Shown: piece after piece, positions 1 to 64,000 of the stretch
Layout of the letters: each line of letters starts with the position of its first letter
How positions within the stretch are numbered: the stretch's first letter is position 1
NCBI RefSeq assembly: GCF_040359615.1
Contig: NZ_CP132942.1
Span: 4,774,001 to 4,838,000 of the forward strand
From: Tunturibacter psychrotolerans
Lineage (GTDB): Bacteria > Acidobacteriota > Terriglobia > Terriglobales > Acidobacteriaceae
Direction of reading: 5' to 3'
DNA: 64,000 bases
Position numbers and translations under genes: made by a program
Notes under the pieces: generated by a model
Seen by the model: the letters and a program-made list of their open reading frames with translations, nothing else
What the model was told of the DNA's origin: nothing
Database searches by the model: none

Positions 1-1111
1 TCGCAAAGTAGCTCCCTAAGTCCTTCTGAAAGGTCACGTTCTCGAGCAACGAAACCCGGTCCATCAACGACACCCGCTGATCGAACTCCCAGAAAAATCT
101 CGCATCATTAAACCGCGCTCTCAGCACCCGCTCATTGCCATGCCGAATCACTGCGACCCCAGCCTCATCGGCCTCCGTGTTCAACACCGCCAGAAAGTGC
201 GGAGCCAACTTCCCGTCCTTATCCTCCACCGCAAAGTAGTTCTGGTGATCCCGCATCACCGTCACCAGAACCTCCTCCGGCAGTGCCAGATACTCTTTCT
301 CAAACCCACCCAGCAGCACCGATGGCCACTCTGTCAACTGCGTCAGTTTATCGACAAGCTCATGATCCTCACGCCACCGCAACCCCGCACCGTCGGAATC
401 GCCAGCCCGCGTTACCTTATCCAGAGCCTTCCGAATCTTCTGCCGCCGCACCTCAACCTCAGCAATCACGAAGCCGCCAAGCAGCGTATCCTCATAATCA
501 CCGGGAGCCTTCAACAAAATCTCCTGCTCCCCAAACAGAACCCGGTGCCCATACGTAACCTTCCCTGCTACATATCCACCAAATTCCACTGGCACCGGCT
601 CCGAGCCCAGCATTGCGACCATCCAACGCACCGGCCGTACGAACCTCTCCGGTCGCCCCGCGCGCCAGTACATATTCTTGGCCCAGTAGATCCCAGCCAA
701 CTCCTTCGGCATCTCTCCGGCAATAACCTCCACCGCACCCCGCCCAGCCTTCGCCGAGGTCGCCGCAAGATACTCCCCTTTGGCATTGGTAATCGTCTTC
801 AACCCGGCAACATCCACACCGGCCTTCTTCGCAAACGCAACCGCCGCAGGCGTCGCCACACCATCCTTGTAGGCCACCTTCACCGAAGGCCCCACCAACT
901 CCTCAGCCACATCCTCCTGCCGCTCCGCAACACCCGAGACCCGCACCGCCAGCCGCCGCGGCGTAGCGAAACTCTTCGCCACCGCACCCGATCGCACCAG
1001 CCGCTCGCGCTCCAGCATCTTCACCACGCGCTGCTCCAGCTCCATCTGCGCTCCTGCAATCATCCGCGCCGGAACCTCTTCCAATCCAATCTCAAACAGA
1101 AAATCCGCCAT
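1..1111 (-). CDS. glyS: Glycyl-tRNA synthetase beta subunit (3' end outside window)
   Basis: This is the N-terminal part, about 370 codons, of the beta subunit of the heterotetrameric bacterial glycyl-tRNA synthetase, which charges tRNA-Gly in the cytoplasm. The protein begins MADFLFEIGLEEVPARM, the standard GlyS opening. Near the window edge it reads ARFFWEFDQRVSLMDRV, matching the conserved central part of the family. The ATG at 1111 lies 2 bases after the glyQ stop codon, so the two subunits are translationally coupled, as is usual for glyQS. The C-terminal half, including the anticodon-binding region, lies beyond base 1. The identification is firm; completeness cannot be judged. Confidence 0.96.
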   Translation of the reverse strand, partial: MADFLFEIGLEEVPARMIAGAQMELEQRVVKMLERERLVRSGAVAKSFATPRRLAVRVSGVAERQEDVAEELVGPSVKVAYKDGVATPAAVAFAKKAGVDVAGLKTITNAKGEYLAATSAKAGRGAVEVIAGEMPKELAGIYWAKNMYWRAGRPERFVRPVRWMVAMLGSEPVPVEFGGYVAGKVTYGHRVLFGEQEILLKAPGDYEDTLLGGFVIAEVEVRRQKIRKALDKVTRAGDSDGAGLRWREDHELVDKLTQLTEWPSVLLGGFEKEYLALPEEVLVTVMRDHQNYFAVEDKDGKLAPHFLAVLNTEADEAGVAVIRHGNERVLRARFNDARFFWEFDQRVSLMDRVSLLENVTFQKDLGSYFA

Positions 1112-1113
1112 CT

Positions 1114-2103
1114 CTATCCCACCATCCCACTGACTTGCTGACTCGCCAACTCGCTCACTCGATCACCTTGCGCCGCATACGCCTTTGCCACTCCCACCAC
1201 CAGCGCCCGAATCCGCGCCATCACACCAACGCGCTCCGTCACAGAGATCGCCCCGCGCGCATCCAGCAGATTGAACAGATGCGAGCACTTCAATGCCAGC
1301 TCATAAGCTCCCAGCACCGGAAAACGCTTCAACTTCAGCTCGTCCATGTCGCCAAAATCCTTCACCTGCGACAACAGCGCCAAACACTCCGCCTCATACA
1401 AATTCAAATGCTCCCAAAGCTTCCCCACGTTGGCATAGTCAAAGCTGTAAGCCGAAAACTGCTCCTCCTCCGCGAGCCGCATCTCGCCATAGGTCACCTT
1501 GCGCCCGGTATCAGGCTCCACAGCCCACACAATGTCGTAGATTGAATCCACATCCTGCAGAAATCCCGCAATCCGCTCCAGCCCATACGTAATCTCGCCA
1601 CAAATCGGATCCAGATCCATCCCGCCGCACTGCTGAAAGTAAGTGAACTGTGTAATCTCCAGCCCATCCAGCATCACCTGCCATCCCACGCCCCACGCGC
1701 CGCCCACAGGCCACTCCCAGTTATCTTCTTCAAACTTAATATCGTGTTCCTTCAGGTCAATCCCAATCGCCACCAGCGATTCGAGGTACATCTCCTGAAT
1801 CCGCACCGGTGGCGGCTTCAAAATCACCTGCAGCTGCGTATGCCGAAACAGCCGATTCGGATTCTCACCATACCGTCCATCCGCCGGCCTGCGCGACGGC
1901 TGAGCATAAGCAATCCTCACCGGCTTCGGCCCCAGTACCCGCAAAAACGTATCCGGAGACATCGTCCCCGCCCCAACCTCCACATCGTACGGCTGCTGCA
2001 GCACGCAACCCCGATCCGCCCAAAACCTCTGCAGCGTAAACAAAAGCTCCTGAAACGTCAGCGCGCGCTTCTTCCCAGTAACCTCAGAAACCGATCCAGT
2101 CAT
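1114..2103 (-). CDS. glyQ: Glycyl-tRNA synthetase alpha subunit
   Basis: This is the catalytic alpha subunit of alpha2beta2 glycyl-tRNA synthetase, 329 residues, slightly longer than the usual 290-310. After a short extension the conserved start [19 protein letters not shown] is seen, followed by [15 protein letters not shown] and the class II-type [14 protein letters not shown] segment. A C-terminal tail after about residue 300 accounts for the extra length. It is the first gene of a glyQ-glyS operon, with a 2-base gap to glyS. I see no T-box leader in the 106 bases upstream, where only an imperfect inverted repeat (2148-2178) is visible. Confidence 0.97.
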
Positions 2104-2209
2104 ATATCTCTCTTCAATTCCCGCAATCTTTCGATTCTAACCGCTCAACGAAGGCATCTCCCAGAGCAACGCCTTCGTCTCTTGTGACATACCCACCCCG
2201 AGTCCCACT

Positions 2210-3301
2210 TCACTGAGGAGTTTCGAGTATGTGCCGTGTTCCCTCCTCCGGTGCCGGGTCCTTCTCCGAAGGAAGAACGGTCGTAGGATCAGCCAGCACC
2301 TTCGCGTCCGGCAGAGGAACAGAAATCCCCGTCGAGCGAATAAATGCCTTACTTTTATCGATGGTCACCACGAACTCGTGCTGCCCCTTCGTCGAGTTCC
2401 GCGGCCGAGGAAACTCGACAATGTAGCGTCCGCGAACCATTGCCACAAAATCTTTTAGCCTCTTTTCGACATCGGCCCTATTCGCCGAAAACACCAGGCC
2501 ACCACTCAGCTCGCAGATCGAACGAAAAGGATCTTCCATGGCGTTGCCCATAGCTGGAGAGTCATCCGAAAGCCAAGGCACGTATCTCATACCAAAGACC
2601 GCCACCGCACTATTCTGCGCGAATACCCTCACCTGATTCCACTTATGAGTGCTTCCTTTGTCCTGCCCATCACTCACCGCAAGAATCACCCGCCGTCCTG
2701 GAAGCCCGGAGAGTTGATTAGTCGCGAAGGCCAGAGCATCCCACAGATGCACCTGCGACTCGCACTTCGGACCATGTTTCGCGTGTCGTCGGTCACCTGC
2801 TGACTGCAGCGCCTCATGAATCGACTTCTTTAAGTGCTCCTCATCTGCTGGCACGTCACTCGCAAACTGCGTAAACTCGCAATCCAGCCCGTAGATGGAA
2901 ACATGATCCTTGGCCCCCAGAGACAGCGGCGTAAGCTTAGCGATCGCGTTCTCAAGCTTCGCTGATAGCTCCAGCTCCGACCCGCTCATATCCAGCAGAA
3001 TCGCAAGCGAAATCGGATCGTCTCCCTCCAGACGAACATGCGAGGCGCGGAACGGCGGTCCCCCATCGAAGCTCACCTTGAACCTGTCTGGAGCGAACGG
3101 CGCAAGCTTCCTTTGATCCGCCCCCAACACCAGCACAGGAATCTGGATCGTGTTCGTATAAACATGCAACGTTAAAACATCCGCATCTTGAGCCCACGCC
3201 GAACAGCCCCATGCGATCCATAACCACAGGGCCCAGACTCGAAACCCCGCAAATCCCCTCACCGTTCCCCGCCAAAACGCGAACAAGCTCACCTTCGCCA
3301 T
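2210..3301 (-). CDS. Secreted VWFA-related acidobacterial domain protein
   Basis: A secreted von Willebrand factor A-like protein of the lineage-expanded acidobacterial family (TIGR03436-type). The ATG at 3301 is chosen because it begins a classical signal peptide, with MAKVSLF, a hydrophobic ALWLWIAWG segment and AWA|QD as a likely cleavage site. Upstream in-frame starts would bury the signal. The metal-ion-dependent adhesion site is intact, with DMSGS after the LAILL strand. A second typical VWA strand, VILAVSDGQDKG, follows. The C-terminal region, RGRYIVEFPRPRN, is the usual end of this family. The function is unknown; protein-protein contact in the periplasm or outside the cell is inferred. 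It is one of three paralogues in the window. Confidence 0.85.
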   Translation of the reverse strand: MAKVSLFAFWRGTVRGFAGFRVWALWLWIAWGCSAWAQDADVLTLHVYTNTIQIPVLVLGADQRKLAPFAPDRFKVSFDGGPPFRASHVRLEGDDPISLAILLDMSGSELELSAKLENAIAKLTPLSLGAKDHVSIYGLDCEFTQFASDVPADEEHLKKSIHEALQSAGDRRHAKHGPKCESQVHLWDALAFATNQLSGLPGRRVILAVSDGQDKGSTHKWNQVRVFAQNSAVAVFGMRYVPWLSDDSPAMGNAMEDPFRSICELSGGLVFSANRADVEKRLKDFVAMVRGRYIVEFPRPRNSTKGQHEFVVTIDKSKAFIRSTGISVPLPDAKVLADPTTVLPSEKDPAPEEGTRHILETPQ

Positions 3302-3440
3302 CCCAGAAGTATGACAGAGCTTAGACGGAACATCTCCACAAAGAATCCCGCCGCTCAACTTCATGTTTCTCGAACGCAACTCCCACTAAGCGAGCTGTCC
3401 CGATAGTTTCGCTATCCCATCCTGAGTGGAAAGAACGCAC

Positions 3441-3857
3441 CTATTCCCCAATCAGGTGCAACACAATCTCCCGTCTATGAGGGCGGACTCGATGCTCAAA
3501 AAGGTAGATGCCCTGCCAAGTCCCAAGCGCGAGCCCGCCCTCTATCACCGGTATCGATAGCTGCACCTGAGTCAGTGCCGTCTTCAGATGCGCTGGCATA
3601 TCATCACTCCCTTCGGAGTCGTGCCTGTAAGGCCCACCTTCAGGCGCGATACGATCGAAATACGCTTCGATGTCGCTCCGCACAGTCGGATCAGCATTCT
3701 CCTGGATCAACAGTGATGCTGACGTATGCCGGCAGAAGAGCGTCAGCAGACCGGTCTGCATCCTCTGCTGCCTCACCCATTCGCTGACAGCCGACGTAAT
3801 TTCATACAATCTCTGCCCACGCGTCGAAATTTCAAGACTATGCACTGACTGCTTCAA
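3441..3857 (-). CDS. yjbQ: YjbQ/UPF0047 family protein
   Basis: A 138-residue member of the YjbQ (UPF0047) family. E. coli YjbQ can act as a secondary thiamine-phosphate synthase, but the normal role is unsettled. The conserved family blocks are present: FCRHTSASLLIQENAD in the middle, DSEGSDDMPAHLK, and GTWQGIYLFEHR near the C-terminus. The His and Asp/Glu residues of these blocks line the active site. The length is normal. The start codon appears to be TTG (MKQSVHSLEIS) with a purine-rich GAGAGA just upstream, so expression may be modest. It stands alone, with no thiamine genes nearby. Confidence 0.88.
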   Translation of the reverse strand: MKQSVHSLEISTRGQRLYEITSAVSEWVRQQRMQTGLLTLFCRHTSASLLIQENADPTVRSDIEAYFDRIAPEGGPYRHDSEGSDDMPAHLKTALTQVQLSIPVIEGGLALGTWQGIYLFEHRVRPHRREIVLHLIGE

Positions 3858-3987
3858 TATCTCTCGCCTCTGTTGTCTCCAAACGTCCCGGAGCTAATAA
3901 AGAGATTAAGTGCTGAGTCAGCCCGTGCGTACTGAAGAGAACGCCATGTCATGAATTTTGCACGTCCAGCTCTACCCTCGACGCACT

Positions 3988-4938
3988 TCACTGCGGAGGA
4001 GGCTCATTCGGGTGAGGCTCAAGACCAGCGGCTTGTCGCAGTTTGTCATATCCGGGATAAGTAAACGTCGGATCCACCTGCTGCTTGAATAACTCCGTCG
4101 CAGCCACAGATTCTCCTTCAAGCCCATAAGGACTTTTCTGGTAAATCCCATTCATCGACGCTGCAGTATCGACAGAGGTGTTCCGTCCTCCTTTGATCGT
4201 CGTTATCTCCCACCCGAAACTGGTGACATTCGCCTTGCGCCCGTTGCTCACCCCTCCGACGATCTCATTCATGGTCATCTTCATTCCCTTCGTAGCAGCC
4301 CCTTCCCCATAACCGCCGCCGCTATAACCCAGATCGGCAAACTTGCTGCCATCACGACTGATCTCGATATGCCCCTTTCGCCACGCAACCACATCATCAT
4401 GAAAGTGAGGATCCTGATTGAAGTGAACAACGGGAATGTGCCCATCGCCCCAGGACGCCTTCCCTGAAACCACACCTTTGCCCGCATCAGCTGCGCCCGT
4501 CGGCGGCACTGGGGTCGGTGTTACATTCGCGGGCCGAGCCGAACCGATTGGCACAACAGACGTGTCACCCGTAAGCGCGCTTGGAGGCGTATCCGTAACC
4601 ACCGCGAAAAAGTTGCTCTTCTCCGCAGTCGAAATCATGTACTGGTTGCTGATAATCGTGCCAACGAAAGCAAACTTGGTTTGGTCTTTGCTCGATACTC
4701 GAAATATCTGACCGGTCCCCGTTCCCGCGCCCGCCGGCTTGAAATAATAAATATCGCCATCCATCTCACCTAACTTTCGCGACAGCCCAATCTGCGCCTG
4801 CACCTCAGCGGCTGTAGCCGTCAGGTAAGGGGGCTTATCGGCGGCATGTCCAACGATGGGCACGCAAAACGCAAAGATTGCGATAGCGGTTACCGCGCAA
4901 ATGAAAATCGAAAAACGGCGTTTGCGTGTGATGGACAT
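3988..4938 (-). CDS. Secreted hypothetical protein
   Basis: A 316-residue protein I do not recognise. The N-terminus is a clear signal peptide: positive residues (MSITRKRRF), a long hydrophobic core and GHA|AD as a likely cleavage site. The mature part starts with a segment of about 90 residues and then a Pro/Thr-rich linker around residues 135-150 (ANVTPTPVPPTG). A Gly-rich domain follows with repeated aromatic-glycine pieces such as YSGGGYGEGA. The C-terminus is hydrophilic and ends in a Pro run. No catalytic motif is evident. It is probably periplasmic or exported. It has its own upstream region (4939-5129) and no clear operon partner. Confidence 0.7.
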   Translation of the reverse strand: MSITRKRRFSIFICAVTAIAIFAFCVPIVGHAADKPPYLTATAAEVQAQIGLSRKLGEMDGDIYYFKPAGAGTGTGQIFRVSSKDQTKFAFVGTIISNQYMISTAEKSNFFAVVTDTPPSALTGDTSVVPIGSARPANVTPTPVPPTGAADAGKGVVSGKASWGDGHIPVVHFNQDPHFHDDVVAWRKGHIEISRDGSKFADLGYSGGGYGEGAATKGMKMTMNEIVGGVSNGRKANVTSFGWEITTIKGGRNTSVDTAASMNGIYQKSPYGLEGESVAATELFKQQVDPTFTYPGYDKLRQAAGLEPHPNEPPPQ

Positions 4939-5129
4939 GCTTCCCCCTTCGCACAGAGTGCATCATGAATAAGTGGGGGCCCGGGACCTGTGACTTTAGC
5001 ACATTTTCATAAGACATCCCTTAGCGAATTGCCAAACGATAGATGCCAAACGACATCATGATTTTTGTTCGGTCTGCTTCAAATCAAACTTCGACGCAGC
5101 AGCACCCATAATCTCGACGCGGCACAAAT

Positions 5130-6206
5130 TCACGAAACCGGCCATCGCATCATCACAAACCCGGCTATGCAACCCAGCAACGCGACTGCTCCACCCAACC
5201 GCAGGCTCGTCGCCCAGCCCAGTTCCTTCCCCAAAGCACTCAACGAATAGACACTCACCGGCCCCAGCGTGCACAGCATCGCTGCGACATACGGCGTCGG
5301 CACGCCCGCGTGATAAAGCACGTAAGCCAAGGCAACATCAAGCGCCATAGGCACCGGCAGCAGCGTTCCGAGGAGCGCAACCAGAACCACTCCCACGAAA
5401 GACACCGGCACATGCGTCCCATAAGCAGGAATCATCTCAGCCGCCGTCGCCCCCACCACCGCCGCCAGCAGCATCCAGGGCAAGGTCAACACCGTCAATC
5501 GCAAGAGATTCCGCAAATATGTTCCGCAAAACGCAATCAACCGCGCGCCCAGACCCTCCGCGCCCGACGAAACCCCAAAGCTCTTTACCGTCAGCTCGTT
5601 CTCACGCACCACCCACGGCAGAGCAACCAGCAACAACGTCGGAGCCACGATCCGCATCGCCGACAGCGGCAGTGGAAAGAGAACAAACACCATCGCCACC
5701 ACCACCGGATTGAAGCTCGGCGAACTGATCATCGCCGCCACCGTCAGCCGCGTGCTCGCTCCCGCCAACAACAGACTCTGAGCCACAGGGGTAGCGCAGT
5801 TCGTACACACTCCCATCGGCGCGCCAGCCACCGCTCCACACAACACATTCCCTGCCGCCGAAGAAAATCGTCTAGGCGGCGTTCCCACACCTGCCAGCAG
5901 CGTCATCATCGCCGCTCCAAACGGCAGCGCAAAGTACATCCCAAACCGATTCGTATATAGCCAGTTCACGCTGGTCCGCATCACTCTCGTGGGCGCCGGC
6001 ATCGCAGGCGTCACCTTCAGCAACGCATCGAACGAGATCGGCCCGGCCACCTTGATCGCCGCGCCAGCATGAAGCTTCTTCAACAACGCAGGGTAACGCT
6101 GTTGACTCCAGAAAATCAGCAGTACCCCCACAGCAATCAGCGCGGCCAGAGAGACCTCTAGCGACCGTCGAGACGAACTCGGCGCAGCAAATCTGGTTGA
6201 GCCCAT
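5130..6206 (-). CDS. UPF0718/ArsP-like membrane permease
   Basis: A polytopic inner-membrane protein of 358 residues resembling the UPF0718 permease family, which includes YraQ and the ArsP organoarsenical exporters. One membrane segment lies near residue 25 and about eight more follow residue 90. The diagnostic element is the paired-cysteine loop GVCTNCATPVAQSLL near residue 135, followed by a Ser/Pro-rich stretch SSPSFNPVVVAM typical of the family. The substrate cannot be read from sequence; the CxxC loop fits metalloid or thiol-reactive chemistry in relatives. No ars genes are adjacent. A second permease of the same broad group is at 52937-54106. Confidence 0.75.
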   Translation of the reverse strand: MGSTRFAAPSSSRRSLEVSLAALIAVGVLLIFWSQQRYPALLKKLHAGAAIKVAGPISFDALLKVTPAMPAPTRVMRTSVNWLYTNRFGMYFALPFGAAMMTLLAGVGTPPRRFSSAAGNVLCGAVAGAPMGVCTNCATPVAQSLLLAGASTRLTVAAMISSPSFNPVVVAMVFVLFPLPLSAMRIVAPTLLLVALPWVVRENELTVKSFGVSSGAEGLGARLIAFCGTYLRNLLRLTVLTLPWMLLAAVVGATAAEMIPAYGTHVPVSFVGVVLVALLGTLLPVPMALDVALAYVLYHAGVPTPYVAAMLCTLGPVSVYSLSALGKELGWATSLRLGGAVALLGCIAGFVMMRWPVS

Positions 6207-6310
6207 GAGGAAGCCAAGTCTAGCTCACACCAAACACCTCCGACATCCACCAAAAGGTTGAACAACACACCTAATCAATCGAGTGACATTCACGCCACGC
6301 GCAAAGAACT

Positions 6311-7063
6311 CTAAGCTCTACCCAGCGCCCGCGCACTCACCAGACGCCGCTCCAGATGCCGCTCTAGCGTCTCCACTGCAAACCTCCTCAAATCCGCGGC
6401 ACGCGACTTTGGCCAATCCTCCTTCGCCAACTCCCCCACCGTCCCGCGAAATATCCTCACCGCCTCCCCCACCGAATCCGCTGACAGCGCCACACTCCCA
6501 CCCCGCCGGTCATCCGCACAAGTCACTCCATCGCTCGTAGCCGAATACCAAACCGTCTCCCCGCCCCCGTGTCTCGGATCCAGCACCAACCCACACACCA
6601 CGCACCGTCCCAACTCCGGCATCCACCCCATCAAACGGCTCATCCACAGCGAAAAATAAGTCACCGGCAACCACACCTTACCCACCTGTATCTGGTCGAG
6701 TACCGCCAGCACCAGCCGAAACACCGCATCCTCAGGAGCCTGTTCCGGCAGCGCCTCCTCCACCACCTCCGCCACAAACTGCAGCGCCGCCGTACGCGCA
6801 TAATCAATCGGTCGCGAAAGCGGAGAACTCAAAATCTCAAACGCATCCAGCCGCATCAACTCCTGTTTCGGCCTCTCGGCATAGGTCGCCCTCACATGGG
6901 TCATCGGCTCCAGCGCCCCGCCAAACCGCCTACGCGACCGCATCGCATGCCGAGCCACGCCCTTTACTCTGCCCTGCTCTCGCGTAAACAGGCTCACCAG
7001 CAGGTCCGCCTCCTGGAACGGCCACACCCGCAACACGATCGCCTCTCCCTGCCGCTCAATCAT
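6311..7063 (-). CDS. recO: DNA repair protein RecO
   Basis: RecO loads RecA onto SSB-coated single-stranded DNA together with RecR and anneals complementary strands in the RecFOR pathway. The 250-residue protein has the N-terminal OB-fold (ERQGEAIVLRVWPFQEADLLV, then FTREQGRVKGVARHAMR) and the helical C-terminal domain with a CVVCG pair near residue 160, a remnant zinc site. The second cysteine pair found in some RecO proteins is not obvious; only TCADD follows. The length is normal. It stands between a permease and an SDR gene with 50-100 base gaps, so operon membership is uncertain. Confidence 0.93.
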   Translation of the reverse strand: MIERQGEAIVLRVWPFQEADLLVSLFTREQGRVKGVARHAMRSRRRFGGALEPMTHVRATYAERPKQELMRLDAFEILSSPLSRPIDYARTAALQFVAEVVEEALPEQAPEDAVFRLVLAVLDQIQVGKVWLPVTYFSLWMSRLMGWMPELGRCVVCGLVLDPRHGGGETVWYSATSDGVTCADDRRGGSVALSADSVGEAVRIFRGTVGELAKEDWPKSRAADLRRFAVETLERHLERRLVSARALGRA

Positions 7064-7122
7064 CCCTACCAGACTATTCCACCGCTAACCCGCCTGACCG
7101 ATGCATCTACTCAGACAAGCCA

Positions 7123-7947
7123 CTAAAAGTCTGTCGAGACACTAAGATCCTTCCACTTCCTATCGGACTCCATCGTCGCCAGAGCGCTCTTCTCCGCGGC
7201 CCCGTAGCAATCGCTCCCAAGCAAAAGCCGCAGAGGAGGCTCCGGCATCGACACAAGCTTCAAAAGAGCCGCAGCCGCCTTCGCCGGATCACCCGGCTGC
7301 TTCCCGTTGTAGTTCCGCTGAAATCGCACCGTCGCTCCCACGCTCGAGTCATACTCCGCGCGCCCTTCCCGAAGCTCAGTCGACGAGCCCGCAAAATCCG
7401 TACGAAACCCACCCGGCTCAACAATCGTCACCTTCACCCCAATGGGGCCAAGCTCTTTCGCCAACGACTCCGAGAAACCCTCAACTCCAAACTTCGCAGC
7501 AGCGTAAGGAGCACGTCCCACCGGCCCCAGCCGCCCTGCGATAGAAGTCACCTGAACAATATGGCCCGCTCTACGCTCGCGAAAATAAGGAATTACCGCC
7601 TTCGTCATAATGATCACACCAAAGAGATTGGTCTCAATCTGCGCACGAAACTCCGCAAGCGTCGTATCTTCCACGGGCGCAACATTCCCATAGCCCGCGT
7701 TATTCACGAGCACGTCCAACCCTCCAAAGCTCTCAATCGCCGCATCCACAGCGCCCTTCGCCTGCGCCTCGCTCGTCACATCCAGAGACACCGCACGAAC
7801 CCGCTCCCCATACTTCTCTACTAAATCCGAAAGCTGCGCCGGATTCCGTGCCGTCGCTACCACGCGATCGCCCGCTTCAAGCACCGCTTCCACAAATGCC
7901 CGTCCAAGCCCACGAGAACTTCCCGTAATCAACCAAACCTTCGACAT
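7123..7947 (-). CDS. Short-chain dehydrogenase/reductase
   Basis: A classical SDR of 274 residues, an NAD(P)H-dependent oxidoreductase of unknown substrate. The cofactor glycine motif TGSSRGLG is at residues 8-15, NNAG near residue 87, the catalytic Ser in VQVTSIAGR and the Tyr-Lys pair in PYAAAKFG. The Arg after the first beta strand (ATARN) suggests preference for NADP(H). The start is supported by GAAAGG five bases upstream. The closest general type is the ketoreductase-like group often annotated only as oxidoreductase. The gene diverges from the small secreted protein at 8131, with about 180 bases between them. Confidence 0.9.
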   Translation of the reverse strand: MSKVWLITGSSRGLGRAFVEAVLEAGDRVVATARNPAQLSDLVEKYGERVRAVSLDVTSEAQAKGAVDAAIESFGGLDVLVNNAGYGNVAPVEDTTLAEFRAQIETNLFGVIIMTKAVIPYFRERRAGHIVQVTSIAGRLGPVGRAPYAAAKFGVEGFSESLAKELGPIGVKVTIVEPGGFRTDFAGSSTELREGRAEYDSSVGATVRFQRNYNGKQPGDPAKAAAALLKLVSMPEPPLRLLLGSDCYGAAEKSALATMESDRKWKDLSVSTDF

Positions 7948-8130
7948 ATAACCTTTCTAGATGAACGAATCCACATCTTCCAGACGAAAACCTGGCACTC
8001 TAATGGATTCAATCGATCGATTGAGGTTTCCAAATAAGCGCAAAATAGCTCTCTTCCAGCCATGCAAGGTGTAGCATTGCGTTCGGCGAGCAAACCCCTC
8101 TGCCGCCCGCAACACTTCCGGAGGATAAGC

Positions 8131-8493
8131 GTGAACAAAACAAAACGACTCTTTATCGCAGCCGCAATGACGGTCTCCCTAATCGCAATGGCAGAAGAAC
8201 CCGGGACAAACATCAAAGTCACCGGCTGGGTCATCGACTCGGCATGTGCGTACACCAAGGGCCTCAGCAAACCCCTCGGAGTAGCCTGCGCGAAAGGCTG
8301 CGCCAAAAATGGCTCTCCTCTTGTCATCCTGCAGGATGATGGAACCATCTACCTGCCGATCGACAGCGCCACACCCTCGGCATCGCAGAACCCGAAGCTC
8401 CTCCCCTACGCCGGTGAGCACGTCACGGTCACTGGAAAGGACTACGCAAGAAACGGCTCCCACGGCCTGGTCATCGACACCATCACAAGATGA
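8131..8493 (+). CDS. Small secreted protein of unknown function
   Basis: A 120-residue exported protein. The start is the GTG at 8131, placed 6 bases after a strong GGAGG. It gives a short signal peptide (KTKRLFIAAAMTVSLIAMA) cleaved before EEPGTN. The mature protein reads as a small beta-rich domain beginning VTGWVIDSACAY. A conserved-looking cysteine pattern (SACAY, ACAKGCAKNG) suggests a disulphide or metal site. Acidobacterial genomes carry many small proteins of this kind with a GWVIDSxCA opening. No function can be assigned. It ends at the bidirectional terminator at 8531. Confidence 0.75.
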   Translation: MNKTKRLFIAAAMTVSLIAMAEEPGTNIKVTGWVIDSACAYTKGLSKPLGVACAKGCAKNGSPLVILQDDGTIYLPIDSATPSASQNPKLLPYAGEHVTVTGKDYARNGSHGLVIDTITR

Positions 8494-8530
8494 GCGGTGG
8501 TCTCATCTTCAACTGAACCAGACCGCATAC

Positions 8531-8569
8531 AAAAAGAGACGCGCAGCCCGAAGGCCACGCGTCTCTTTT
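8531..8569. terminator. Bidirectional intrinsic terminator
   Basis: A near-perfect hairpin lies between two convergent genes. The left arm 8531-8543 (AAAAAGAGACGCG) pairs with the right arm 8558-8569 (CGCGTCTCTTTT). The A-run on one side and T-run on the other make it work in both directions, ending the secreted-protein gene from the left and the ferredoxin gene from the right. Confidence 0.85.
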
Positions 8570-8587
8570 CGAATCACCAAACGAAAT

Positions 8588-8848
8588 TTACCGCCCGTAG
8601 TGAGCCGCATTCTTGGTCTGATACTCCGCCCACTTCTCCGGCAGATCATCCCCCGCATAGATCGCCGACACAGGGCACACCGGCACGCACGCGCCGCAAT
8701 CGATGCACTCTACGGGATCGATAAACAGCTGCTCAGACTCGCCGAACCCAGACTCATCCTTCTTCGGATGGATACAATCCACCGGGCAGGCATCCACGCA
8801 AGCCGAATCCTTCGTCCCGATGCACGGTTCCGCAATCACATAAGCCAT
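8588..8848 (-). CDS. Ferredoxin with two iron-sulphur clusters
   Basis: An 86-residue bacterial ferredoxin for low-potential electron transfer in the cytoplasm. Two cluster-binding motifs are visible: EPCIGTKDSACVDACPVDC near the N-terminus and CIDCGACVPVCPVSAI in the middle. The eight Cys pattern allows two [4Fe-4S] clusters; the longer first spacing resembles the seven-iron FdxA type, so the first site could be [3Fe-4S]. The C-terminal extension (WAEYQTKNAAHYG) is typical of this group. It is a single gene ending at the shared terminator; its redox partner is not in the window. Confidence 0.92.
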   Translation of the reverse strand: MAYVIAEPCIGTKDSACVDACPVDCIHPKKDESGFGESEQLFIDPVECIDCGACVPVCPVSAIYAGDDLPEKWAEYQTKNAAHYGR

Positions 8849-8966
8849 CTCAAAAATCTCCCTTATTCCCGTCTAAATTCGTCGCGCAAAAATATGCTCG
8901 TTCCTAGATTTTAGCAGCACAACCGCACTCATCCGCAACTCGCTCCTCAATGCAACTACGACCGCT

Positions 8967-9443
8967 TTAGCCCTTATTTAACTCACTTCGACGAATCTGC
9001 TCCCGCATCCGCTCCGCCAGGTTCTCCGGAAAGATCGTCTCCCGAGACGACGCAATCTCCTCTTCGCTCCACCACCGAATCTCCCGCATGATCTCCCTCT
9101 CATCGGCTGTAACTCCCATCAGTTGAGGCTCCTCGCGCCGACACTTCGCCCAAAAAAGAAAATCCGTATTGTCCTGCATCTCCCCCTGATGAAGAAACTG
9201 ATTGCGATCGCAATAGACCGGCCCCTCGACGCGAACCTCCAGCCCAAGCTCCTCCTTCACCTCGCGCACCGCCGCCTCAGGCTCCGTCTCGCCCCCTTCA
9301 ATCTCACCACCCGGCAAAGCCCAGAAGACAAACTCCCCACCGTCCCGCGGCACCACAAAACGAATCAGCAAAACATCTCCAGCCTCATCAAACAACATCA
9401 CCCGAGCCGTCCGCCTCTTCCGCACCTTACCTCGCACCCTCAA
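8967..9443 (-). CDS. Nudix hydrolase
   Basis: A 158-residue Nudix pyrophosphohydrolase that would cleave a nucleoside diphosphate linked to another moiety. The Nudix box is complete near residues 46-68: GGEIEGGETEPEAAVREV followed by KEELGL. The preceding FWALPGGEIEGGE is the typical entry to the box. The N-terminus is very basic (MRVRGKVRKRRTAR), and the C-terminal helix (IRWWSEEEIASS) is a common end of the fold. Substrate specificity cannot be predicted; ADP-ribose or oxidised nucleotides are possible. Family membership is firm. Confidence 0.93.
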   Translation of the reverse strand: MRVRGKVRKRRTARVMLFDEAGDVLLIRFVVPRDGGEFVFWALPGGEIEGGETEPEAAVREVKEELGLEVRVEGPVYCDRNQFLHQGEMQDNTDFLFWAKCRREEPQLMGVTADEREIMREIRWWSEEEIASSRETIFPENLAERMREQIRRSELNKG

Positions 9444-9487
9444 TCGCCACGGCTATTGAAACTAAATTTTTTCCGCTGCAAAGTGAA

Positions 9488-9994
9488 TCAAGATAGTGAG
9501 CGCTTGAAAAATGCGCGCAAGATAAGCCAACACCCTGCCACAACCTCGACCGCGCTGAGCACGACAGCGCTAGAATTCCCAGCGGCTAAATATGCTCGAT
9601 ACTGAAAAAGCGTAGGCGACCCCACATAGAACAAGATCAGGCCAAGGCCAACGCCGAGAATTTTGCCAACTGCAATTGGCCTTCTCCCTGTTTTTTCCCG
9701 TTTAGCTGATATTTTTTTGAGTACAGTTCCGGCGACTCCAAAAACCACGATTCCACACGCCGCAAAAAAGCCGACAAGCAATCCCATAGAGGTGCCCAAT
9801 CCGCATTGACCATCCTGCTGGCCGGGCTTGCAATCGATAGCTCTGCCGCATCCATAACCAAGTAGCTGAGTAAAAATAGCCAAACTGAGAACAACAATCA
9901 GCTGTTGCCAGAGTTCCCCCTTGAGCCAGAACATACGCAACTTGAAGAAAATGGATGGTCGAGACTTATACTCCGGAGCATCCATCAATCCCAT
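9488..9994 (-). CDS. Hypothetical four-helix membrane protein
   Basis: A 168-residue integral membrane protein with four predicted transmembrane segments, around residues 30-50, 70-90, 110-130 and 138-160. Between the first two lies a Cys-containing loop (YGCGRAIDCKPGQQDGQC) likely facing the periplasm; four cysteines there could form disulphides. I do not recognise the family. Its ATG overlaps the TAA of the preceding inositol monophosphatase gene by one base (TAATG), so the two are translationally coupled. No enzymatic motif is seen. Confidence 0.65.
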   Translation of the reverse strand: MGLMDAPEYKSRPSIFFKLRMFWLKGELWQQLIVVLSLAIFTQLLGYGCGRAIDCKPGQQDGQCGLGTSMGLLVGFFAACGIVVFGVAGTVLKKISAKREKTGRRPIAVGKILGVGLGLILFYVGSPTLFQYRAYLAAGNSSAVVLSAVEVVAGCWLILRAFFKRSLS

Positions 9995-10866
9995 TATTCC
10001 GCCGCCATCCGTTTCGCCGCAAACTCCGCCGCCGAAGGAATCGCCGTCAACTCCCGCCCCGCAAACATCTCCGTAAACAGATGCACAATCTCCTTCTTAA
10101 TCAACCCATTCGTGACAAGAGTCTCGCGGCTATCCAGCGTGAACTTCCCTCCATCAAAGTGAGTCACCGTCCCCCCAGCCTCTTCCACCAGCAGATATCC
10201 CGCCGAAGTATCCCACGGATTCAGATTGAACTCCCAAAATCCGTCCAGCCGCCCCGCTGCCACATAAGCCATATCCAACGCCGCGCTCCCCGCCCTCCTC
10301 ACCCCATGCGACCGCAACGTAATCTCGTTATAGAAGTGAATATTCGGGCTCTCGTGCCGCTTCTTACTCGGAAAGCCAGTGGCCGTCAGCGACTCCTGCA
10401 GCGAAGCCGTCTTCGACACATGGATCTTCCGCCCATTCAGCCACGCGCCCTTCCCCCGCTCCGCCGAAAACATCTCATCCCGCAGTGGATCGTAGATCAC
10501 ACCCGCAGCCATCTCCCCATCCGCATCAGGCGCAAGCCCCGCCGAACGCTTCTCCAGCCCCAGCACCACGCAAAACGCCGGAAACCCATGCGCAAAGTTC
10601 GTCGTCCCATCCAGCGGATCGACATACCACCGATACTCGCTCTCCAACCCACTACGCGTCCCCTCTTCGCCATACACTCCATGCGTCGGAAACGCCGCCT
10701 TCAGCTTCTCCACAATCAACTGCTCGCTCGCCCGGTCGGCCTCTGTCACCAGGTCCACATCGCCTTTGTACTCGGTCGCCACACCCTTCGCATAAAAACC
10801 ACGCAGCAACGCCCCCGCCTGCCGTGCAATCCCCTCGGCAATATGCGCAAACTCAAACTTCTTCAC
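9994..10866 (-). CDS. suhB: Inositol monophosphatase family protein
   Basis: A Mg-dependent phosphatase of the inositol monophosphatase/SuhB family. The family metal motifs are present: YGEEGTRSG near residue 70, WYVDPLDGTTNFAHGFP near residue 85, and NPWDTSAGYLLVEEAGG near residue 220. I use the GTG at 10866 (MKKFEFAHIAEG) because GGGAGGG sits just upstream and a start there gives about 290 residues. Longer in-frame starts add an N-terminus unlike the family. The substrate may be inositol phosphate, a histidinol-phosphate type or another sugar phosphate. The symbol is by family resemblance only. Confidence 0.88.
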   Translation of the reverse strand: MKKFEFAHIAEGIARQAGALLRGFYAKGVATEYKGDVDLVTEADRASEQLIVEKLKAAFPTHGVYGEEGTRSGLESEYRWYVDPLDGTTNFAHGFPAFCVVLGLEKRSAGLAPDADGEMAAGVIYDPLRDEMFSAERGKGAWLNGRKIHVSKTASLQESLTATGFPSKKRHESPNIHFYNEITLRSHGVRRAGSAALDMAYVAAGRLDGFWEFNLNPWDTSAGYLLVEEAGGTVTHFDGGKFTLDSRETLVTNGLIKKEIVHLFTEMFAGRELTAIPSAAEFAAKRMAAE

Positions 10867-10982
10867 CGTAACCCTCCCATCGACCGCAACTGTCTCCAGT
10901 GCTATCGTTCCACCAGAGTATCCTGCGCCCGGCCCAGCCTGCCTCGAAACTCCGCTCGCTGAACTCACACCGAGGTCAAGAC

Positions 10983-11246
10983 ATGCCGAAATTCCTCATC
11001 GAACGCGACATTCCCGACGCCGGCCAACTCACCCCCGAGCAACTCCTCGCCATCTCCTCGAGCTCCTGCCGCACCCTTCGCGGCATGGACCCAGAAGTCC
11101 AGTGGATCACCTCCTTCGTCACCGCCGACAAGATCTACTGCATCTACATCGCACCCGACGAAGAGGTAATCCGCCGCAACGCCTTCGAAGGCGGCTTCCC
11201 CGCGAACACGATCACCCTCATCCAGAACACCATCGCCCCGGCATGA
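10983..11246 (+). CDS. DUF4242-like small protein
   Basis: An 87-residue protein resembling the DUF4242 family of small ferredoxin-like-fold proteins. It starts MPKFLIERDIPDAGQLT, close to the usual family opening, and continues with a strand pair around QWITSFVTADKIYCIYIAP. The ATG at 10983 has GAGGTCAAG upstream and is preferred over an earlier in-frame ATG that would overlap the divergent phosphatase gene. Some relatives have been called nickel-binding, but nothing here proves that. It converges with the VWFA gene at 11258, leaving only 11 bases. Confidence 0.72.
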   Translation: MPKFLIERDIPDAGQLTPEQLLAISSSSCRTLRGMDPEVQWITSFVTADKIYCIYIAPDEEVIRRNAFEGGFPANTITLIQNTIAPA

Positions 11247-11257
11247 CCGCATAACTG

Positions 11258-12316
11258 TCACCGCGCATCCGCGTAATACCCCGACCTGTAGCGAAGGTCA
11301 TACTTCCCCTTCAGCTCCGCATCGGCCATCCGCACCTTGATCTGCCGGAAAGAATTATCCGCTCCTCGCCGCGGCGCATAGTACCCCAACAAATACTGCG
11401 TCCTCAAGTCATCCGACACATGCGCAAACGCCGGCTCCAGGTCCTTCGGATCCACGACATAGTAGTACTTCCCACCCGTATCCTCCGCCATCTGAATCAA
11501 CGCATGCTCCCCGCCTTCATTCCTCCCCGCATCCGCATAGATCGGCACAATAATGATCGAGTACACCATCGCACCCGCCCTCTGCGCCTGCTCCAGCGCC
11601 TGCGTATACCGCGCCCCCTTCACCGTATCCCCGCCATCGGTGATCAGCACAATCACCCGCCGCCGCCCATTCGCAGCCGAGGTCCCCGCCAGCCTGTCCG
11701 ACGCCAGATAGATCGCGTCATACAACGCCGTAGCATCCCCATGCTGAATCTGATTCAGCCCAGCCTCAATCCTCTTCGGCTGATTCGTAAACGGCACAAT
11801 CTCTCGCACCACATCCGCGAACTCCATCAGATCCAACTCATCCTGCTCCCGCAGCAGCGCTCGCACAAAGTGCTTCGCCGCCTCCTTCTCCAGCCGCTCA
11901 CTGCTCAACACGGTCTCGCTCGCATCAATGGCAAGCACAATCGACAGCGGCGTCGTAGCCTCCTTCTCAAACACCGCGATCTTCTGCGGCTTCCCATCCT
12001 CTAGAATCTCGAAGTCATCCCTTCCCAGCCCACCCACCGGCGAACCCTTCGCATCGACCACGTTCAACGCCACATTCACCAACCGCGTCTCAACCTTGAT
12101 CGTCGGAAATCCACCCGTAGGAGATCCGCTCTGCGAGCCATTCGTCTTACCGCCCGTCTGCGTCACAACCACCGGCGGACTCACCACATCGTCCGGATCC
12201 TTCGGAGCCTGCGCTCCATCCACAGGAGGAGGTTCCCGCACCACCGGAGCCTGCGCAAGCAGATCCCCCCGCACAAACAGCAGCCCCGCACCTAACACGA
12301 GCCCCGACCACTTCAT
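11258..12316 (-). CDS. Secreted VWFA-related acidobacterial domain protein
   Basis: A second paralogue of the acidobacterial VWFA family, 352 residues with a signal peptide (MKWSGLVLGAGLLFVRGDLLA|QA). A Pro-rich and Gly/Ser-rich linker follows, then the family signature RLVNVALNVVDAKGSPVGGL. The MIDAS strand reads IVLAIDASETVLSS, that is D-x-S-x-T rather than D-x-S-x-S, so metal binding may be altered. VIVLITDGGDTVKG supplies the second metal loop. The C-terminus YDLRYRSGYYA matches the usual family end. The ATG overlaps the moaE stop by 4 bases (ATGA), an odd coupling to molybdopterin synthesis that is probably positional rather than functional. Confidence 0.87.
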   Translation of the reverse strand: MKWSGLVLGAGLLFVRGDLLAQAPVVREPPPVDGAQAPKDPDDVVSPPVVVTQTGGKTNGSQSGSPTGGFPTIKVETRLVNVALNVVDAKGSPVGGLGRDDFEILEDGKPQKIAVFEKEATTPLSIVLAIDASETVLSSERLEKEAAKHFVRALLREQDELDLMEFADVVREIVPFTNQPKRIEAGLNQIQHGDATALYDAIYLASDRLAGTSAANGRRRVIVLITDGGDTVKGARYTQALEQAQRAGAMVYSIIIVPIYADAGRNEGGEHALIQMAEDTGGKYYYVVDPKDLEPAFAHVSDDLRTQYLLGYYAPRRGADNSFRQIKVRMADAELKGKYDLRYRSGYYADAR

Positions 12317-12768
12317 CCCTGTCTCTCCGGCCCAGCAACCGCAATCTCATCAGGAAACGGCTCTCCATCCGCCCAGATAGCCCCATCCACAAACTGTTCC
12401 TTCTTCCATATCGGCACCGTCTTCTTCAACGTATCGATCAGCCACCGGCAAGCCTCAAACGCCGCGCCACGATGCGCCGAAGCCACCACAATCAGCACAC
12501 TCGTCTCCCCCACCACCAGCCGGCCCAGCCGATGCACCAGTGCCACCTCCCTCACGCCGAACCGCTCCACCGCCTCGTCCGCCAGCCCACGCATCTTCTC
12601 CAGCGCCATCTCCCGGTACGCTTCATAGTCCAGATAAAGCGTCTTCCTTCCCCGGGTATTATTCCGCACGATCCCGTCGAACACACACACCGCACCATCT
12701 TCGCCGGCCTTAATCTCCGCGACGATCTCCTCTGCCGCAATCACCTCATCCGTAATCTCAACCCGCAT
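12313..12768 (-). CDS. moaE: Molybdopterin synthase catalytic subunit MoaE
   Basis: The large subunit of molybdopterin synthase, which inserts two sulphurs carried by MoaD into precursor Z to make molybdopterin. The 151-residue protein from MRVEITDEV has the family core FDGIVRNNTRGRKTLYLDYEAY, HRLGRLVVGETSVLIVVAS and the active-site lysines in PIWKKEQF. The start at 12768 fits the normal N-terminus; an upstream in-frame start adds 11 basic residues. It follows moaD on the same strand but is separated from it by about 140 bases holding a dispersed repeat. Confidence 0.93.
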   Translation of the reverse strand: MRVEITDEVIAAEEIVAEIKAGEDGAVCVFDGIVRNNTRGRKTLYLDYEAYREMALEKMRGLADEAVERFGVREVALVHRLGRLVVGETSVLIVVASAHRGAAFEACRWLIDTLKKTVPIWKKEQFVDGAIWADGEPFPDEIAVAGPERQG

Positions 12769-12802
12769 CGACTTCCGTCTCCCAAACCTCACTGTCGCCA
12801 CT

Positions 12803-12885
12803 ACCCTTGCTTTTGCTCTTACCTTTGCTTTTGCCTTTGTATTTCTTGTTGTCAGCCCCGAAGGGGGATCTGTTGTTGCCGATGC
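12803..12885. repeat. Dispersed intergenic repeat between moaD and moaE
   Basis: Low-complexity pyrimidine-rich sequence made of CTTTGCTTTTGC-like units is followed by a short palindromic core (CCCCGAAGGGGGATCTG, near 12856-12872). A close relative of the core is in the dnaJ-grpE spacer at about 55898-55912. The element splits what would normally be a tightly packed moaD-moaE pair. Confidence 0.6.
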
Positions 12886-12906
12886 CTATCTTCCAGTTCC
12901 ACCAAC

Positions 12907-13152
12907 TCAGCCACCACTGACCGGGGGCAACAAAGCCACTTCATCTCCCTCCCCCAACACCATCTCTGCCCGCGCATACTCCTGATTTACCGCCACAGCC
13001 ATCGAATCCCAAATCTTCCCCGCCCCTGCATAACGCCCTCGACAAGCAGTAATCAAATCCGCCACCGAAGCTCCCTCCGCCAACACCATCTCCTCATCAC
13101 CCCGGCCAAAAGCATCCTTTAGCACACCAAAATAAAGAACTCGCACCCGCAT
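12907..13152 (-). CDS. moaD: Molybdopterin synthase sulphur carrier MoaD
   Basis: The small ubiquitin-like subunit of molybdopterin synthase. At 81 residues with the sequence MRVRVLYFGVLKDAFGRG at the start and LLPPVSGG at the end, it has the beta-grasp pattern and the C-terminal Gly-Gly that is adenylated by MoeB and converted to a thiocarboxylate. No long C-terminal extension is present, so it should be directly active. It lies upstream of moaE; a MoeB/ThiF-type enzyme that could activate it is at 35893. Confidence 0.93.
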   Translation of the reverse strand: MRVRVLYFGVLKDAFGRGDEEMVLAEGASVADLITACRGRYAGAGKIWDSMAVAVNQEYARAEMVLGEGDEVALLPPVSGG

Positions 13153-13268
13153 ATCCCATCAGAATACGCGAGCACGAGTCTTTGACGTCACCACAAGCTC
13201 AACATCACCGCCCCAGCGAGCAACTTCGCTCTTCCAGCAGCGATCACCTCCCAGGGCGACCGCCTAAC

Positions 13269-13655
13269 CTACGATTCTTTCGCCGCCTGATACCTCTCCA
13301 ACAGCTTTCTCCCCTTAACCGCCAGCTTCTTCGCCGCAGCCTCAGTCTTCGGAACCGCCTCACCCCACGCATGCGCGCTCAACGCCAGCCGCGTCGGCTG
13401 TCCATCCTTCACCATCGGCCCACGCGGATGCGTAAAGTGCCGCGTCAGAAACGATCCCTTCCTTCGCATCTTCTCCGGAGTATCCGCATTCCCCTTCACT
13501 CCGGGCTTCAGATTCGCCCCCTCAGTCTTCTTATAAAACTCCCGTCCAGCCGCAGTCAGTCCACCTTCAGGATCCCGCCCCTTCGCAGGCATCGACTTCG
13601 TCGCCGTCGTCTTCGGCGCACCCTTCTTCGCCACACTCTTCTTCATCGTTGCCAT
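13269..13655 (-). CDS. Small basic Lys/Ala-rich protein (DUF6321-like)
   Basis: A 128-residue, strongly basic protein. The first 25 residues are a Lys/Ala/Thr-rich tail resembling histone-like or nucleoid-associated extensions. The remainder contains GREFYKKTEGANLKPGVKG and RKGSFLTRHFTHPRGPMV, blocks I associate with the DUF6321 family found across soil bacteria. It has a good ribosome site (GAGGT). DNA or RNA binding is an inference from charge only. It is a single gene with inverted repeats on its upstream side. Confidence 0.65.
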   Translation of the reverse strand: MATMKKSVAKKGAPKTTATKSMPAKGRDPEGGLTAAGREFYKKTEGANLKPGVKGNADTPEKMRRKGSFLTRHFTHPRGPMVKDGQPTRLALSAHAWGEAVPKTEAAAKKLAVKGRKLLERYQAAKES

Positions 13656-13676
13656 AAAAAATTACCTCAAAGCATA

Positions 13677-13707
13677 AGAGCCACCCACAATCTTCACGGG
13701 TGGCTCT
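13677..13707 (-). terminator. Hairpin downstream of the 14335 reductase gene
   Basis: A 10-bp perfect inverted repeat pairs AGAGCCACCC (13677-13686) with GGGTGGCTCT (13698-13707) around an 11-base loop. It lies after the stop of the reductase gene read on the minus strand. The following T-tract is weak, so it may slow or end transcription or protect the 3' end. Confidence 0.5.
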
Positions 13708-13774
13708 CAACTTCGAATCGTATTCATACCCTCAACGGCGACCGCGCACCATCTGCATCACACAAAATCCGCAG

Positions 13775-14335
13775 TTACCGCACCGGCTCATAGTTCAGCA
13801 ACACGCTCCCATTGCCAAACACGCGATGCTTCGTCAGCTTCAGCCGCTGCTTCTCCTTCAACCCCTCGAACATCGTCCTGCCGCCACCCAGTGCAACCGG
13901 GATCACTGCAATCTGATACTCATCAATCAGCCCCGCTCCCGCCAGTTGTGCAACAATCGTCCCACTCCCGAAGATCACGATCCCTTCCCCGGCTTCCGCC
14001 TTCATCTTCCTCACCGCTTCCACCGGATCGCTCTTCACCAGCGTCGTATTCTTCCACTCCGCCTTCTCCATTGACTTCGAAAACACGACCTTCTTCGCGC
14101 CATTCATCCTCTCCGCGACCTCAGGCATCATCGCGGCCGCGACGGGCGTCGGCCAGAAGCCCACCATCAGGTCATACGTCTTCCTTCCAAACAAAAGCAT
14201 CCCGCCGCCTTTGGCATTTCCTCGCGTAAACTCATCCCACTCTGCGTCATCATTGCGAGCAAAGCTCATGTCACCCTTATCGTCCGCGATGTAGCCATCA
14301 AGCGACACATTGTTGAACACCATTACTGTCTGCAT
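13775..14335 (-). CDS. RibD/DHFR-like reductase
   Basis: A 186-residue protein with the dihydrofolate-reductase fold of the RibD C-terminal family. It begins VMVFNNVSLDGYIADDKG, then GGGMLLFGRKTYDLMVGFW, and later IVIFGSGTIVAQLAGAGLIDE and ALGGGRTMFEG, which form the NADPH-binding part. Such stand-alone proteins are common in soil bacteria and usually lack a known substrate; true folate reduction is unlikely. It has a strong ribosome site (GAGGAG). A second member of the family is at 18496, next to the YCII gene. Confidence 0.87.
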   Translation of the reverse strand: MQTVMVFNNVSLDGYIADDKGDMSFARNDDAEWDEFTRGNAKGGGMLLFGRKTYDLMVGFWPTPVAAAMMPEVAERMNGAKKVVFSKSMEKAEWKNTTLVKSDPVEAVRKMKAEAGEGIVIFGSGTIVAQLAGAGLIDEYQIAVIPVALGGGRTMFEGLKEKQRLKLTKHRVFGNGSVLLNYEPVR

Positions 14336-14405
14336 TCCACGCTCCTCAATCTCCGCCGTCCTCTTTGCCCGCGATTGTCCGTTCCCCTTTGTTTCTGCAA
14401 CTGCC

Positions 14406-14443
14406 GACCGAAGCTGCTCACGCCCTGGTGAGCAACTTCGGTC
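14406..14443. repeat. Long inverted repeat (strong hairpin)
   Basis: GACCGAAG-c-TGCTCAC pairs with GTGAGCA-a-CTTCGGTC around a 6-base loop, giving 15 paired positions with a single mismatch. It lies between the VOC gene (stop at 14471, minus strand) and the reductase gene. There is no T-run on either side, so it is either a factor-dependent end or an RNA-stabilising stem rather than a simple intrinsic terminator. Confidence 0.6.
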
Positions 14444-14470
14444 GAGAATCTCGTCTCAGCCCTTGAGGAA

Positions 14471-15265
14471 TTACTTAGGCCCAACCACCGCAAACAAAGC
14501 CCCCTGCGGATCGATTCCCTGAACAATCCAACTCCCGCCCGGAACCTCATGCGGCCCCATCAACACCTTGCCGCCCTTCTCCTTCACTCTTCCGGCCGCC
14601 GCATCCGCGCTGTCCACATTGAAGTAATAAATCCAACCCGGACGATTCGCCTGATCCTCAGCCGTCATCATTCCGCCCATCGTAGGACCATCCGCCGCGA
14701 ACATCTGATACACCCCCGACGGCCCCATATCCATCACCTCGGTCTTCTTCCAGCCGAACATTCCGGAGTAAAACTCGAACGCCGACTTCCCATCCACTGC
14801 ATGCAGCTCATGCCAGTTCGCAAAACCCGGTGTTGCGGGCGGCGGCTGCGGCGGCCTCTGCGCCCCTTCCTTCGCCTGAAACAACACAAACACCGTCCCC
14901 TGCGGATCCGCCACCACAGAAAACCGTCCAACGCTCGGAATCTCCCGCACCGGCCGATGCACCTTCCCCCCCGCCGCCTGCACTCGCTTCGTGTACTCGT
15001 CCACATCGTCCACGCCGAGGTAGCCGATCCATCCCGGCTTGTTCCCGCTCGCGAAGAAATCCTTCGGCATCGCCAACATTCCCGCAACCGGCACCTTGCC
15101 GGCCTTAAGAATCGTGTAAGGCTCCCCCGGAGTAATTCCGGGCTGCACATCGGCCTCCCATCCCACCACGCCGCGATAGAAAGCCTCCGCAGCCTTTGCA
15201 TCTGAAGTCACCAACTCATACCACACAAAGTTCGAGGGCCCGCCCTTCCCATTTTGAAGCGTCAT
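14471..15265 (-). CDS. VOC (glyoxalase-like) family protein, two domains
   Basis: A 264-residue protein with two vicinal-oxygen-chelate modules. The first begins GGPSNFVWYELVTSDAKAAE and the second near residue 145 with PGFANWHELHAVDGKSAFE. Each module repeats the aromatic-rich WYELxTxD motif and an ending block such as DPQGTVFVLFQ or DPQGALFAVVG. In this group the paired modules form one metal site. Relatives include hydroxylase-associated and antibiotic-resistance-like proteins, but the substrate is unknown. It sits in the same accessory patch as cupin and YCII genes. Confidence 0.88.
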   Translation of the reverse strand: MTLQNGKGGPSNFVWYELVTSDAKAAEAFYRGVVGWEADVQPGITPGEPYTILKAGKVPVAGMLAMPKDFFASGNKPGWIGYLGVDDVDEYTKRVQAAGGKVHRPVREIPSVGRFSVVADPQGTVFVLFQAKEGAQRPPQPPPATPGFANWHELHAVDGKSAFEFYSGMFGWKKTEVMDMGPSGVYQMFAADGPTMGGMMTAEDQANRPGWIYYFNVDSADAAAGRVKEKGGKVLMGPHEVPGGSWIVQGIDPQGALFAVVGPK

Positions 15266-15590
15266 CGTCTTCTCCTTTCGTTGATCGAACAGAAGTCACC
15301 GTTACGGTCTTCGCTAAACCGGCCGAGCCCAGCCAGCAACGAAGCACCGTCTTCAGAACTACGCAAGAACCCGAATCAAGTTCACTCCCAAAGAGCACAA
15401 ACTACGCCCGGGAAATTCTGCAGATCACCATACCCACTGGTAGGTACCTGGTCAAGGCCACACCCGATATCAGCTGCCACCTCCTGACACCGGAACTCCA
15501 GCGCTCCCCGCCGCCATTCTGCGACAGCAATCGCAAGAGGCCTCGCAACGTACCGAGACCGCAAGGATCTGAATGAGACGGAGGCAGTTG
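15266..15590. other. Intergenic stretch without a supported gene
   Basis: These 325 bases separate the VOC start from the cupin stop. Short open frames exist on both strands, but none has a good ribosome site, a recognisable domain or a sensible composition. The segment should hold the VOC promoter. I see no inverted repeat and no TGTCGA-type site here. It may be a degraded former gene. Confidence 0.5.
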
Positions 15591-16076
15591 CTACTTCGGT
15601 AGTGGCCCAAGAATATCGATCTGGTACTTGGCACAAAGGCGATTGAGCTTCTCCAAATCCGGCTTCGTCGGCTTCGGCAAGACCCGCTCTAGAGCAGGCT
15701 CTGCCATCTCTTCCATCATTCCGACGAACCCAGTTCCCGGAGTCGCCAGGATCAGCATAGTCGCGGGAACAGAACCACTCGCACGAATTCCGTGAGGAAT
15801 TCCCCGTGGCAGAAACATATACCCTCCCGGTCCGACGACCGTCTTCACACCATCGCAGATAAACGTGTACTCCCCGTCCAGCACATAGAAAGCTTCATCT
15901 TCGACATGATGAAGATGGTAGGGAGTGGCATGGCCCGGCGCTGCAATCTGATACACCATCGAGAAGGCTCCGCCGGTTGACTCCGTTGTCGCTTTGACGA
16001 TGCACAGATTGTTGAGGAACCAGAACGCAGGTCCTTCTGCCTCGGCAACACTTCGCGGTAAAAGTCCGGTCAACAC
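15591..16076 (-). CDS. Cupin-domain protein
   Basis: A single-domain cupin of about 161 residues. Motif 1 reads HLHHVEDEAFYVLDG with the metal-binding His-x-His and Glu, and motif 2 reads GPGGYMFLPRGIPHGI with the second His. This resembles quercetin 2,3-dioxygenase-type and related small cupins, but the reaction is not predictable. I favour the GTG at 16076 because GGAGAG lies 4-5 bases upstream; the longer TTG start at 16088 has no ribosome site. It neighbours other small accessory enzymes. Confidence 0.82.
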   Translation of the reverse strand: MLTGLLPRSVAEAEGPAFWFLNNLCIVKATTESTGGAFSMVYQIAAPGHATPYHLHHVEDEAFYVLDGEYTFICDGVKTVVGPGGYMFLPRGIPHGIRASGSVPATMLILATPGTGFVGMMEEMAEPALERVLPKPTKPDLEKLNRLCAKYQIDILGPLPK

Positions 16077-16171
16077 AGTTCTCTCCAAACGGTAGATAGA
16101 TTATGAATCACCATGAGTGATCTTATCCCCCAGCCGAACGAGGCGTGGTGAGAGAAGCCACGCGCCTTTCC

Positions 16172-16573
16172 TCATCGCGCGGCGACCTTTCCCCGTCGCT
16201 GCTCGCTCTCCTGAATCATTCCACTCATATCGAAAGTTGGATGTATCTCGAATAGCGTCCCATACTTCAGTGACGGATGCTGCGACATGAGCTGAATGGC
16301 ATGATTCATGTCTCGTGCCTCAAGCATGAGAATGCCGCCGAGCTGTTCCTTGGTCTCCGCATAGGGACCGTCAGTCGTCGCCACTTTCCCTTTCTTCCAA
16401 TACACGGTCAACGCAGTTTCCTCAGGCTGAAGAGCTTCTCCCCCAACAAAGTGCCCGTTGGCGCGCAGATAATCGTCATACACAAAACATTCGTCGAACA
16501 TCGCGTTTCGCTCGTCCGCGGTCATGCTCGCGTGTTTTGCTGGCTCGTAGTATCCCAGACAGATGTATTTCAT
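16172..16573 (-). CDS. YCII/DGPF-domain protein
   Basis: A 133-residue protein of the YCII-related (DGPF) family, dimeric ferredoxin-like-fold proteins of unknown reaction typically linked to ECF42 sigma factors. The name-giving motif is present as TDGPYAETKEQLGG, followed by the LEARDMNHAIQLMSQHP helix. The ATG at 16573 has an AGGAGAGG ribosome site; a longer in-frame start adds 18 basic residues with no support. It has its own promoter-like sequence at 16634-16659 and lies 100 bases downstream of the sigma gene. Confidence 0.9.
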   Translation of the reverse strand: MKYICLGYYEPAKHASMTADERNAMFDECFVYDDYLRANGHFVGGEALQPEETALTVYWKKGKVATTDGPYAETKEQLGGILMLEARDMNHAIQLMSQHPSLKYGTLFEIHPTFDMSGMIQESEQRRGKVAAR

Positions 16574-16633
16574 TGGACCTCTCCTCTTGTTGGCTAGCGG
16601 CGGAACCTTGCGCGCTGGATTGTTCACCCTATA

Positions 16634-16659
16634 GTCGTCGAGCGTAGAGAAAATCGACA
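16634..16659 (-). promoter_or_regulatory. Candidate ECF42-type promoter
   Basis: On the minus strand TGTCGA (16659-16654) is followed after exactly 16 bases by CGAC (16637-16634). This agrees with the TGTCGA / CG(A/T)C pattern I recall for ECF42 sigma factors. It lies 60-85 bases upstream of the YCII gene start at 16573. A matching site precedes the second YCII gene. Confidence 0.6.
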
Positions 16660-16671
16660 GAGCCAGTTCTT

Positions 16672-17919
16672 CTAAATCAACTCCTGCAGCCGCCCCGCGA
16701 GAAAACGGCGCTCCGGCTCCTGCCCCGCCAGGGCCAGCGCCCTCTCATACGAAGCACGGGCCTCCGAAAGCCGTCCCAGTCTGCGACACAAATCCGCGCG
16801 AGCAGAATGCGCGAGGTGATAATTGGCGAGTTCCTCGCGCGCCAGCAAGCCATCAATGAGACGTAAACCCTGCTCTGGACCTTCGCACATCGCGACGGCA
16901 ACTGCGCGGTTCAGTTCCACCACCGGAGATGGGTGAATACGAAGCAGCCCGTCGTAGAGCAGCGTGATCTGGCGCCAGTCCGTGGACGCCGTCGAGGTAG
17001 CCTCAGCGTGAACTGCCGCAATGGCCGCCTGCAGGGTGTAGGTACCGAAACGGCGCGATGCAAGAGCGTTCGCCGTAAGCGAGATGCCCTCCGCGATCTG
17101 ATCCCTGTTCCACAACAACCGATCCTGCTGCTCCAGCAAAATCAGTTCTCCCTCCGCAGAGCTTCGCGCAACGCGACGCGACTCCTGCAGCAGCATCAGC
17201 CCCAGCAGGCCCATCACCTCGGGTTCCGGAAGGAGGTCAACGAGCAGTCTACCCAGGCGGATCGCCTCGCGGCTCAGCTCGGCTCCCGTTGCCACCGCCG
17301 AATAACCCGCATTGAAGACCAGGTACACCACCTGAAGCACGGCCCCTAATCTTGCCGATAACTCTTGCGACAAGGGCACTTGGTAAGGAATCGCCTTATC
17401 GCGGATGACGGCTTTCGCGCGAACGATACGTTGTGCCAGCGTCGCCGGCGTAACGAGAAACGCCCGGGCAATCTCCTCTGTTGGCAGGCCGCAGACTTCA
17501 CGCAGTGTAAGCGCAATCTGTCCCTCCGGTGGCAGCGCGGGATGGCAACACGTGAAGATGAGACGTAGTCGATCGTCCTCGATCTCCTCTTCCTGCGACG
17601 CTTCGTTGATGCGTGCTTCGTTCATCTGCGCTTCAAGGTGCAGCGCAAGATCTTTCTCTACTCCGTCAAAGCGCGTCCGTCGCCGTATTCCGTCAATGGC
17701 CTTGAAGCGCGCGGCTGAAATCAGCCAGGGGCGCGGTTTTTCCGGTATGCCGTCGTGTGGCCATCTGTCCAAAGCGGTGGCAAAGGCCTCGTGCATCGCC
17801 TCTTCGGCGAGATCAAGATCGCCGAGAAGGCCCACCAGTGTAGCCAGAATCCTGCCCGATTCACACCGGTAAAGAGTCTCAATGATCCTGCTCAGATCTT
17901 CGGGCGCATTCAGCGGCAT
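16672..17919 (-). CDS. ECF42-type RNA polymerase sigma factor with C-terminal extension
   Basis: A 415-residue sigma factor. The N-terminal 180 residues hold region 2 (LDLAEEAMHEAFATALDRW, PRPWLISAARFKAIDGIRR) and region 4 (LTLREVCGLPTEEIARAFLV, with TLAQRIVRAKAVI). The remaining 230 residues form the large helical TPR-like extension (DUF6596 type) that defines ECF42 and replaces a separate anti-sigma factor. Relatives are genetically linked to DGPF/YCII genes and act on their promoters. Here two such genes flank it, each with a fitting promoter. The ATG at 17919 is preferred over an upstream TTG. Confidence 0.9.
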   Translation of the reverse strand: MPLNAPEDLSRIIETLYRCESGRILATLVGLLGDLDLAEEAMHEAFATALDRWPHDGIPEKPRPWLISAARFKAIDGIRRRTRFDGVEKDLALHLEAQMNEARINEASQEEEIEDDRLRLIFTCCHPALPPEGQIALTLREVCGLPTEEIARAFLVTPATLAQRIVRAKAVIRDKAIPYQVPLSQELSARLGAVLQVVYLVFNAGYSAVATGAELSREAIRLGRLLVDLLPEPEVMGLLGLMLLQESRRVARSSAEGELILLEQQDRLLWNRDQIAEGISLTANALASRRFGTYTLQAAIAAVHAEATSTASTDWRQITLLYDGLLRIHPSPVVELNRAVAVAMCEGPEQGLRLIDGLLAREELANYHLAHSARADLCRRLGRLSEARASYERALALAGQEPERRFLAGRLQELI

Positions 17920-18029
17920 GCATGCCAAACTAGCAAACGGACAGAATCAGCACAACTGGCTCGCCAATGCGCTCATGGGGGACGCCTTGTACGAGACAAA
18001 ATTCCAGGAAATAGATTTTTCCGACGGCT

Positions 18030-18056
18030 TGTCGAATTCCGGTCTCGCCGTTCGTC
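18030..18056 (+). promoter_or_regulatory. Candidate ECF42-type promoter
   Basis: TGTCGA (18030-18035) is followed after 17 bases by CGTC (18053-18056), about 57 bases upstream of the YCII gene at 18113. The pair mirrors the site at 16634-16659 on the other side of the sigma gene. Both sites are followed by a TATAG a few bases further on. Confidence 0.6.
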
Positions 18057-18112
18057 GTTATAGTGAAGGCCGGGCAGAAAACCCCGCCTGAAGGACCATT
18101 ACAGGAGAAGAC

Positions 18113-18466
18113 ATGCCGCAATATCTGGTTGCTATTCATCACCCCGACGGCTACGACGGGTCCACAGAGGACGAAGAGATGGTCCGGAATATCTATGCGC
18201 TCAACGACGAGATGGAGGCTGCCGGTGCCAGATTCTTCGCCGGCGGCCTGCAATCGGCGCCCCGCGCGAAATCACTGCGTAAACAGCCCGGCGGAGGGGT
18301 GGTCATCACCGATGGACCATACCTTGAGACCAAGGAACACATTGGTGGATTTTGGATACTCAACGCAGCCAACATGGACGAGGCCGTGGCATGGGGACGC
18401 AAAGCCGTCGTCGCGTGCCGCTCATCGGTCGAGGTGCGCGAGTTCCTCACAAGACCAACAAAATAG
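18113..18466 (+). CDS. YCII/DGPF-domain protein
   Basis: A second DGPF/YCII protein, 117 residues, divergently transcribed from the ECF42 gene. It has VITDGPYLETKEHIGGFW as the signature and a following LNAANMDEAVAWGRKAV helix. The opening MPQYLVAIHHPDGYDG carries a His-Pro-Asp segment instead of the YYEP of the other copy, so the two are not recent duplicates. The ribosome site is AGGAG. It is followed 29 bases later by a RibD-like reductase gene, probably co-transcribed. Confidence 0.9.
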   Translation: MPQYLVAIHHPDGYDGSTEDEEMVRNIYALNDEMEAAGARFFAGGLQSAPRAKSLRKQPGGGVVITDGPYLETKEHIGGFWILNAANMDEAVAWGRKAVVACRSSVEVREFLTRPTK

Positions 18467-18495
18467 AAACGCCAACCGAGGACACGGAGACGCAA

Positions 18496-19077
18496 ATGAG
18501 AAAACTCAGAATCATGGAACACATCTCGCTGGACGGCGTGATCCAGCACTCCGCCGATGACGATGGATTCCCCTACAGCGACTGGACCGCGCCCTATCGG
18601 ACTCCCGCTGGCCGGGACGCACTCCTCGCGGAGCATCCCGAGAGCTTCGATCTGCTGCTGGGCCGTCGCACCTACGATAACTGGTCGAGGTTCTGGCCAA
18701 AGGCGCCGAGCGGTCCCATGGCGGACCGCCTCAACGCGGCAAAAAAATATGTCGTTACCCACCATCCCGAAAGTCTTGCATGGGGTCCATTCGAGGGCGT
18801 TGAACCGAACGCCCTCGAGGGCATTCACCGCATTAAGTCGCAGGACGGCTCGGACGTTATCCTCTGGGGCAGCTCCACACTGACATCGACGCTGCTCGAA
18901 CATGGCCTTGCGGATGAAGTTCTGCTGATCGTCTATCCAGTCCTTCTCGGCACTGGCAAGCGCATCTTCGCGGACGGAACCCCGCCACGCTCATTCGAAC
19001 TCATCAGCATCAAAGCAATGCCGTCCGGCATCATCTTCAGTCTTTACAAAGTCGCCGGCCCTCTGAAGACCGGATAA
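18496..19077 (+). CDS. RibD/DHFR-like reductase
   Basis: A 193-residue dihydrofolate-reductase-fold protein. It begins MRKLRIMEHISLDGVIQHS, with LLLGRRTYDNWSRFW in the middle, and the cofactor block VILWGSSTLTSTLLEHGL near residue 120. LVYP-type strands and GTGKRIFADG follow. The start at 18496 has GGAG seven bases upstream and matches the normal family beginning. It is 29 bases after the YCII gene, so both are likely driven by the ECF42-type promoter. The substrate is unknown. Confidence 0.86.
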   Translation: MRKLRIMEHISLDGVIQHSADDDGFPYSDWTAPYRTPAGRDALLAEHPESFDLLLGRRTYDNWSRFWPKAPSGPMADRLNAAKKYVVTHHPESLAWGPFEGVEPNALEGIHRIKSQDGSDVILWGSSTLTSTLLEHGLADEVLLIVYPVLLGTGKRIFADGTPPRSFELISIKAMPSGIIFSLYKVAGPLKTG

Positions 19078-19158
19078 GCCCGTCAGTGTGTGCAGAATCT
19101 TGTTCACCACAGGATGGCTGTGATCGCGCTCGAATACTTCGCGAGTAGCCGGATCCGC

Positions 19159-19944
19159 TCACGAGGCTCGTGCGAGTTGGTCCATCTTCTCTATTTCCTT
19201 CAGCCGGCGGGCGGCCCGCGAACTCCAGTTAGGATCGTCTCCCTTGCGTCGAGTACCTACGATGTGGCTTGCAGCAGCGAAGACCTGCTTATCGCCGCCC
19301 CATTTGCTGATGATCTGATAATTACCGCCGTGTCCGGCCGCAGTCTGCAGCGGCCCCGCAGGCGCTACGGCACCGACAAGCTTCGCAGAACTCATGTAGT
19401 CATAGGGGCCCGCCGCTCCAGGAGCAAACCACGCTCGAAGCAGCCAATTCGAGACCTGAACGACGGTACCATCCTTGCAGGTCTTGCCGTATGTCTGAAC
19501 CTCCACGGCGTCGCACATCTCCAGCGCGTGCATCGTACCCTTGTTATCGTTGGCAAACTGGTTTGCACCCTCATCACCTGCTGTTTCGAGAATCTCGTGA
19601 GAGGCATCCACGCTCACGCCGGTCGGACCCAGGAGACTGCCGCAGGTTGTCACAGCGCAAAGGGCAAAGGGGACGCCCTTTTTATTGATGTCATGGTAAG
19701 CACTGGCGCCAGGCGCATCTGGAAGTGTTGATACAAAACCATACGCCCATTCACCAGGCTGAATCTTATCCGCGGTGCCCACGCGTATCGTGGCTTGCGC
19801 ACCCCACTCCGCGGCGAACTCCTGGTTGACCTGGGCTTGGACTGCCTCGGCAATCTGATTGAGCACGGCAGGCGAGAGCTTCGAGCCGTCCTGCGTGGCT
19901 GCACCTTTGGTTGAATCAATAAGAACCCATTTGAATGCGTTCAT
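19159..19944 (-). CDS. Hypothetical protein with HExxE motif
   Basis: A 261-residue protein without a signal peptide. It belongs to an uncharacterised group I recognise by the order AYHDINKKGVPFALC, then VDASHEILETAGDE, then ALEMCDAVEVQTYG. The His-Glu-x-x-Glu with a following Asp, and a later Glu-x-x-Asp, resemble a metal-binding protease-like site, but HExxH is absent and activity is unproven. The ATG at 19944 follows GGAAAGGAG. A TGTCGA element lies about 41 bases upstream (19985-19990, minus strand), with CGTT 17 bases on, so it might also belong to the ECF42 regulon. Confidence 0.6.
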   Translation of the reverse strand: MNAFKWVLIDSTKGAATQDGSKLSPAVLNQIAEAVQAQVNQEFAAEWGAQATIRVGTADKIQPGEWAYGFVSTLPDAPGASAYHDINKKGVPFALCAVTTCGSLLGPTGVSVDASHEILETAGDEGANQFANDNKGTMHALEMCDAVEVQTYGKTCKDGTVVQVSNWLLRAWFAPGAAGPYDYMSSAKLVGAVAPAGPLQTAAGHGGNYQIISKWGGDKQVFAAASHIVGTRRKGDDPNWSSRAARRLKEIEKMDQLARAS

Positions 19945-20180
19945 CGCTGCTCCTTTCCGAACAAACGTGTTTGTTGTGCAAGAATCGACAACCCATACAA
20001 AATCCTCGAAAGAATCGATACTCCAATTCACAGGCGTTTATGTCGTCGAATTGCTGAAGACTTTATCCGCGAAACCCTTCGTACGTCCTCGCTCGACAAG
20101 ATCGTGAGATCGAGGCACAGAACGTTTCAGTTATTCCACGCGCTCGGTAAAAAATCCCACCGGAAGAAGAGGTCCAAAAC

Positions 20181-20723
20181 TTAATCGAACAGGCTTTCCT
20201 CTTGAACGCCCGGATACCAAAGCCTTTCGCCCTCCACCCGCGCGAACTCCGTCATACCGTGTGGCCTCCGTGAACTCCCACCTGCCGTCGTCACGAAGAT
20301 GTCCTCCACCAGGCCGCCGCGAGCCAGCACCGCATCGCCAATCAACGACCGGTGACACCTCCAGGGCACAGCCTCCGCACACATCACCACCGTCCGATCT
20401 AGCTCCGGCAGCCCCATCAACCAATCGATCTCCGCAACAAACTCCGGCGTCTGCATGTAGTCCGCATACCCCCGAAAGCTTTCATTCCGCCACCCCGTAT
20501 TCACGCTATCCTTCCGTGCTGCCCTGCGCCCACCCAACCCCACTCGCCACACCCCACGAATCCCAATCCCCTCAAGCGAAGCAAACAACCTCTCCTGCCC
20601 AAACTGCGGATATCTCTTCGATCCCGGATAACGCCTCACATCCACCAATGTGTGGCACCCGTTCTCCCGCAGTGCCCGCAGAAACGTCTCCATCTCCAGC
20701 GTCGAGTGCCCAATCGTCATCAT
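20181..20723 (-). CDS. DUF488 family protein
   Basis: A 180-residue DUF488 protein. The family blocks MTIGHSTLEMETFLRAL, LVDVRRYPGSKRYPQF and VVMCAEAVPWRCHRSLIGD are all present. The conserved Cys and the WRCHR motif are suggestive of a nucleic-acid or redox function, but none is established. The ribosome site AAGGGG lies directly before two consecutive ATG codons, so the exact start (20723 or 20720) is uncertain. It follows lon on the same strand but is separated by a terminator and a dispersed repeat. Confidence 0.85.
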   Translation of the reverse strand: MMTIGHSTLEMETFLRALRENGCHTLVDVRRYPGSKRYPQFGQERLFASLEGIGIRGVWRVGLGGRRAARKDSVNTGWRNESFRGYADYMQTPEFVAEIDWLMGLPELDRTVVMCAEAVPWRCHRSLIGDAVLARGGLVEDIFVTTAGGSSRRPHGMTEFARVEGERLWYPGVQEESLFD

Positions 20724-20749
20724 CCCCTTCACCACCAGAAATAAAGTTC

Positions 20750-20905
20750 AAAAACGTGTCACATTTTTAGACGCCCAGAACATGACTGCCAAAACACCAC
20801 ATCAGCCACGCAAATCACCACATCCTCACCACAAAAACACCACACAAAAACACGCATTCCGCACAAAAACCCCCGCAAAAACGCCACTGCACCACAAAAC
20901 AAAAA
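20750..20905 (-). repeat. CAC/AAAA-rich dispersed repeat, copy 1
   Basis: The segment opens with CGTGTCACATTTTT, then has CCAAAACACCACATC, CCACGCAAA and CACCAC units. The same order of units occurs at 56770-56850, between hrcA and grpE, in the same orientation. On the minus strand it reads as a GTGGTG/TTTT-rich sequence placed downstream of lon. No open frame with a ribosome site is seen. Confidence 0.6.
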
Positions 20906-20921
20906 AAACTAGCACTAAAAC

Positions 20922-20962
20922 AAAAAAAGAGCGGTCCGGCAACAGCCGAACCGCCCACTTTT
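20922..20962 (-). terminator. lon terminator
   Basis: The stem GCGGTCCGGC (20931-20940) pairs with GCCGAACCGC (20945-20954) around a 4-base loop with one mismatch. It is flanked by an A-run on the left and a T-run on the right. On the minus strand it lies 14 bases after the lon stop and is followed by a run of T residues, a good intrinsic terminator. Confidence 0.85.
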
Positions 20963-20975
20963 TTCTCAATCCAAT

Positions 20976-23426
20976 TTACACGGAAGCGTGAATGACCTCT
21001 TCGCGAACCGCTTCATCCCGGACCTTTTCGACCTGCGTCTTCGGCAACGCGACCGCCAGTACATCCTCAATCCGAGTAGCGTAATGAAGGGTCACGCCCT
21101 CAATTTGATCCGGCGTTAAGTCCTCATCTACCTGCTGTTTGCAGTCCGTCGGCAGAATGACATCCCGCACGCCAGCTCGCTTCGCAGCAAGGAACTTCTC
21201 CTTGATTCCACCAACCGGCAGCACATTGCCGCTCAGCGTAATCTCGCCCGTCATCGCCGTCAGCGGATGCACCGGAGTGTCCGTCAACAAGCTCACCAGC
21301 GCAGTCGCCATCGTCACGCCAGCCGAAGGACCATCCTTCGGAATCGCCCCGGCAGGCACGTGAATGTGCAGGTCCGTATCCTTCGTGAAGTCCTCATCGA
21401 GCCCTAACGACGCGGCATTCGATCGCACCCAGGTCAACGCGGCCTGCATACTCTCCTTCATCACATCACCAATCTGACCAGTGATTGTGAAGCCGCCCTT
21501 GCCCTTCATCCGATTCGCTTCGATAAACAACACATCGCCGCCCGCCGGTGTCCACGCCAGTCCAACCGCAACGCCGGCCCGCTTGGTCCGCTCCGCAATC
21601 TCCGTATCCACGCGAACTTTAATGCCTCCAAGAAACTCGTGAACGACCTCCGGAGTAATCACAACCTTCTCCGTCGCGCCCTCCGCGATCTTGCGCGCGA
21701 CCTTGCGGCACACTGTCCCAATCTGCTGTTCGAGCTTACGAACACCAGCCTCACGCGTGTAGTGCCGCGCGATCAGATGCACGCTGTCCTTGGGAAACTC
21801 GATCTGCTCTTCCGTAATGCCGTTCTCTTTAATCTGCCGGGGAATAAGGTACTTGATGGCGATATTCACCTTCTCCTCTTCCGTATAACCGGTCAGCTCA
21901 ATGATCTCCATGCGGTCCAGCAGCGGCCCGGGAATCGTATCCAATTGGTTCGCCGTGCAGATAAAGAGCACCTTGCTCAAGTCGAATGGCTGATCGAGAT
22001 AGTTATCTCGGAACGTATTGTTCTGCTCCGGATCCAGCGTCTCAAGCAACGCACTCGCAGGATCTCCCCTGAAGTCTCGGCCGAGCTTATCGATCTCATC
22101 CAGCATGAACACCGGGTCCTTTACCTCAACCCGCTTCAGGTGCTGAATAATCTGCCCTGGCAGTGCACCGATGTACGTTCTCCGGTGTCCGCGAATCTCC
22201 GCCTCATCATGCATACCGCCCAGCGAAATACGCGAGAACTTACGGTCCAGCGCCTTCGCAATAGACCGCCCCAACGAGGTCTTACCCACGCCTGGAGGCC
22301 CAACGAAGCACAGAATCGGCCCTTTCATATCCGGCTTCAAACGCCGCACAGAAAGGTAGTCAAGGATGCGATCCTTAACTTTCTTCAAGCCGTAATGATC
22401 CTCATCGAGGATCGCCTTCGCCTTCAGAATGTCCACCTCGCCTGAAGAGGTCTTCGACCACGGCAGCACGGCCAGCCACTCCACATAGTTCCGCGTCAAC
22501 GAGTAGTCCGCGGCAGCAGGATTCATCCGGCTCAGACGCCCAAGCTCTTTCAGAGCGTCCTTCTTCACTTCCTCCGGCATCCCCGCCGTCTCGATCTTTT
22601 CCTTCAGATCAGCGATGTCTTTCTGCGTGTCATCTACATCGCCCAGTTCCTTCTGAATCGCCTTCAACTGCTCGCGCAGATAATAGTCCCTCTGCGACGA
22701 CTGCACCGAATCCTGAACCTCGGTCTGGATCTTGTTGCGCAGCTGCTGCACCTCCAGCTCTTTCGCGAGGTGCTTATTAATGCGCTCCAGACGAGCCGAT
22801 ACATCGGGTGTCTCCAGCAGTTCCTGCTTGTCAGTCGTAGTCAAAAACGGCAACGACGAAGCAATAAAGTCGGCCAGCCGGCCAGGCTCATCGATGTTGA
22901 TCGCAATCGTTTGCAGATCGTCGCTCAAAGTTGGCGATGAAGTCACAATCTGCTGAAACTGGCTCACCACATTCCGTTGCAGAGCTTCCGCCTCGGGTGT
23001 TTGCTGTGGCTCGACATCAGGAATCGATTCATACTCCGCGGTCATAAACGGCGTCAGCTGCACAAATTCGCCAAGATGAACCCGCTCGTTGCCCTCGGTG
23101 AACACAAACAGGCTCTGGTTCGGCATCTTGACGACCTTATGAACCGTCGCCCGTGTACCAGTAGCGAACAGATCTGCGGCGACCGGAGCATCCTGCCGCG
23201 CATCCCGCTGCGCCACCACCAAAATGGTCTTCTCCTCGCCCAGCGACTGAATCAGCTGGATCGAGCTATCGCGTCCTACCGTCAGAGGCAGGACTGCATG
23301 GGGAAATAAAACCGTATCCCGTACTGGCAACACTGGAACAGGGCGTTTTCCGACCGCTTCGGCACCCGCTCCTTCACCGCTTTTCGTCGCCGTAGGTTGA
23401 ATCACACTTACAAAGTCGCTTGGCAT
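20976..23426 (-). CDS. lon: ATP-dependent protease Lon
   Basis: A hexameric cytoplasmic AAA+ serine protease that degrades misfolded and regulatory proteins. The 816-residue protein has the N-terminal substrate domain ([17 protein letters not shown]), a coiled-coil linker ([16 protein letters not shown]), the AAA module with Walker [14 protein letters not shown] and Walker [11 protein letters not shown], and the C-terminal protease domain with the Ser in [14 protein letters not shown] and the catalytic Lys in [15 protein letters not shown]. The ATG at 23426 has AGAGGT upstream; a longer in-frame start would add 32 atypical residues. It has its own terminator. Confidence 0.97.
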
Positions 23427-23800
23427 TGAGTGTACCTCTATCAGATTATCCACTATTCGATGCAGCAGGTCTTCATCTGGTCGCAAACTCTGGCCCTCAC
23501 TCCGGAGATCGTGTCTCGTCACATTCCGTCATCGGCCATAACCCCATTCCCATCTGTGGTTAACTGGATTTAGAAAGACTTCTCCGGCCTCATCCCCAAA
23601 TAAAACAAAAGGGCCTATCCGAGTCCTGCCAAATATCGGCCTCACCCGGGAGCACCGCGAGCTGAAATAGGAGACCGTCGCCGTACATCGTCCCCCGGCA
23701 ACTCACGGTAATGGGGATGCTACGCCTCCACCTTCCGGCGCGCCACTGTCGGCCAAAGCCCAAAGATTCACCAAGTCTGACCAGTCGGCTCCCGCCCCTT
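23427..23800. other. Intergenic region between lon and pheA
   Basis: This 374-base gap holds the lon promoter region on its left side, the end of the pheA transcript on its right and, between them, the candidate structured RNA described separately. No open frame with a ribosome site is convincing. Confidence 0.6.
23611..23761. ncRNA. Candidate structured RNA, strand unknown
   Basis: About 150 bases that can close on themselves. GGGC (23611-23614) pairs with GCCC (23758-23761) and CCGA (23619-23622) with TCGG (23749-23752). Internally CCGT-c-GCCG faces CGGC-aactc-ACGG, and CGCC faces GGCG around 23722-23739. It looks more structured than ordinary intergenic DNA. On the minus strand it ends in GGCCC followed by a T-rich run. 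I could not match it to 6S RNA, SRP RNA or a riboswitch. Confidence 0.25.
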
Positions 23801-24631
23801 CTAGGCCGCCCGGTACCGTCCGAGTACCTTCACCATTCGGGAATGTTCGCGCAACGCACCCAAAGCGGCTTCGGCCTCCGCCATCGAATCAAACCTCACA
23901 TCGACATAGAAAACGTACTCCCAAGGGCTCCCCGGCACCGGCCTGGATTCAATCTTCGTCAGGTCCACCCCGGCCTCCGCCAGTCGCTGCAGAGCAGCCA
24001 CCAGGGTTCCAGGACGATTCTCAATGGCGAACGCCAAACTCATCTTGTTCTTGCGTGCCACGTCCGCCTCGGCCAAAGTCGTTCCGTCGGCCCGCACCAG
24101 GTAAAACCTCGTGTAGTTCTCTGCGTGATCCTCGACGCCGGCTACGACCACCTCAGCACCGTACTCCGTGGCCGCAAGCATCGGAGCGATTCCCGCCACA
24201 TCACGCAGACCCGCCTCCATAACGTGCTTCACACTTCCCGCAGTGTCATAAAAGGGAATCACCTCCAACTCAGGATGCGAGGCCAGAAATCTCCGGCATT
24301 GTGACAACGCCACTGGATGGGACATCACTCTCCTCACCTCTTTAAACTTCACGCCAGGCATTGCGATCACGTTGTGACGAATCCGCAGTAAGCTCTCTCT
24401 TACAATCTGCACCGGCGAATCCAGTAGCAGATCGTAGTGTTCGGCAACCGACCCATGCAAACTGTTCTCGATCGGCAGCACCGCCGCATCGACCTCCCCT
24501 GCGACTACCTTCCCCAGCACCTGTAGCGATAGGGTGCATGCGATGATCTCTAAATCCGCTGGGTTGCCCAGCATCTCGACGGTCGCCATGTGGCTATTCG
24601 AGCCCAGCTCCCCCTGAATCGCCACCTTCAA
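23801..24631 (-). CDS. pheA: Prephenate dehydratase
   Basis: Converts prephenate to phenylpyruvate, the committed step of phenylalanine synthesis. It is a monofunctional enzyme with no chorismate mutase domain. The catalytic domain runs from KVAIQGELGSNSHMA through PIENSLHGSVAEHYDLL to ENYTRFYLV. From about residue 195 an ACT regulatory domain follows (MSLAFAIENRPGTLVAALQ and KIESRPVPGSPWEYVFYVD), the site of Phe feedback inhibition in this family. The TTG at 24631 gives the usual MKVAIQG start with GAGG upstream; a GTG three codons earlier is an alternative. No attenuator is seen before it. Confidence 0.94.
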   Translation of the reverse strand: MKVAIQGELGSNSHMATVEMLGNPADLEIIACTLSLQVLGKVVAGEVDAAVLPIENSLHGSVAEHYDLLLDSPVQIVRESLLRIRHNVIAMPGVKFKEVRRVMSHPVALSQCRRFLASHPELEVIPFYDTAGSVKHVMEAGLRDVAGIAPMLAATEYGAEVVVAGVEDHAENYTRFYLVRADGTTLAEADVARKNKMSLAFAIENRPGTLVAALQRLAEAGVDLTKIESRPVPGSPWEYVFYVDVRFDSMAEAEAALGALREHSRMVKVLGRYRAA

Positions 24632-24792
24632 TCCAACCACCTCGCGTATCCGTATCTGCTCGATCCATATTTTATTCCCTTTGGCAACCCCCTCGACGAA
24701 CCCGGCAACTTACCACAAGAAGGATCTGAAATTTGTGAATGCCATCACAGGCGAACCGGAGAATATAGCCGGCAATCGTCTAGGAGAACGAA

Positions 24793-24942
24793 ATGCTTTG
24801 GACTATCACGATTATTCTTTTTATTCTCTGGGTCGTTGGGCTCGTAAGCAGCTACACGCTGGGTGGATGGATTCACATCCTTCTGGTCCTTGCCATCATC
24901 GTTCTCATCTTCAACTTGATGTCGGGTAGACGAGCCATTTAA
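24793..24942 (+). CDS. Small membrane protein, lmo0937-like
   Basis: A 49-residue hydrophobic protein with two transmembrane helices, beginning MLWTITIILFILWVVG and continuing GGWIHILLVLAIIVLIFN. The size, helix spacing and central Tyr-x-x-Gly-Gly-x-x-His match the small lmo0937-type membrane proteins seen next to stress genes. The ribosome site is TAGGAGA. It lies 57 bases upstream of a CsbD gene, and both are likely induced together under envelope or osmotic stress. No molecular function is known. Confidence 0.75.
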   Translation: MLWTITIILFILWVVGLVSSYTLGGWIHILLVLAIIVLIFNLMSGRRAI

Positions 24943-24999
24943 CCAACAAGACAGCTAATACGCAGCCCTCCCACTCACCACAGACTTAAGGAGTAACCC

Positions 25000-25335
25000 A
25001 TGAACACAGAAAAGGTAGAAGGTAAATTCGACCAGGTAGCAGGGAAGATCAAGCAGAGCGTAGGCGAAGCAGTAGGTAATCAAAAACTCGCCAACTCCGG
25101 CGTAGCGGATCAGGTGAAAGGTGCCGCCAAGGAAACGTGGGGCACTGCCAAAGATGCTGCTGCGGTAGCAAACGATAAGGCCCACGCTCGCACTGACGCT
25201 AGGACCGAAGACTACAAGGAACGCGCTGAGGATGCCGCTCACAATACACGCGAAAAAATAGCGGCGACGGCGCAACACGTCAAAGATAGCGTCAACGAAA
25301 AATTAGACAACTTCAAACGCGAGCATCGCAGCTAA
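25000..25335 (+). CDS. CsbD-family stress protein
   Basis: A 111-residue hydrophilic helical protein. The CsbD domain is at the N-terminus: NTEKVEGKFDQVAGKIKQSVGEAVGN. The rest is Ala/Lys/Asp-rich with several repeats of the KxxA type, like late-embryogenesis-type and apolipoprotein-like stress proteins. Members are induced by general stress in other bacteria, with unknown molecular role. It has a strong ribosome site (AAGGAG) and ends at a terminator. Confidence 0.88.
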   Translation: MNTEKVEGKFDQVAGKIKQSVGEAVGNQKLANSGVADQVKGAAKETWGTAKDAAAVANDKAHARTDARTEDYKERAEDAAHNTREKIAATAQHVKDSVNEKLDNFKREHRS

Positions 25336-25356
25336 GCGAAGTCGAATGCTCTCCCC

Positions 25357-25384
25357 AAAAGGCCCGCGTCCAGCGGGCCTTTCT
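25357..25384. terminator. Bidirectional intrinsic terminator
   Basis: GGCCCGC (25361-25367) pairs with GCGGGCC (25373-25379) around GTCCA, flanked by AAAA on the left and TTTCT on the right. It serves the csbD-like gene and the convergent ubiA-like gene, whose stop codon at 25383 lies at its edge. Confidence 0.88.
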
Positions 25385-26249
25385 ATTTGCGCGCTAAGAC
25401 ATCTGCCGCGACGAACACGAAGAACACTACCGAAATCACGCCGTTCAGCGTAAAGAAAGCCGCATTCATTCGCCGCAAGTCCTTCGGCGAAATAATCGAG
25501 TGCTCATACAACAGCAGGCCCGCAACAAGCGCAACTCCCAACATTGTGATCCGTCCCAATCCGAACAATTCCATCAGCCAGCAGAGCATCAGCAGCATCC
25601 CCACGTGCATCAAGCGCGCAATCCAGAACGCGGCCGTAATACCAAACGCCTGAGGGACGCTGTTCAATCCAACGCTACGATCATGCTCGAAATCCTGACA
25701 TGCATAGAGCACATCAAATCCGCCAACCCACAGCAACACCGCAGCCGTCAGCACGATGATCCTTATGTCCAGCGATCCCCTAACTGCGATCCATGCCGCT
25801 GACGGCGCGATTCCCAACGCCAACCCCAACACAAGGTGCGACCACCGCGTCACACGCTTCATGTAGCTGTAGGCCAGCACCACCAGCAACGCAACAGGAG
25901 CAAGCTCCAGCGTCAACCGATTGAGCATCGCAGCGCCCAACAAAAAAAGCGCAATCGACACCACTACAAATCCCGCAACGAACCCATTGCTCAATGTGCC
26001 CGCAGGCAAAGCCCTCATCGCTGTACGCGGGTTAGCCGCATCCAGCTGCGCGTCCGCCAGTCGATTGAACGCCATCGCCGCAGACCGGGCAGCCACCATG
26101 CAGACAATAATCCAGCCCAGGACTCGCAGTGTCGGCCAGCCACCCGCCGCCAGCATTGCTCCTGTCAGCGCAAACGGCAGCGCAAACACCGAATGCTCCC
26201 ACTTGATCATCTCAAGCGTTACAACCGTACTCTTCCACAACGATGCCAT
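25383..26249 (-). CDS. UbiA-family polyprenyltransferase
   Basis: An integral membrane prenyltransferase of 288 residues that would attach a polyprenyl chain to an aromatic quinone precursor. The two Asp-rich motifs are present: NRLADAQLDAANPRTAMR near residue 65 and YACQDFEHDRSVGLNS near residue 185. They bind the Mg-diphosphate of the prenyl donor. Eight to nine membrane helices are visible. The NPRTAMR version is common to the 4-hydroxybenzoate and futalosine-pathway (MqnP) enzymes; in this phylum a menaquinone role is likely but inferred. The N-terminus is uncertain; the ATG at 26249 directly follows GGAGAG. Confidence 0.88.
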   Translation of the reverse strand: MASLWKSTVVTLEMIKWEHSVFALPFALTGAMLAAGGWPTLRVLGWIIVCMVAARSAAMAFNRLADAQLDAANPRTAMRALPAGTLSNGFVAGFVVVSIALFLLGAAMLNRLTLELAPVALLVVLAYSYMKRVTRWSHLVLGLALGIAPSAAWIAVRGSLDIRIIVLTAAVLLWVGGFDVLYACQDFEHDRSVGLNSVPQAFGITAAFWIARLMHVGMLLMLCWLMELFGLGRITMLGVALVAGLLLYEHSIISPKDLRRMNAAFFTLNGVISVVFFVFVAADVLARK

Positions 26250-26317
26250 CTCTCCATCGTAAAAGAGACAGGCCACGCCGACCTAATCGACGTGGCCCCG
26301 AAACGTCCAAAACCGAT

Positions 26318-27124
26318 TTATTTGTCCGATTTCTCCGCCTCACCACCAACTACCTCCAGGTTGTTCACCACCTTGAACACACCCGGAACGCCATTCGCTC
26401 GTATATTCGCCACATCCTTATCTGATTGGCTATCCACCACGCCCGACAGGGTCACATTCCCATTCACCACCGTAATCCGAATCGGCTTCGCCGGGTCGAT
26501 AGCATATTTGTTCAACTGCGGAAACCCATAGATCGACCGCGCCTCTGCCAATCGAATCCGATCATCCATCGGCGACACAGGCGCCACCTCCACGTTGTCG
26601 ATCACGTCTTTCACGCCCTGATAGTTTTCAACGAGGCTAAGTGCCGAATCCTTATCCGTTGGCCCATACGCGGTACCACCCAAAGTCACAACGCCCTTCT
26701 CGACGCCGATCGTAAACGCGTTGAACGCCGTTGTCCCATATCCCACCCGGTCATATGCCAGCTTCTCCGCCAACTTATTCCGCAGAGTCACATCGTCAAC
26801 TTCAGGCCCAGCAACCTCAATCAAATTTTCGACACCCTTCACATTCTTGCGATGGTGCGCGCGATCGTCCGCGTCCATCTTTGCACTGTAAAGCTCCACC
26901 GTTCCCGTCAACGTCACCACGCCGTTCTGCACCGAACTCTTCACATCTTTGAAGCGCTTGCTATCCAGCGCCTTCGTCACATCGACCTCAATCTGCGCAT
27001 CGTTCGGCCCTGGGCTAACACTACTGGCCGTGCTCTGCGCCACGCCAATCGATGACCCGCCCAGCATAGCCAGACCGGCAAATCCCAGCGCACAGACGCA
27101 CGCAAAATTCTTCACCCTCTCCAT
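26318..27124 (-). CDS. Secreted protein with three BON domains
   Basis: A periplasmic protein of the OsmY/BON type. After a signal peptide (MERVKNFACVCALGFAGLA, cleaved before about residue 30) come three BON modules, near residues 43-105, 112-180 and 190-255. Each carries the repeating Val-x-Leu-x-Gly-x-Val signature: GVVTLTGTVELYSAK, GVVTLGGTAYGPTD and GNVTLSGVVDSQSD. BON domains are thought to bind membranes or phospholipids; OsmY protects against osmotic shock and acts as a chaperone. The strong GGAGG ribosome site supports the start. It fits the neighbouring stress genes. Confidence 0.88.
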   Translation of the reverse strand: MERVKNFACVCALGFAGLAMLGGSSIGVAQSTASSVSPGPNDAQIEVDVTKALDSKRFKDVKSSVQNGVVTLTGTVELYSAKMDADDRAHHRKNVKGVENLIEVAGPEVDDVTLRNKLAEKLAYDRVGYGTTAFNAFTIGVEKGVVTLGGTAYGPTDKDSALSLVENYQGVKDVIDNVEVAPVSPMDDRIRLAEARSIYGFPQLNKYAIDPAKPIRITVVNGNVTLSGVVDSQSDKDVANIRANGVPGVFKVVNNLEVVGGEAEKSDK

Positions 27125-27211
27125 ACCTGCCTCCGGAAACTCCTAGCGCCGCGATAAACGACCTGAAGCCTCATCATTCACACTCATACGATGCAGCATC
27201 CGCTCAGCGCG

Positions 27212-30200
27212 CTAACGATACCTTCTTCGCAGCTTATAAACAATACTGAATACGCCCGATTCATCACGCGCCACCACAATCGAGTTGTCGTGATTCAGGT
27301 CATACTGCACCTGAATTAACTGCTGCGCCGAAGTATTTACATTGGTCGCAAACGTGGCGGTAATCTGCCGCGACAACTGCTGTTGTACAGTAATCCTCGC
27401 TGACGACCCGCCCAGCGTTCCCACAAACGCCGGATCTATCTTCACGCTCCCCACACCGAACAGCTTCTCTACGCGATTGCTCACCGTAGCGTTCAACGCA
27501 CCACCCAGCAGCGCACTCGTCGTCGGATCGGTCCCCTGCTGAGCCTGCCGCTCCTGATAAAGCTGAGCTTCCTCCTGCGTCCTACCCAACGCCAACAGCG
27601 CAAACACATCCGACTCGCTCAGCGGCGGCTCCGACCGATACGTTGGCTTCAGGTTCGTCGCCGTCCCATGCAGCCCGATCGTAATATCGTAGTTCTCCAC
27701 CTGCGCCGTCGCATCCAGATCAATAATCGGATCGATCCGCACCGGGTTCGTAAAATAGATCTCTCCGCGCTGTAGCTGATACTTCGTGCCCGCAAACGTC
27801 GCACTCCCCTCGTTGATCTCGATGCGCCCCAGCACAGAAGGCACCGCCGCCGTCCCGCGAATCTGCAGGTCCACGATCCCGGCCAGCTTGGCGTATGAGT
27901 TCTGAAAGTCCAGCTGCGGCGCACTCGTTACATGCACGTCAAGCCGAATCTTGTTTGCCGGCGTGTTCGGATCAGGCGGCGGAGCCACTCCACCCGCGGA
28001 GCCGAACGCCGCAAAATCCACGTCCGCTCCCACGCCAAACCGAGTAATCAAAATCGTTCCACTCAACAACGCGCTGTCCGGCGCTCCCTGCAGCTTCAGA
28101 TTCGCGTTCGCCGTCGCGCTCAACCCATACAACCGCACCCGAACCACATCGCCAGTCGCCGAAAGATCAGCATACAAACCCTTCTTATAGCGAATGAACC
28201 CACCGATCTTTAGCGTGCCTCCACCCGTCGTCGCGGTCAGGCTCTGCACCTGCAGCCGGTCGTCGCTGAACACCAGCGTGCCGTTCATATTACTCAACCC
28301 ATTTGGTACCCCATCGACCGCAACATTCACGTTGTCGAACTGCACCTTCCCCGCCAGTTGCGGATTCATCACATACCCGCCGGCACTCACGGTGAACTCC
28401 ACCTTGCCAGTCGAAAGAATGTCCGAATCGAAGGTGTGAAGCAGCGTCATACTCACGCTTCCCTTCGCGCTCACATCCAGCTTGCCGCCCTTTGGATCCG
28501 TCGATCCAAACAGCTGCCCCGTCCCGCTCGCCCGCATGTCCGTATCCTGCCCGGTAATATGAACCTGATCGAGCGTCGCCAAACCATCGCGCAGCCCCAC
28601 GCGCAGCGGCTCAGCCGCCTTCAGTTCTATCCCCTGCAACTTCACATCCACCTGGCTGAACTCTGCCTCCCCACTCAGCGCCTTCGGTGTCTTCAGCGGC
28701 CCACTCACAGTAGCTGTTCCGTTGATCAAGGACTGCGCCTTCATCGTCGCCGGCCCAAACATCGCCAACGGCTTGCCGATATCCAGCCCAGATAGCGTCA
28801 TCTTCGCCTGCATCTGGTAATCACCATCCAGCCGCGTCTGTCCCGAAGCATCCAGCTTCGCCCCCACCAGCGTCGAGTTCGCCGTGAAGTACACGATGTC
28901 TCCCTGGCTATGCGCCTCCACCGCGGCCTCACCAATCCCCTGTCCCCGATAAGTCACGCCACGCAGTGTTACATTCGCCTTCAACCCGGGCTGCGTCAGC
29001 GTTCCATTCGCATCCGCAAGCATGTTCACAGTGCCGTCAACCTCGCTCTCGGTCTTCTTCACCGTCTCGAACTTCGACAGCAAAATGTCGTGCCCCTCCA
29101 CATGTCCATGCAGACGGTCTGTGCCCATGTCGTATCCGCCATTACCTGCAATCTGCACGCCATGCAGCCGCAAGACCACATTCTTGGCTTCCAGATCTTT
29201 CCCCTGCACCGTCACATCAGCCAAAGCCGACTCATATGGCTCTCCATAAGCGACACCATTCATCAGCGAAAGGTGGCCTTCCCCACTCAAACTCCTCAGC
29301 GTTCCTTCTGCGTGGCCATTCAACGCAACCAATCCCGTCAGCGGCACCTTCTCCTGCTGCCCTGCAATCTGCAAAACGTCGACAACCTGCGCGTTCGCCA
29401 GCTGCGCCTTCGCATCCAAAGACATCCCGTCATCCCACAGATAGGTCGCAACCCCGCGCCGCGACACCACCTTACGTGGCGCGATCTTACCCTCCACATT
29501 CAGTACCGCAGTCCCACGCTTGATCGTCGAGTTCGCCACGATCACTCCAGTGTTCGGCGAGTACTCCGCATCCGTCACCACCGAATCGATCAGCACATCC
29601 GTCGTTCCCAGCGCGAACTCCGCGTTCGTCGCTTGTAGATGGCCCTTCACATCCAAATTCGCAATCTTCCCCTGCGCCGTTCCATTGAACTGCATCGCGC
29701 CATGCAGCACTACCGGAATAGCCGCCGCACCCCGCTTTCCATTTCCCTCCAGGTCCAGCGTAGTCAGCAACTGGTTGTACTCCGATAGATCCCGCACCGT
29801 CATATCGACTCGCAAATCAGTCAGCGGGTCGCCCTCATTCACCCCCAATATTCCCGACGCCTCAAAGTTCATCTCTGGCATCTGCAGCGAGATCCGCTGA
29901 ATTCGAACCGTCTCATTCCGGCCCGTGTAATGCGCCTGCGTCTGCCCGGTCACTGGCACATCATTCAACGCTCCCGGGCGTTTCACCCCCGTCGGCGCAA
30001 ACGTCAAACTCCCATCCACCTCCACCGTCTGATCGATACTCTTCGCCGGCCCGCCCCACTCTACCGTCACTGGCCCGCTGACTGCTGTGTCGAATCCCAG
30101 GTCGCCATAGTGCTCAGGCGCTGTCACATCCATAATCGTTCGCAGTGGAATCTTTGTAACCATCGCCTTCAGGTATGCATGCGCAACCTGCACCGGCGGC

Positions 30201-31609
30201 ACCTTCACTGGCTCCGTGATCGGCTCCTTTGCCCCTATCGTTTTGGCTGTCGTATTCGCTGTCGTCACAGCGGCCTTGGCCGTTGAGGAGCTGACCGTAA
30301 CATCCTGCGGCGGAACCTCGCCCAGCCAGTTCACAATGCGCAAATCACCCGCCGCACTTCCACCGCCGGGCAGATATCCCGTAAGTGCCGTCAGCAACAA
30401 CTCGGTTGGCGTAACGTGCAGTGTCCCGCCGCCATCAATATCGTGCAATCGCACATTTTGATCCCTGTAGGCAGCCTTATGAACTTTCGCCGTTCCAGCC
30501 AGCAGATACCCGGCCACACAATCCGGATCAGGCGGCAATGGCCGCGGCGGCACTCGCGTCTCCTTCGGATGGCTTCGCTCCCAAAAAGGAGGATGTTTCT
30601 GCGCAACCGAAGGCGACGTCGCGCAGTTATGCCCGTTCAAATCCAGATCGATCGTACCCGCATTCAAACCATCCACATCCGCGAGCACAGAGATCTGCTT
30701 CACTTCGATCGTGCCCGTCACCTTCGCCTGCCACTCCGGTTTGGCAAAGTGTTTGAAACTCCCGGTAGCATCCAGCTTCGAGCTCTTCCCAGTCGTGAAG
30801 TCCAGTCGCTGCAGGTCAATCGCGTCTCTTCCCAACTCCACCACCAGACTCAACGCTGACTGCGCCTCCACCTGCTTACCCATCTTCGTCCGCAGATCCT
30901 TCAAATCCACCGTCGCGCCGTAGCGATCCGTCGCAGCGATATAGTGCACCTCCGCACTCAGATCCCGAGCCGCAAGATGAAACGGGATCGCCCGGTTATT
31001 CAGCAGCACCAATCCATTCGACAGCGTCACCTCCTCCGCCTTCAGATCCAGCAGCGTGTCTGTGACCGACGTCTTACTCGTGTTCCGATGTTTCGGTACC
31101 GGCTGGTTCGTCTTCCCATCCTTGTCCACGATCAGATGAAACTGTGGATGCTCCACGCCCAGATAGTTCAGTCGTATGTGCGACGAGATCCCGCTCCCAG
31201 CCACATGCGTGAAGAAGTCGAAGATCTGCACTCGAAGCAGAATCTTGTTCACCGCAAGATAAGGAGCCTCACCCGGCCCCTCCAACCCGTGAATCACCAG
31301 CCCATCGGCCTCAACCGCAAGGTGCCACAGATCAAAGCTGATCTCGCCAAGTTCGACTCTCCCGCCCGTGGCGTCTTCCAGGACTTTGACGACCTCCTTC
31401 CCAACTCGCCGATTGAAGTCAGTCGTCTTCGAGTACCACGCAAATAACCCAAACAACACCAGCACCGTAACCAGCAGCACCACCACTATCCAACCAATCC
31501 AGACCAACATCCGCTTCGCCAGCGACCGCTTCACCTTCGCGACCTCGCCGGCAACCTTTGCCTCCAGCTCCTCCTTCTTTTCTTCGAGTCTTTTCTCCAG
31601 ATCGCTCAT
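27212..31609 (-). CDS. tamB: TamB-like inner-membrane to outer-membrane bridging protein
   Basis: A 1465-residue protein anchored by an N-terminal helix (VWIGWIVVVLLVTVLVLFG, residues 34-55) after a coiled cytoplasmic start (EKRLEEKKEELEAKV). The rest is a long beta-repeat region expected to fold into the hydrophobic groove that carries phospholipid or assembly intermediates across the periplasm. The DUF490/TamB domain forms the C-terminal 350 residues and ends VFSIVYKLRRRYR, a typical end. It is the third gene of a bamA, surA-like, tamB unit. Its ATG overlaps the preceding stop by four bases (ATGA). Confidence 0.92.
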   Translation of the reverse strand: MSDLEKRLEEKKEELEAKVAGEVAKVKRSLAKRMLVWIGWIVVVLLVTVLVLFGLFAWYSKTTDFNRRVGKEVVKVLEDATGGRVELGEISFDLWHLAVEADGLVIHGLEGPGEAPYLAVNKILLRVQIFDFFTHVAGSGISSHIRLNYLGVEHPQFHLIVDKDGKTNQPVPKHRNTSKTSVTDTLLDLKAEEVTLSNGLVLLNNRAIPFHLAARDLSAEVHYIAATDRYGATVDLKDLRTKMGKQVEAQSALSLVVELGRDAIDLQRLDFTTGKSSKLDATGSFKHFAKPEWQAKVTGTIEVKQISVLADVDGLNAGTIDLDLNGHNCATSPSVAQKHPPFWERSHPKETRVPPRPLPPDPDCVAGYLLAGTAKVHKAAYRDQNVRLHDIDGGGTLHVTPTELLLTALTGYLPGGGSAAGDLRIVNWLGEVPPQDVTVSSSTAKAAVTTANTTAKTIGAKEPITEPVKVPPVQVAHAYLKAMVTKIPLRTIMDVTAPEHYGDLGFDTAVSGPVTVEWGGPAKSIDQTVEVDGSLTFAPTGVKRPGALNDVPVTGQTQAHYTGRNETVRIQRISLQMPEMNFEASGILGVNEGDPLTDLRVDMTVRDLSEYNQLLTTLDLEGNGKRGAAAIPVVLHGAMQFNGTAQGKIANLDVKGHLQATNAEFALGTTDVLIDSVVTDAEYSPNTGVIVANSTIKRGTAVLNVEGKIAPRKVVSRRGVATYLWDDGMSLDAKAQLANAQVVDVLQIAGQQEKVPLTGLVALNGHAEGTLRSLSGEGHLSLMNGVAYGEPYESALADVTVQGKDLEAKNVVLRLHGVQIAGNGGYDMGTDRLHGHVEGHDILLSKFETVKKTESEVDGTVNMLADANGTLTQPGLKANVTLRGVTYRGQGIGEAAVEAHSQGDIVYFTANSTLVGAKLDASGQTRLDGDYQMQAKMTLSGLDIGKPLAMFGPATMKAQSLINGTATVSGPLKTPKALSGEAEFSQVDVKLQGIELKAAEPLRVGLRDGLATLDQVHITGQDTDMRASGTGQLFGSTDPKGGKLDVSAKGSVSMTLLHTFDSDILSTGKVEFTVSAGGYVMNPQLAGKVQFDNVNVAVDGVPNGLSNMNGTLVFSDDRLQVQSLTATTGGGTLKIGGFIRYKKGLYADLSATGDVVRVRLYGLSATANANLKLQGAPDSALLSGTILITRFGVGADVDFAAFGSAGGVAPPPDPNTPANKIRLDVHVTSAPQLDFQNSYAKLAGIVDLQIRGTAAVPSVLGRIEINEGSATFAGTKYQLQRGEIYFTNPVRIDPIIDLDATAQVENYDITIGLHGTATNLKPTYRSEPPLSESDVFALLALGRTQEEAQLYQERQAQQGTDPTTSALLGGALNATVSNRVEKLFGVGSVKIDPAFVGTLGGSSARITVQQQLSRQITATFATNVNTSAQQLIQVQYDLNHDNSIVVARDESGVFSIVYKLRRRYR

Positions 31610-32409
31610 GGCGCCACCTCACCTGGAGTCATAATTTTCACGCTGCCCTGCGCCCGCAGCGACTTCAACCAATCCACCAGAAGAGCGCCCACCCGCTGCT
31701 GCAGCTCCACCTCTTCAATCCTCTTCGAGATCGTATCCAGCTTCGGAGGAGTCACATTCCGTTTCGCATACTCCGGCAGCATCCTCTTCTCATAAAACTC
31801 CTTGATCTCCGCATCCGAGATCTTGATCCCATTCCGGAAGCGCACCTCGATAAACTTCAGCAACTCCATCCGCTGCCGCCAACGCTCTCGAAACTCCTCT
31901 TCAGTAAACCCGTGAGCACCCAGAAACTTCTTCCACCCATCCTCGGTTTCACAGTGATACTGCAGCTTGCAATCGGGAATATCCTTCCGCAACGTCATCA
32001 GCTGGTCGTCGAGGTCTTTGTCGGAGACCGCATCCTCCGGCTCCAGCGCCGCTTGCTGCAAAATCAAAGCCCGATCCACCAGCCGCTCAAGAACTCTCTC
32101 CCTGGTGTTATCTCCCGTAACTCGTCGATAAGGTTGAATCTCTTCAAACCGACGCTCCTCATCCACATCACTCTCGAGAATCACATCGTCGTTCACCACC
32201 GCAACCACGCGATCCAGCACCACTCCCTGCTGCGCAACCGAATCAGGCGCAGCATTTAGTGTCGAACTCGCAGCCCCAGTCTGCGATGTCGCGGCCTGCC
32301 CAGAGGTCGCTTGCACCGAAGCCCAGACCGGCACCCCCATCAACACAGGCGCCGTCGCGAACGCCACCAGCAACAACCGCTCCATCGTATTGTGCGTCAT
32401 CCAACGCAT
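31606..32409 (-). CDS. SurA-like periplasmic chaperone without PPIase domain
   Basis: A 267-residue exported protein. After a signal peptide (MERLLLVAFATAPVLMGV) it has the SurA N-terminal block VVLDRVVAVVNDDVILESDV near residues 62-82, then a helical chaperone body. No parvulin isomerase domain follows, so it would be a chaperone core only. It would escort unfolded outer-membrane proteins to BamA, encoded immediately upstream. The start at 32409 follows the bamA stop with no gap, with GGAGAG inside the bamA end. It is not a full SurA; a foldase role is inferred from position and motif. Confidence 0.82.
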   Translation of the reverse strand: MRWMTHNTMERLLLVAFATAPVLMGVPVWASVQATSGQAATSQTGAASSTLNAAPDSVAQQGVVLDRVVAVVNDDVILESDVDEERRFEEIQPYRRVTGDNTRERVLERLVDRALILQQAALEPEDAVSDKDLDDQLMTLRKDIPDCKLQYHCETEDGWKKFLGAHGFTEEEFRERWRQRMELLKFIEVRFRNGIKISDAEIKEFYEKRMLPEYAKRNVTPPKLDTISKRIEEVELQQRVGALLVDWLKSLRAQGSVKIMTPGEVAP

Positions 32410-35400
32410 CTAGAAGCTCTCTCCAATGCTGAAGAAAAAGTTGAAGTGTGAAGCCTGGCTCTCATGCGGAGGGCTATTGTTGAAGTCGTAAATAATCGGA
32501 TATACCGGTGGATTAAGGTTATAGCTGAAGTCCACACGAACCGGCCCCACCGGCGTCCGGTAGCGCGCCCCCAGCCCCACGGCATGCGAAAAATAATTGA
32601 AGTCACAGGTCCCAATACTCCCCGACACATTCGCGCACGTCTGCTTGTTCGGCTGAGTGAATCGCGTGAAACTTGGAAACATGTCCTTCGCATTCTGAAA
32701 CACGTTGCCCATATCATGAAAGATCACGAAGTTCACGTTATTGCCCACCACCGGCAACGTCTGCGCCGGTAGCCGCAGTTCAAACGTATTCACAAATGCC
32801 GCCGAACCACCCACCGGAAAACCTGTCTGCAAGTCCCTTGGCCCCGCCCCATTGATCGGAAATCCTCGATGCGAGTTCGCGCCGCCCGCGTATAGCCGCT
32901 CCGGCAACGGAATCGCGTTGCAGCTCGGATTCGTCGTCAACAAAACGCCAACGCATGCATCGCTTCCCGCGTTCGGATTGGTCCCCGACGCCTTCTCATA
33001 CCCAATCCTGGTCTCGCGTGCGAACACATACCTCAGCTTGCCAAACCGGTAGTACGTCGAGTTCGTTCCATCCAGCTTCCAGAAATCCGTCTGCGACCCA
33101 AACTTCGACGACGCCACAAATCCCTGTATCGTTGAGTACTCTCCCTTCACCGCATCCAGCGGACCCGGCGACCGCGTATCGTGAAACCACGTAACTCCCG
33201 GCCCACCTACGCGAACTGGCTGCGACAGCAGCGGAATCAGATCTGCCGACACCTGCAGGCTGTTCGGGTCAACCTTTACGCGGCGATACAGGAAGTCGTA
33301 AATAAACGTATGCGTCCGCCGCCACTTCTCCGTGATTCGAAAATCACCCTGCAGCGTCGACGCCGCAAACGTCGTGATGTCCTGTACATTCGAATACCCG
33401 CCAGAGATCGCCGCGCTGAAATTTTTGCTCCCATATAGATGCGGATTCTGCAGCGTCAAAATCGCCACCTGCTCCAGCAATCCATACGACGTATGCAGCG
33501 TCAGCGAATCCTCGGTTCCCCGCAGATTGATCCTCGACACATCCAGCGAAACCCGTGGGCTCACGCCGGGCTTGCCCTCCGGAGACAGTTGGTTACAGGG
33601 ATAGGGCAGTCCAAGCTGGATGCACGACGCCTCCGAGATCGTTCCAGGCTGCGGCGTTCCCGTCTGCGCTTCGAAGCCGAACCCGTAGGTTACGTTCCAC
33701 CGCTTCGCCTCCGTCACCTGCAGCACCACGTTCTTCTGCGGAGCGTCTCCCGCGGGATTCTGCACCGCCGCAATCACTTCATTGAACAACGCAATGTTAT
33801 ATAGATTTCTCTGCGTCTGGAGCAGAGCCGTCTGGTCCAGCGGGTCACCCCCATGCACCAGAATCTGTTGAGCCACAACACTCGGCTTGGTCTTCTCCAC
33901 TCCAGACAGCAGTACGCGGTTCACAAACACCTGCTGCCCCTCGGTCACATCCAACGACACGTCCGTCTTGTCCGCGTCCGCTGCCTCCTTTGTCTGCTTG
34001 ATCTCAACCTTCACCTGGTCGAATCCATGCGCCAGGTAGTACTGCAGCACCGTATCGCGGTCGCCCGACAGCGTCACCAGTGAAAAAGGCTGGCCCTGCT
34101 GAGCATTCATTAATCCCCGCACGTCCGGCAGCCGGCTCGCATCCACTCCCACCAGGTCCACTTTGCCGAACTTCTGTTGCGGCCCTTCAACGATCGTGAA
34201 GGTCACAGCAATCTCACCCGCCTTCAGTGGCTTTCCGTCTTTACCGACGGTTACATCTTTTACATCCGTCGTAATTTTCGCCTCATCAAAACCATTCGCC
34301 CGATACAACGCTTGAATCGCACTCACATCGCCGGACACCAGCGCCGGACTATACCGTCCACTCCGCTGATACGCATTCGACTTCTGCACCCGCATCCGCT
34401 CATGCAGCAGATCGTCCGTGAAGTATTTATTTCCCTTTAGGTCCACCGCAACGACCTTGTGCTTCACCCCGAGCTCTACAGTAAATACAACCTGCTCCGT
34501 CGTCGTACCGTTCCCCACAACCTTCACTGCTACCTTCGCATCGAAGAACCCCTGCTGTTGTTCGAAGTCGCGAATGTTGAAGACGCCCTCGTTCAGCAGA
34601 TCGTTATCAATCGTCCCTTCCTCGAAGATCGGGACCAACAGATGCAGGCGACCCGTCGAAATCTTGGCACCCTCCACTGACACCTTCACCTGCGGCCCCT
34701 GGTTCGCATGGAACTCGTAATCAACCTTGTCCCGCACATTGTCATACGTCTGCTTCTGCAGCGAAACCGTCGCCTCTAGTCGATCTTTCTTCTGGTACAG
34801 CTTCCGCAGCCGGTCCAGCGCATTGCTGGTCGAATCGCGCCGCACCTTGCTATTCTCCTTCAGCTTCGACTGTTTCTGGAACTCTTCCGGCGTCAACCCC
34901 GTGTCGTCGCCCACAAGCTTAACCTGTCCCACTCTTGCCTGCGGCCCAATTGAAACCGTATAGGTTACATTTATCTGGTGGCCTACTTCATCGGTCTCCG
35001 ACTTCACTGAGACCGTCGGCTCGTAATACCCCTGCTGCTGCAGAATCTCCTTGATCCCTTCCGTTCCCGCCGGTATCTGTGAGTCGGTGAACGCCGTCCC
35101 GGGCGAAAGTTTTGTCGCAAACTCCAGCAGCGGACCCAGGCGCTCGTTCTTTACTCCAGCAATCGTCACTCGCCCCACGTAGTACCGCGCCACGCCAGCA
35201 AAGATCAGCGTTACCTGATCCCCCTGTCGCACGCCACGAAGCGCAATGTCCCGATACCGCCCGCTCGCAAACAATCGCCGCAGACTGGCACGTACCTCCT
35301 GCGGATCCAGCGGCTGACCAACCTTCTGGGATAGCTCCTTCGGCAGCGTATCAGTCGCATCGAACGTCACGCCCTCGAACAGGATCTTTTCGACAATGAG

Positions 35401-35694
35401 CCCCTTCCACTGCCACACCGAAGTCGTCGGCTCCGCATCTTGAGACGTATCTGTCTTCTTCTCCTCAACTGGCTTGGTCTGTGGCCCCTGCGTCGGAGTC
35501 GCTCCTGCGCCGGTCGATCCCGGAGTGGCATTCTGCGAATCAGGAGGCGTCGGAGTCTGCGGCACCTCCTGTCCAGCGGCCACACCCACCATCACCCACA
35601 ATCCAAGCCACAACGCCGCCGCGCCACATCCGCACCTCATCCACCGTGATATTCGCGCACGACCTCGAAGCACCTGACCCAAAAAACCACCCAT
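32410..35694 (-). CDS. bamA: Outer-membrane assembly factor BamA (Omp85 family)
   Basis: A 1094-residue Omp85 protein, longer than E. coli BamA (810). A signal peptide ends near AAGQEV and a Pro/Thr/Gln-rich linker follows. A series of POTRA domains then covers residues 100-650, with glycine-containing strand motifs such as VEKILFEGVTFDATD and VVAVDLKGNKYFTDD. The 16-strand barrel occupies the C-terminal 400 residues, with the lid-loop motif in GGANSHRGFPINGAG and a terminal Phe (FFSIGESF). It inserts beta-barrel proteins into the outer membrane. It is first in the operon with surA-like and tamB, and diverges from thiF. Confidence 0.93.
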   Translation of the reverse strand: MGGFLGQVLRGRARISRWMRCGCGAAALWLGLWVMVGVAAGQEVPQTPTPPDSQNATPGSTGAGATPTQGPQTKPVEEKKTDTSQDAEPTTSVWQWKGLIVEKILFEGVTFDATDTLPKELSQKVGQPLDPQEVRASLRRLFASGRYRDIALRGVRQGDQVTLIFAGVARYYVGRVTIAGVKNERLGPLLEFATKLSPGTAFTDSQIPAGTEGIKEILQQQGYYEPTVSVKSETDEVGHQINVTYTVSIGPQARVGQVKLVGDDTGLTPEEFQKQSKLKENSKVRRDSTSNALDRLRKLYQKKDRLEATVSLQKQTYDNVRDKVDYEFHANQGPQVKVSVEGAKISTGRLHLLVPIFEEGTIDNDLLNEGVFNIRDFEQQQGFFDAKVAVKVVGNGTTTEQVVFTVELGVKHKVVAVDLKGNKYFTDDLLHERMRVQKSNAYQRSGRYSPALVSGDVSAIQALYRANGFDEAKITTDVKDVTVGKDGKPLKAGEIAVTFTIVEGPQQKFGKVDLVGVDASRLPDVRGLMNAQQGQPFSLVTLSGDRDTVLQYYLAHGFDQVKVEIKQTKEAADADKTDVSLDVTEGQQVFVNRVLLSGVEKTKPSVVAQQILVHGGDPLDQTALLQTQRNLYNIALFNEVIAAVQNPAGDAPQKNVVLQVTEAKRWNVTYGFGFEAQTGTPQPGTISEASCIQLGLPYPCNQLSPEGKPGVSPRVSLDVSRINLRGTEDSLTLHTSYGLLEQVAILTLQNPHLYGSKNFSAAISGGYSNVQDITTFAASTLQGDFRITEKWRRTHTFIYDFLYRRVKVDPNSLQVSADLIPLLSQPVRVGGPGVTWFHDTRSPGPLDAVKGEYSTIQGFVASSKFGSQTDFWKLDGTNSTYYRFGKLRYVFARETRIGYEKASGTNPNAGSDACVGVLLTTNPSCNAIPLPERLYAGGANSHRGFPINGAGPRDLQTGFPVGGSAAFVNTFELRLPAQTLPVVGNNVNFVIFHDMGNVFQNAKDMFPSFTRFTQPNKQTCANVSGSIGTCDFNYFSHAVGLGARYRTPVGPVRVDFSYNLNPPVYPIIYDFNNSPPHESQASHFNFFFSIGESF

Positions 35695-35892
35695 AATTCC
35701 TTATCTAATTTGAGGAGCCCAGCAAGTCTTTCATGATGCACAGCGAGTCCGCATCCGAAGCTGCGCAATCGCGGCAACTCTCCTTCTCCTTAGGATGCCG
35801 AAAGCCTTTGGGCTGCAGCCGAGTTTTCCTGCACATCCGTCCTTCCCTATACTACGAAACAGCCGTCTTTTTTAGACGGTGCGATCTTCATC

Positions 35893-37146
35893 ATGTCAAA
35901 GCATCCCGCAACCACCTTTGAAGAACGGCCCGCGAGCATCCACATCGGCACCCCCGCCGACACGCTGCCCTCCGAAACGCCCCTGCCTAACCCCACCGAC
36001 CGCGCCATCCCCGAGTCGGACCGCTACTCCCGCCAGATTCTCTTCCCCGGCATCGGAGCCGCCGGCCAGCATCTCCTCGCCTTCGCCCACGTCGCCATCA
36101 TCGGCATCGGAGCCACCGGAGCCGCCACTGCCTCTCTCCTCGCCCGCGCCGGCGTAGGCACCCTCACCCTCATCGACCGCGATTTCGTCGAGCCCTCCAA
36201 CCTCCAGCGCCAGATCCTCTTCGACGAGGCCGACGCCCGCGAAGCCCTCCCCAAGGCCGAAGCCGCCCGCCGCAAGATCGCCCTCTTCAACTCGGCTGTC
36301 TTGGTGCACTCTCACATCGCAGACCTCGTCCCCGCCAACATCCACGAGCTCCTCGCATCCGCCCATCTCGTCCTCGACGCCACCGACAACTTCGAGACCC
36401 GCTACCTCCTCAACGACTACTGCGTCCAGCAATCCAAACCCTGGATCTACGCCGCAGCCATCGGCGCCTACGCCGCCACCATGAACATCCTGCCCAAACC
36501 TATCGACTCTTCAAAAGATGTCATTCTTAGCGATGGCGGCGAAGCCGCCGAGTCGAACAAAACCAGCATTCCATCTCAACGAGCGGAGCGAAGCGACGTA
36601 CCAACCTACATCCCCACAGCCTGCCTCGCCTGCATCTTCCCCAAGCCGCCGACCGGCCCGGTAGAAACCTGCGACACCGCGGGAATTCTCTCCACCGCCG
36701 TCAACCTCGCAGCCTCCATCCAGACCACCGAAGCCCTCAAGCTCCTCACCAATCAGTCCCATCTCATGCGTCGCACGCTGCTCTCCCACGACCTCTGGTC
36801 GAACGAACAAAGCGAAATCACCACCACCACACCCAACTCCGCATGTACCGTCTGCGGCCAGCGCATCTTCACCCATCTCGCCGGCGTCGGTCGCCCTCAC
36901 ATCACTCTCTGCGGTCGCAACTCCGTCCAGATCCACGAGCACCATCGCCCAGTCGACTTCAAAGCCATGCGCGATCGCCTATCCCCCCACACCGACATCC
37001 GCGACCTCCGCTTCAACGAGCTCCTCCTCCGCTTCAAACGCGGCCCGCACACATTTACACTCTTCCCCGACGGACGCGCTCTCATTCAGGGCACCACCGA
37101 CATCACCCTCGCGCGCTCCCTCTACGCCCGTTTCATCGGCTCATAA
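35893..37146 (+). CDS. MoeB/ThiF-type sulphur-carrier adenylyltransferase
   Basis: A 417-residue E1-like enzyme that adenylates the C-terminal Gly-Gly of a ubiquitin-like sulphur carrier such as MoaD or ThiS. The nucleotide-binding motif HVAIIGIGATGAATASLLA is near residue 75, the Arg and Asp of RQILFDEAD near 120, and the Cys of ETCDTAG near 260. Two zinc-binding CxxC pairs (ACLACIF, CTVCGQR) are present. A C-terminal CGRNSVQIHEHHRP region resembles the small carrier-like end of Bacillus-type MoeB. Between residues 203 and 240 there is an unusual extra loop that shares a 13-base core with an intergenic repeat. A T-rich hairpin lies just upstream (35863-35879). Confidence 0.88.
   Translation: MSKHPATTFEERPASIHIGTPADTLPSETPLPNPTDRAIPESDRYSRQILFPGIGAAGQHLLAFAHVAIIGIGATGAATASLLARAGVGTLTLIDRDFVEPSNLQRQILFDEADAREALPKAEAARRKIALFNSAVLVHSHIADLVPANIHELLASAHLVLDATDNFETRYLLNDYCVQQSKPWIYAAAIGAYAATMNILPKPIDSSKDVILSDGGEAAESNKTSIPSQRAERSDVPTYIPTACLACIFPKPPTGPVETCDTAGILSTAVNLAASIQTTEALKLLTNQSHLMRRTLLSHDLWSNEQSEITTTTPNSACTVCGQRIFTHLAGVGRPHITLCGRNSVQIHEHHRPVDFKAMRDRLSPHTDIRDLRFNELLLRFKRGPHTFTLFPDGRALIQGTTDITLARSLYARFIGS
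36511..36606 (+). repeat. Repeat-like insertion inside the MoeB/ThiF gene
   Basis: This segment encodes the extra loop between the ThiF core and the first zinc pair. GAGCGGAGCGAAG at 36581-36593 is identical to a core of the intergenic repeat at 38327-38339. A nearby GTCATTCTTAGCG (from about 36520) resembles the start of the same repeat family. The reading frame is kept open. Confidence 0.45.
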
Positions 37147-37296
37147 ACCCTTTAGCCCTCATGTCTTGCCGCAAACAACCCTTCCCCCCTGTCCTCCATC
37201 CAACCTATCTGCGCAGTACATTACCTCCGTTTGCGGTAGGCTCGATGCAGGCGAAAACTTAAACTGTGAAATGACGAATCAGTCCGGAGTCTAGCT

Positions 37297-37962
37297 ATGG
37301 ACGTCCAAGGCCTACAAATGACCCAACAAACATCACCAACTCCCGGCGTCTTCAAACGCAATCCACCCATCGCGGGTGAAGCCGAAGCCATCGAAGCAGC
37401 AAAGAATGGCGATGCAGAAGCGTTCTCCCGTCTCTATGCCCTGCACAAACGCCGCGTTTACACCCTCTGTCTCCGCATGCTCGGCAACGTCTCTGAAGCC
37501 GAAGACATGACCCAGGAAGCCTTCCTGCATCTCTTCCGAAAAATCGGCAGCTTCCGTGGAGAGTCCGCCTTCTCCACCTGGCTTCACAGACTCACGGTAA
37601 ACTTGGTCCTCATGCATCTCCGCAAAAAAGGCCTAAACCTGGTCTCGCTCGAGGAGACCATCAACCCATCGGAAGAAGACGCACCCAAGCGCGACTTCGG
37701 CAGCCGCGACCTCGCTCTCACCGGCTCAGTCGACCGCGTAGCCCTCGAGCGCGCCGTAGCTTCCTTGCCCCCCGGCTACCGCATGGTCTTTGTCCTGCAC
37801 GACGTCGAGGGCTTCGAACACAACGAGATCGCCACTATGCTCGAGTGCTCCACCGGCAACAGCAAGTCGCAACTCCACAAGGCCCGCCTCAAGCTTCGCG
37901 AACTCCTCCGCCAGCCCGAAGCGGCTACTCAGCCGAACGGCCTCAAGGAGGTAGCAGTATGA
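37297..37962 (+). CDS. ECF RNA polymerase sigma factor
   Basis: An extracytoplasmic-function sigma factor of 221 residues. Region 2 is clear: [40 protein letters not shown] and [21 protein letters not shown]. Region 4 follows: [21 protein letters not shown] and [21 protein letters not shown]. The first 25 residues are a non-conserved extension; a second in-frame Met at residue 8 could be the real start, but GGAG lies seven bases before the first. The last four bases overlap the next gene, a likely partner. Target genes are unknown. Confidence 0.92.
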
Positions 37963-38261
37963 CTGAATTCCAATCGCTCGACTTCGACACCATGACCCCG
38001 GCCGACTTCGAGCAATATCTGCCTGAGTTCTTTGCCAACGGCGACGGTCACGTCAGCACCGACCCACGCCTCCAGACCTTCCTCAAAAACAATCCCGACT
38101 GCGCAGCTCTCGTCCGCGATCTCGAAGCGATAGCCGACCAGGCCCGCAGCCTCTTCGAGCCAACCGAAGAGCCCAGCGAAGCCGTCTGGAGCAACATTCA
38201 GAACAAGCTCAAACAAGGCGTCAGCGGTGAAGACGACCTCCCCGTTCCACAAACCGTATAG
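37959..38261 (+). CDS. Small acidic protein coupled to the ECF sigma gene (putative anti-sigma)
   Basis: A 100-residue strongly acidic protein. The ATG overlaps the sigma stop (ATGA), so equal amounts would be made. It has a compact segment [20 protein letters not shown] and [30 protein letters not shown] helices reminiscent of a shortened anti-sigma core, but the zinc His-x3-Cys-x2-Cys motif is missing. No membrane helix is present, so any sensing would be cytoplasmic. The role is inferred only from coupling and acidity. Confidence 0.65.
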
Positions 38262-38277
38262 CCAATTTATGAACCCT

Positions 38278-38303
38278 ATCGGCCACCTTTAGAGGTGGCC
38301 GAT
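38278..38303 (+). terminator. Hairpin after the sigma/anti-sigma pair
   Basis: ATCGGCCACC (38278-38287) pairs with GGTGGCCGAT (38294-38303) around TTTAGA, a perfect 10-bp stem. The following TTGAGTTT is a weak T-tract. It lies 17 bases after the stop. Confidence 0.7.
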
Positions 38304-38314
38304 TGAGTTTAAGA

Positions 38315-38385
38315 AGTCGTCATCCTGAGCGGAGCGAAGGATCTCTGTATTTCGTCTTTGTTTTTGCGGTCGTTGTCATTGACCC
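38315..38385. repeat. Dispersed repeat of the GTCATCCTGAGCGGAGCG type
   Basis: The sequence starts GTCGTCATCCTGAGCGG, contains AGCGAAGGATCTCTG, and continues as a T/G-rich run with CTTTGTTTTTGCGG. I know this kind of repeat to be common between genes in acidobacterial genomes. Its core is shared with the segment inside thiF at 36581. Confidence 0.6.
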
Positions 38386-38442
38386 CAACGTAAAGTACAA
38401 CCGAACACCCATCCACATGCGACGCATTCAGGCAGACGGCAA

Positions 38443-39453
38443 CTATCGAAAGTAGCCAGTCTTCGTGCGCACAACAACGTCCTGCTTGTCAGGCAGCTCC
38501 GCGTAAGCATCCGGCTTAAGCCGGAGCTCCAATTTGCAAAACGTCCCATCCGGCTTCACGTTCGTAGGCTTGTATCCCAGCGTGTACCGTCCCCGAAGCT
38601 GATCGATCAACTCGGCGAGCCGGTCCGCAACTTCCTTCTTGCTCGTATTCAGAACTGGCCCTCCCGTCTGATCCGCATACTTGCGGATGTCCCCCATATG
38701 CGCGACAAAGAAAAAAGCAACCATCACAGCATCCGTCTCCGCAGTGCGGTCGATCAACGCCGAGACCACCACCCCCGACCGCAGCAGGCTCGCCGTTGCC
38801 TCTTCCTTCGTATGCAAATACGCCGGAGCCTCCTTCCCCATGATCTTTCGCGTCCGCGAATTTTCCTGATTTGCGGTTCCGTCCGTGAGCCACACCAACA
38901 CCTTTCTGCTTCCCGGGGTAGTCGACTTCATCGCCTCGTCCACGGCTTCATACATACTCTCGTGAATAAACGTGCCGTCGCCGGTCTTCATATTCGAAGC
39001 TTTTCCAATCGCATCCGCGGCAAGCGAACGGTCAGTAGTGAAACCCTGCAGCAGCTCCGCATGCGAAGAGAAGGCCATCACCGCCACCTCATCCTGCGGT
39101 TTCAGATGACCCAGCACCTCACGCGCACCCCCAGCAAGCGACGCAAGGGCCGGACGCACCGTCTCAGTCAGGTCAAACAGAAAGACCACCGACAGCGGCA
39201 GTTGATCATGACTGAAGTAAGTAATCTGCTGCGGAATTCCATCTTCCGACAGCACAAAATCGTCAGACTTCAGTGTTCCAATCAGATTCCCCGTCTTCTT
39301 GTTTTCAACCTCAGCATCGAGCACAACCAACTTAGCCGAGACGTGAATTGTGGATTGAGCATCCGCCTGAGCCGGCACCACATCCTGTCCATACATGCAA
39401 CAGCAGGCTCCCATCGCCATACAAAGCAAAACTGAGCGCACAAGTAAACTCAT
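38443..39453 (-). CDS. Secreted VWFA-related acidobacterial domain protein
   Basis: The third paralogue of this family, 336 residues from the ATG at 39453. The signal peptide has an unusual Cys-rich end (CMAMGACCCMYG), possibly a non-canonical lipobox. HVSAKLVVLDAEVENKKTG is the family N-terminal block. The MIDAS position reads VVFLFDLTETVRP, D-x-T-x-T, the most diverged of the three copies, so metal-dependent adhesion may be lost or altered. VLVWLTDGTANQEN and RGRYTLGYKPTNV complete the family pattern. No operon partner is evident. Confidence 0.86.
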   Translation of the reverse strand: MSLLVRSVLLCMAMGACCCMYGQDVVPAQADAQSTIHVSAKLVVLDAEVENKKTGNLIGTLKSDDFVLSEDGIPQQITYFSHDQLPLSVVFLFDLTETVRPALASLAGGAREVLGHLKPQDEVAVMAFSSHAELLQGFTTDRSLAADAIGKASNMKTGDGTFIHESMYEAVDEAMKSTTPGSRKVLVWLTDGTANQENSRTRKIMGKEAPAYLHTKEEATASLLRSGVVVSALIDRTAETDAVMVAFFFVAHMGDIRKYADQTGGPVLNTSKKEVADRLAELIDQLRGRYTLGYKPTNVKPDGTFCKLELRLKPDAYAELPDKQDVVVRTKTGYFR

Positions 39454-39575
39454 GCCCCCAAATACGTCTACTAGCCTATCGAAGTTCCCAGGCACAATTA
39501 AAACTCAGTCAACAAATCACTCCGGCCAGCGAGGACGAAACCCGTCTCCTGTTGCGCCCTCGCCCCTCAAAAGTT

Positions 39576-40052
39576 TCACTTATTCTCTGTCTTGCGCACC
39601 ACCGGCTGGTACTCACCCGGCACCATACGAAATGAGATCGCAATCCGGTTCCATCCATTGATCGCGATCACAGCCATCGTCAGATTCACCAGCTCCTCCT
39701 CCGAAAAGTGCTGCTTCGCATGCTCATACACTGCGTCCGGAACATGATCCACACTCACCAGAGTCACCGCCTCAGCCCACGCCAGAGCCGCCTGCTCGCG
39801 ATCCGTGAAGAAGGGCGTCTCCCGCCACGCGTTCAACGCATAAAGCCGCTGCTCGCTCTCTCCCTTCGCACGCGCATCTTTCGAGTGCATATCCAAACAA
39901 TATGCACACCCATTGATCTGCGACGCCCGCATCTTTACCAGTTCCAGCAGCGACGGCTCCAGCTTCGACGACTTACTAACAAACATCTCCAGACCCATCA
40001 TCGCCTGATACGCCGCCGGAGAAGCCTTGTGAGGTTCCATTCTTGCTTTCAT
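39576..40052 (-). CDS. AhpD-like carboxymuconolactone decarboxylase family protein
   Basis: A 158-residue AhpD-type protein. The redox motif is ASQINGCAYCLDMHSKDA, with the Cys-x-x-Cys and the downstream His that relay electrons in AhpD. The rest is the helical fold: FTDREQAALAWAEAVTLVS and the C-terminal VNLTMAVIAINGWNRIAIS. It probably reduces peroxides or small substrates together with an unknown partner. The ATG at 40052 has GAGGAAAT upstream. The gene diverges from a MocR regulator, which may control it. Confidence 0.9.
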   Translation of the reverse strand: MKARMEPHKASPAAYQAMMGLEMFVSKSSKLEPSLLELVKMRASQINGCAYCLDMHSKDARAKGESEQRLYALNAWRETPFFTDREQAALAWAEAVTLVSVDHVPDAVYEHAKQHFSEEELVNLTMAVIAINGWNRIAISFRMVPGEYQPVVRKTENK

Positions 40053-40070
40053 TGTTATTTCCTCCACACT

Positions 40071-40117
40071 CAGACTAGTAGAACTGTGGATCATCGAACA
40101 GGTCCATAATCAGACTA
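40071..40117. promoter_or_regulatory. Candidate operator between ahpD-like and mocR-like genes
   Basis: Two copies of CAGACTA lie at 40071-40077 and 40111-40117, exactly 40 bases apart (about four helical turns), in the divergent spacer. Between them GTGGA and TCCAT form a loose inverted pair. MocR-type regulators often bind direct repeats, so this is a likely target of the neighbouring gene. Confidence 0.4.
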
Positions 40118-40161
40118 CCGAGTAGTCCACTTTTCGTTCCTGTAATGAAGCAGAAAGCCCC

Positions 40162-41658
40162 ATGCCCAAGACCGACACCTTTCAAGACCTCTCCCTCAAC
40201 CCTCCACCAAACAACCAGGACCTCTGGCGCTGGCTCTACACCGAACTTCGCGCGGCCATCCTCGACGGCCGTCTCAAATCAGGCACCCGCCTCCCCTCAA
40301 CCAGAAGCCTCGCCGACCAATATCAACTCTCGCGTGGCACCGTAGTCACAGCCTTCGATCAGCTTCAAGCCGAAGGCTACACCTCTACCGAAGTCGGCTC
40401 CGGAACCTACGTCACCCTCGGCCTCCCCGACCGCGCAATGAAAGCAATCCCCACCCGCAACACGCCCAACCTACCGCCCTCCAGAGCCAAAGTCTCCAAA
40501 CGCACCCGCGCCATGCTCAAGGACGTACATGTCCTTCCCACATCGCACTCCATCGGCAAAGCCTTCCGCTCCTTCGAACCCGCAATCGATCTCTTCCCCA
40601 CTGAACTCTGGGCACGCGTCGCCGCCCGAGTCCTTCGCCACGCGCCGCGCTCCCTCTACGGCCACGGAAGCGCCACCGGATATCAACCCCTCCGCCGCGT
40701 CATCGCCGAATACATCGGTTCCTCCCGCGGCGTCCACTGCACAGCCGAGCAGATCGTCGTCACCTCCGGCGCCCAGCAGGCCCTCGACCTCATCAGCCGC
40801 CTCCTTCTCGACCCCGGCGACCAGGTTTGGATGGAAGACCCCGGCTACTCCGGCGCATGGCAGACTCTCCGTGCCGCTGGCGCGAGAATCGTCCCCGTCC
40901 CTATAGACAGCGAAGGCCTCAACGTCACCGCGGCCCGCAAACTCGCTCCACAAGCGAAGATCGTCTACTGCACCCCAGCAAACCAATTCCCCTTGGGCAT
41001 CACCATGTCGGCCGAGCGTCGCGTCGAACTGCTCCACTGGGCCTCCACCGCCGGCGCCTGGATCATCGAAGACGAATACGACGCCGAGTACCGCTACTTC
41101 GGCCGCCCCGTCGCAGCCCTTCAAAGCCTCGACCAATCCGGCTCCGTCATCTACGTCGGCACTTTCACCAAGATGCTCTTCAACGCACTTCGCATAGGCT
41201 TCCTCGTCCTGCCCCCACGCCTCGTCGAGATCTTCGAAGCAGCAAGAACTTTCGTAGACCGCCATCCCCCCACACTCGACCAAGCCATCCTCGCCGAGTT
41301 CATCTCCGAAGGCCACTTCCACCAGCACGTCCGCAAGATGCGCCAAACCTACGCCGAACGCATGTCGGTGCTAAAAGAATCCGCCCTCGCTCACCTCTCT
41401 GACCAACTCGACGTGGTAGACGCAGCCGCAGGCATGCGAACCATAGCGTGGCTGAAGACCCAAAAGACTAGCATCTCCGACAAAACCGCCGCCCAGCGAG
41501 CCACCAAACTCGGCCTCGAAGTTCTCCCCCTCTCAACCTTCGCCCTAAAACACACCACAAAACCCGCACTCATCCTGGGCTTCGCAGGCTGCAACCCAGC
41601 CGAACTCCGCCGCGGCATCTCCGTCCTCGCAACCGCACTTCGAACATCCACCAACTAA
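40162..41658 (+). CDS. MocR/GabR-type PLP-dependent transcription regulator
   Basis: A 498-residue regulator fusing a GntR winged-helix domain (residues 15-90: LWRWLYTELRAAILDGRLKS, LPSTRSLADQYQLSRGTVV) to a class I aminotransferase-like domain. The PLP site is complete: EDEYDAEYRYFGRP, and the Schiff-base Lys in GTFTKMLFNALRIGF. Such proteins sense an amino compound by forming an external aldimine and rarely show enzyme activity. The neighbours are an APC transporter and AhpD-like genes, so the ligand may be an amino acid or amine that the transporter imports. There is a CAGACTA repeat upstream. Confidence 0.93.
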   Translation: MPKTDTFQDLSLNPPPNNQDLWRWLYTELRAAILDGRLKSGTRLPSTRSLADQYQLSRGTVVTAFDQLQAEGYTSTEVGSGTYVTLGLPDRAMKAIPTRNTPNLPPSRAKVSKRTRAMLKDVHVLPTSHSIGKAFRSFEPAIDLFPTELWARVAARVLRHAPRSLYGHGSATGYQPLRRVIAEYIGSSRGVHCTAEQIVVTSGAQQALDLISRLLLDPGDQVWMEDPGYSGAWQTLRAAGARIVPVPIDSEGLNVTAARKLAPQAKIVYCTPANQFPLGITMSAERRVELLHWASTAGAWIIEDEYDAEYRYFGRPVAALQSLDQSGSVIYVGTFTKMLFNALRIGFLVLPPRLVEIFEAARTFVDRHPPTLDQAILAEFISEGHFHQHVRKMRQTYAERMSVLKESALAHLSDQLDVVDAAAGMRTIAWLKTQKTSISDKTAAQRATKLGLEVLPLSTFALKHTTKPALILGFAGCNPAELRRGISVLATALRTSTN

Positions 41659-41729
41659 CGACCCCTCCACACATCTCCACCCTTTGATGGATGGGCGATT
41701 TCCCTTCCGCCGCGTAGCATGGCTCCCTA

Positions 41730-43055
41730 ATGGAACAACGCCGCCAGATGGGTTTAGCCGCCGCCCTCTCCGTCGTCACGGGCGAATCGATCGCGCTCGG
41801 CATCTTCCTCACTCCCGCAGCAATGGCAAGATCCCTGGGCTCTCCTCTCCTGCTAGCCGCCGTATGGTGCGGCATGGGCTTCATGACGCTTTGCGGAGCC
41901 ATCTGTTACTCCGAACTAGCCATCACCTACCCGCTCACCGGCGGCGAGTATGTCTACCTCCGCCAGGGCTACGGCACCCGCCTCGCATTTCTCTACGGCT
42001 GGATGTCCGCCGCCGTCATGGATCCAGGCATCGCCGCCGCGCTTGCCGTGGGCGCAGCCCCCTACGTCCTTTCCCTCTTCGGTCTCCCCTCACGCGCGCA
42101 AATCGTCATCCCCGCCGTGATCCTCATCGGCCTCGCTCTACTCAACTACGTCGGCACTCGCCTTAGCCGTCGTGTCATGACAACCGCGAACCTGCTGAAG
42201 ATCGCACTTCTCATATGCCTCGTCATCTGGGCATCGATCTCCAAACACGCTACCGTCGCAAACCTCTTACCCTTAACCGAACGCCGCCCAGGCTCCGAAC
42301 CTCTCTTCGCTGCCGTCGCCGGAGCCATAATCAGCGCCTTCTTCAGCTTCGGCGGATGGTGGGAGGCCGCCAAGATCGCTGGCGAAGTCCGCAACCCGCG
42401 CCGCAACATGCCGCTCGCCTTCACCGGTGGCGTACTTCTCGTCACAGCCGTCTATCTCCTCGTCAGCGCTTCGTTCCTTATGGTCGTTCCACTCGAAAAG
42501 ATCGTCTCCAACACCGCCTTCGTAGCCCAGTTCGGCGAAGCGCTCTTCGGCACAACCGGAGGCAAAGTCCTCTCCGCCTGCGTGCTTCTCTGCGTCCTCG
42601 GCGGACTCATGGCCATCACCATGGCCGCTCCACGCGTCTACTACGCTATGGCAAAAGACGGAGCCTTCTTCGCCCCCTTCGGCAAACTCCATCCCCGCTT
42701 CGGAACTCCCGCCAACGCCGTCCTCCTGCAAACAACCCTCGCCCTGTTGGTCCTCTGCTTCGGAGCCTTCAACCGCATCCTCTCCTTCATCATCTTTTCC
42801 GCTGTCTGTTTTCTCGCACTCTCCGTCACCACTCTCTTCCGCATGCCGCAGCCCGTTCGCCGATGGTGGTTCCCCGCCGCACCCATCGTCTTCCTCCTCG
42901 GCTGCACCATCATCAACCTCATGATCCTGATGCACGATCCCATCCCTGCCCTTGTAGGTCTGGTCATCGTGCTCTGCGGCGACCCGATCCGCCGTGTCTT
43001 CTTCGCGAAGACAACCATCAACACCAACCCGCTCCCCGAACAAATTCCATCCTGA
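41730..43055 (+). CDS. APC-family amino acid permease
   Basis: A 441-residue transporter of the amino acid-polyamine-organocation superfamily with twelve predicted membrane helices. The first helix has the unwound substrate region SVVTGESIALGIFLTPAAMA, and helix 2-3 carries GEYVYLRQGYGTRLAFLYG, both characteristic. The fold reads to the end (ALVGLVIVLCGDPIRRV). It lies 71 bases after the MocR gene and 14 bases before an AhpD-like gene. Uptake of an amino acid or amine under MocR control is the best inference. The substrate cannot be named. Confidence 0.88.
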   Translation: MEQRRQMGLAAALSVVTGESIALGIFLTPAAMARSLGSPLLLAAVWCGMGFMTLCGAICYSELAITYPLTGGEYVYLRQGYGTRLAFLYGWMSAAVMDPGIAAALAVGAAPYVLSLFGLPSRAQIVIPAVILIGLALLNYVGTRLSRRVMTTANLLKIALLICLVIWASISKHATVANLLPLTERRPGSEPLFAAVAGAIISAFFSFGGWWEAAKIAGEVRNPRRNMPLAFTGGVLLVTAVYLLVSASFLMVVPLEKIVSNTAFVAQFGEALFGTTGGKVLSACVLLCVLGGLMAITMAAPRVYYAMAKDGAFFAPFGKLHPRFGTPANAVLLQTTLALLVLCFGAFNRILSFIIFSAVCFLALSVTTLFRMPQPVRRWWFPAAPIVFLLGCTIINLMILMHDPIPALVGLVIVLCGDPIRRVFFAKTTINTNPLPEQIPS

Positions 43056-43069
43056 AAGGAACACCGCAC

Positions 43070-43639
43070 ATGGCACACATCAAACTTCCCGAAGGTCTCC
43101 CCGGCATACGCGGCGCAATGGCCTTCCGCCCCGAAACCGCAAGGCCGCTCAACGATCTTGTAGAAGTCCTTCTCCACGCCCCCAACTCCCTCACCCCCGG
43201 CGACCGCGAATTGATCGCAACCTACGTCTCCTCCGAAAACGATTGCTACTACTGTCAAACCATCCACGGAGCCATTGCGGCCGCAAGCCTCAACGGTGAC
43301 GAAGCGCTCGTCAAGCAGGTGAAACACGACTTCCACAACGCCGCCATCTCCGAAAAACTAAAAGCTCTCCTCGTCATCGCAGGCAAAGTCCAGCGCGGCG
43401 GCAAGCATGTCACCACCGAAGACGTCGCAGCCGCACGCGCACAAGGCGCAACCGACATCGAGATCCACGACACCGTCCTCATCGCCGCCGCCTTCTGCAT
43501 GTTCAACCGCTACGTCGACGGCCTCGCCACCATCCAGCCACGCGACGAAGCCATGTATCGCGAGCGCGGCAAGTGGATCGCCCGCGAAGGATACGTCAAC
43601 GTCAGCAAAGAATATCTACCAGCCGAAACCGCACACTAA
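43070..43639 (+). CDS. AhpD-like peroxidase-related protein, copy 1
   Basis: A 189-residue carboxymuconolactone decarboxylase family member. SSENDCYYCQTIHGAIAA carries the redox Cys-x-x-Cys and His, and VLIAAAFCMFNRYVDGLAT is the conserved helix near the C-terminus. It closely resembles the next gene in sequence and length, so the two arose by tandem duplication. It is 14 bases after the APC permease and probably belongs to the same transcript. The physiological substrate is unknown. Confidence 0.9.
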   Translation: MAHIKLPEGLPGIRGAMAFRPETARPLNDLVEVLLHAPNSLTPGDRELIATYVSSENDCYYCQTIHGAIAAASLNGDEALVKQVKHDFHNAAISEKLKALLVIAGKVQRGGKHVTTEDVAAARAQGATDIEIHDTVLIAAAFCMFNRYVDGLATIQPRDEAMYRERGKWIAREGYVNVSKEYLPAETAH

Positions 43640-43648
43640 GGAGACCTC

Positions 43649-44197
43649 ATGCCCCACATCAAACTTCCCGAAGGCTTCGCAGGAATCAGCAGCGGATTCG
43701 TCTACCGCCCCGAAACCGCCAAACCCATGCGCGAGCTAGCCCACGTTCTCCTTCACGACTCCAACTCCCTAACCCCCGCCGAGCGCGAACTCATCGCAAC
43801 CTACGTCTCCAGTCAGAACGACTGCTACTTCTGCCAGACCAGTCACGCCTCAGCTGCCGCCGCGCACCTCGGAAACGATTGGGGTCTAACCGAACAGGTA
43901 AGACAAAACTACGAACAAGCCCCCGTCTCAGACAAACTGAAAGCCCTCCTCACAATCGCGGGCAAAGTCCAACAAGGCGGCAAACATGTCACCTCAGAAG
44001 ACGTCGCAAAAGCCCGCGAACAAGGCGCAACCGACCTCGAAATTCACGACACCGTCTTAATCGCCGCAGCCTTCTGCATGTTCAACCGCTACGTCGACGG
44101 CCTCGCCACCTGGCAGCCCGAAGACCCCGCAATGTACGCCAAAATGGGCCAACACCTGGCCACCGAAGGCTACCTGGCCCCATCGATAAAAGCCTGA
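43649..44197 (+). CDS. AhpD-like peroxidase-related protein, copy 2
   Basis: A 182-residue paralogue of the preceding gene. The motif is SSQNDCYFCQTSHASAAA, the helix VLIAAAFCMFNRYVDGLAT is identical, and MPHIKLPEGFAGISSG replaces MAHIKLPEGLPGIRGA. It has a strong AAGGAG site 9 bases after the first copy. Divergence in the middle (LTEQVRQNYEQAPV compared with VKQVKHDFHNAAI) shows the duplication is not recent. It could form a hetero-oligomer with the first copy. Confidence 0.9.
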   Translation: MPHIKLPEGFAGISSGFVYRPETAKPMRELAHVLLHDSNSLTPAERELIATYVSSQNDCYFCQTSHASAAAAHLGNDWGLTEQVRQNYEQAPVSDKLKALLTIAGKVQQGGKHVTSEDVAKAREQGATDLEIHDTVLIAAAFCMFNRYVDGLATWQPEDPAMYAKMGQHLATEGYLAPSIKA

Positions 44198-44401
44198 CTC
44201 CAAGCCGCTACCCAGGGCATATGAGTGTCTGCTTATGGACTCCCTCGTCCATAAGAGGACACCGCTTCACCCACTGTTTCCTCTGAACACCTCCAGAAGT
44301 CCAGCAAAAACTAGGAAACAGGCATTCCGCCGTCCAACAGCTTTGGTCGCTCACATGCTCCAACTCTCTCCAGATCCAATCGGCTGCGACCTGGAGTCTG
44401 T

Positions 44402-45118
44402 ATGAGCTCTCTCATTCAAGACATACGCCACGCAATCCGCCAGCTACTCAAAAGTCCCGGCTTCACCATCACCGCAATTCTCTCTCTCGCCTGTGGAATC
44501 GCCGCAACGTCCGCCGTCTTCAGTGTCGTGTGGGGAGTTGTGATGAACCCCTATCCCTACGCCGCACCCGATCGCATGGTGCACTTCGGCCCCTGGCGGC
44601 ACCACGGGCAACGGCTACAACGGTTTGGAGATCACCGCCGCGCAATGGCAACAACTGCGCCAGCTTCCCGCAATCACTTCCTCGCCCGCGCCACCGGCAC
44701 CCAGATGGGCATCGGTGCCAACTCACGTGACGAAACCCTCTACCCCATTCTGGACAAGGACGCCGACGGCCAGCCCTTCGACGGCAGCAAGAGCGAATAC
44801 CCGCTGCACTCTGCAAAAGGACAGTTTCTGCCCGTCAACGCCTTCTGGTCGCTGACCATGTACGACCTCCCGAGCCAGCTTCTGGTAAAGAATTCGATCA
44901 ATCGCTATCTCATCAACTCGCCGATGCTGCCGCACCTCAAGCTCGACAAAGATGGCGGCCTCACGCTCTACATCCAGGCCGACTCCCCGGGAGCAGAGAA
45001 GCAAGCGAACTGGCTGCCCGCACCGAAGGTCCCTCATGCTGACCGTCCGCTATTACTGGCCGAAGGCTGAGCTGCTCGATGGCGATTGGAAGTCGCCATC
45101 CGTGCAGCGTCTCCCATA
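44402..45118 (+). pseudogene. Chimeric pseudogene: ADOP permease N-terminus joined to DUF1214 C-terminus
   Basis: The first 62 residues (MSSLIQDIRHAIRQLLKSPG, LSLACGIAATSAVFSVVWG) are the start of an acidobacterial FtsX/MacB-type permease. After a frameshift near 44590 its sequence goes on in another frame as GNGYNGLEITAAQWQQLRQLP. From about 44672 the sequence becomes the C-terminal half of a DUF1254/DUF1214 protein (GIGANSRDETLYP, PVNAFWSLTMYDLPSQLLV, YLINSPML). A second frameshift near 45033 puts MLTVRYYWPKAELLDG out of frame. A ribosome site remains, but neither product could be functional. Confidence 0.8.
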
Positions 45119-45207
45119 CGTGTTCGACCGAAAGGCAGAATTAGTCCTCATCGACGCGCTTCTCCTCAGCAACGATAAAGAAGGCTTCTTCGATTTAGCA
45201 TGGGGGC

Positions 45208-45867
45208 ATGCAGGAAATTGTGATTGGCCGCAGACAGAAGATTGACCTGGAAACTTGGGAGCGACGCGCGAGTTTTCAGTTCTTCAAGGGTTTCACCGAG
45301 CCCTATCACGGCGTCTGTCTCCGCGTTGACTGCACGGAGACTTACCGTTACGCCAAGCAGCATCAACTGTCAGTCTTTTTGTCACTGCTGCATCGCTCGC
45401 TTGTCGCTGCGCACCAAGTTGAGAACTTCAAGACGCGCATTGTTGGCGGCGACGTCTGGAGCTATGAACTGATCAATGGCGGAAGCGCTGTGGGACGCGA
45501 GAATGGCACCATTGGCTTGGGACACTATCAGTTCCGACCGCGAATCGATGAGTTCGTGCGGGAGGCAGCTATCGAACTCGACCGGGTGCGGCAGAGAGAT
45601 GACATCGAGCGCTATCCGGAGGCGAACCTGATCCGTTATTCGGTGCTTCCCTGGTTCGACTTCACATCCATTTCGCACGCTCGCGACTTCTCCCACGAAG
45701 ACTCCGCGCCCCGCATCACATTCGGCAAAATTACTGAGGCGGGTGGCCGCTACACTATGCCCGTATCGATCCATGTGCACCACGCTCTGGCGGATGGCCT
45801 GCATGTGGCGCAGTTCGTGGAGAAGTTTCAAGGTTGCCTGGATGCTCCTGATTCCAAATCTTCGTAG
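45208..45867 (+). CDS. Chloramphenicol acetyltransferase-like protein
   Basis: A 219-residue protein with the fold and length of type A chloramphenicol acetyltransferases, trimeric enzymes that move acetyl from acetyl-CoA to the antibiotic. The active-site motif near the C-terminus is VHHALADGLHVAQF, keeping the catalytic His and the structural Asp-Gly. The N-terminal RRASFQFFKGFTEPYHGVC and PWFDFTSISHARDF also match. True chloramphenicol activity is not proven; some chromosomal relatives have other substrates. It sits inside the inverted segment between two broken genes, so it has been carried along with the rearrangement. Confidence 0.85.
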   Translation: MQEIVIGRRQKIDLETWERRASFQFFKGFTEPYHGVCLRVDCTETYRYAKQHQLSVFLSLLHRSLVAAHQVENFKTRIVGGDVWSYELINGGSAVGRENGTIGLGHYQFRPRIDEFVREAAIELDRVRQRDDIERYPEANLIRYSVLPWFDFTSISHARDFSHEDSAPRITFGKITEAGGRYTMPVSIHVHHALADGLHVAQFVEKFQGCLDAPDSKSS

Positions 45868-45996
45868 CAATGCGTCGGCCAGTTGATTGCGAGAATGGTT
45901 AGGCGCGCCCACTTCGATTGGTGGCGACAAGCGCGGTTACTGTTGTCGATCTAACTCGCGAGACTGCCGCTATCGCGCTTGATCCTGTTGCTGAGA

Positions 45997-46002
45997 TATA
46001 AT
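45997..46002 (+). promoter_or_regulatory. Possible -10 element before the small gene pair
   Basis: A perfect TATAAT occurs about 110 bases before the gene at 46114. No convincing -35 is found at the right distance (TTGATC lies only 12 bases before it). It is listed as the best promoter candidate for the two-gene unit at 46114-46636. Confidence 0.25.
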
Positions 46003-46113
46003 CCGTCGCCATGCCGAAAGATCTCCTCCCTCTCCTGTAGATCGGCATTCTCCCCTAGAAACGATTGTCACTTTAAGATCACTACCCGGTGTGAGCTGTG
46101 AAAGGAGCCAATG

Positions 46114-46395
46114 ATGAGCGTACAAGCAGATTTTGGTCTGACGGATTGGGTGGGACAGGCATCCGGATCAACAGTATCGTGGACGATCAGCTGGCCTGGA
46201 ATGCTGGACGAAGCCCGTTTTGCCGCAGTCAGCTTTTTCAGTGATTTTGTCGACACACAACTCGTACGGGTTTCTGAATCATTCAATACCGACAACAATG
46301 AAAACCCGTTTATTACTGAAACCACTCGAGCCCACAGCGACCTCGGAGGGATCGTGGCGTTCCGGGTTGCGGTCGTCGTTATGCCGAGTCATTAG
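46114..46395 (+). CDS. Small hypothetical protein
   Basis: A 93-residue protein beginning MSVQADFGLTDWVGQASGS. It appears to be all-beta, with alternating hydrophobic strands such as STVSWTISWPG and GIVAFRVAVVVMPSH. No signal peptide, cysteine or catalytic motif is seen. The second of two adjacent ATG codons is chosen because GGAG lies six bases before it. I do not recognise a family. It lies 13 bases upstream of another small gene, forming a pair of unknown function inside the rearranged 44-48 kb patch. Confidence 0.55.
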   Translation: MSVQADFGLTDWVGQASGSTVSWTISWPGMLDEARFAAVSFFSDFVDTQLVRVSESFNTDNNENPFITETTRAHSDLGGIVAFRVAVVVMPSH

Positions 46396-46408
46396 AGGAG
46401 GTACGAGC

Positions 46409-46636
46409 ATGAAACTACACGTCGTATACAACAAAGACGGCGATATCGTGGCGGCTGCGCGAGTGGATACAACTGCTCCGGTTCGCATCCGGCCCAACGC
46501 CGATGAGCAGGCCGGCCATCGCGCAGCTGATGTTTATGTGCCGGCCGAGTACCACCATTACGACCTGGCAGGCGTATGCCAAAACCTGAAGGTGGATGTG
46601 AAGAGCAAGTCTCCTGATCTGAAACCGAAGGATTGA
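46409..46636 (+). CDS. Small hypothetical protein
   Basis: A 75-residue protein: MKLHVVYNKDGDIVAAARVD, a middle segment with Pro and Arg, and a Lys/Asp-rich end. The start has a strong ribosome site (GAGGAGGT), which argues for real expression. A small beta-sheet fold is likely, but no family is recognised. It follows the previous gene by 13 bases, so the two should be co-translated. Three histidines (GHRAA, EYHHYD) might bind a metal; this is speculation. Confidence 0.6.
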   Translation: MKLHVVYNKDGDIVAAARVDTTAPVRIRPNADEQAGHRAADVYVPAEYHHYDLAGVCQNLKVDVKSKSPDLKPKD

Positions 46637-46771
46637 CTCGGCTTGAATCACTCAGGGGCGATGATCAGGAAATTGCAGGTATTCGCATCATCGCTATGAA
46701 TAGTCGCAAGTGTTTCGACTTGCAATCGAGCCGAGATATCGCGAAGACATCGCGCCGCGGCTGGCCGCCGG

Positions 46772-46940
46772 CTACTCATAGCGCAGCGCTTCCATGAGAG
46801 ACGGTATAGGAGACGACGCTGTAGAGACCGACCGCTGCTAGGAGGAGAGCGAGCAGGGCGAAGGCGCCGAAGAGCCATGAGAGAAGCTGGCCTTCGGCGT
46901 ACTCAGGTTGAGTGCTGATCCAGTGTTCCAGATCACGGAC
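46772..46940 (-). pseudogene. ADOP permease C-terminal remnant
   Basis: Reading the minus strand past the stop of the chimeric gene, the same frame continues VRDLEHWISTQPEYAEGQLL and then FGAFALLALLLAAVGLYSVV, the conserved region before the second-to-last membrane helices of acidobacterial FtsX permeases. It then jumps by a deletion and frameshift to MEALRYE followed by TAG, the usual C-terminal end (DPMVALRYE in relatives). About 90 residues are missing between the two parts. Confidence 0.75.
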
Positions 46941-47960
46941 CTATGCACCTATCTGCTGCTCGCGCTCTACGGAAGCAACTTGCTGGCCGATGGTGTGAAT
47001 GAGGGCTGTGGGTGCGCCGTCGGTACGGATTAGAAACTGGGTGTAGTTCCACATCGCCATGGTGAATGGGACAAAGATCTCGGGAATTATTCGATTGCAG
47101 AGGCCGTCGTCGAGTTTGTCGTCGATGACACCTACGATCTGAATCCAGCCGTCCGCTCCCGGCGCGCAGGTCACAGATGTAGGTGGAGTTTTTAGAACTA
47201 CCATCTGAATGGAGTGGCCGATTGCATCGCCTTTCGGGAAGTACTTGTGCGCGAAGGCTCGGCAGGAGTGATGGGCTTTGGCCAGTCGGGCTTGCGCGGC
47301 GGGAGGAGCGGCCGTCTTGAGAAACTCGTGGAGGGGCTGGATCTTGTACTGCGACTGGATCTTCTTCACGTTGACGAGGTCAGCAGGATTGAACAGCTGA
47401 GTGCGGCCCACAACACTGATGAACTCCGTCTCGGCGGTGAAGGTCTTGGTGATGTTCTTCGGCGCTTCGCCCTTCCACTCGGGTCCGGCGATGAGATAGA
47501 TTCCCCCGTTGTTGCCGGTGGTGCGGCTGCCGATGTAGGCGAAGTTGAAGGTGTAAAGGTCCATCAACTGAAAGACGAAGTAGCGATTCTTCTCCATCTT
47601 TGGAACGGTGATGACGGCTGGCGCGGCGCGGAGGTCAAGACCGGCGAAAGAGTAAGGAGTGTCGGAGTTGGGCGTAACGAAGGCTGTGTCGGCAGGCGTG
47701 AAGACCCGAGCAATATTAAGGATGGAATCGAAGGGGCCCATGTACTGGTGGCCACCCTTGTCGATGGAGTATGCGTACATTGTCTTGTACTGTGCGACCA
47801 TCGGCACACCGTAGATGTAGGCCTCTTTTGCAATCGATTGCGCTTCGGAGAGCGAAAGACCAGGTTCTGCGGGCTTCTTCGTGGTTTCGCACCCAACGGT
47901 CAACAAGATGCACATGGCAAGGCCGGCCAAAAATGATGTGCGGGTAACAGCTAAGCTCAC
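46941..47960 (-). pseudogene. Chimeric pseudogene: DUF1254 N-terminus joined to ADOP permease middle
   Basis: An open frame of 339 codons. The first 220 residues are a lipoprotein-like signal (TVGCETTKK) and the N-terminal DUF1254 domain (EAYIYGVPMVAQYKTMYAY, FTPADTAFVTPNSDTPYSF, QLMDLYTFNFAYIG). From about residue 230 the sequence is the periplasmic part of an FtsX/MacB permease (FAHKYFPKGDAIGHSI, GADGWIQIVGVIDDKLDDGL, PEIFVPFTMAMWNYTQFLI). It ends at a TAG, after which permease sequence continues in frame. The junction is near 47250-47300. The partner fragments of both genes are in the plus-strand chimera at 44402. Confidence 0.8.
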
Positions 47961-48185
47961 GGACTACTCCTCTGAAGCTTAAGTGATTACCCAATAGAGT
48001 AGCGGGATTTTTAGTAGAAACAGAGTTTCGGCAAATGACGCTTCCGCGATGAGGTGCTGCGCCGAGTTTTTTCATGGGTATAGCCAACCCGAGTCAATGA
48101 GCGCATTGGCCTGTTAGCGTGAGCTGAGAACGTCCGACGCGCAGTGCAGAGCCCCGCGTTTTCTGCTAGTGACCGTTACAACCCC

Positions 48186-48215
48186 TTGCAATCCTCCAAA
48201 CCCCCGGTGTATCGT
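48186..48215 (+). promoter_or_regulatory. Candidate promoter of the aroK leader
   Basis: TTGCAA (48186-48191) and TATCGT (48210-48215) are separated by 18 bases and resemble a housekeeping promoter. Transcription would begin around 48222-48225, practically at the ATG of the leader peptide, so the leader may be translated from a leaderless transcript. Confidence 0.5.
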
Positions 48216-48224
48216 CTTACCAGC

Positions 48225-48320
48225 ATGTCGAGCCGCTTCCAGTTCGCTTTTTTTACCTGCTCCTATTGGCGCAACCCTGCGGCCAGTGGAGTCCTCGCAT
48301 GCATCTCTGAAAAAACCTAA
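48225..48320 (+). CDS. Aromatic-rich leader peptide of aroK
   Basis: A 31-codon frame encoding MSSRFQFAFFTCSYW followed by 16 further residues and TAA. Six of residues 5-15 are aromatic: four Phe, one Tyr and one Trp, the three end products of the shikimate pathway. No good ribosome site precedes it, but the predicted transcription start coincides with the ATG. The frame ends 26 bases before a strong terminator hairpin and 97 bases before aroK. The composition and position are those of an attenuator leader peptide. Confidence 0.6.
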   Translation: MSSRFQFAFFTCSYWRNPAASGVLACISEKT

Positions 48321-48382
48321 AAACTTCAGAGTCTTCGACCTTCCCGAGCCGCAACCCACACCAGGTTGCGGCTCTTTCGTTT
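48270..48382 (+). promoter_or_regulatory. Transcription attenuator before aroK
   Basis: Four mutually exclusive segments can be drawn. Segment 1 is CGCA (48270-48273), immediately after the Trp codon. Segment 2 is TGCGGC (48278-48283). Segment 3 is the left terminator arm containing GCCGCA (48348-48353), and segment 4 is the right arm. 1:2 and 3:4 are compatible; 2:3 forms an antiterminator. A small hairpin CTCTGA/TCAGAG (48305-48310, 48326-48331) lies between. A ribosome stalled on the Tyr-Trp codons would cover segment 1 and free segment 2. Confidence 0.55.
48346..48382 (+). terminator. Attenuator terminator hairpin
   Basis: GAGCCGCAACC (48346-48356) pairs perfectly with GGTTGCGGCTC (48364-48374) around a 7-base loop, followed by TTTCGTTTT. 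It stands upstream of aroK rather than after a gene, so it would end transcription early unless prevented. Confidence 0.85.
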
Positions 48383-48416
48383 TCTGCAACGTTTACAGGC
48401 ACACTAAGGAGAGGCA

Positions 48417-49022
48417 ATGACGTCCACCGAACCCCAAACCGAATCCCCAACCGAATCCAAGCCCCAAATCGAAACCATGACCGAAGCCCCAACCCACCTC
48501 AAACGTCTCGTCCTCACCGGCTTCATGGGAGCGGGCAAGTCCACCATCGGCCGCCTCCTCGCCGCCCGCATCGGCTGGAACTTCCTCGATCTCGACGCCC
48601 ACCTCGAGTCCCGCACCAACGCCACCATCCCCCAGCTCTTTGAGCAGCACGGCGAAGCCCGTTTCCGCCGCCTCGAGTCCACCGCCCTCGCCTCTGCTCT
48701 CGGCTACAGCAACATCGTCCTCGCACTCGGCGGCGGAACCCCCGAAGACCTCACCAATCGCCTCCTCCTCGAGCAGACCCCCGACACGTTCACCATCTTC
48801 CTCGACGCACACTTCCCCACGCTCTACGACCGCTGCATGCTCCAGGATCTCGGTGATCCAGCCCTCGCCCGGCCCGTCCTCAGAGACCCCGCCGCCGCCC
48901 AACTCCGCTTCGAGCGCCGCCACCCCCTCTACCGCCGGATGGCCGGCCTCACCATCCCCACCTCCGACCAGAGCCCCGCCCAGACCGTCGACGCTCTGCT
49001 CCTGGCCTTGGCAAAAAAATGA
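48417..49022 (+). CDS. aroK: Shikimate kinase
   Basis: Phosphorylates shikimate with ATP in the common aromatic pathway leading to Phe, Tyr and Trp. The 201-residue protein has an N-terminal extension of about 28 residues, then LVLTGFMGAGKSTIGRLLA (Walker A), FLDLDAHLESRTNATIPQLF with the shikimate-binding Asp, EARFRRLESTAL with the Arg, and VLALGGGTPED. The lid Arg near ALARPVLRD is in place. AAGGAG precedes the ATG. It is preceded by an attenuator with an aromatic leader peptide, so its expression probably falls when aromatic aminoacyl-tRNAs are plentiful. Confidence 0.94.
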   Translation: MTSTEPQTESPTESKPQIETMTEAPTHLKRLVLTGFMGAGKSTIGRLLAARIGWNFLDLDAHLESRTNATIPQLFEQHGEARFRRLESTALASALGYSNIVLALGGGTPEDLTNRLLLEQTPDTFTIFLDAHFPTLYDRCMLQDLGDPALARPVLRDPAAAQLRFERRHPLYRRMAGLTIPTSDQSPAQTVDALLLALAKK

Positions 49023-49198
49023 GATCCGATCCCCTCACGGACCTTCGATCGTCCACCGGAGATGGCGCACTTTGCCGCCTCAGCGGCTAAACCTGCTCCT
49101 CGACACAATACCCACGACTCAAACTCCGCACTCCCTCACCGGACCGATTCGGAGACACTTTCTGCATCTCACACGTCAGCACCCACAGGAGAACCCGG

Positions 49199-50251
49199 CT
49201 GACCAACTCCGCGCCAGAAGACCTCACCCCTTACGAGAAGCGAACCCGCACCGAAGTTCGCGGCAACATCCTCTTCATCTTCGCCATCATCCTTCTGCTC
49301 GCACTCGCCTGGACCCTCCAAAAAGAGCTCCTGATCCTCTACGTCAGCGCGCTCTTTGCCGTCGTTCTCATGCCCGCGGTCACCCAAATACGGCAGTGGA
49401 AGATCCGCAACTACCGCCCCTCCCGCGGCATCGCTATCGTCATCCTGATCGCGGCTGTCGCAGCCGTCCTCGCCCTCTTCTTCACCACCGGCCTGCCGCC
49501 CGTCCTCAGCGACCTTCGCAACTTCTCCAACGAACTCCCCCAGCGCATTCCCGAGATCGTCACCCGCATCAAGAAGTTCCCCCTGGCCGACAAGTTCGGC
49601 ATCGACTCCTTCGCTCAGCGCGCAGCCGGCTACTTTGACGCCACCGCCGGCTACATCTTCACCTCGCTCCCCCTCTGGCTCTCCCACGTCTTCGACATCC
49701 TCACCGCCGCCTTCCTCTGCGTCTACTTCATGCTCGAAGGCGAGCACGCCTACGACTTCTTCCTCTCTCTCTTCCCCGGCACCCAGCGCAACCGCCTCAA
49801 CAACACCCTCAAAAAGGCCGAGCGCAAGATCAGCAAGTGGCTCCTCGGCCAGGGTCTCCTCATGCTCGTCCTCGGAGTCTCCAGCACCATCGTCTTCGGC
49901 CTCCTGCACGTGCGCTACTTCCTCCTCCTCGGCTTCCTCATGGGTCTCTTCAACATCATCCCCATCGCCGGCGGAGTCATCACCATCGTCATCGCCGCAG
50001 GTGTCGCCGCCCTCGACTCGTGGACCAAGATGGCCGGCGTCCTCATCTTCTACGCCATCTACATCAACGTCGAAAACGCCATCCTCACCCCTCGAATCAT
50101 GCGCTCCAGCGTCAATCTCATGGGACTCACCGTACTCGTCGCCCTGCTTTTAGGAACCGCCCTCGCAGGCATCGTCGGCGCCCTCGTCTCCGTCCCCACC
50201 GCCGCTCTCATCACTGTCTTTCTGGAGGAGTACGCCGTCCACAAGGACTGA
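49199..50251 (+). CDS. AI-2E/PerM family membrane transporter
   Basis: A 350-residue transporter of the AI-2 exporter-like (PerM) family, with seven to eight membrane helices. The conserved C-terminal part reads LMGLFNIIPIAGGVITIVIAAG and NVENAILTPRIMRSSVNLMG. The N-terminal helix (NILFIFAIILLLALAWTLQK) lies upstream of the first ATG, so the start must be earlier. The only candidate with a ribosome site is the CTG at 49199, 7 bases after AGGAG. The substrate is unknown; small molecules or ions are suggested for relatives. Confidence 0.85.
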   Translation: MTNSAPEDLTPYEKRTRTEVRGNILFIFAIILLLALAWTLQKELLILYVSALFAVVLMPAVTQIRQWKIRNYRPSRGIAIVILIAAVAAVLALFFTTGLPPVLSDLRNFSNELPQRIPEIVTRIKKFPLADKFGIDSFAQRAAGYFDATAGYIFTSLPLWLSHVFDILTAAFLCVYFMLEGEHAYDFFLSLFPGTQRNRLNNTLKKAERKISKWLLGQGLLMLVLGVSSTIVFGLLHVRYFLLLGFLMGLFNIIPIAGGVITIVIAAGVAALDSWTKMAGVLIFYAIYINVENAILTPRIMRSSVNLMGLTVLVALLLGTALAGIVGALVSVPTAALITVFLEEYAVHKD

Positions 50252-50392
50252 CTCACCCCATCCCTACAACTCTTGTGGTACAAACCCTGCATTCCCACCT
50301 CAGTCAGCGCTTACCGAAACCGCATCTAGGTGATTACGTAAACTTCTGGCTCTTTTAACCTTCCTGAAAACCAATTACCCTTGCTATTCTCA

Positions 50393-50998
50393 ATGCCAGT
50401 GTCCGACCTCAAGTTTGCCCAACCCGCTCGAAGCAACCTGCTGGCACCGGTCCTGTTGGCGTTTTTGATCCTGGGCATCACCCTTGCCCTGGCCGTCCGC
50501 TTCACGCCGCACAAAACCGCGGATCTGGACATCGTGCACACCGCCATCTATCCCGCCCACACCGTCTTCAAAGGTGAATCCATCCTCGTTGGCCACGACC
50601 AGGCCCGCGACGACCTTTACGTCCTCACCACTCTTCGCGTCACCGACGGTCTGCGTCTCCCCCTCTTCCTCAAGGACTTCACCGCCACTCTCACCACCGG
50701 CGACGGCCAGGAGATCACCACCAGCGCCGTCGAAAAAGACGACATCGCCAGCGTCTACTCCGCCTTTCCCGCCCTCAAGCCTCTCGCCTCCGAACCCCTG
50801 CTCCGCGAGACCATGATTACCCCCGGCCAGTCCGTCCAGGGCATGATCCTCCTCCACTTCCCCGTCACCCAGGGCGTATGGGATCACCGCCGCACCGCTG
50901 TCCTCAACGTCGACCTCTACCACCAGGGCCAGCAGGGCGTCATGATCAGCCGCGCCAGCGAAGCGATCCCCAACTCCAACTCAAAGCTCGCCAACTAA
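50393..50998 (+). CDS. Hypothetical membrane-anchored protein
   Basis: A 201-residue protein with one N-terminal membrane helix (LLAPVLLAFLILGITLALAV) and a periplasmic domain. The soluble part is beta-rich, with repeats like YVLTTLRVTDGLRLPLFLKD and GMILLHFPVTQGVWDHR. The pattern resembles small extracytoplasmic Ig-like domains. It lies 50 bases before rsmE on the same strand. No ribosome site is clear before the ATG. I cannot name a function. Confidence 0.68.
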   Translation: MPVSDLKFAQPARSNLLAPVLLAFLILGITLALAVRFTPHKTADLDIVHTAIYPAHTVFKGESILVGHDQARDDLYVLTTLRVTDGLRLPLFLKDFTATLTTGDGQEITTSAVEKDDIASVYSAFPALKPLASEPLLRETMITPGQSVQGMILLHFPVTQGVWDHRRTAVLNVDLYHQGQQGVMISRASEAIPNSNSKLAN

Positions 50999-51048
50999 CC
51001 TCGAGCGAAGCGCAGCCCGACCGCAATCCAAAACCGTAAACTGTACTC

Positions 51049-51774
51049 ATGACCCGCCGTCGCTGGATCGCCGACCGTTGGACCGCCACCACCGCATCTC
51101 TCACCGGCGACCAGGCCGCCCACCTTGCCCGCGTCCTCCGCGCCGAACCCGGCCAGGTCTACGACGTCGTCTCCAACGGCTTCCTCCACCGCGCCGAGAT
51201 CCTGAGCGTCTCCGAAGCCGAAGTCCTCTTCACCCTCCACGAAGAGCTCGAATCCGACGCCGCCCTCCCCCTCCATCTCCTCCTCGCCGTCTTCAAGTTC
51301 GACCACATGGAGTGGGCCATCGAAAAAGCCACCGAACTAGGCATCGCTCGCATCACTCCCATCCTCGCCCGCCGCACCGAAAAGCACCTCGCCCAATCCG
51401 CGCTCAAGCGTTCCGAACGCTGGCGCCGCATCGCCCTCGAAGCCAGTAAACAATCCCGCCGCACTGACATCCCCAATATCGCCGACCCCATCCCCCTCAA
51501 GCAGGCCCTCGCCGAAGAAAAATCCCCCACCCGCATTCTCCTCAGCGAAACCGAGCAGGCCCTCACCCTGACCGCCGCCCTCAAAGCCGCAACCTCATCG
51601 CAACAAGAAACTGATACCGCCCTGGCCATAGGCCCCGAAGGCGGCTGGACCCCCGAAGAGATGTCCCTCTTCACCGAGCATCGATGGCAGCCCGTCACCC
51701 TCGGCCCGCGCATCCTTCGCGCCGAAACCGCCGCCATCGCCGCCATCGCCATCGCCTCCACCCACCTCATCTGA
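51049..51774 (+). CDS. rsmE: 16S rRNA m3U1498 methyltransferase RsmE
   Basis: A 241-residue SPOUT-class methyltransferase that modifies U1498 of 16S rRNA on the assembled 30S subunit. The N-terminal PUA-like domain (GDQAAHLARVLRAEPGQVYDVV) is followed by the knot domain with SAM-binding motifs ALAIGPEGGWTPEEM and VTLGPRILRAETAAIAAI. KATELGIARITPILARRTEK and WRRIALEASKQSRR are further family marks. The length is normal. It stands after the membrane protein gene with a gap of 50 bases. It is a housekeeping gene. Confidence 0.95.
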   Translation: MTRRRWIADRWTATTASLTGDQAAHLARVLRAEPGQVYDVVSNGFLHRAEILSVSEAEVLFTLHEELESDAALPLHLLLAVFKFDHMEWAIEKATELGIARITPILARRTEKHLAQSALKRSERWRRIALEASKQSRRTDIPNIADPIPLKQALAEEKSPTRILLSETEQALTLTAALKAATSSQQETDTALAIGPEGGWTPEEMSLFTEHRWQPVTLGPRILRAETAAIAAIAIASTHLI

Positions 51775-51832
51775 CAACTGCCGATCCGGCCCGGTGGTAG
51801 GCTCTCTTATCCTCAAAACACAAAGGATCGCC

Positions 51833-52315
51833 ATGTTTCAAGTGGTCTTCGTCCTCCTTTCCCTCGTCGCCGCGTCGATCCACCTCGCGCTCTCCCCGAC
51901 TAGCCGGAGCAGCAAAGCAGCTATCGCCCGCACCTATCTCCTGTATCTCCTCTTCATCTACGTCGGGCTTATGAGACTGCTCACCGCCTACGCGCACGTC
52001 TTTCGTCCAATCGAGACCTCGGCCTCCATCGGCTGGTCCACGAGCCCCTACGAATACGAAGTCGGCATGGCCGATCTCACCGTCGGAGTACTAGGAGTTC
52101 TCTGCCTCTGGTTTCGCGGAAACTTCTGGCTGGCAACCGCAATTGCCAACGCCGTATGGCTCCTCGGCGACGCTGTAGGCCACATCCGCCAAATCACCAT
52201 CAACAACAATCACGCCGCGAACAACGCCGGAATCTTTCTCGTCGCCGAGATCGTCACTCCGTTCATCATCCTTTTTCTGGCAATCTATAACCGCTCCGCC
52301 ACCGCAAAGGAATAG
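51833..52315 (+). CDS. DUF6790-like membrane protein
   Basis: A 160-residue protein with four membrane helices, beginning MFQVVFVLLSLVAASIHLAL and continuing through RTYLLYLLFIYVGLMRLLTA. A pair of loops contains SIGWSTSPYEYEVGMADLTV, a stretch I associate with the DUF6790 group. A further helix has WLLGDAVGHIRQI. The ATG at 51833 has AAAGGA upstream and removes 13 unrelated residues from the longest frame. The function is unknown. Confidence 0.7.
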   Translation: MFQVVFVLLSLVAASIHLALSPTSRSSKAAIARTYLLYLLFIYVGLMRLLTAYAHVFRPIETSASIGWSTSPYEYEVGMADLTVGVLGVLCLWFRGNFWLATAIANAVWLLGDAVGHIRQITINNNHAANNAGIFLVAEIVTPFIILFLAIYNRSATAKE

Positions 52316-52400
52316 CCAATTTAAAACACACCACCTCCACGATCTCCTCTAATCGACTTTCCCCGCGAAAATCGATACAGTCATCGCCGAGGTGCCATCC

Positions 52401-52940
52401 ATGCATCGTCGCTCGTTCCTCTCCCTGGCCGCCGGAGCCGCATCCGCCGCCGCCTTCGGACAATCAGCCCCCGCCCCTCTCTCCTCCTCCCTCCACCCCG
52501 TCCCCTCCGGCCAGGACCGCCTCGAAGAGATCCACAACTTCGGCATCACCACCATTGCCTTCAAAGTCCTTACCACCGACACCAACGGCGAACTCTTCGT
52601 CATCGAGCACGCCAACCATCAAAAGGGCGGCCCACCCCGCCACATCCATCCCCACCAGGACGAGTGGTTCTACGTCCTCGAAGGCGAGTTCCTCGCTGAG
52701 GTCGGCAGCGAACGCCGCACCCTGCACCCCGGCGACTCCATCCTCGCCCCCCGAAACCTGCCCCACGCCTGGGCCTTCACCGGAAACGGCCCCGGAAAGC
52801 TGCTCATCTCCTTCACGCCCGCAGGAAAGATGGAAGCCTTCTTCCGCCGAGTCAGCAAAACCAACGCCATGGTCACCCAGGACGCCGCCCTCTTCCACGA
52901 GTTCGACATGCAACTCGTCGGCCCGCCCCTCGCCGTCTAG
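52401..52940 (+). CDS. Exported cupin-domain protein (Tat signal)
   Basis: A 179-residue cupin with a twin-arginine leader: HRRSFLSLAAGAASAAAFG, suggesting export of a folded, possibly metal-loaded protein. The cupin motifs follow: RHIHPHQDEWFYVLEG with His-x-His and Glu, and HPGDSILAPRNLPHAW with the third His. It is related to single-domain quercetinase-like cupins. The start ATG at 52401 is the one just before the twin arginines. Its stop codon overlaps that of the convergent permease within the palindrome CTAG. Confidence 0.85.
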   Translation: MHRRSFLSLAAGAASAAAFGQSAPAPLSSSLHPVPSGQDRLEEIHNFGITTIAFKVLTTDTNGELFVIEHANHQKGGPPRHIHPHQDEWFYVLEGEFLAEVGSERRTLHPGDSILAPRNLPHAWAFTGNGPGKLLISFTPAGKMEAFFRRVSKTNAMVTQDAALFHEFDMQLVGPPLAV

Positions 52941-54106
52941 TGGTGTTTTCTCTGATAAGTAGAGGCTGAACTCGGCTCACTCTCTGTCGCCATCATCCGC
53001 AACATCGCAGGCCCACCCGTCCGCAGAAACCTAACCACCAGCAAAGCCGCCACCACCAGAAACCCAATATTCAACCACGTCGTATAGTTCCACGAGATCG
53101 CCTCCTCCATCACCTTCGCGTTCCGCTCCTGCGGAATCAGATGCAGCGCACCGAACACCAACTCCACCACCAGCGCAGCCCCCGCCATCGCAACATAAAA
53201 CGTAACCAACAAAAACGCGCTCATCTTCCACCCGTAGTACTTGCGATAGATATTCAGGATCGGAAGAATAATCAAATCGGCAAACAGAAACGCGATCACA
53301 CCGCCAAAGCTGATCCCACCATTCCACAACACCGCCGCCAGCGGAACATTTCCCACCGAACAAACAAACGAAACCACCGCAACCACCGGCCCAATCAAAG
53401 GCCCCCAGATCTTGGCCAGCAGCGGGTGCGCCTCAAAGAAAAACGCCTGCCAGAAATGTTTCGGCACCCACGCCGCCAGCGCCCCCGCGATCAGCAATCC
53501 CCCCACAAGATCCATCCACAGCGAAGCCCAGTCCATCACGAAGAAATGGCTAATCGCGGTCCGTCCCTCCTGCGAAGAGGCCCGCTGCCACAACGATCCT
53601 TCATGCAAGCTCATGTCCATCGCAGCATGGCCTTCCATGCGCCCCTGCACTCCCAGATCCGCCTGTCGTCGCGCCTCCTCCACCAACGGCCGCGGCAGAA
53701 ACATCCGAAACAGCACCACCAGCACCCATATCATCAGCGGCCCACCCACAAACTCCGCCACCGTAAATCGCCACCCCATCAACACCGCGAGCAGGATCCC
53801 CAACTCAATCACAAGATTCGTCGAAGCAAATTGAAACGCCATCGAAGACGTAAAATTCGCGCCCTTCCGAAACATCGACCTCGCCAGCGCCACCGCAGCA
53901 TACGAGCACGAAGAACTCGCCGCGCCCAGCCCGCAAGCCTTCACAATCGTCCCCGCCCTGTCATCCGGGAGCAACCGCGACATCTCCTCCTTCGACACCA
54001 CAGCCTGCACCACCGCCGAAAGAAGAAACCCAAGAATCAGCGCCCACAAAATCTCCCACCCCATCGTCAGCGCCATCACCACCGCATGCCAAATCGCCAG
54101 GACCAT
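52937..54106 (-). CDS. Permease of the UPF0718/YraQ group
   Basis: A polytopic membrane protein of about 389 residues with eight to ten helices. The family marks are the small-residue and Cys-rich motif GLGAASSSCSYAAVALARSM near residue 60 and the matching FVCSVGNVPLAAVLWNGG motif in the second half, which together suggest two inverted repeats. Relatives are proposed metal, metalloid or thiol exporters. The ATG at 54106 follows GGAGGG by four bases; an ATG four codons earlier is possible. It converges with the cupin gene. Confidence 0.82.
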   Translation of the reverse strand: MVLAIWHAVVMALTMGWEILWALILGFLLSAVVQAVVSKEEMSRLLPDDRAGTIVKACGLGAASSSCSYAAVALARSMFRKGANFTSSMAFQFASTNLVIELGILLAVLMGWRFTVAEFVGGPLMIWVLVVLFRMFLPRPLVEEARRQADLGVQGRMEGHAAMDMSLHEGSLWQRASSQEGRTAISHFFVMDWASLWMDLVGGLLIAGALAAWVPKHFWQAFFFEAHPLLAKIWGPLIGPVVAVVSFVCSVGNVPLAAVLWNGGISFGGVIAFLFADLIILPILNIYRKYYGWKMSAFLLVTFYVAMAGAALVVELVFGALHLIPQERNAKVMEEAISWNYTTWLNIGFLVVAALLVVRFLRTGGPAMLRMMATESEPSSASTYQRKHH

Positions 54107-54202
54107 GCCACCCTCCATGACTAACCTTCCGCGGCCCCGCAGCAACCCCTGGGATTATGCCTTCCTACCGAACCTCAGAACATCATCTAGTACGCTTGCT
54201 AC

Positions 54203-54610
54203 ATGCTGACCTTGGGTAAAGTCATCGCAGCAATCTATGGCTTTTTCTTCTCGGGCTTAGACCGCCGATTGAGTATCAAAAACCAAGATCAACTTGAATC
54301 GCAGATTCGCAATGAACTCGCAGATCTGATCAAGTCATCCGAAGCAAAGCTATACGACGACCCGTCGACGCCGCATCCAAGAGGATTTGACTTCGCTATC
54401 GCCATCCTCGAAGTTCGCCAGACCCGTCTGTGTTTCGTGAAAGGCCGCGGCGAACTCCAAGTCTATATCCACTCATCTTCTTACCCGGATACTGGGTCGC
54501 GATTGTGGTCTGGCCAATGTGAAGCAGACAAGGAAACGCGCGTCCCGAAAGACGCGCGTTGTATCTCAGAGTGTTGTGCCCACCTGCGTTCCAGATGGTC
54601 GGAGTTCTGA
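54203..54610 (+). CDS. Hypothetical protein overlapping the dnaJ terminator
   Basis: A 135-residue protein: MLTLGKVIAAIYGFFFSGLD, a helical middle (QLESQIRNELADLIKSSEAK) and a strand region (FAIAILEVRQTRLCFVKGRG). The last 25 residues, rich in Cys and Arg, are encoded across the dnaJ hairpin and have a different character. The original end may have been lost, leaving an altered C-terminus. I do not recognise the family and give moderate belief that the gene is real. Confidence 0.5.
   Translation: MLTLGKVIAAIYGFFFSGLDRRLSIKNQDQLESQIRNELADLIKSSEAKLYDDPSTPHPRGFDFAIAILEVRQTRLCFVKGRGELQVYIHSSSYPDTGSRLWSGQCEADKETRVPKDARCISECCAHLRSRWSEF
54534..54562 (-). terminator. Hairpin downstream of dnaJ
   Basis: ACGCGCGTC (54536-54544) pairs perfectly with GACGCGCGT (54551-54559) around a 6-base loop. 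On the minus strand it is about 55 bases after the dnaJ stop and followed by TTTCC, a short T-tract. It overlaps the end of the convergent hypothetical gene. Confidence 0.65.
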
Positions 54611-54614
54611 CAGA

Positions 54615-55766
54615 CTAGCTGAAGATATCCTTCACCTTCTCAAACAGCCCTCGCGAAGTCGGTGTATTCTCCACCACCATCGTCTCGCTCAGCTGCTTCA
54701 ACAAGTCTCGCTGCTGCTTATTCAGCTTGCCCGGCGTCTGCACCCGAATCTCCACGATCAGGTCACCCTTCCCATGCGAGTTCAGATGCGGCACGCCCTT
54801 GCCCTTCAGCTTGAACGCCTTCCCGCTCTGCGTCCCCTCAGGAACCTTGATCGTTGCTGCACCCTCAAGCGTCTGAATCTCGAGTTCCGTCCCCAGCGCC
54901 GCCTGCGGAAACGAGATCGGCATTACGCAATGCAGATCATCGCCATCGCGCTCGAAGAACTTATGCGCCTTCACGCTCAGCACAACATACAGATCACCTG
55001 CAGGCCCGGCAAACTTACCCGCTTCGCCCTCGCCCGAGTAGCGGATCCGCGTATCCTGCTCCACGCCCGCCGGCACCTTCACCAGAATCGTGTGCTCTGT
55101 GGTCACGCGCGTCTCGCCCTTGCACGTCTGGCACGGTTCAACGATCAGCGTCCCCGTCCCTCCGCACACCGAGCAGGTCCGCGCCACCGAAAAGAATCCC
55201 TGCTGAAATCTCTGCTGTCCGCGCCCGCCGCACTGCGTACAAGTTACCGGAGCCTTACCCTTCGCCGCACCCGACCCCTTGCAATCAATGCAAGTCTCCA
55301 TGCGTCGAATGGTGATCTCCCTCTCCTTGCCGAAGACCGCCTCCTCGAACTCGAGCTTCATGTCGTAGCGAAGATCACGTCCACGCTGCACCCGCGAAGC
55401 CTGCTGACGGCCATTGCCGCCCATGTTGAACATCTCGCCGAACAGATCCCCGAAGATATCTCCCAGGTCCTGCGCATTGCCGTTGAACCCACCACCAAAC
55501 GGACCGCCAGCTCCACCGCCGCCGTTCTGAAACGCAGCGTGACCATACCGGTCATACGCCGCACGCTTCTCCGCATCGCTCAGCACGGAGTAAGCCTCGC
55601 CGCACTCCTTGAACTTCTCCTCTGCCGCGGGATTGTTCGGGTTACGGTCCGGGTGATACTGCATCGCCAGCTTGCGATATGCAGTCTTCAACTCCTGGTC
55701 GTTCGCATCTCGCGAAACACTTAGTACTTCGTAGTAGTCAACCTTCGTCACGTTTGCCGTCGCCAT
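54615..55766 (-). CDS. dnaJ: Chaperone DnaJ (Hsp40, type I)
   Basis: A co-chaperone that stimulates DnaK ATPase and delivers substrates. The J domain carries the HPD tripeptide in YHPDRNPNN near residue 38. The Gly/Phe region follows ([20 protein letters not shown]). The zinc domain has four Cys pairs: [24 protein letters not shown] and CQTCKGET; the last has Thr where the consensus has Gly. The C-terminal substrate domain ends normally. At 383 residues it is full length. grpE is encoded upstream on the same strand, separated by a repeat-filled spacer of 269 bases; dnaK is not nearby. Confidence 0.96.
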
Positions 55767-55800
55767 GTCCCTGAAATCTCTTTCTAATCTATCTCCAAAA

Positions 55801-55955
55801 CCTTGCCAAAGCTTGTCCCTTTGCTGTCACCCGGCAAGGATCTGCTCTGTCGTTGCCGCTGCTCTGTCGTTGCCGCTGCTCGTTCTCTTGCTGTCATCCC
55901 CGAAGGGGATCTGCTTCTTCTGTCGTTGTCGTTACTCGTTCTCGTCCCGTAGGAA
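55801..55955. repeat. Repeat cluster between grpE and dnaJ
   Basis: A 17-base unit, GCTCTGTCGTTGCCGCT, is tandemly repeated at 55844-55860 and 55861-55877, with a partial third copy. This is followed by CATCCCCGAAGGGGATCTG, a relative of the core at 12856, and then TCTGTCGTTGTCGTTACTCG. No open frame is credible here. Confidence 0.65.
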
Positions 55956-56035
55956 TCAGCGTCAGTCGTTCTCAACTTCGCTACCAAAAGCAAGACGGGC
56001 TAGCCAGCCAGCCGACAAGCCCGCCCATCAATCTT

Positions 56036-56605
56036 CTAATCCGCAACCTGATCCGGATTCGCCGCAATCCTCACTAGCGCCGGACGCAAAAGCTTCTCGC
56101 GGATCTTATACCCCCGCCGAATCTCCTCGAGCACCTGGTGGTCCGGAAACTCCTTCGTTTCGATGCTTCCCAGCGCCTCATGGATTCGGGGGTCGAACTG
56201 CGTCCCAACCGTCTCAACCGGCTGCACATTCAACCCCTTCAGCGCATCTTCCATCTGCTTCAGGATCAGCTCCACACCACCCCGCAGCTGCTCTGCCGTC
56301 CCATTCGCCTTCAGCGCCAGCTGAAAGTTATCCATCACGCCCAGAAACGGTTCAACCGTATTCGAAATCGTGTAGTCCCGCGAGTCGGCGCGCTCCTTCA
56401 CCTCACGTTTGCGCGCATTGTCGAACTCGGCCTGCAGTCGCGCCAGCCGGTCCAGCAACTGGTCCCGCTCGCCCTTCACCTGCTCCAACTCCGCCTGAGC
56501 GGGGTTCGTCTCATTGATCGGCTCGGCCTCAGAACCCACAGCTACCTCCGGATCAACAACTCCCTGCCCGTTCATCTCATCCTGCATCTCTTTAGAGCTC
56601 CTCAT
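56036..56605 (-). CDS. grpE: Nucleotide exchange factor GrpE
   Basis: Releases ADP from DnaK in the Hsp70 cycle. The 189-residue protein starts with a flexible acidic tail, followed by the long dimeric coiled coil (AELEQVKGERDQLLDRLARL, DNARKREVKERADSRD) and the C-terminal beta domain (GTQFDPRIHEALGSIE, ILEEIRRGYKIREKLLRPA-like end). The ATG at 56605 has AGAGGT upstream; an earlier in-frame start adds 21 basic residues and lacks support. It lies in the hrcA, grpE, dnaJ order on the minus strand. Confidence 0.94.
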   Translation of the reverse strand: MRSSKEMQDEMNGQGVVDPEVAVGSEAEPINETNPAQAELEQVKGERDQLLDRLARLQAEFDNARKREVKERADSRDYTISNTVEPFLGVMDNFQLALKANGTAEQLRGGVELILKQMEDALKGLNVQPVETVGTQFDPRIHEALGSIETKEFPDHQVLEEIRRGYKIREKLLRPALVRIAANPDQVAD

Positions 56606-56754
56606 CGAATTACCTCTTCTATTGTTGCCCATTCGGGCCCATCGCGCGAACTGGTCCTTGGCGTTCATCGCGAAAATCCTCTGCCAACCGTTCCAACACC
56701 GAACGTCCCCACCTTAAACTTTTTCAAAACCCACCCCGCAAACAACCCGCAAAA

Positions 56755-56921
56755 AATAAATCTCTAAACCGTGTCACTTTTTTCGATCCTCAAAAGTGAC
56801 GTCCAAAACACCACATCCACCACGCAAAACACCACGCCTACACCACAAATTCACCACGTCCAAACAGTCTATTTTCTCAAAAACCCCAGCAAAAGCCACC
56901 CTCACCACGCCCAGAAAAAAA
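56755..56921 (-). repeat. CAC/AAAA-rich dispersed repeat, copy 2
   Basis: The order CGTGTCACTTTTTT, GTCCAAAACACCACATCC, ACCACGCAAAACACCAC matches copy 1 at 20750. Here GTCACTTTT (56773-56781) and AAAAGTGAC (56792-56800) form a perfect 9-bp stem. On the minus strand it directly follows the hrcA stop codon and precedes grpE. Confidence 0.6.
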
Positions 56922-57998
56922 TCACTCCACCGGATGCAGTATCCGGTCAAAGACCTGCGCGATGTAACTCACGGCGTTCATCGTGTTCTCGTAGTGCATC
57001 CGCTTCGGCCCAATTACACCCACCGTCCCACGACTCTCCCCTCCCATCCGCGCCGGCGCCGCAATCAACACAAGTCCCGCCATTTCAGGAGCTTGCTCCT
57101 CCAGATCAAACACCACCCTCACGCTCTCCTGCCGCGCATCGATGTAAGCATTCAACAGCTCCACCAGCCGCTGCTTCGCCTCCAGCGCCGTCAAAACCTC
57201 CCGCAGCCTCTCCCTATCCTCTTGAGAACCAACGAGATTCGCGACACCGTCCACATAAACGGTCTGCATCGGCAACTCCGTCTCGGGCACCGTCTTCACC
57301 CAAAGCTGCTGCACCGAGTTCAGCAACCGCTGATACTCGCTCTGCTCCCGCTCCACCATCCTGGCAATCTCTGCCCTCACCCGCTCCACGCTCCACCCAC
57401 GAAAGTTCTCATTCAGAAAGTTCGCTGCGACCTCTAACTCCCTCACTGTCAAATCTTTATCGAGCGCAAGCACCCGATCCCGCACCAGCCCGCTCCGCGT
57501 CACCACCACCGCCAGCACCCGAGCCTGCGCCAACCGGGAAAAATGCACATGCTCCAGCATGTCCCCATCTGCCGCCGCAGCAATCGCCACACCCACCCCA
57601 CTCGACAGCGTAGCCAGCACATGCGAGGTCCGCTCTAGCACCGCCTGCGTTCCCGCAACTCCAACAAAACTCGAGTCAATCTGCGATCGTGACCGCGCCG
57701 ACAACCGCGCCGCATCAATCCGCGGATTCACCCCACCACTCAACTGCTCCACAAACATCCGAAATGCCCGAGCCGTCGGCACCCGTCCCGCCGACGTATG
57801 AGGCTGCTCCAGCAACCCCGCATCGGCCAACTCCGCCATCTCATTCCGCACAGTCGCCGGACTAAGACCCCCACTTTCACCATGTTGCAGCCGTGCAATC
57901 GTCCCCGACCCCACAGGTTCGCCCGTCTCGATATAGCTCTCAATAATGGCCGTCAGAATGGCTCTCTGCCGCGCCGTAACCCGCTCCGCATCCGCCAT
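56922..57998 (-). CDS. hrcA: Heat-inducible transcription repressor HrcA
   Basis: A dimeric repressor that binds CIRCE operators of heat-shock genes. The winged-helix N-terminus (RQRAILTAIIESYIETGEPV, LSPATVRNEMAELADAGLLE) is followed by QPHTSAGRVPTARAFRMFV, a classic HrcA block, and the GAF-like and dimerisation regions. From MADAERVT it is 358 residues, a normal length. GGAGGG lies just upstream of this ATG. I found no CIRCE inverted repeat in the window, so its targets (probably groES/groEL) lie elsewhere or the local genes are not HrcA-controlled. Confidence 0.95.
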   Translation of the reverse strand: MADAERVTARQRAILTAIIESYIETGEPVGSGTIARLQHGESGGLSPATVRNEMAELADAGLLEQPHTSAGRVPTARAFRMFVEQLSGGVNPRIDAARLSARSRSQIDSSFVGVAGTQAVLERTSHVLATLSSGVGVAIAAAADGDMLEHVHFSRLAQARVLAVVVTRSGLVRDRVLALDKDLTVRELEVAANFLNENFRGWSVERVRAEIARMVEREQSEYQRLLNSVQQLWVKTVPETELPMQTVYVDGVANLVGSQEDRERLREVLTALEAKQRLVELLNAYIDARQESVRVVFDLEEQAPEMAGLVLIAAPARMGGESRGTVGVIGPKRMHYENTMNAVSYIAQVFDRILHPVE

Positions 57999-58094
57999 TC
58001 TTCCCTCCACCTATAACTTTACGCCAGCCGTCAAGCCCGCTATCCGACCAACGGGAGGACCGATAACGATCAAACAGTTTCGAAGGGTATACGA

Positions 58095-58136
58095 GTCACG
58101 AAGTGACCGCCCCGCGTAGCGGGCCTGTCCGGCAGG
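58095..58136. repeat. Three consecutive short hairpins
   Basis: GTCAC-GAA-GTGAC (58095-58107), CCCGC-GTA-GCGGG (58111-58123) and CCTG-TCCGG-CAGG (58124-58136) stand next to each other between hrcA and mrp. The tight loops and adjacency resemble a REP-type element or a compact transcript end for mrp; there is no T-tract. Confidence 0.5.
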
Positions 58137-58145
58137 GGCAAATTT

Positions 58146-58979
58146 TTACGAGATCTCCAGCACATCCTCACTCTTAGCGGCAATTGCCTTCGCCTTCTCC
58201 GCAACCTTCGCCGCAATCTGGTAGAAATCCTTCGCGAGTTTCGAATCCGGTCCCGCCAACGCAACTGGCAAACCCTTATCACCGCCTTCACGAATCTGCG
58301 GATCGAGCTCCACAGCCCCAAGAAACTCGAGGCCAAACTGCGCCGCGGTCCGTTCTGTTCCCCCCGCGCCGAACACGTCGATCACCTGCCCATCCGGCAG
58401 CGTCATCTGCGACATATTTTCCACCAGGCCAATCACATCAACCTTCACCTGGTGAAACATCTCAAGCGCCTTGCGTGCATCCTGCAGCGCAACACCCGAC
58501 CCAGTCGAAACCACCACAGCCCCAGTCAGCGGCACGGTCTGCACCAGGGAAATCACCACATCGCCCGTCCCCGGAGGCAGATCGACAATCAGATAATCCA
58601 GTTCTCCCCACTCCACCTGCTGCAGAAACTGCCTAATAATCTGGTGCAGCATCGGCCCACGCATCACCATGGGTTTATCGCCAGGCGAGATCAACCCCAC
58701 CGAAATAAACTTCACCCCATGCGACAGAATCGGCTCGATCCGGTTCTCACCCACAATATTCGGCTGCCGCGTCACGCCCAGCATCATCGGCACATTCGGC
58801 CCATAGATATCAGCATCGATCAACCCAACCCGATACCCCAGCTTGCCCAGCGAAACCGCCAGGTTCACTGCAACCGTGGTCTTCCCAACCCCACCCTTGC
58901 CACTTCCAATCGCCACAACATGCGCCACTCCCGGCAAAGGCTGCGGCCCCTGCGGTGCTCCGGCTCCCATATGTCCCAT
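58146..58979 (-). CDS. Mrp/ApbC/NBP35-type P-loop ATPase lacking CxxC
   Basis: A 277-residue ATPase of the Mrp/ApbC family, usually an iron-sulphur cluster carrier. The deviant Walker A GSGKGGVGKTTVAVNLA is near residue 27, DADIYGPNVPMMLG near residue 56 and VDLPPGTGDVVISL near 130. The N-terminal DUF59 domain is absent. In relatives a CxxC after ENMS binds the cluster; here the region reads VENMSQMTLPDGQVIDVFG, so both Cys are missing. Its role as a cluster carrier is therefore doubtful. The start has a good AGGAG site. It is a single gene between hrcA and a thioesterase. Confidence 0.9.
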   Translation of the reverse strand: MGHMGAGAPQGPQPLPGVAHVVAIGSGKGGVGKTTVAVNLAVSLGKLGYRVGLIDADIYGPNVPMMLGVTRQPNIVGENRIEPILSHGVKFISVGLISPGDKPMVMRGPMLHQIIRQFLQQVEWGELDYLIVDLPPGTGDVVISLVQTVPLTGAVVVSTGSGVALQDARKALEMFHQVKVDVIGLVENMSQMTLPDGQVIDVFGAGGTERTAAQFGLEFLGAVELDPQIREGGDKGLPVALAGPDSKLAKDFYQIAAKVAEKAKAIAAKSEDVLEIS

Positions 58980-59038
58980 AACCGTCTCCTAAACCTTCAT
59001 TAATCCAGCATCCGCGTCACGATAAAAAACGCAACTGA

Positions 59039-59560
59039 TCAAACATGCCAGCCCGCCCCTAAAGCGGCCCGCATCTCTTTCTTCCTCTGCGTCTCTCCCG
59101 CCCGCATCTCTCTGCGCCGACCCGCATCCTCGAATCTGCGCTTCTGATGTTCCGTCTCTGGAACTACCTGCGGCACAACCAACCGGTTTCCCTCGCGATC
59201 CACCGCCACAAACGTCAAATAAGCGGAAGAGACATGCCGCAACCTCTGTTCCCGCACATCCTCCACCATCACCCGCACACCAATCTCCATCGATGTTCGA
59301 AACGCCCGATTCACACTCGCCTTCAAAATCAGCAGCTCCCCAACCCGCACGGGAGCAACAAAGTCCAGATGATCCATACTCGCCGTCACCGTAAATGCTC
59401 GCGCATGTCGGCTGGCTGCCATAGCGCCAACCAGATCGATGTATTGCATCAAACGCCCGCCAAACAGGCTTCCCAGAGCATTCGAATCCGCCGGCAACAC
59501 GATCTCACTACGTTCTGACTGCGACTCCGCCACTGTCCGCTCTAAAACCAAATCACTCAT
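59039..59560 (-). CDS. Acyl-CoA thioesterase (hotdog fold)
   Basis: A 173-residue hotdog protein of the YciA/acyl-CoA hydrolase type that cleaves acyl-CoA to free acid and CoA. The family core reads SNALGSLFGGRLMQYIDLVG, with the Asp near residue 42, and ASMDHLDFVAPVRVGELLIL in the next strand. VSSAYLTFVAVDREGNRL ends the domain. A charged helical tail of about 40 residues follows. The ATG at 59560 gives the normal length; a longer frame has an unrelated Trp/Arg-rich extension. The substrate chain length is unknown. Confidence 0.9.
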   Translation of the reverse strand: MSDLVLERTVAESQSERSEIVLPADSNALGSLFGGRLMQYIDLVGAMAASRHARAFTVTASMDHLDFVAPVRVGELLILKASVNRAFRTSMEIGVRVMVEDVREQRLRHVSSAYLTFVAVDREGNRLVVPQVVPETEHQKRRFEDAGRRREMRAGETQRKKEMRAALGAGWHV

Positions 59561-59683
59561 TCCTACAAGTCTAAATCGCCACAACAATATCTGCGAAGAC
59601 AAGCTGCCTCCACCCAAACGCTAACAACACAATCCAAATCACAAAACTTGCCAACCCTACCTCCAACACAGCACCATCGGTCT

Positions 59684-59995
59684 ATGGACAAGATCGCCGC
59701 TCTCACCGAAATCCTCACCGCCGACCCCACCAACGCCTTCGCCCGTTACGGCCTCGCCATGGAGCACATCAGCCAGGGCCACACCGACACCGCCCTCGCC
59801 GAATTCACCACCCTCATCCAGCACAACCCCGACTACGTCCCTGCCTACCAGATGTCCGCCCAGACGCTTGCCAAACTAGGTCGCACCGAAGAAGCTATCG
59901 ACCGCCTTCACCACGGCATCGCAACCGCGAATCGCACTAACAACCAGCACGCACTCGCCGAAATGGAAGCCCTGCGCGACGACATCACTACATAA
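59684..59995 (+). CDS. Small TPR-type protein
   Basis: A 103-residue protein made of about two and a half tetratricopeptide repeats: ILTADPTNAFARYGLAMEHI, FTTLIQHNPDYVPAYQMSAQ and LAKLGRTEEAIDRLHHGIA. It should form a short helical scaffold for protein contact in the cytoplasm. The ATG at 59684 begins the first helix and is preferred to an earlier in-frame Met. No partner is evident from the neighbourhood. Confidence 0.8.
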   Translation: MDKIAALTEILTADPTNAFARYGLAMEHISQGHTDTALAEFTTLIQHNPDYVPAYQMSAQTLAKLGRTEEAIDRLHHGIATANRTNNQHALAEMEALRDDITT

Positions 59996-60100
59996 ACCGG
60001 CGAACAATAAAAACGCCTTCGCACACAAAAATTCTCGCCTTTTCTTTCATCGCCACATGCCCCCGAACCCTTCGACTCCGCCAAACATCTATACTTAGAC

Positions 60101-61636
60101 ATGGCGACCTCACTCCCTACCACTCTAGGCTCTCTCCGCGCCAGCGAATTCACCCCGGCCCGCCTCGCTCGCAGCGTCAAGGACGAGCTCCGCGAGAATC
60201 TCATCGCCAAACTTCGCGCCTCCGCGAAGACCAAAACTCCGCTCTTCCCCGGCATCGTCGGATACGAGGACACAGTCGTCCCCCAGATCGTCAACGCCGT
60301 CCTCAGCAAGCACAACTTCATCCTCCTTGGCCTCCGCGGTCAGGCAAAATCCCGCATCCTCCGTGCGCTCACCACACTCCTCGACCCGCACTGCCCCTAC
60401 GTCGCCGGCTCCGAGGTTCGCGACAACCCATACGCGCCGATCTCCAAGTTCAGCCGCGACCTTATCACCAAAATGGGCGACCAAACCCCCATCGCATGGA
60501 TGACGCCCGACGACCGCTTCGTCGAAAAGCTCGCCACACCCGACGTCACCGTGGCCGACCTCGTCGGCGACATCGACCCCATCAAGGCCGCACGCAGCAA
60601 CCAGGATTTAGGCAGCGAGCTCACCATGCACTACGGCCTGCTTCCCCGCGCCAACCGCGGTATCTTCGCCATCAACGAGATCCCAGACCTCGCCGGAAAG
60701 ATTCAAGTAGCTCTCTTCAACATCATGCAAGAGGGCGACGTACAAATTAAGGGCTACCCAGTCCGCCTCCCTCTCGACGTAGCCATCGTCTTCTCCGCCA
60801 ACCCCGAGGACTACACCGCTCGCGGCAAAATCGTCACACCACTCAAAGACCGCATCGGCAGCGAGATCCGCACTCACTACCCCGAGGACGTCGAAGAAGG
60901 CATCACGATCACCGCTCAGGAAGCCTGGTCCACACGTCCTGCCTCCAAGATCGAGATCCCCCACTACATCCGCCAGATCGTCGAGCAGATCGCCTTCACC
61001 GCACGCGAAGACAAAAAAGTCGACAAGCGCAGCGGCGTCTCTCAGCGGCTCCCCATCAGCACCATGGAGCTGGTCATCTCAAATGCCGAGCGCCGAGCCC
61101 TTCTCCACGATGAAACCATCGCAGTCCCACGCGTAGGCGACATCTACACCGCCCTTCCCGGTATCAGCGGCAAGATCGAACTCGAGTACGAGGGCGAGAT
61201 GCGCGGCGCAGACACGGTCATCCGCGAGATCATCCGCCAGTCCGTCGCCACTGTCTTCGACAAGTACTTCGCGAACACCAACACCCAACAGATCGAGCAG
61301 TGGTTCAACCTCGGCGGCACCGTTCAACTCAACGACGAGCAACCCGCCAGCGGCTCCCTCGAAGAGCTCAAACAGATTCAGGGCCTCATCGAAAAACTCT
61401 CACCGCTCGAGATCAACTCAAAGTCTAAACCGGAGATCGCCGTAAGCGCCGCTGAGTTTCTTCTCGAAGGAATGTACGCCCACAAGCGCCTCAGCCGCAC
61501 CGAAGAGCGCGCCTTCAGCGCCGCAGAAAAGAAATCGCGCACCGATCAAGCTTCACAATATGCAGAACGCATGCGCGAACGCGAGATCGACCGCGAAGAA
61601 GCCGCCCGTAGCCGCACCCGTCGCGGCTTCAACTAA
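60101..61636 (+). CDS. MoxR/Mg-chelatase-like AAA ATPase
   Basis: A 511-residue AAA+ protein resembling the ChlI/BchI motor subunit of magnesium chelatase but in a non-pigment context. The Walker A reads LLGLRGQAKSRI, with Ala in place of the second Gly of GxxGxGKS. Walker B is RGIFAINEIPDLAGKI, and sensor 1 is VIFSANPEDYTARG. The C-terminal 150 residues are family-specific and end in a basic Arg-rich tail. It lies upstream of a small secreted protein and a VWA-domain protein, which together form an ATPase-VWA pair as in MoxR or CbbQ systems. The client is unknown. Confidence 0.88.
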   Translation: MATSLPTTLGSLRASEFTPARLARSVKDELRENLIAKLRASAKTKTPLFPGIVGYEDTVVPQIVNAVLSKHNFILLGLRGQAKSRILRALTTLLDPHCPYVAGSEVRDNPYAPISKFSRDLITKMGDQTPIAWMTPDDRFVEKLATPDVTVADLVGDIDPIKAARSNQDLGSELTMHYGLLPRANRGIFAINEIPDLAGKIQVALFNIMQEGDVQIKGYPVRLPLDVAIVFSANPEDYTARGKIVTPLKDRIGSEIRTHYPEDVEEGITITAQEAWSTRPASKIEIPHYIRQIVEQIAFTAREDKKVDKRSGVSQRLPISTMELVISNAERRALLHDETIAVPRVGDIYTALPGISGKIELEYEGEMRGADTVIREIIRQSVATVFDKYFANTNTQQIEQWFNLGGTVQLNDEQPASGSLEELKQIQGLIEKLSPLEINSKSKPEIAVSAAEFLLEGMYAHKRLSRTEERAFSAAEKKSRTDQASQYAERMREREIDREEAARSRTRRGFN

Positions 61637-61693
61637 CCACAGCCGCTTCTGAGGAAAACACATAAACTCGGGTCTTCCTCAGTTGGCCTGTAC

Positions 61694-62122
61694 ATGGATC
61701 CCATGCTCCTGACCTCCACACTCGCGCTCATCGCACTTGTTGTTCCGCCGGAAAAGCCGCGCCCTCACATGTCCGCCGCGCAGCTCAACGACATCGCCAC
61801 CATCCTGGCCCACGACGAAGGCTGGCCTCTGGGCGACCCGGACTACACGCTCGACCCCATGCATCCCGACACCGACGACGGCTTCGACAGCATCGGCATC
61901 TACAAAAAAGCCCACCTCGTCCGCATGTACTCCATCGAGCGCTCCACCGGCGAAGTAGTCGACTTCCTCCGCGGCTGCGAAGTCTTTCGCTTCGACGACA
62001 TCAAATCCTTCCAATCAAAGATCAGGCAGCAATCACAAGCGCCCGCTCTCACCGACCAGCAACTCGCAGCTAAGGCAGGCTGCACGAAACTCACCGTCGT
62101 CAACACCCGTTGGGTCCACTAG
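61694..62122 (+). CDS. Hypothetical protein between the ATPase and VWA genes
   Basis: A 142-residue protein. The first 20 residues are hydrophobic (MLLTSTLALIALVVPPEK) and could be a weak signal or membrane anchor. The remainder contains GDPDYTLDPMHPDTDDGFDS and SIGIYKKAHLVRMYSIERST, reading as a mixed alpha/beta domain. I do not recognise it. It is 57 bases after the ATPase stop and 9 bases before the VWA gene, so it belongs to the same transcript and may be part of the complex or its target. Confidence 0.65.
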   Translation: MDPMLLTSTLALIALVVPPEKPRPHMSAAQLNDIATILAHDEGWPLGDPDYTLDPMHPDTDDGFDSIGIYKKAHLVRMYSIERSTGEVVDFLRGCEVFRFDDIKSFQSKIRQQSQAPALTDQQLAAKAGCTKLTVVNTRWVH

Positions 62123-62131
62123 GTCCAAACT

Positions 62132-63376
<1,245 letters not shown>

Positions 63377-63422
63377 ACCGAGCAGAACTGCTGAAACTCC
63401 ACCACCCCCGCACAATAACGAC

Positions 63423-64000
63423 TTACCTTCCTTGCTCTCCCTTATCCTTCTTCCCCTTATGCCCGAGGTCCAATCCAAACTGCGGCGCAGACCTCGTCCC
63501 ACTTACTTTCACAGGAATCACCGCTCCAGCGCCATCCTTCTTGAAGAACGGATCCACCGGCTTCAGCAGAAGCGACTTCCACTTCGAAGCCACCATCTGC
63601 GACACCTTCGCCTTGGTCCTCACCTTCCCTTCAAACTCGAACCGCTCTCCATCCAGCGTGTACTCCCCAGCCAGCGACACATCAGCTCCCGGCAACGTGT
63701 AATTCAGCTTGCTAAAACTGAGCTTTCCATCCGCCATCACAAACTGCCCCACCATCTGCGAGCGCACATCCTCCGCGCCCGGCTTAGCAGCCTTCGGATC
63801 CCCCTGCGCCCGCAGACTCAGCATATCCACCTTGTCCTGCACCTCTGGATTCGTAAAGTGAATCTGCCGCAGCGTATAGCCGCCCTTTAATCCGATCTTC
63901 TTCGAAACGCTCTCAGGTCCCGGTCGGATATGCAGCTTCGTCTTCATCTGTAGCGCTCCAGTCATCACCACCGGCGAAGTTTTCACTGCAAGCTGCAAAA
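63423..64000 (-). CDS. AsmA-family protein, C-terminal part (5' end outside window)
   Basis: The last 190 residues of a large AsmA-like protein of the kind that spans the periplasm and helps maintain the outer membrane. The block LRQIHFTNPEVQDKVDMLSL followed by RAQGDPKAAKPGAEDV is typical of the acidobacterial AsmA C-terminus. The tail is Lys-rich (HKGKKDKGEQGR). The frame is open to the right edge of the window, so the N-terminal membrane anchor and most of the protein are not seen. Confidence 0.8.
   Translation of the reverse strand, partial: LQLAVKTSPVVMTGALQMKTKLHIRPGPESVSKKIGLKGGYTLRQIHFTNPEVQDKVDMLSLRAQGDPKAAKPGAEDVRSQMVGQFVMADGKLSFSKLNYTLPGADVSLAGEYTLDGERFEFEGKVRTKAKVSQMVASKWKSLLLKPVDPFFKKDGAGAVIPVKVSGTRSAPQFGLDLGHKGKKDKGEQGR

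Follow-up and report, generated by a model that had tools for sequence, protein, structure and literature searches.

A putative ribosome-mediated attenuator in front of the shikimate kinase gene aroK, and related leaders before other aromatic-pathway genes of Acidobacteria

The shikimate kinase gene aroK of Tunturibacter psychrotolerans is preceded by a short open reading frame in which aromatic codons abound, by RNA segments able to pair in alternative ways and by a terminator, and comparison of these sequences with those of relatives indicates that the gene is very probably controlled by a classical ribosome-mediated transcription attenuator. Under such control, the aromatic pathway would probably be turned up when ribosomes lack those amino acids. 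With moderate confidence, we further propose that the aromatic pathway of a good part of the sampled Acidobacteria is governed by one attenuator family whose members share a common ancestor. In this view, aroK, a gene of the common trunk, would have received a copy of the CCGC-GCGG-CCGC-GCGG switch of the trpBA operon, and this switch would also serve in front of genes for DAHP synthase and chorismate mutase/prephenate dehydratase; its control codons would have been retuned to the branch, Trp being kept for trpBA and aroK and dropped in most leaders of the Phe/Tyr branch. Coordinates given below are those of the window, the stretch of 64,000 nucleotides that was analyzed as a whole, and refer to its plus strand unless stated otherwise.

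The leader locus

The leader frame occupies 48225-48320, from an ATG at 48225 to a stop codon at 48318-48320, and encodes a peptide that opens with MSSRFQFAFFTCSYW and reads MSSRFQFAFFTCSYWRNPAASGVLACISEKT. Direct reading bore out both the coordinates and the counts of the original prediction, which had described a frame of 31 codons with four Phe, one Tyr and one Trp within eleven residues (residues 5-15). The stop codon is separated by 25 nt from a stem whose left arm (GAGCCGCAACC, 48346-48356) and right arm (GGTTGCGGCTC, 48364-48374) pair at 11 of 11 positions around a 7-nt loop and are followed by the T-rich tract TTTCGTTTTC (48375-48384). Both arms were recognized by their pairing and by a generic terminator scan, which also picked out the tract. 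As had been announced, this perfect 11-bp terminator with its T-tract is followed by aroK (48417-49022, 201 aa), which was identified by the Pfam family SKI (PF01202, E 9.5e-36); in NCBIfam, the product matched mostly shikimate kinase models, every one under its cut-off. A ribosome-binding site for aroK, AAGGAGAG, was located by eye at 48406-48413, outside the terminator hairpin. The locus therefore presents a predicted terminator hairpin and T-tract ahead of a structural gene, as befits an attenuator.

The two arms of the terminator constitute segments 3 and 4 of a putative four-segment switch. Segment 2 (TGCGGCCAGTGGAG, 48278-48291) takes part in two alternative helices, since its TGCGGC (48278-48283) is complementary to GCCGCA (48348-48353) in segment 3 (helix 2:3), and its GCCAGTGGAG serves the pairing with segment 1 (helix 1:2). 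For these three segments the earlier description was accurate. Segment 1 had been placed at CGCA (48270-48273), an assignment that had to be abandoned: this tetranucleotide is not the conserved segment and the window pairs CTCC(T)ATTGGC with GCCAGTGGAG, so that the actual segment 1 is CTCCTATTGGC (48260-48270), made of Ser-Tyr-Trp codons and thus ending in Tyr-Trp. It pairs with 48282-48291 in the minimum-energy fold, and CCGCTAYTGG is its counterpart in many relatives. Between segments 2 and 3, the fold contains a spacer hairpin (CTCTGAA/TTCAGAG, 48305-48331), of which similar arms were seen by eye in L001-L008 of the alignment of aroK leaders (A2). Just 5' of the terminator, the block CTTCGACCTTCCC (48333-48345) is near-identical in aroK leaders of the same genus and lies outside the four segments.

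A promoter for the leader is predicted from a -35 element, TTGCAA (48186-48191), and a -10 element, TATCGT (48210-48215), spaced by 18 nt and leaving 9 nt to the leader ATG. A generic promoter scan called no promoter here, this pair scoring under its threshold. The pattern TTG-N16-19-TANNNT is found 5' of the leader ATG in 21 of 21 aroK leaders versus 1.1% of shuffles, and in all 21 the end of the -10 element is 7-11 nt away from the ATG. To judge by the position of the -10 element, transcription is expected to start near 48222. A start about 7 nt past this element leaves hardly any untranslated leader, and the leader mRNA is therefore probably leaderless or nearly so.

Conservation and coding evidence

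The aroK gene was sought in 200 genomes of the family and found in 195, and the 30 best of these loci were examined. The 21 closest of them (L001-L021, own genome included) each possess an aromatic leader together with a terminator, and the leader frame is kept in every case; the original prediction had proposed to look for the aromatic-rich frame in relatives, and this check turned out in its favor. The remaining nine loci (L022-L030) have neither aromatic leader nor terminator. Five of these leaderless loci (L023, L025, L027, L028 and L030) have, just 5' of aroK, a short frame containing a CxxC motif and a ALVRDLEYIAQQAKLLLPIHDPSPAVW-like sequence, which suggests that the leader may go with an aroK heading its own transcript.

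The coding nature of the frame was assessed on the alignment of the 21 aroK leaders (A2). Gaps whose length is not a multiple of three number zero before segment 2 and 69 after it. None of the 21 rows has a stop in the leader frame, versus 16 and 5 rows in the other two frames, and aromatic residues make up 32.8% of the leader frame against 5.6% and 10.1% of the others. At least four aromatics within 12 residues occur in all 21 leader regions, in 3.9% of shuffles and at none of the nine leaderless loci. Differences show no excess at third positions of the leader codons (0.366, 0.453 and 0.367 for the three positions), which we ascribe to the RNA helices formed by the same bases. Aromatic content is kept while the order of residues shifts, F-x-Y-R-Y-W being found in many leaders and FWYRYCFTG in L011, L017 and L018. 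A short leader frame with codons for the amino acids produced by the pathway, as expected of an attenuator, can thus be recognized at 21 of 21 aroK loci.

These data bear on a trivial explanation of the locus, namely that the hairpin simply terminates a transcription unit lying upstream and that the frame arose by chance. Terminators are indeed common and a generic scan is enough to detect this stem. However, the nearest upstream gene, a DUF1254 gene identified by Pfam (46941-47960), is carried by the minus strand, so that the terminator does not belong to it; the shuffle frequency given above stands against 21 of 21 loci, and related elements precede trpB, DAHP synthase and chorismate mutase/prephenate dehydratase genes. 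We regard this explanation as scarcely credible. A chance frame, the terminator of another gene and a known Rfam element were each rejected on the basis of shuffles, comparative data and Rfam searches.

A more serious competitor is an action in trans of the leader small protein or of the terminated small RNA, cis attenuation being then secondary. A short RNA with an intact frame would in fact be released, and peTrpL and rnTrpL of Sinorhizobium offer a precedent in the available part of the source (PMC7298713); moreover, the block preceding the terminator is strongly conserved in same-genus leaders and falls outside the assigned roles. Yet past segment 2 the peptide varies in frame and sequence between species, as illustrated by AASGVLACISEKT and AATRNPRMTL and by the 69 non-triplet gaps, and the aromatic codons, the stem and the terminator explain the remaining conservation. 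This alternative appears unlikely, and attenuation in cis by a translating ribosome remains the preferred reading.

RNA folding and covariation

The leader region folds with a z-score of -3.5, and none of 200 shuffles was equally low. Across the leaders, the core consists of four alternating blocks, segment 1 CCGC(TACTGG), segment 2 (CCAGTA)GCGG, segment 3 (GAG)CCGC and segment 4 GCGG(CTC), the first of which corresponds in most relatives to Arg-Tyr-Trp codons. Covariation was evaluated on alignment A5, for which 51 of 63 leaders were chosen, the 63 being the 21 aroK leaders and 42 leaders of the wider family presented below; L002, L012, L017, L070, L079, L090, L091, L092, L096, L097, L098 and L102 were left out. 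Across helices 1:2 and 3:4, 88.0% of the cells are paired, a proportion falling to 31-50% when the partners are slid by 1-3 columns. Changes on both sides of a pair affect 42 cells versus 11.4 in shuffles, and the covariation score amounts to 0.223 versus 0.159; neither value was reached in 500 shuffles. Two weaker measures were less decisive, with 8 pairs showing a both-side change versus 5.5 (27 of 500 shuffles as high) and 27 further pair types versus 24.4 (34 of 500).

Individually, the terminator helix displays both-side changes at 6 of its 11 pairs and helix 1:2 at 2 of 10 pairs. The third base of the Tyr codon preceding Trp and its segment-2 partner form C-G in 25 of the 51 leaders and U-A in 9, and are unpaired in 17. 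Segment 1, which overlaps the control codons, is therefore predicted to pair with segment 2 as in known attenuators, in the window by folding only. A single common 1:2 register for all leaders was ruled out by the genus of the window, where the register is shifted: the window's own 1:2, in which CTCC(T)ATTGGC faces segment 2, fits the consensus register at 3 of 10 positions.

The core of the alternative helix 2:3, GCGGC/GCCGC (5 bp), is complementary in 48 of 51 rows and hardly varies, so that covariation barely tests it. Both-side changes affect 8 cells versus 5.3 in shuffles, a value equalled or exceeded in 58 of 500, though only 2 of 500 shuffles attained the covariation score. The expectation that the pairings would co-vary among relatives was consequently borne out for 3:4, and for 1:2 as well, by compensatory changes, and found little variation to act upon in 2:3.

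Ribosome stalling and proposed mechanism

The consequence of a stall was calculated by folding the stretch of RNA that begins 13 nt past the A-site codon and closes with segment 3. For a ribosome stalled at the aromatic codon most closely preceding Trp, segments 2 and 3 are expected to form 6.0 to 8.9 pairs in 21 of 21 aroK leaders. The Trp codon itself starts 12 nt 5' of segment 2 in 18 of the 21 leaders and 24 nt in L011, L017 and L018. At a distance of 12 nt, whether a ribosome halted on this codon reaches the first base of segment 2 or stops just short of it depends on the edge assumed, and edges of 11-13 nt yield 4.9 to 8.9 calculated pairs of 2:3. With Phe at about 27 nt and Tyr at 15 nt from segment 2, the geometry would favor Tyr as the most effective stall site and make Trp a borderline one.

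In the ribosome-free RNA up to segment 3, the window also prefers 2:3, with a mean pair probability of 0.94. Among the 21 rows, 10 have a value of 0.78 or more and others are near zero, a count in which segment 2 was misplaced for L008, L012 and L013. In the species where 2:3 is favored without a ribosome, 1:2 must therefore win by kinetics or through masking by the ribosome, and the off state is not readable from equilibrium folding alone.

From these elements, the following course of events may be proposed. Transcription from the promoter at 48186-48215 would begin no more than a few bases away from the leader ATG, and the leader would be translated by a ribosome close behind RNA polymerase. 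When charged tRNA-Phe, tRNA-Tyr and tRNA-Trp are ample, this ribosome would run through the leader, segment 2 would be kept off segment 3 by ribosome masking or by helix 1:2, and the terminator 3:4 would end transcription before aroK. When these tRNAs are short, the ribosome would stall on the Phe...Tyr-Trp codons, in or just 5' of segment 1, and by covering segment 1 it would let 2:3 form, which would block the terminator and allow aroK to be transcribed. The direction of the proposed response is the usual one for biosynthetic genes.

A family of leaders before aromatic-pathway genes

Two covariance models were built, R1 from the 21 aroK leaders and R2 from 51 leaders. In the genome of the window, R1 finds two strong sites, aroK (E 2.5e-30) and G000:C1:228207-228366 (E 1.7e-13), and four further matches with E 0.27 to 8. 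The second strong site, whose leader frame reads MILQSSRISFILRYWRTIAASAE, precedes trpB and trpA, with a gene for DAHP synthase following at a greater distance. At E <=0.01, R1 matches 211 of 398 genomes of the family, belonging to 39 of 79 genera. Forty-two match loci were retained, L066-L068 and 39 picked among about 150 matches listed, with a preference for second matches and other genera; they lie before trpB (25), aroK (12), DAHP synthase (3) and chorismate mutase plus prephenate dehydratase genes (2, L088 and L094), numbers that are not frequencies since the loci were hand-picked, the class of L092 coming from tblastn alone. The attenuator foreseen before aroK is supported as regards attenuation, and the element is not particular to this gene, being found also before trpBA, DAHP synthase and chorismate mutase/prephenate dehydratase.

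In a second survey of aroK, species genomes were scanned with the aroK alignment and the best 80 of 553 loci were considered, a set that overlaps the earlier one (L149 has the coordinates of L003). R2 places a leader at 25 of these best 80 loci (L149-L171, L173 and L194), which belong to Granulicella, Edaphobacter, Terriglobus or unassigned Acidobacteria. No R2 leader match was found at 54 of the best 80, and the record of L172 provides just 196 bases 5' of aroK. Over 396 genomes of the phylum, R2 matched 42 at E <=0.001, and these are spread across 13 of 210 genera. Three other families account for seven of them, and there Pfam identifies chorismate mutase (L131, L132, L135 and L137), prephenate dehydratase (L133 and L134) and DAHP synthase (L136); their leaders include MRKSFNNFSFYFYF, MFVDDRSRFYFYFYF and MNTGRQYFYFYYFY. 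The DAHP synthase leader of L136, MNTGRQYFYFYYFYLK, is followed at about 270-360 of that locus by two consecutive terminator-like hairpins, as seen by eye. L138 and L139 have a Phe/Tyr leader ahead of a chorismate mutase gene that stands alone, after which comes lpxC in L138 (Pfam) and a frame similar by eye in L139.

The codon content of the leaders appears to go with the pathway branch of the downstream gene. A Trp codon is present in 34 of 34 aroK and 30 of 30 trpB leaders tabulated; 8 of 10 leaders of chorismate mutase/prephenate dehydratase genes lack it, as do 2 of 6 DAHP synthase leaders. This tally excludes L134, whose contig begins inside the leader, and includes nine peptide starts (seven trpB, two aroK) set by hand to the ATG adjoining the -10 element. 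The loci being related, chosen and not independent, the contrast is a pattern and not a fair test, the Fisher comparison is descriptive only, and the models, built mainly from Trp-holding leaders, are biased against finding Trp-less ones.

This pattern also weighs on the idea that the leader RNA is bound by a protein or a small molecule which would govern the terminator, the aromatic frame being a by-product. The conserved hairpins and terminator would suit such a ligand, and translation of the leader is itself a prediction. On the other hand, the indels keep the frame, freedom from stops is limited to the leader frame, the aromatic share reaches 32.8%, codon content goes with the downstream gene and Rfam families have no match at gathering score. 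With Rfam 15 at that threshold, no family matched the window or six loci of relatives, and an E-value search of 48100-48500 returned one weak match, on the other strand (E 2.4). Regulation by an RNA-binding ligand is thus very improbable, and we keep to ribosome-mediated attenuation.

Relation to known systems

Four alternating RNA segments, as in the aroK leader, make up the trp attenuator of Escherichia coli, and Rfam names leaders of the E. coli type Trp_leader and Phe_leader. Ribosome-mediated attenuation of trp, pheA and pheST has been described in this bacterium, where trpL and pheL likewise associate a leader peptide containing cognate codons with a terminator before the structural gene, according to the accessible part of the source (PMC11802643). 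Unlike these E. coli systems, the aroK leader has no Rfam match at gathering score, targets the common trunk and combines Phe, Tyr and Trp codons, its Tyr-Trp codons being segment 1 itself; its transcript is in addition predicted to be nearly leaderless.

Attenuators of shikimate-pathway genes have been reported or predicted elsewhere. In Corynebacterium glutamicum, the Phe-Tyr-Phe leader aroR attenuates aroF, encoding DAHP synthase (PMC11802643, accessible part). Compared by description, aroR resembles the aroK leader by its target in the shikimate pathway and by attenuation, which is proposed for aroK, and differs by its phylum, by its target aroF instead of aroK and by the fact that Trp is not mentioned in that part of the source. 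The original study of aroR is reportedly that of Neshat in 2014. In Acholeplasma, the uORFC-13-1 motif consists of a predicted upstream frame with at least one Phe codon adjoining a terminator before aroF (PMC8632094, in part). It resembles the aroK leader by its predicted frame and terminator and precedes the first gene of the shikimate pathway; again by description, and within the accessible text, it is a prediction only, restricted to Acholeplasma and environmental sequences, with Phe alone noted.

Actinobacterial trp attenuators, one of which precedes trpB2A of C. diphtheriae, contain conserved complementary triplets common to antiterminator and terminator, an arrangement also predicted for the present family, and the available part of their description contains no aroK attenuator (PMC1262725). 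They carry double or triple Trp codons and a triplet of the GGCC type, whereas the aroK family has CCGC/GCGG. In Sinorhizobium meliloti, the trpL leader RNA starts at the ATG of the leader frame, as far as described in the accessible part of the report (PMC7298713), and the aroK transcript, by its predicted start, would similarly begin at or near the leader ATG. As presented there, trpL serves trpE(G) and its trans roles have been shown, whereas the aroK leader is known from its sequence.

In the portion of the open-licence literature searched, we found no description of an attenuator of aroK or shikimate kinase, of an attenuator in Acidobacteria, or of the present family. The proposed mechanism is of a known kind; as far as checked, the target gene, the phylum, the leader for three amino acids and the reuse across several gene types are new. 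The Acidobacteria would gain a specific family of attenuators directed at several genes, and shikimate kinase would join the genes under such control. The family also offers a set of naturally varied leaders for relating codon content to the branch served, and it points to one leader frame and two operons of soil bacteria that form a large and little-studied group.

Neighboring genes

The window contains a prephenate dehydratase gene (23801-24640, minus strand) before which model R2 finds no leader; unlike this one, prephenate dehydratase genes of some relatives from other genera are preceded by a leader. On the plus strand, 45208-45867 encodes a protein in which Pfam recognizes a domain of the chloramphenicol-acetyltransferase type (PF00302, E 1.8e-16). 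On the 3' side of aroK, 49223-51774 contains, all on the plus strand, genes for an AI-2E family transporter and an RNA methyltransferase and, between them, a 205-aa frame that Pfam does not match.
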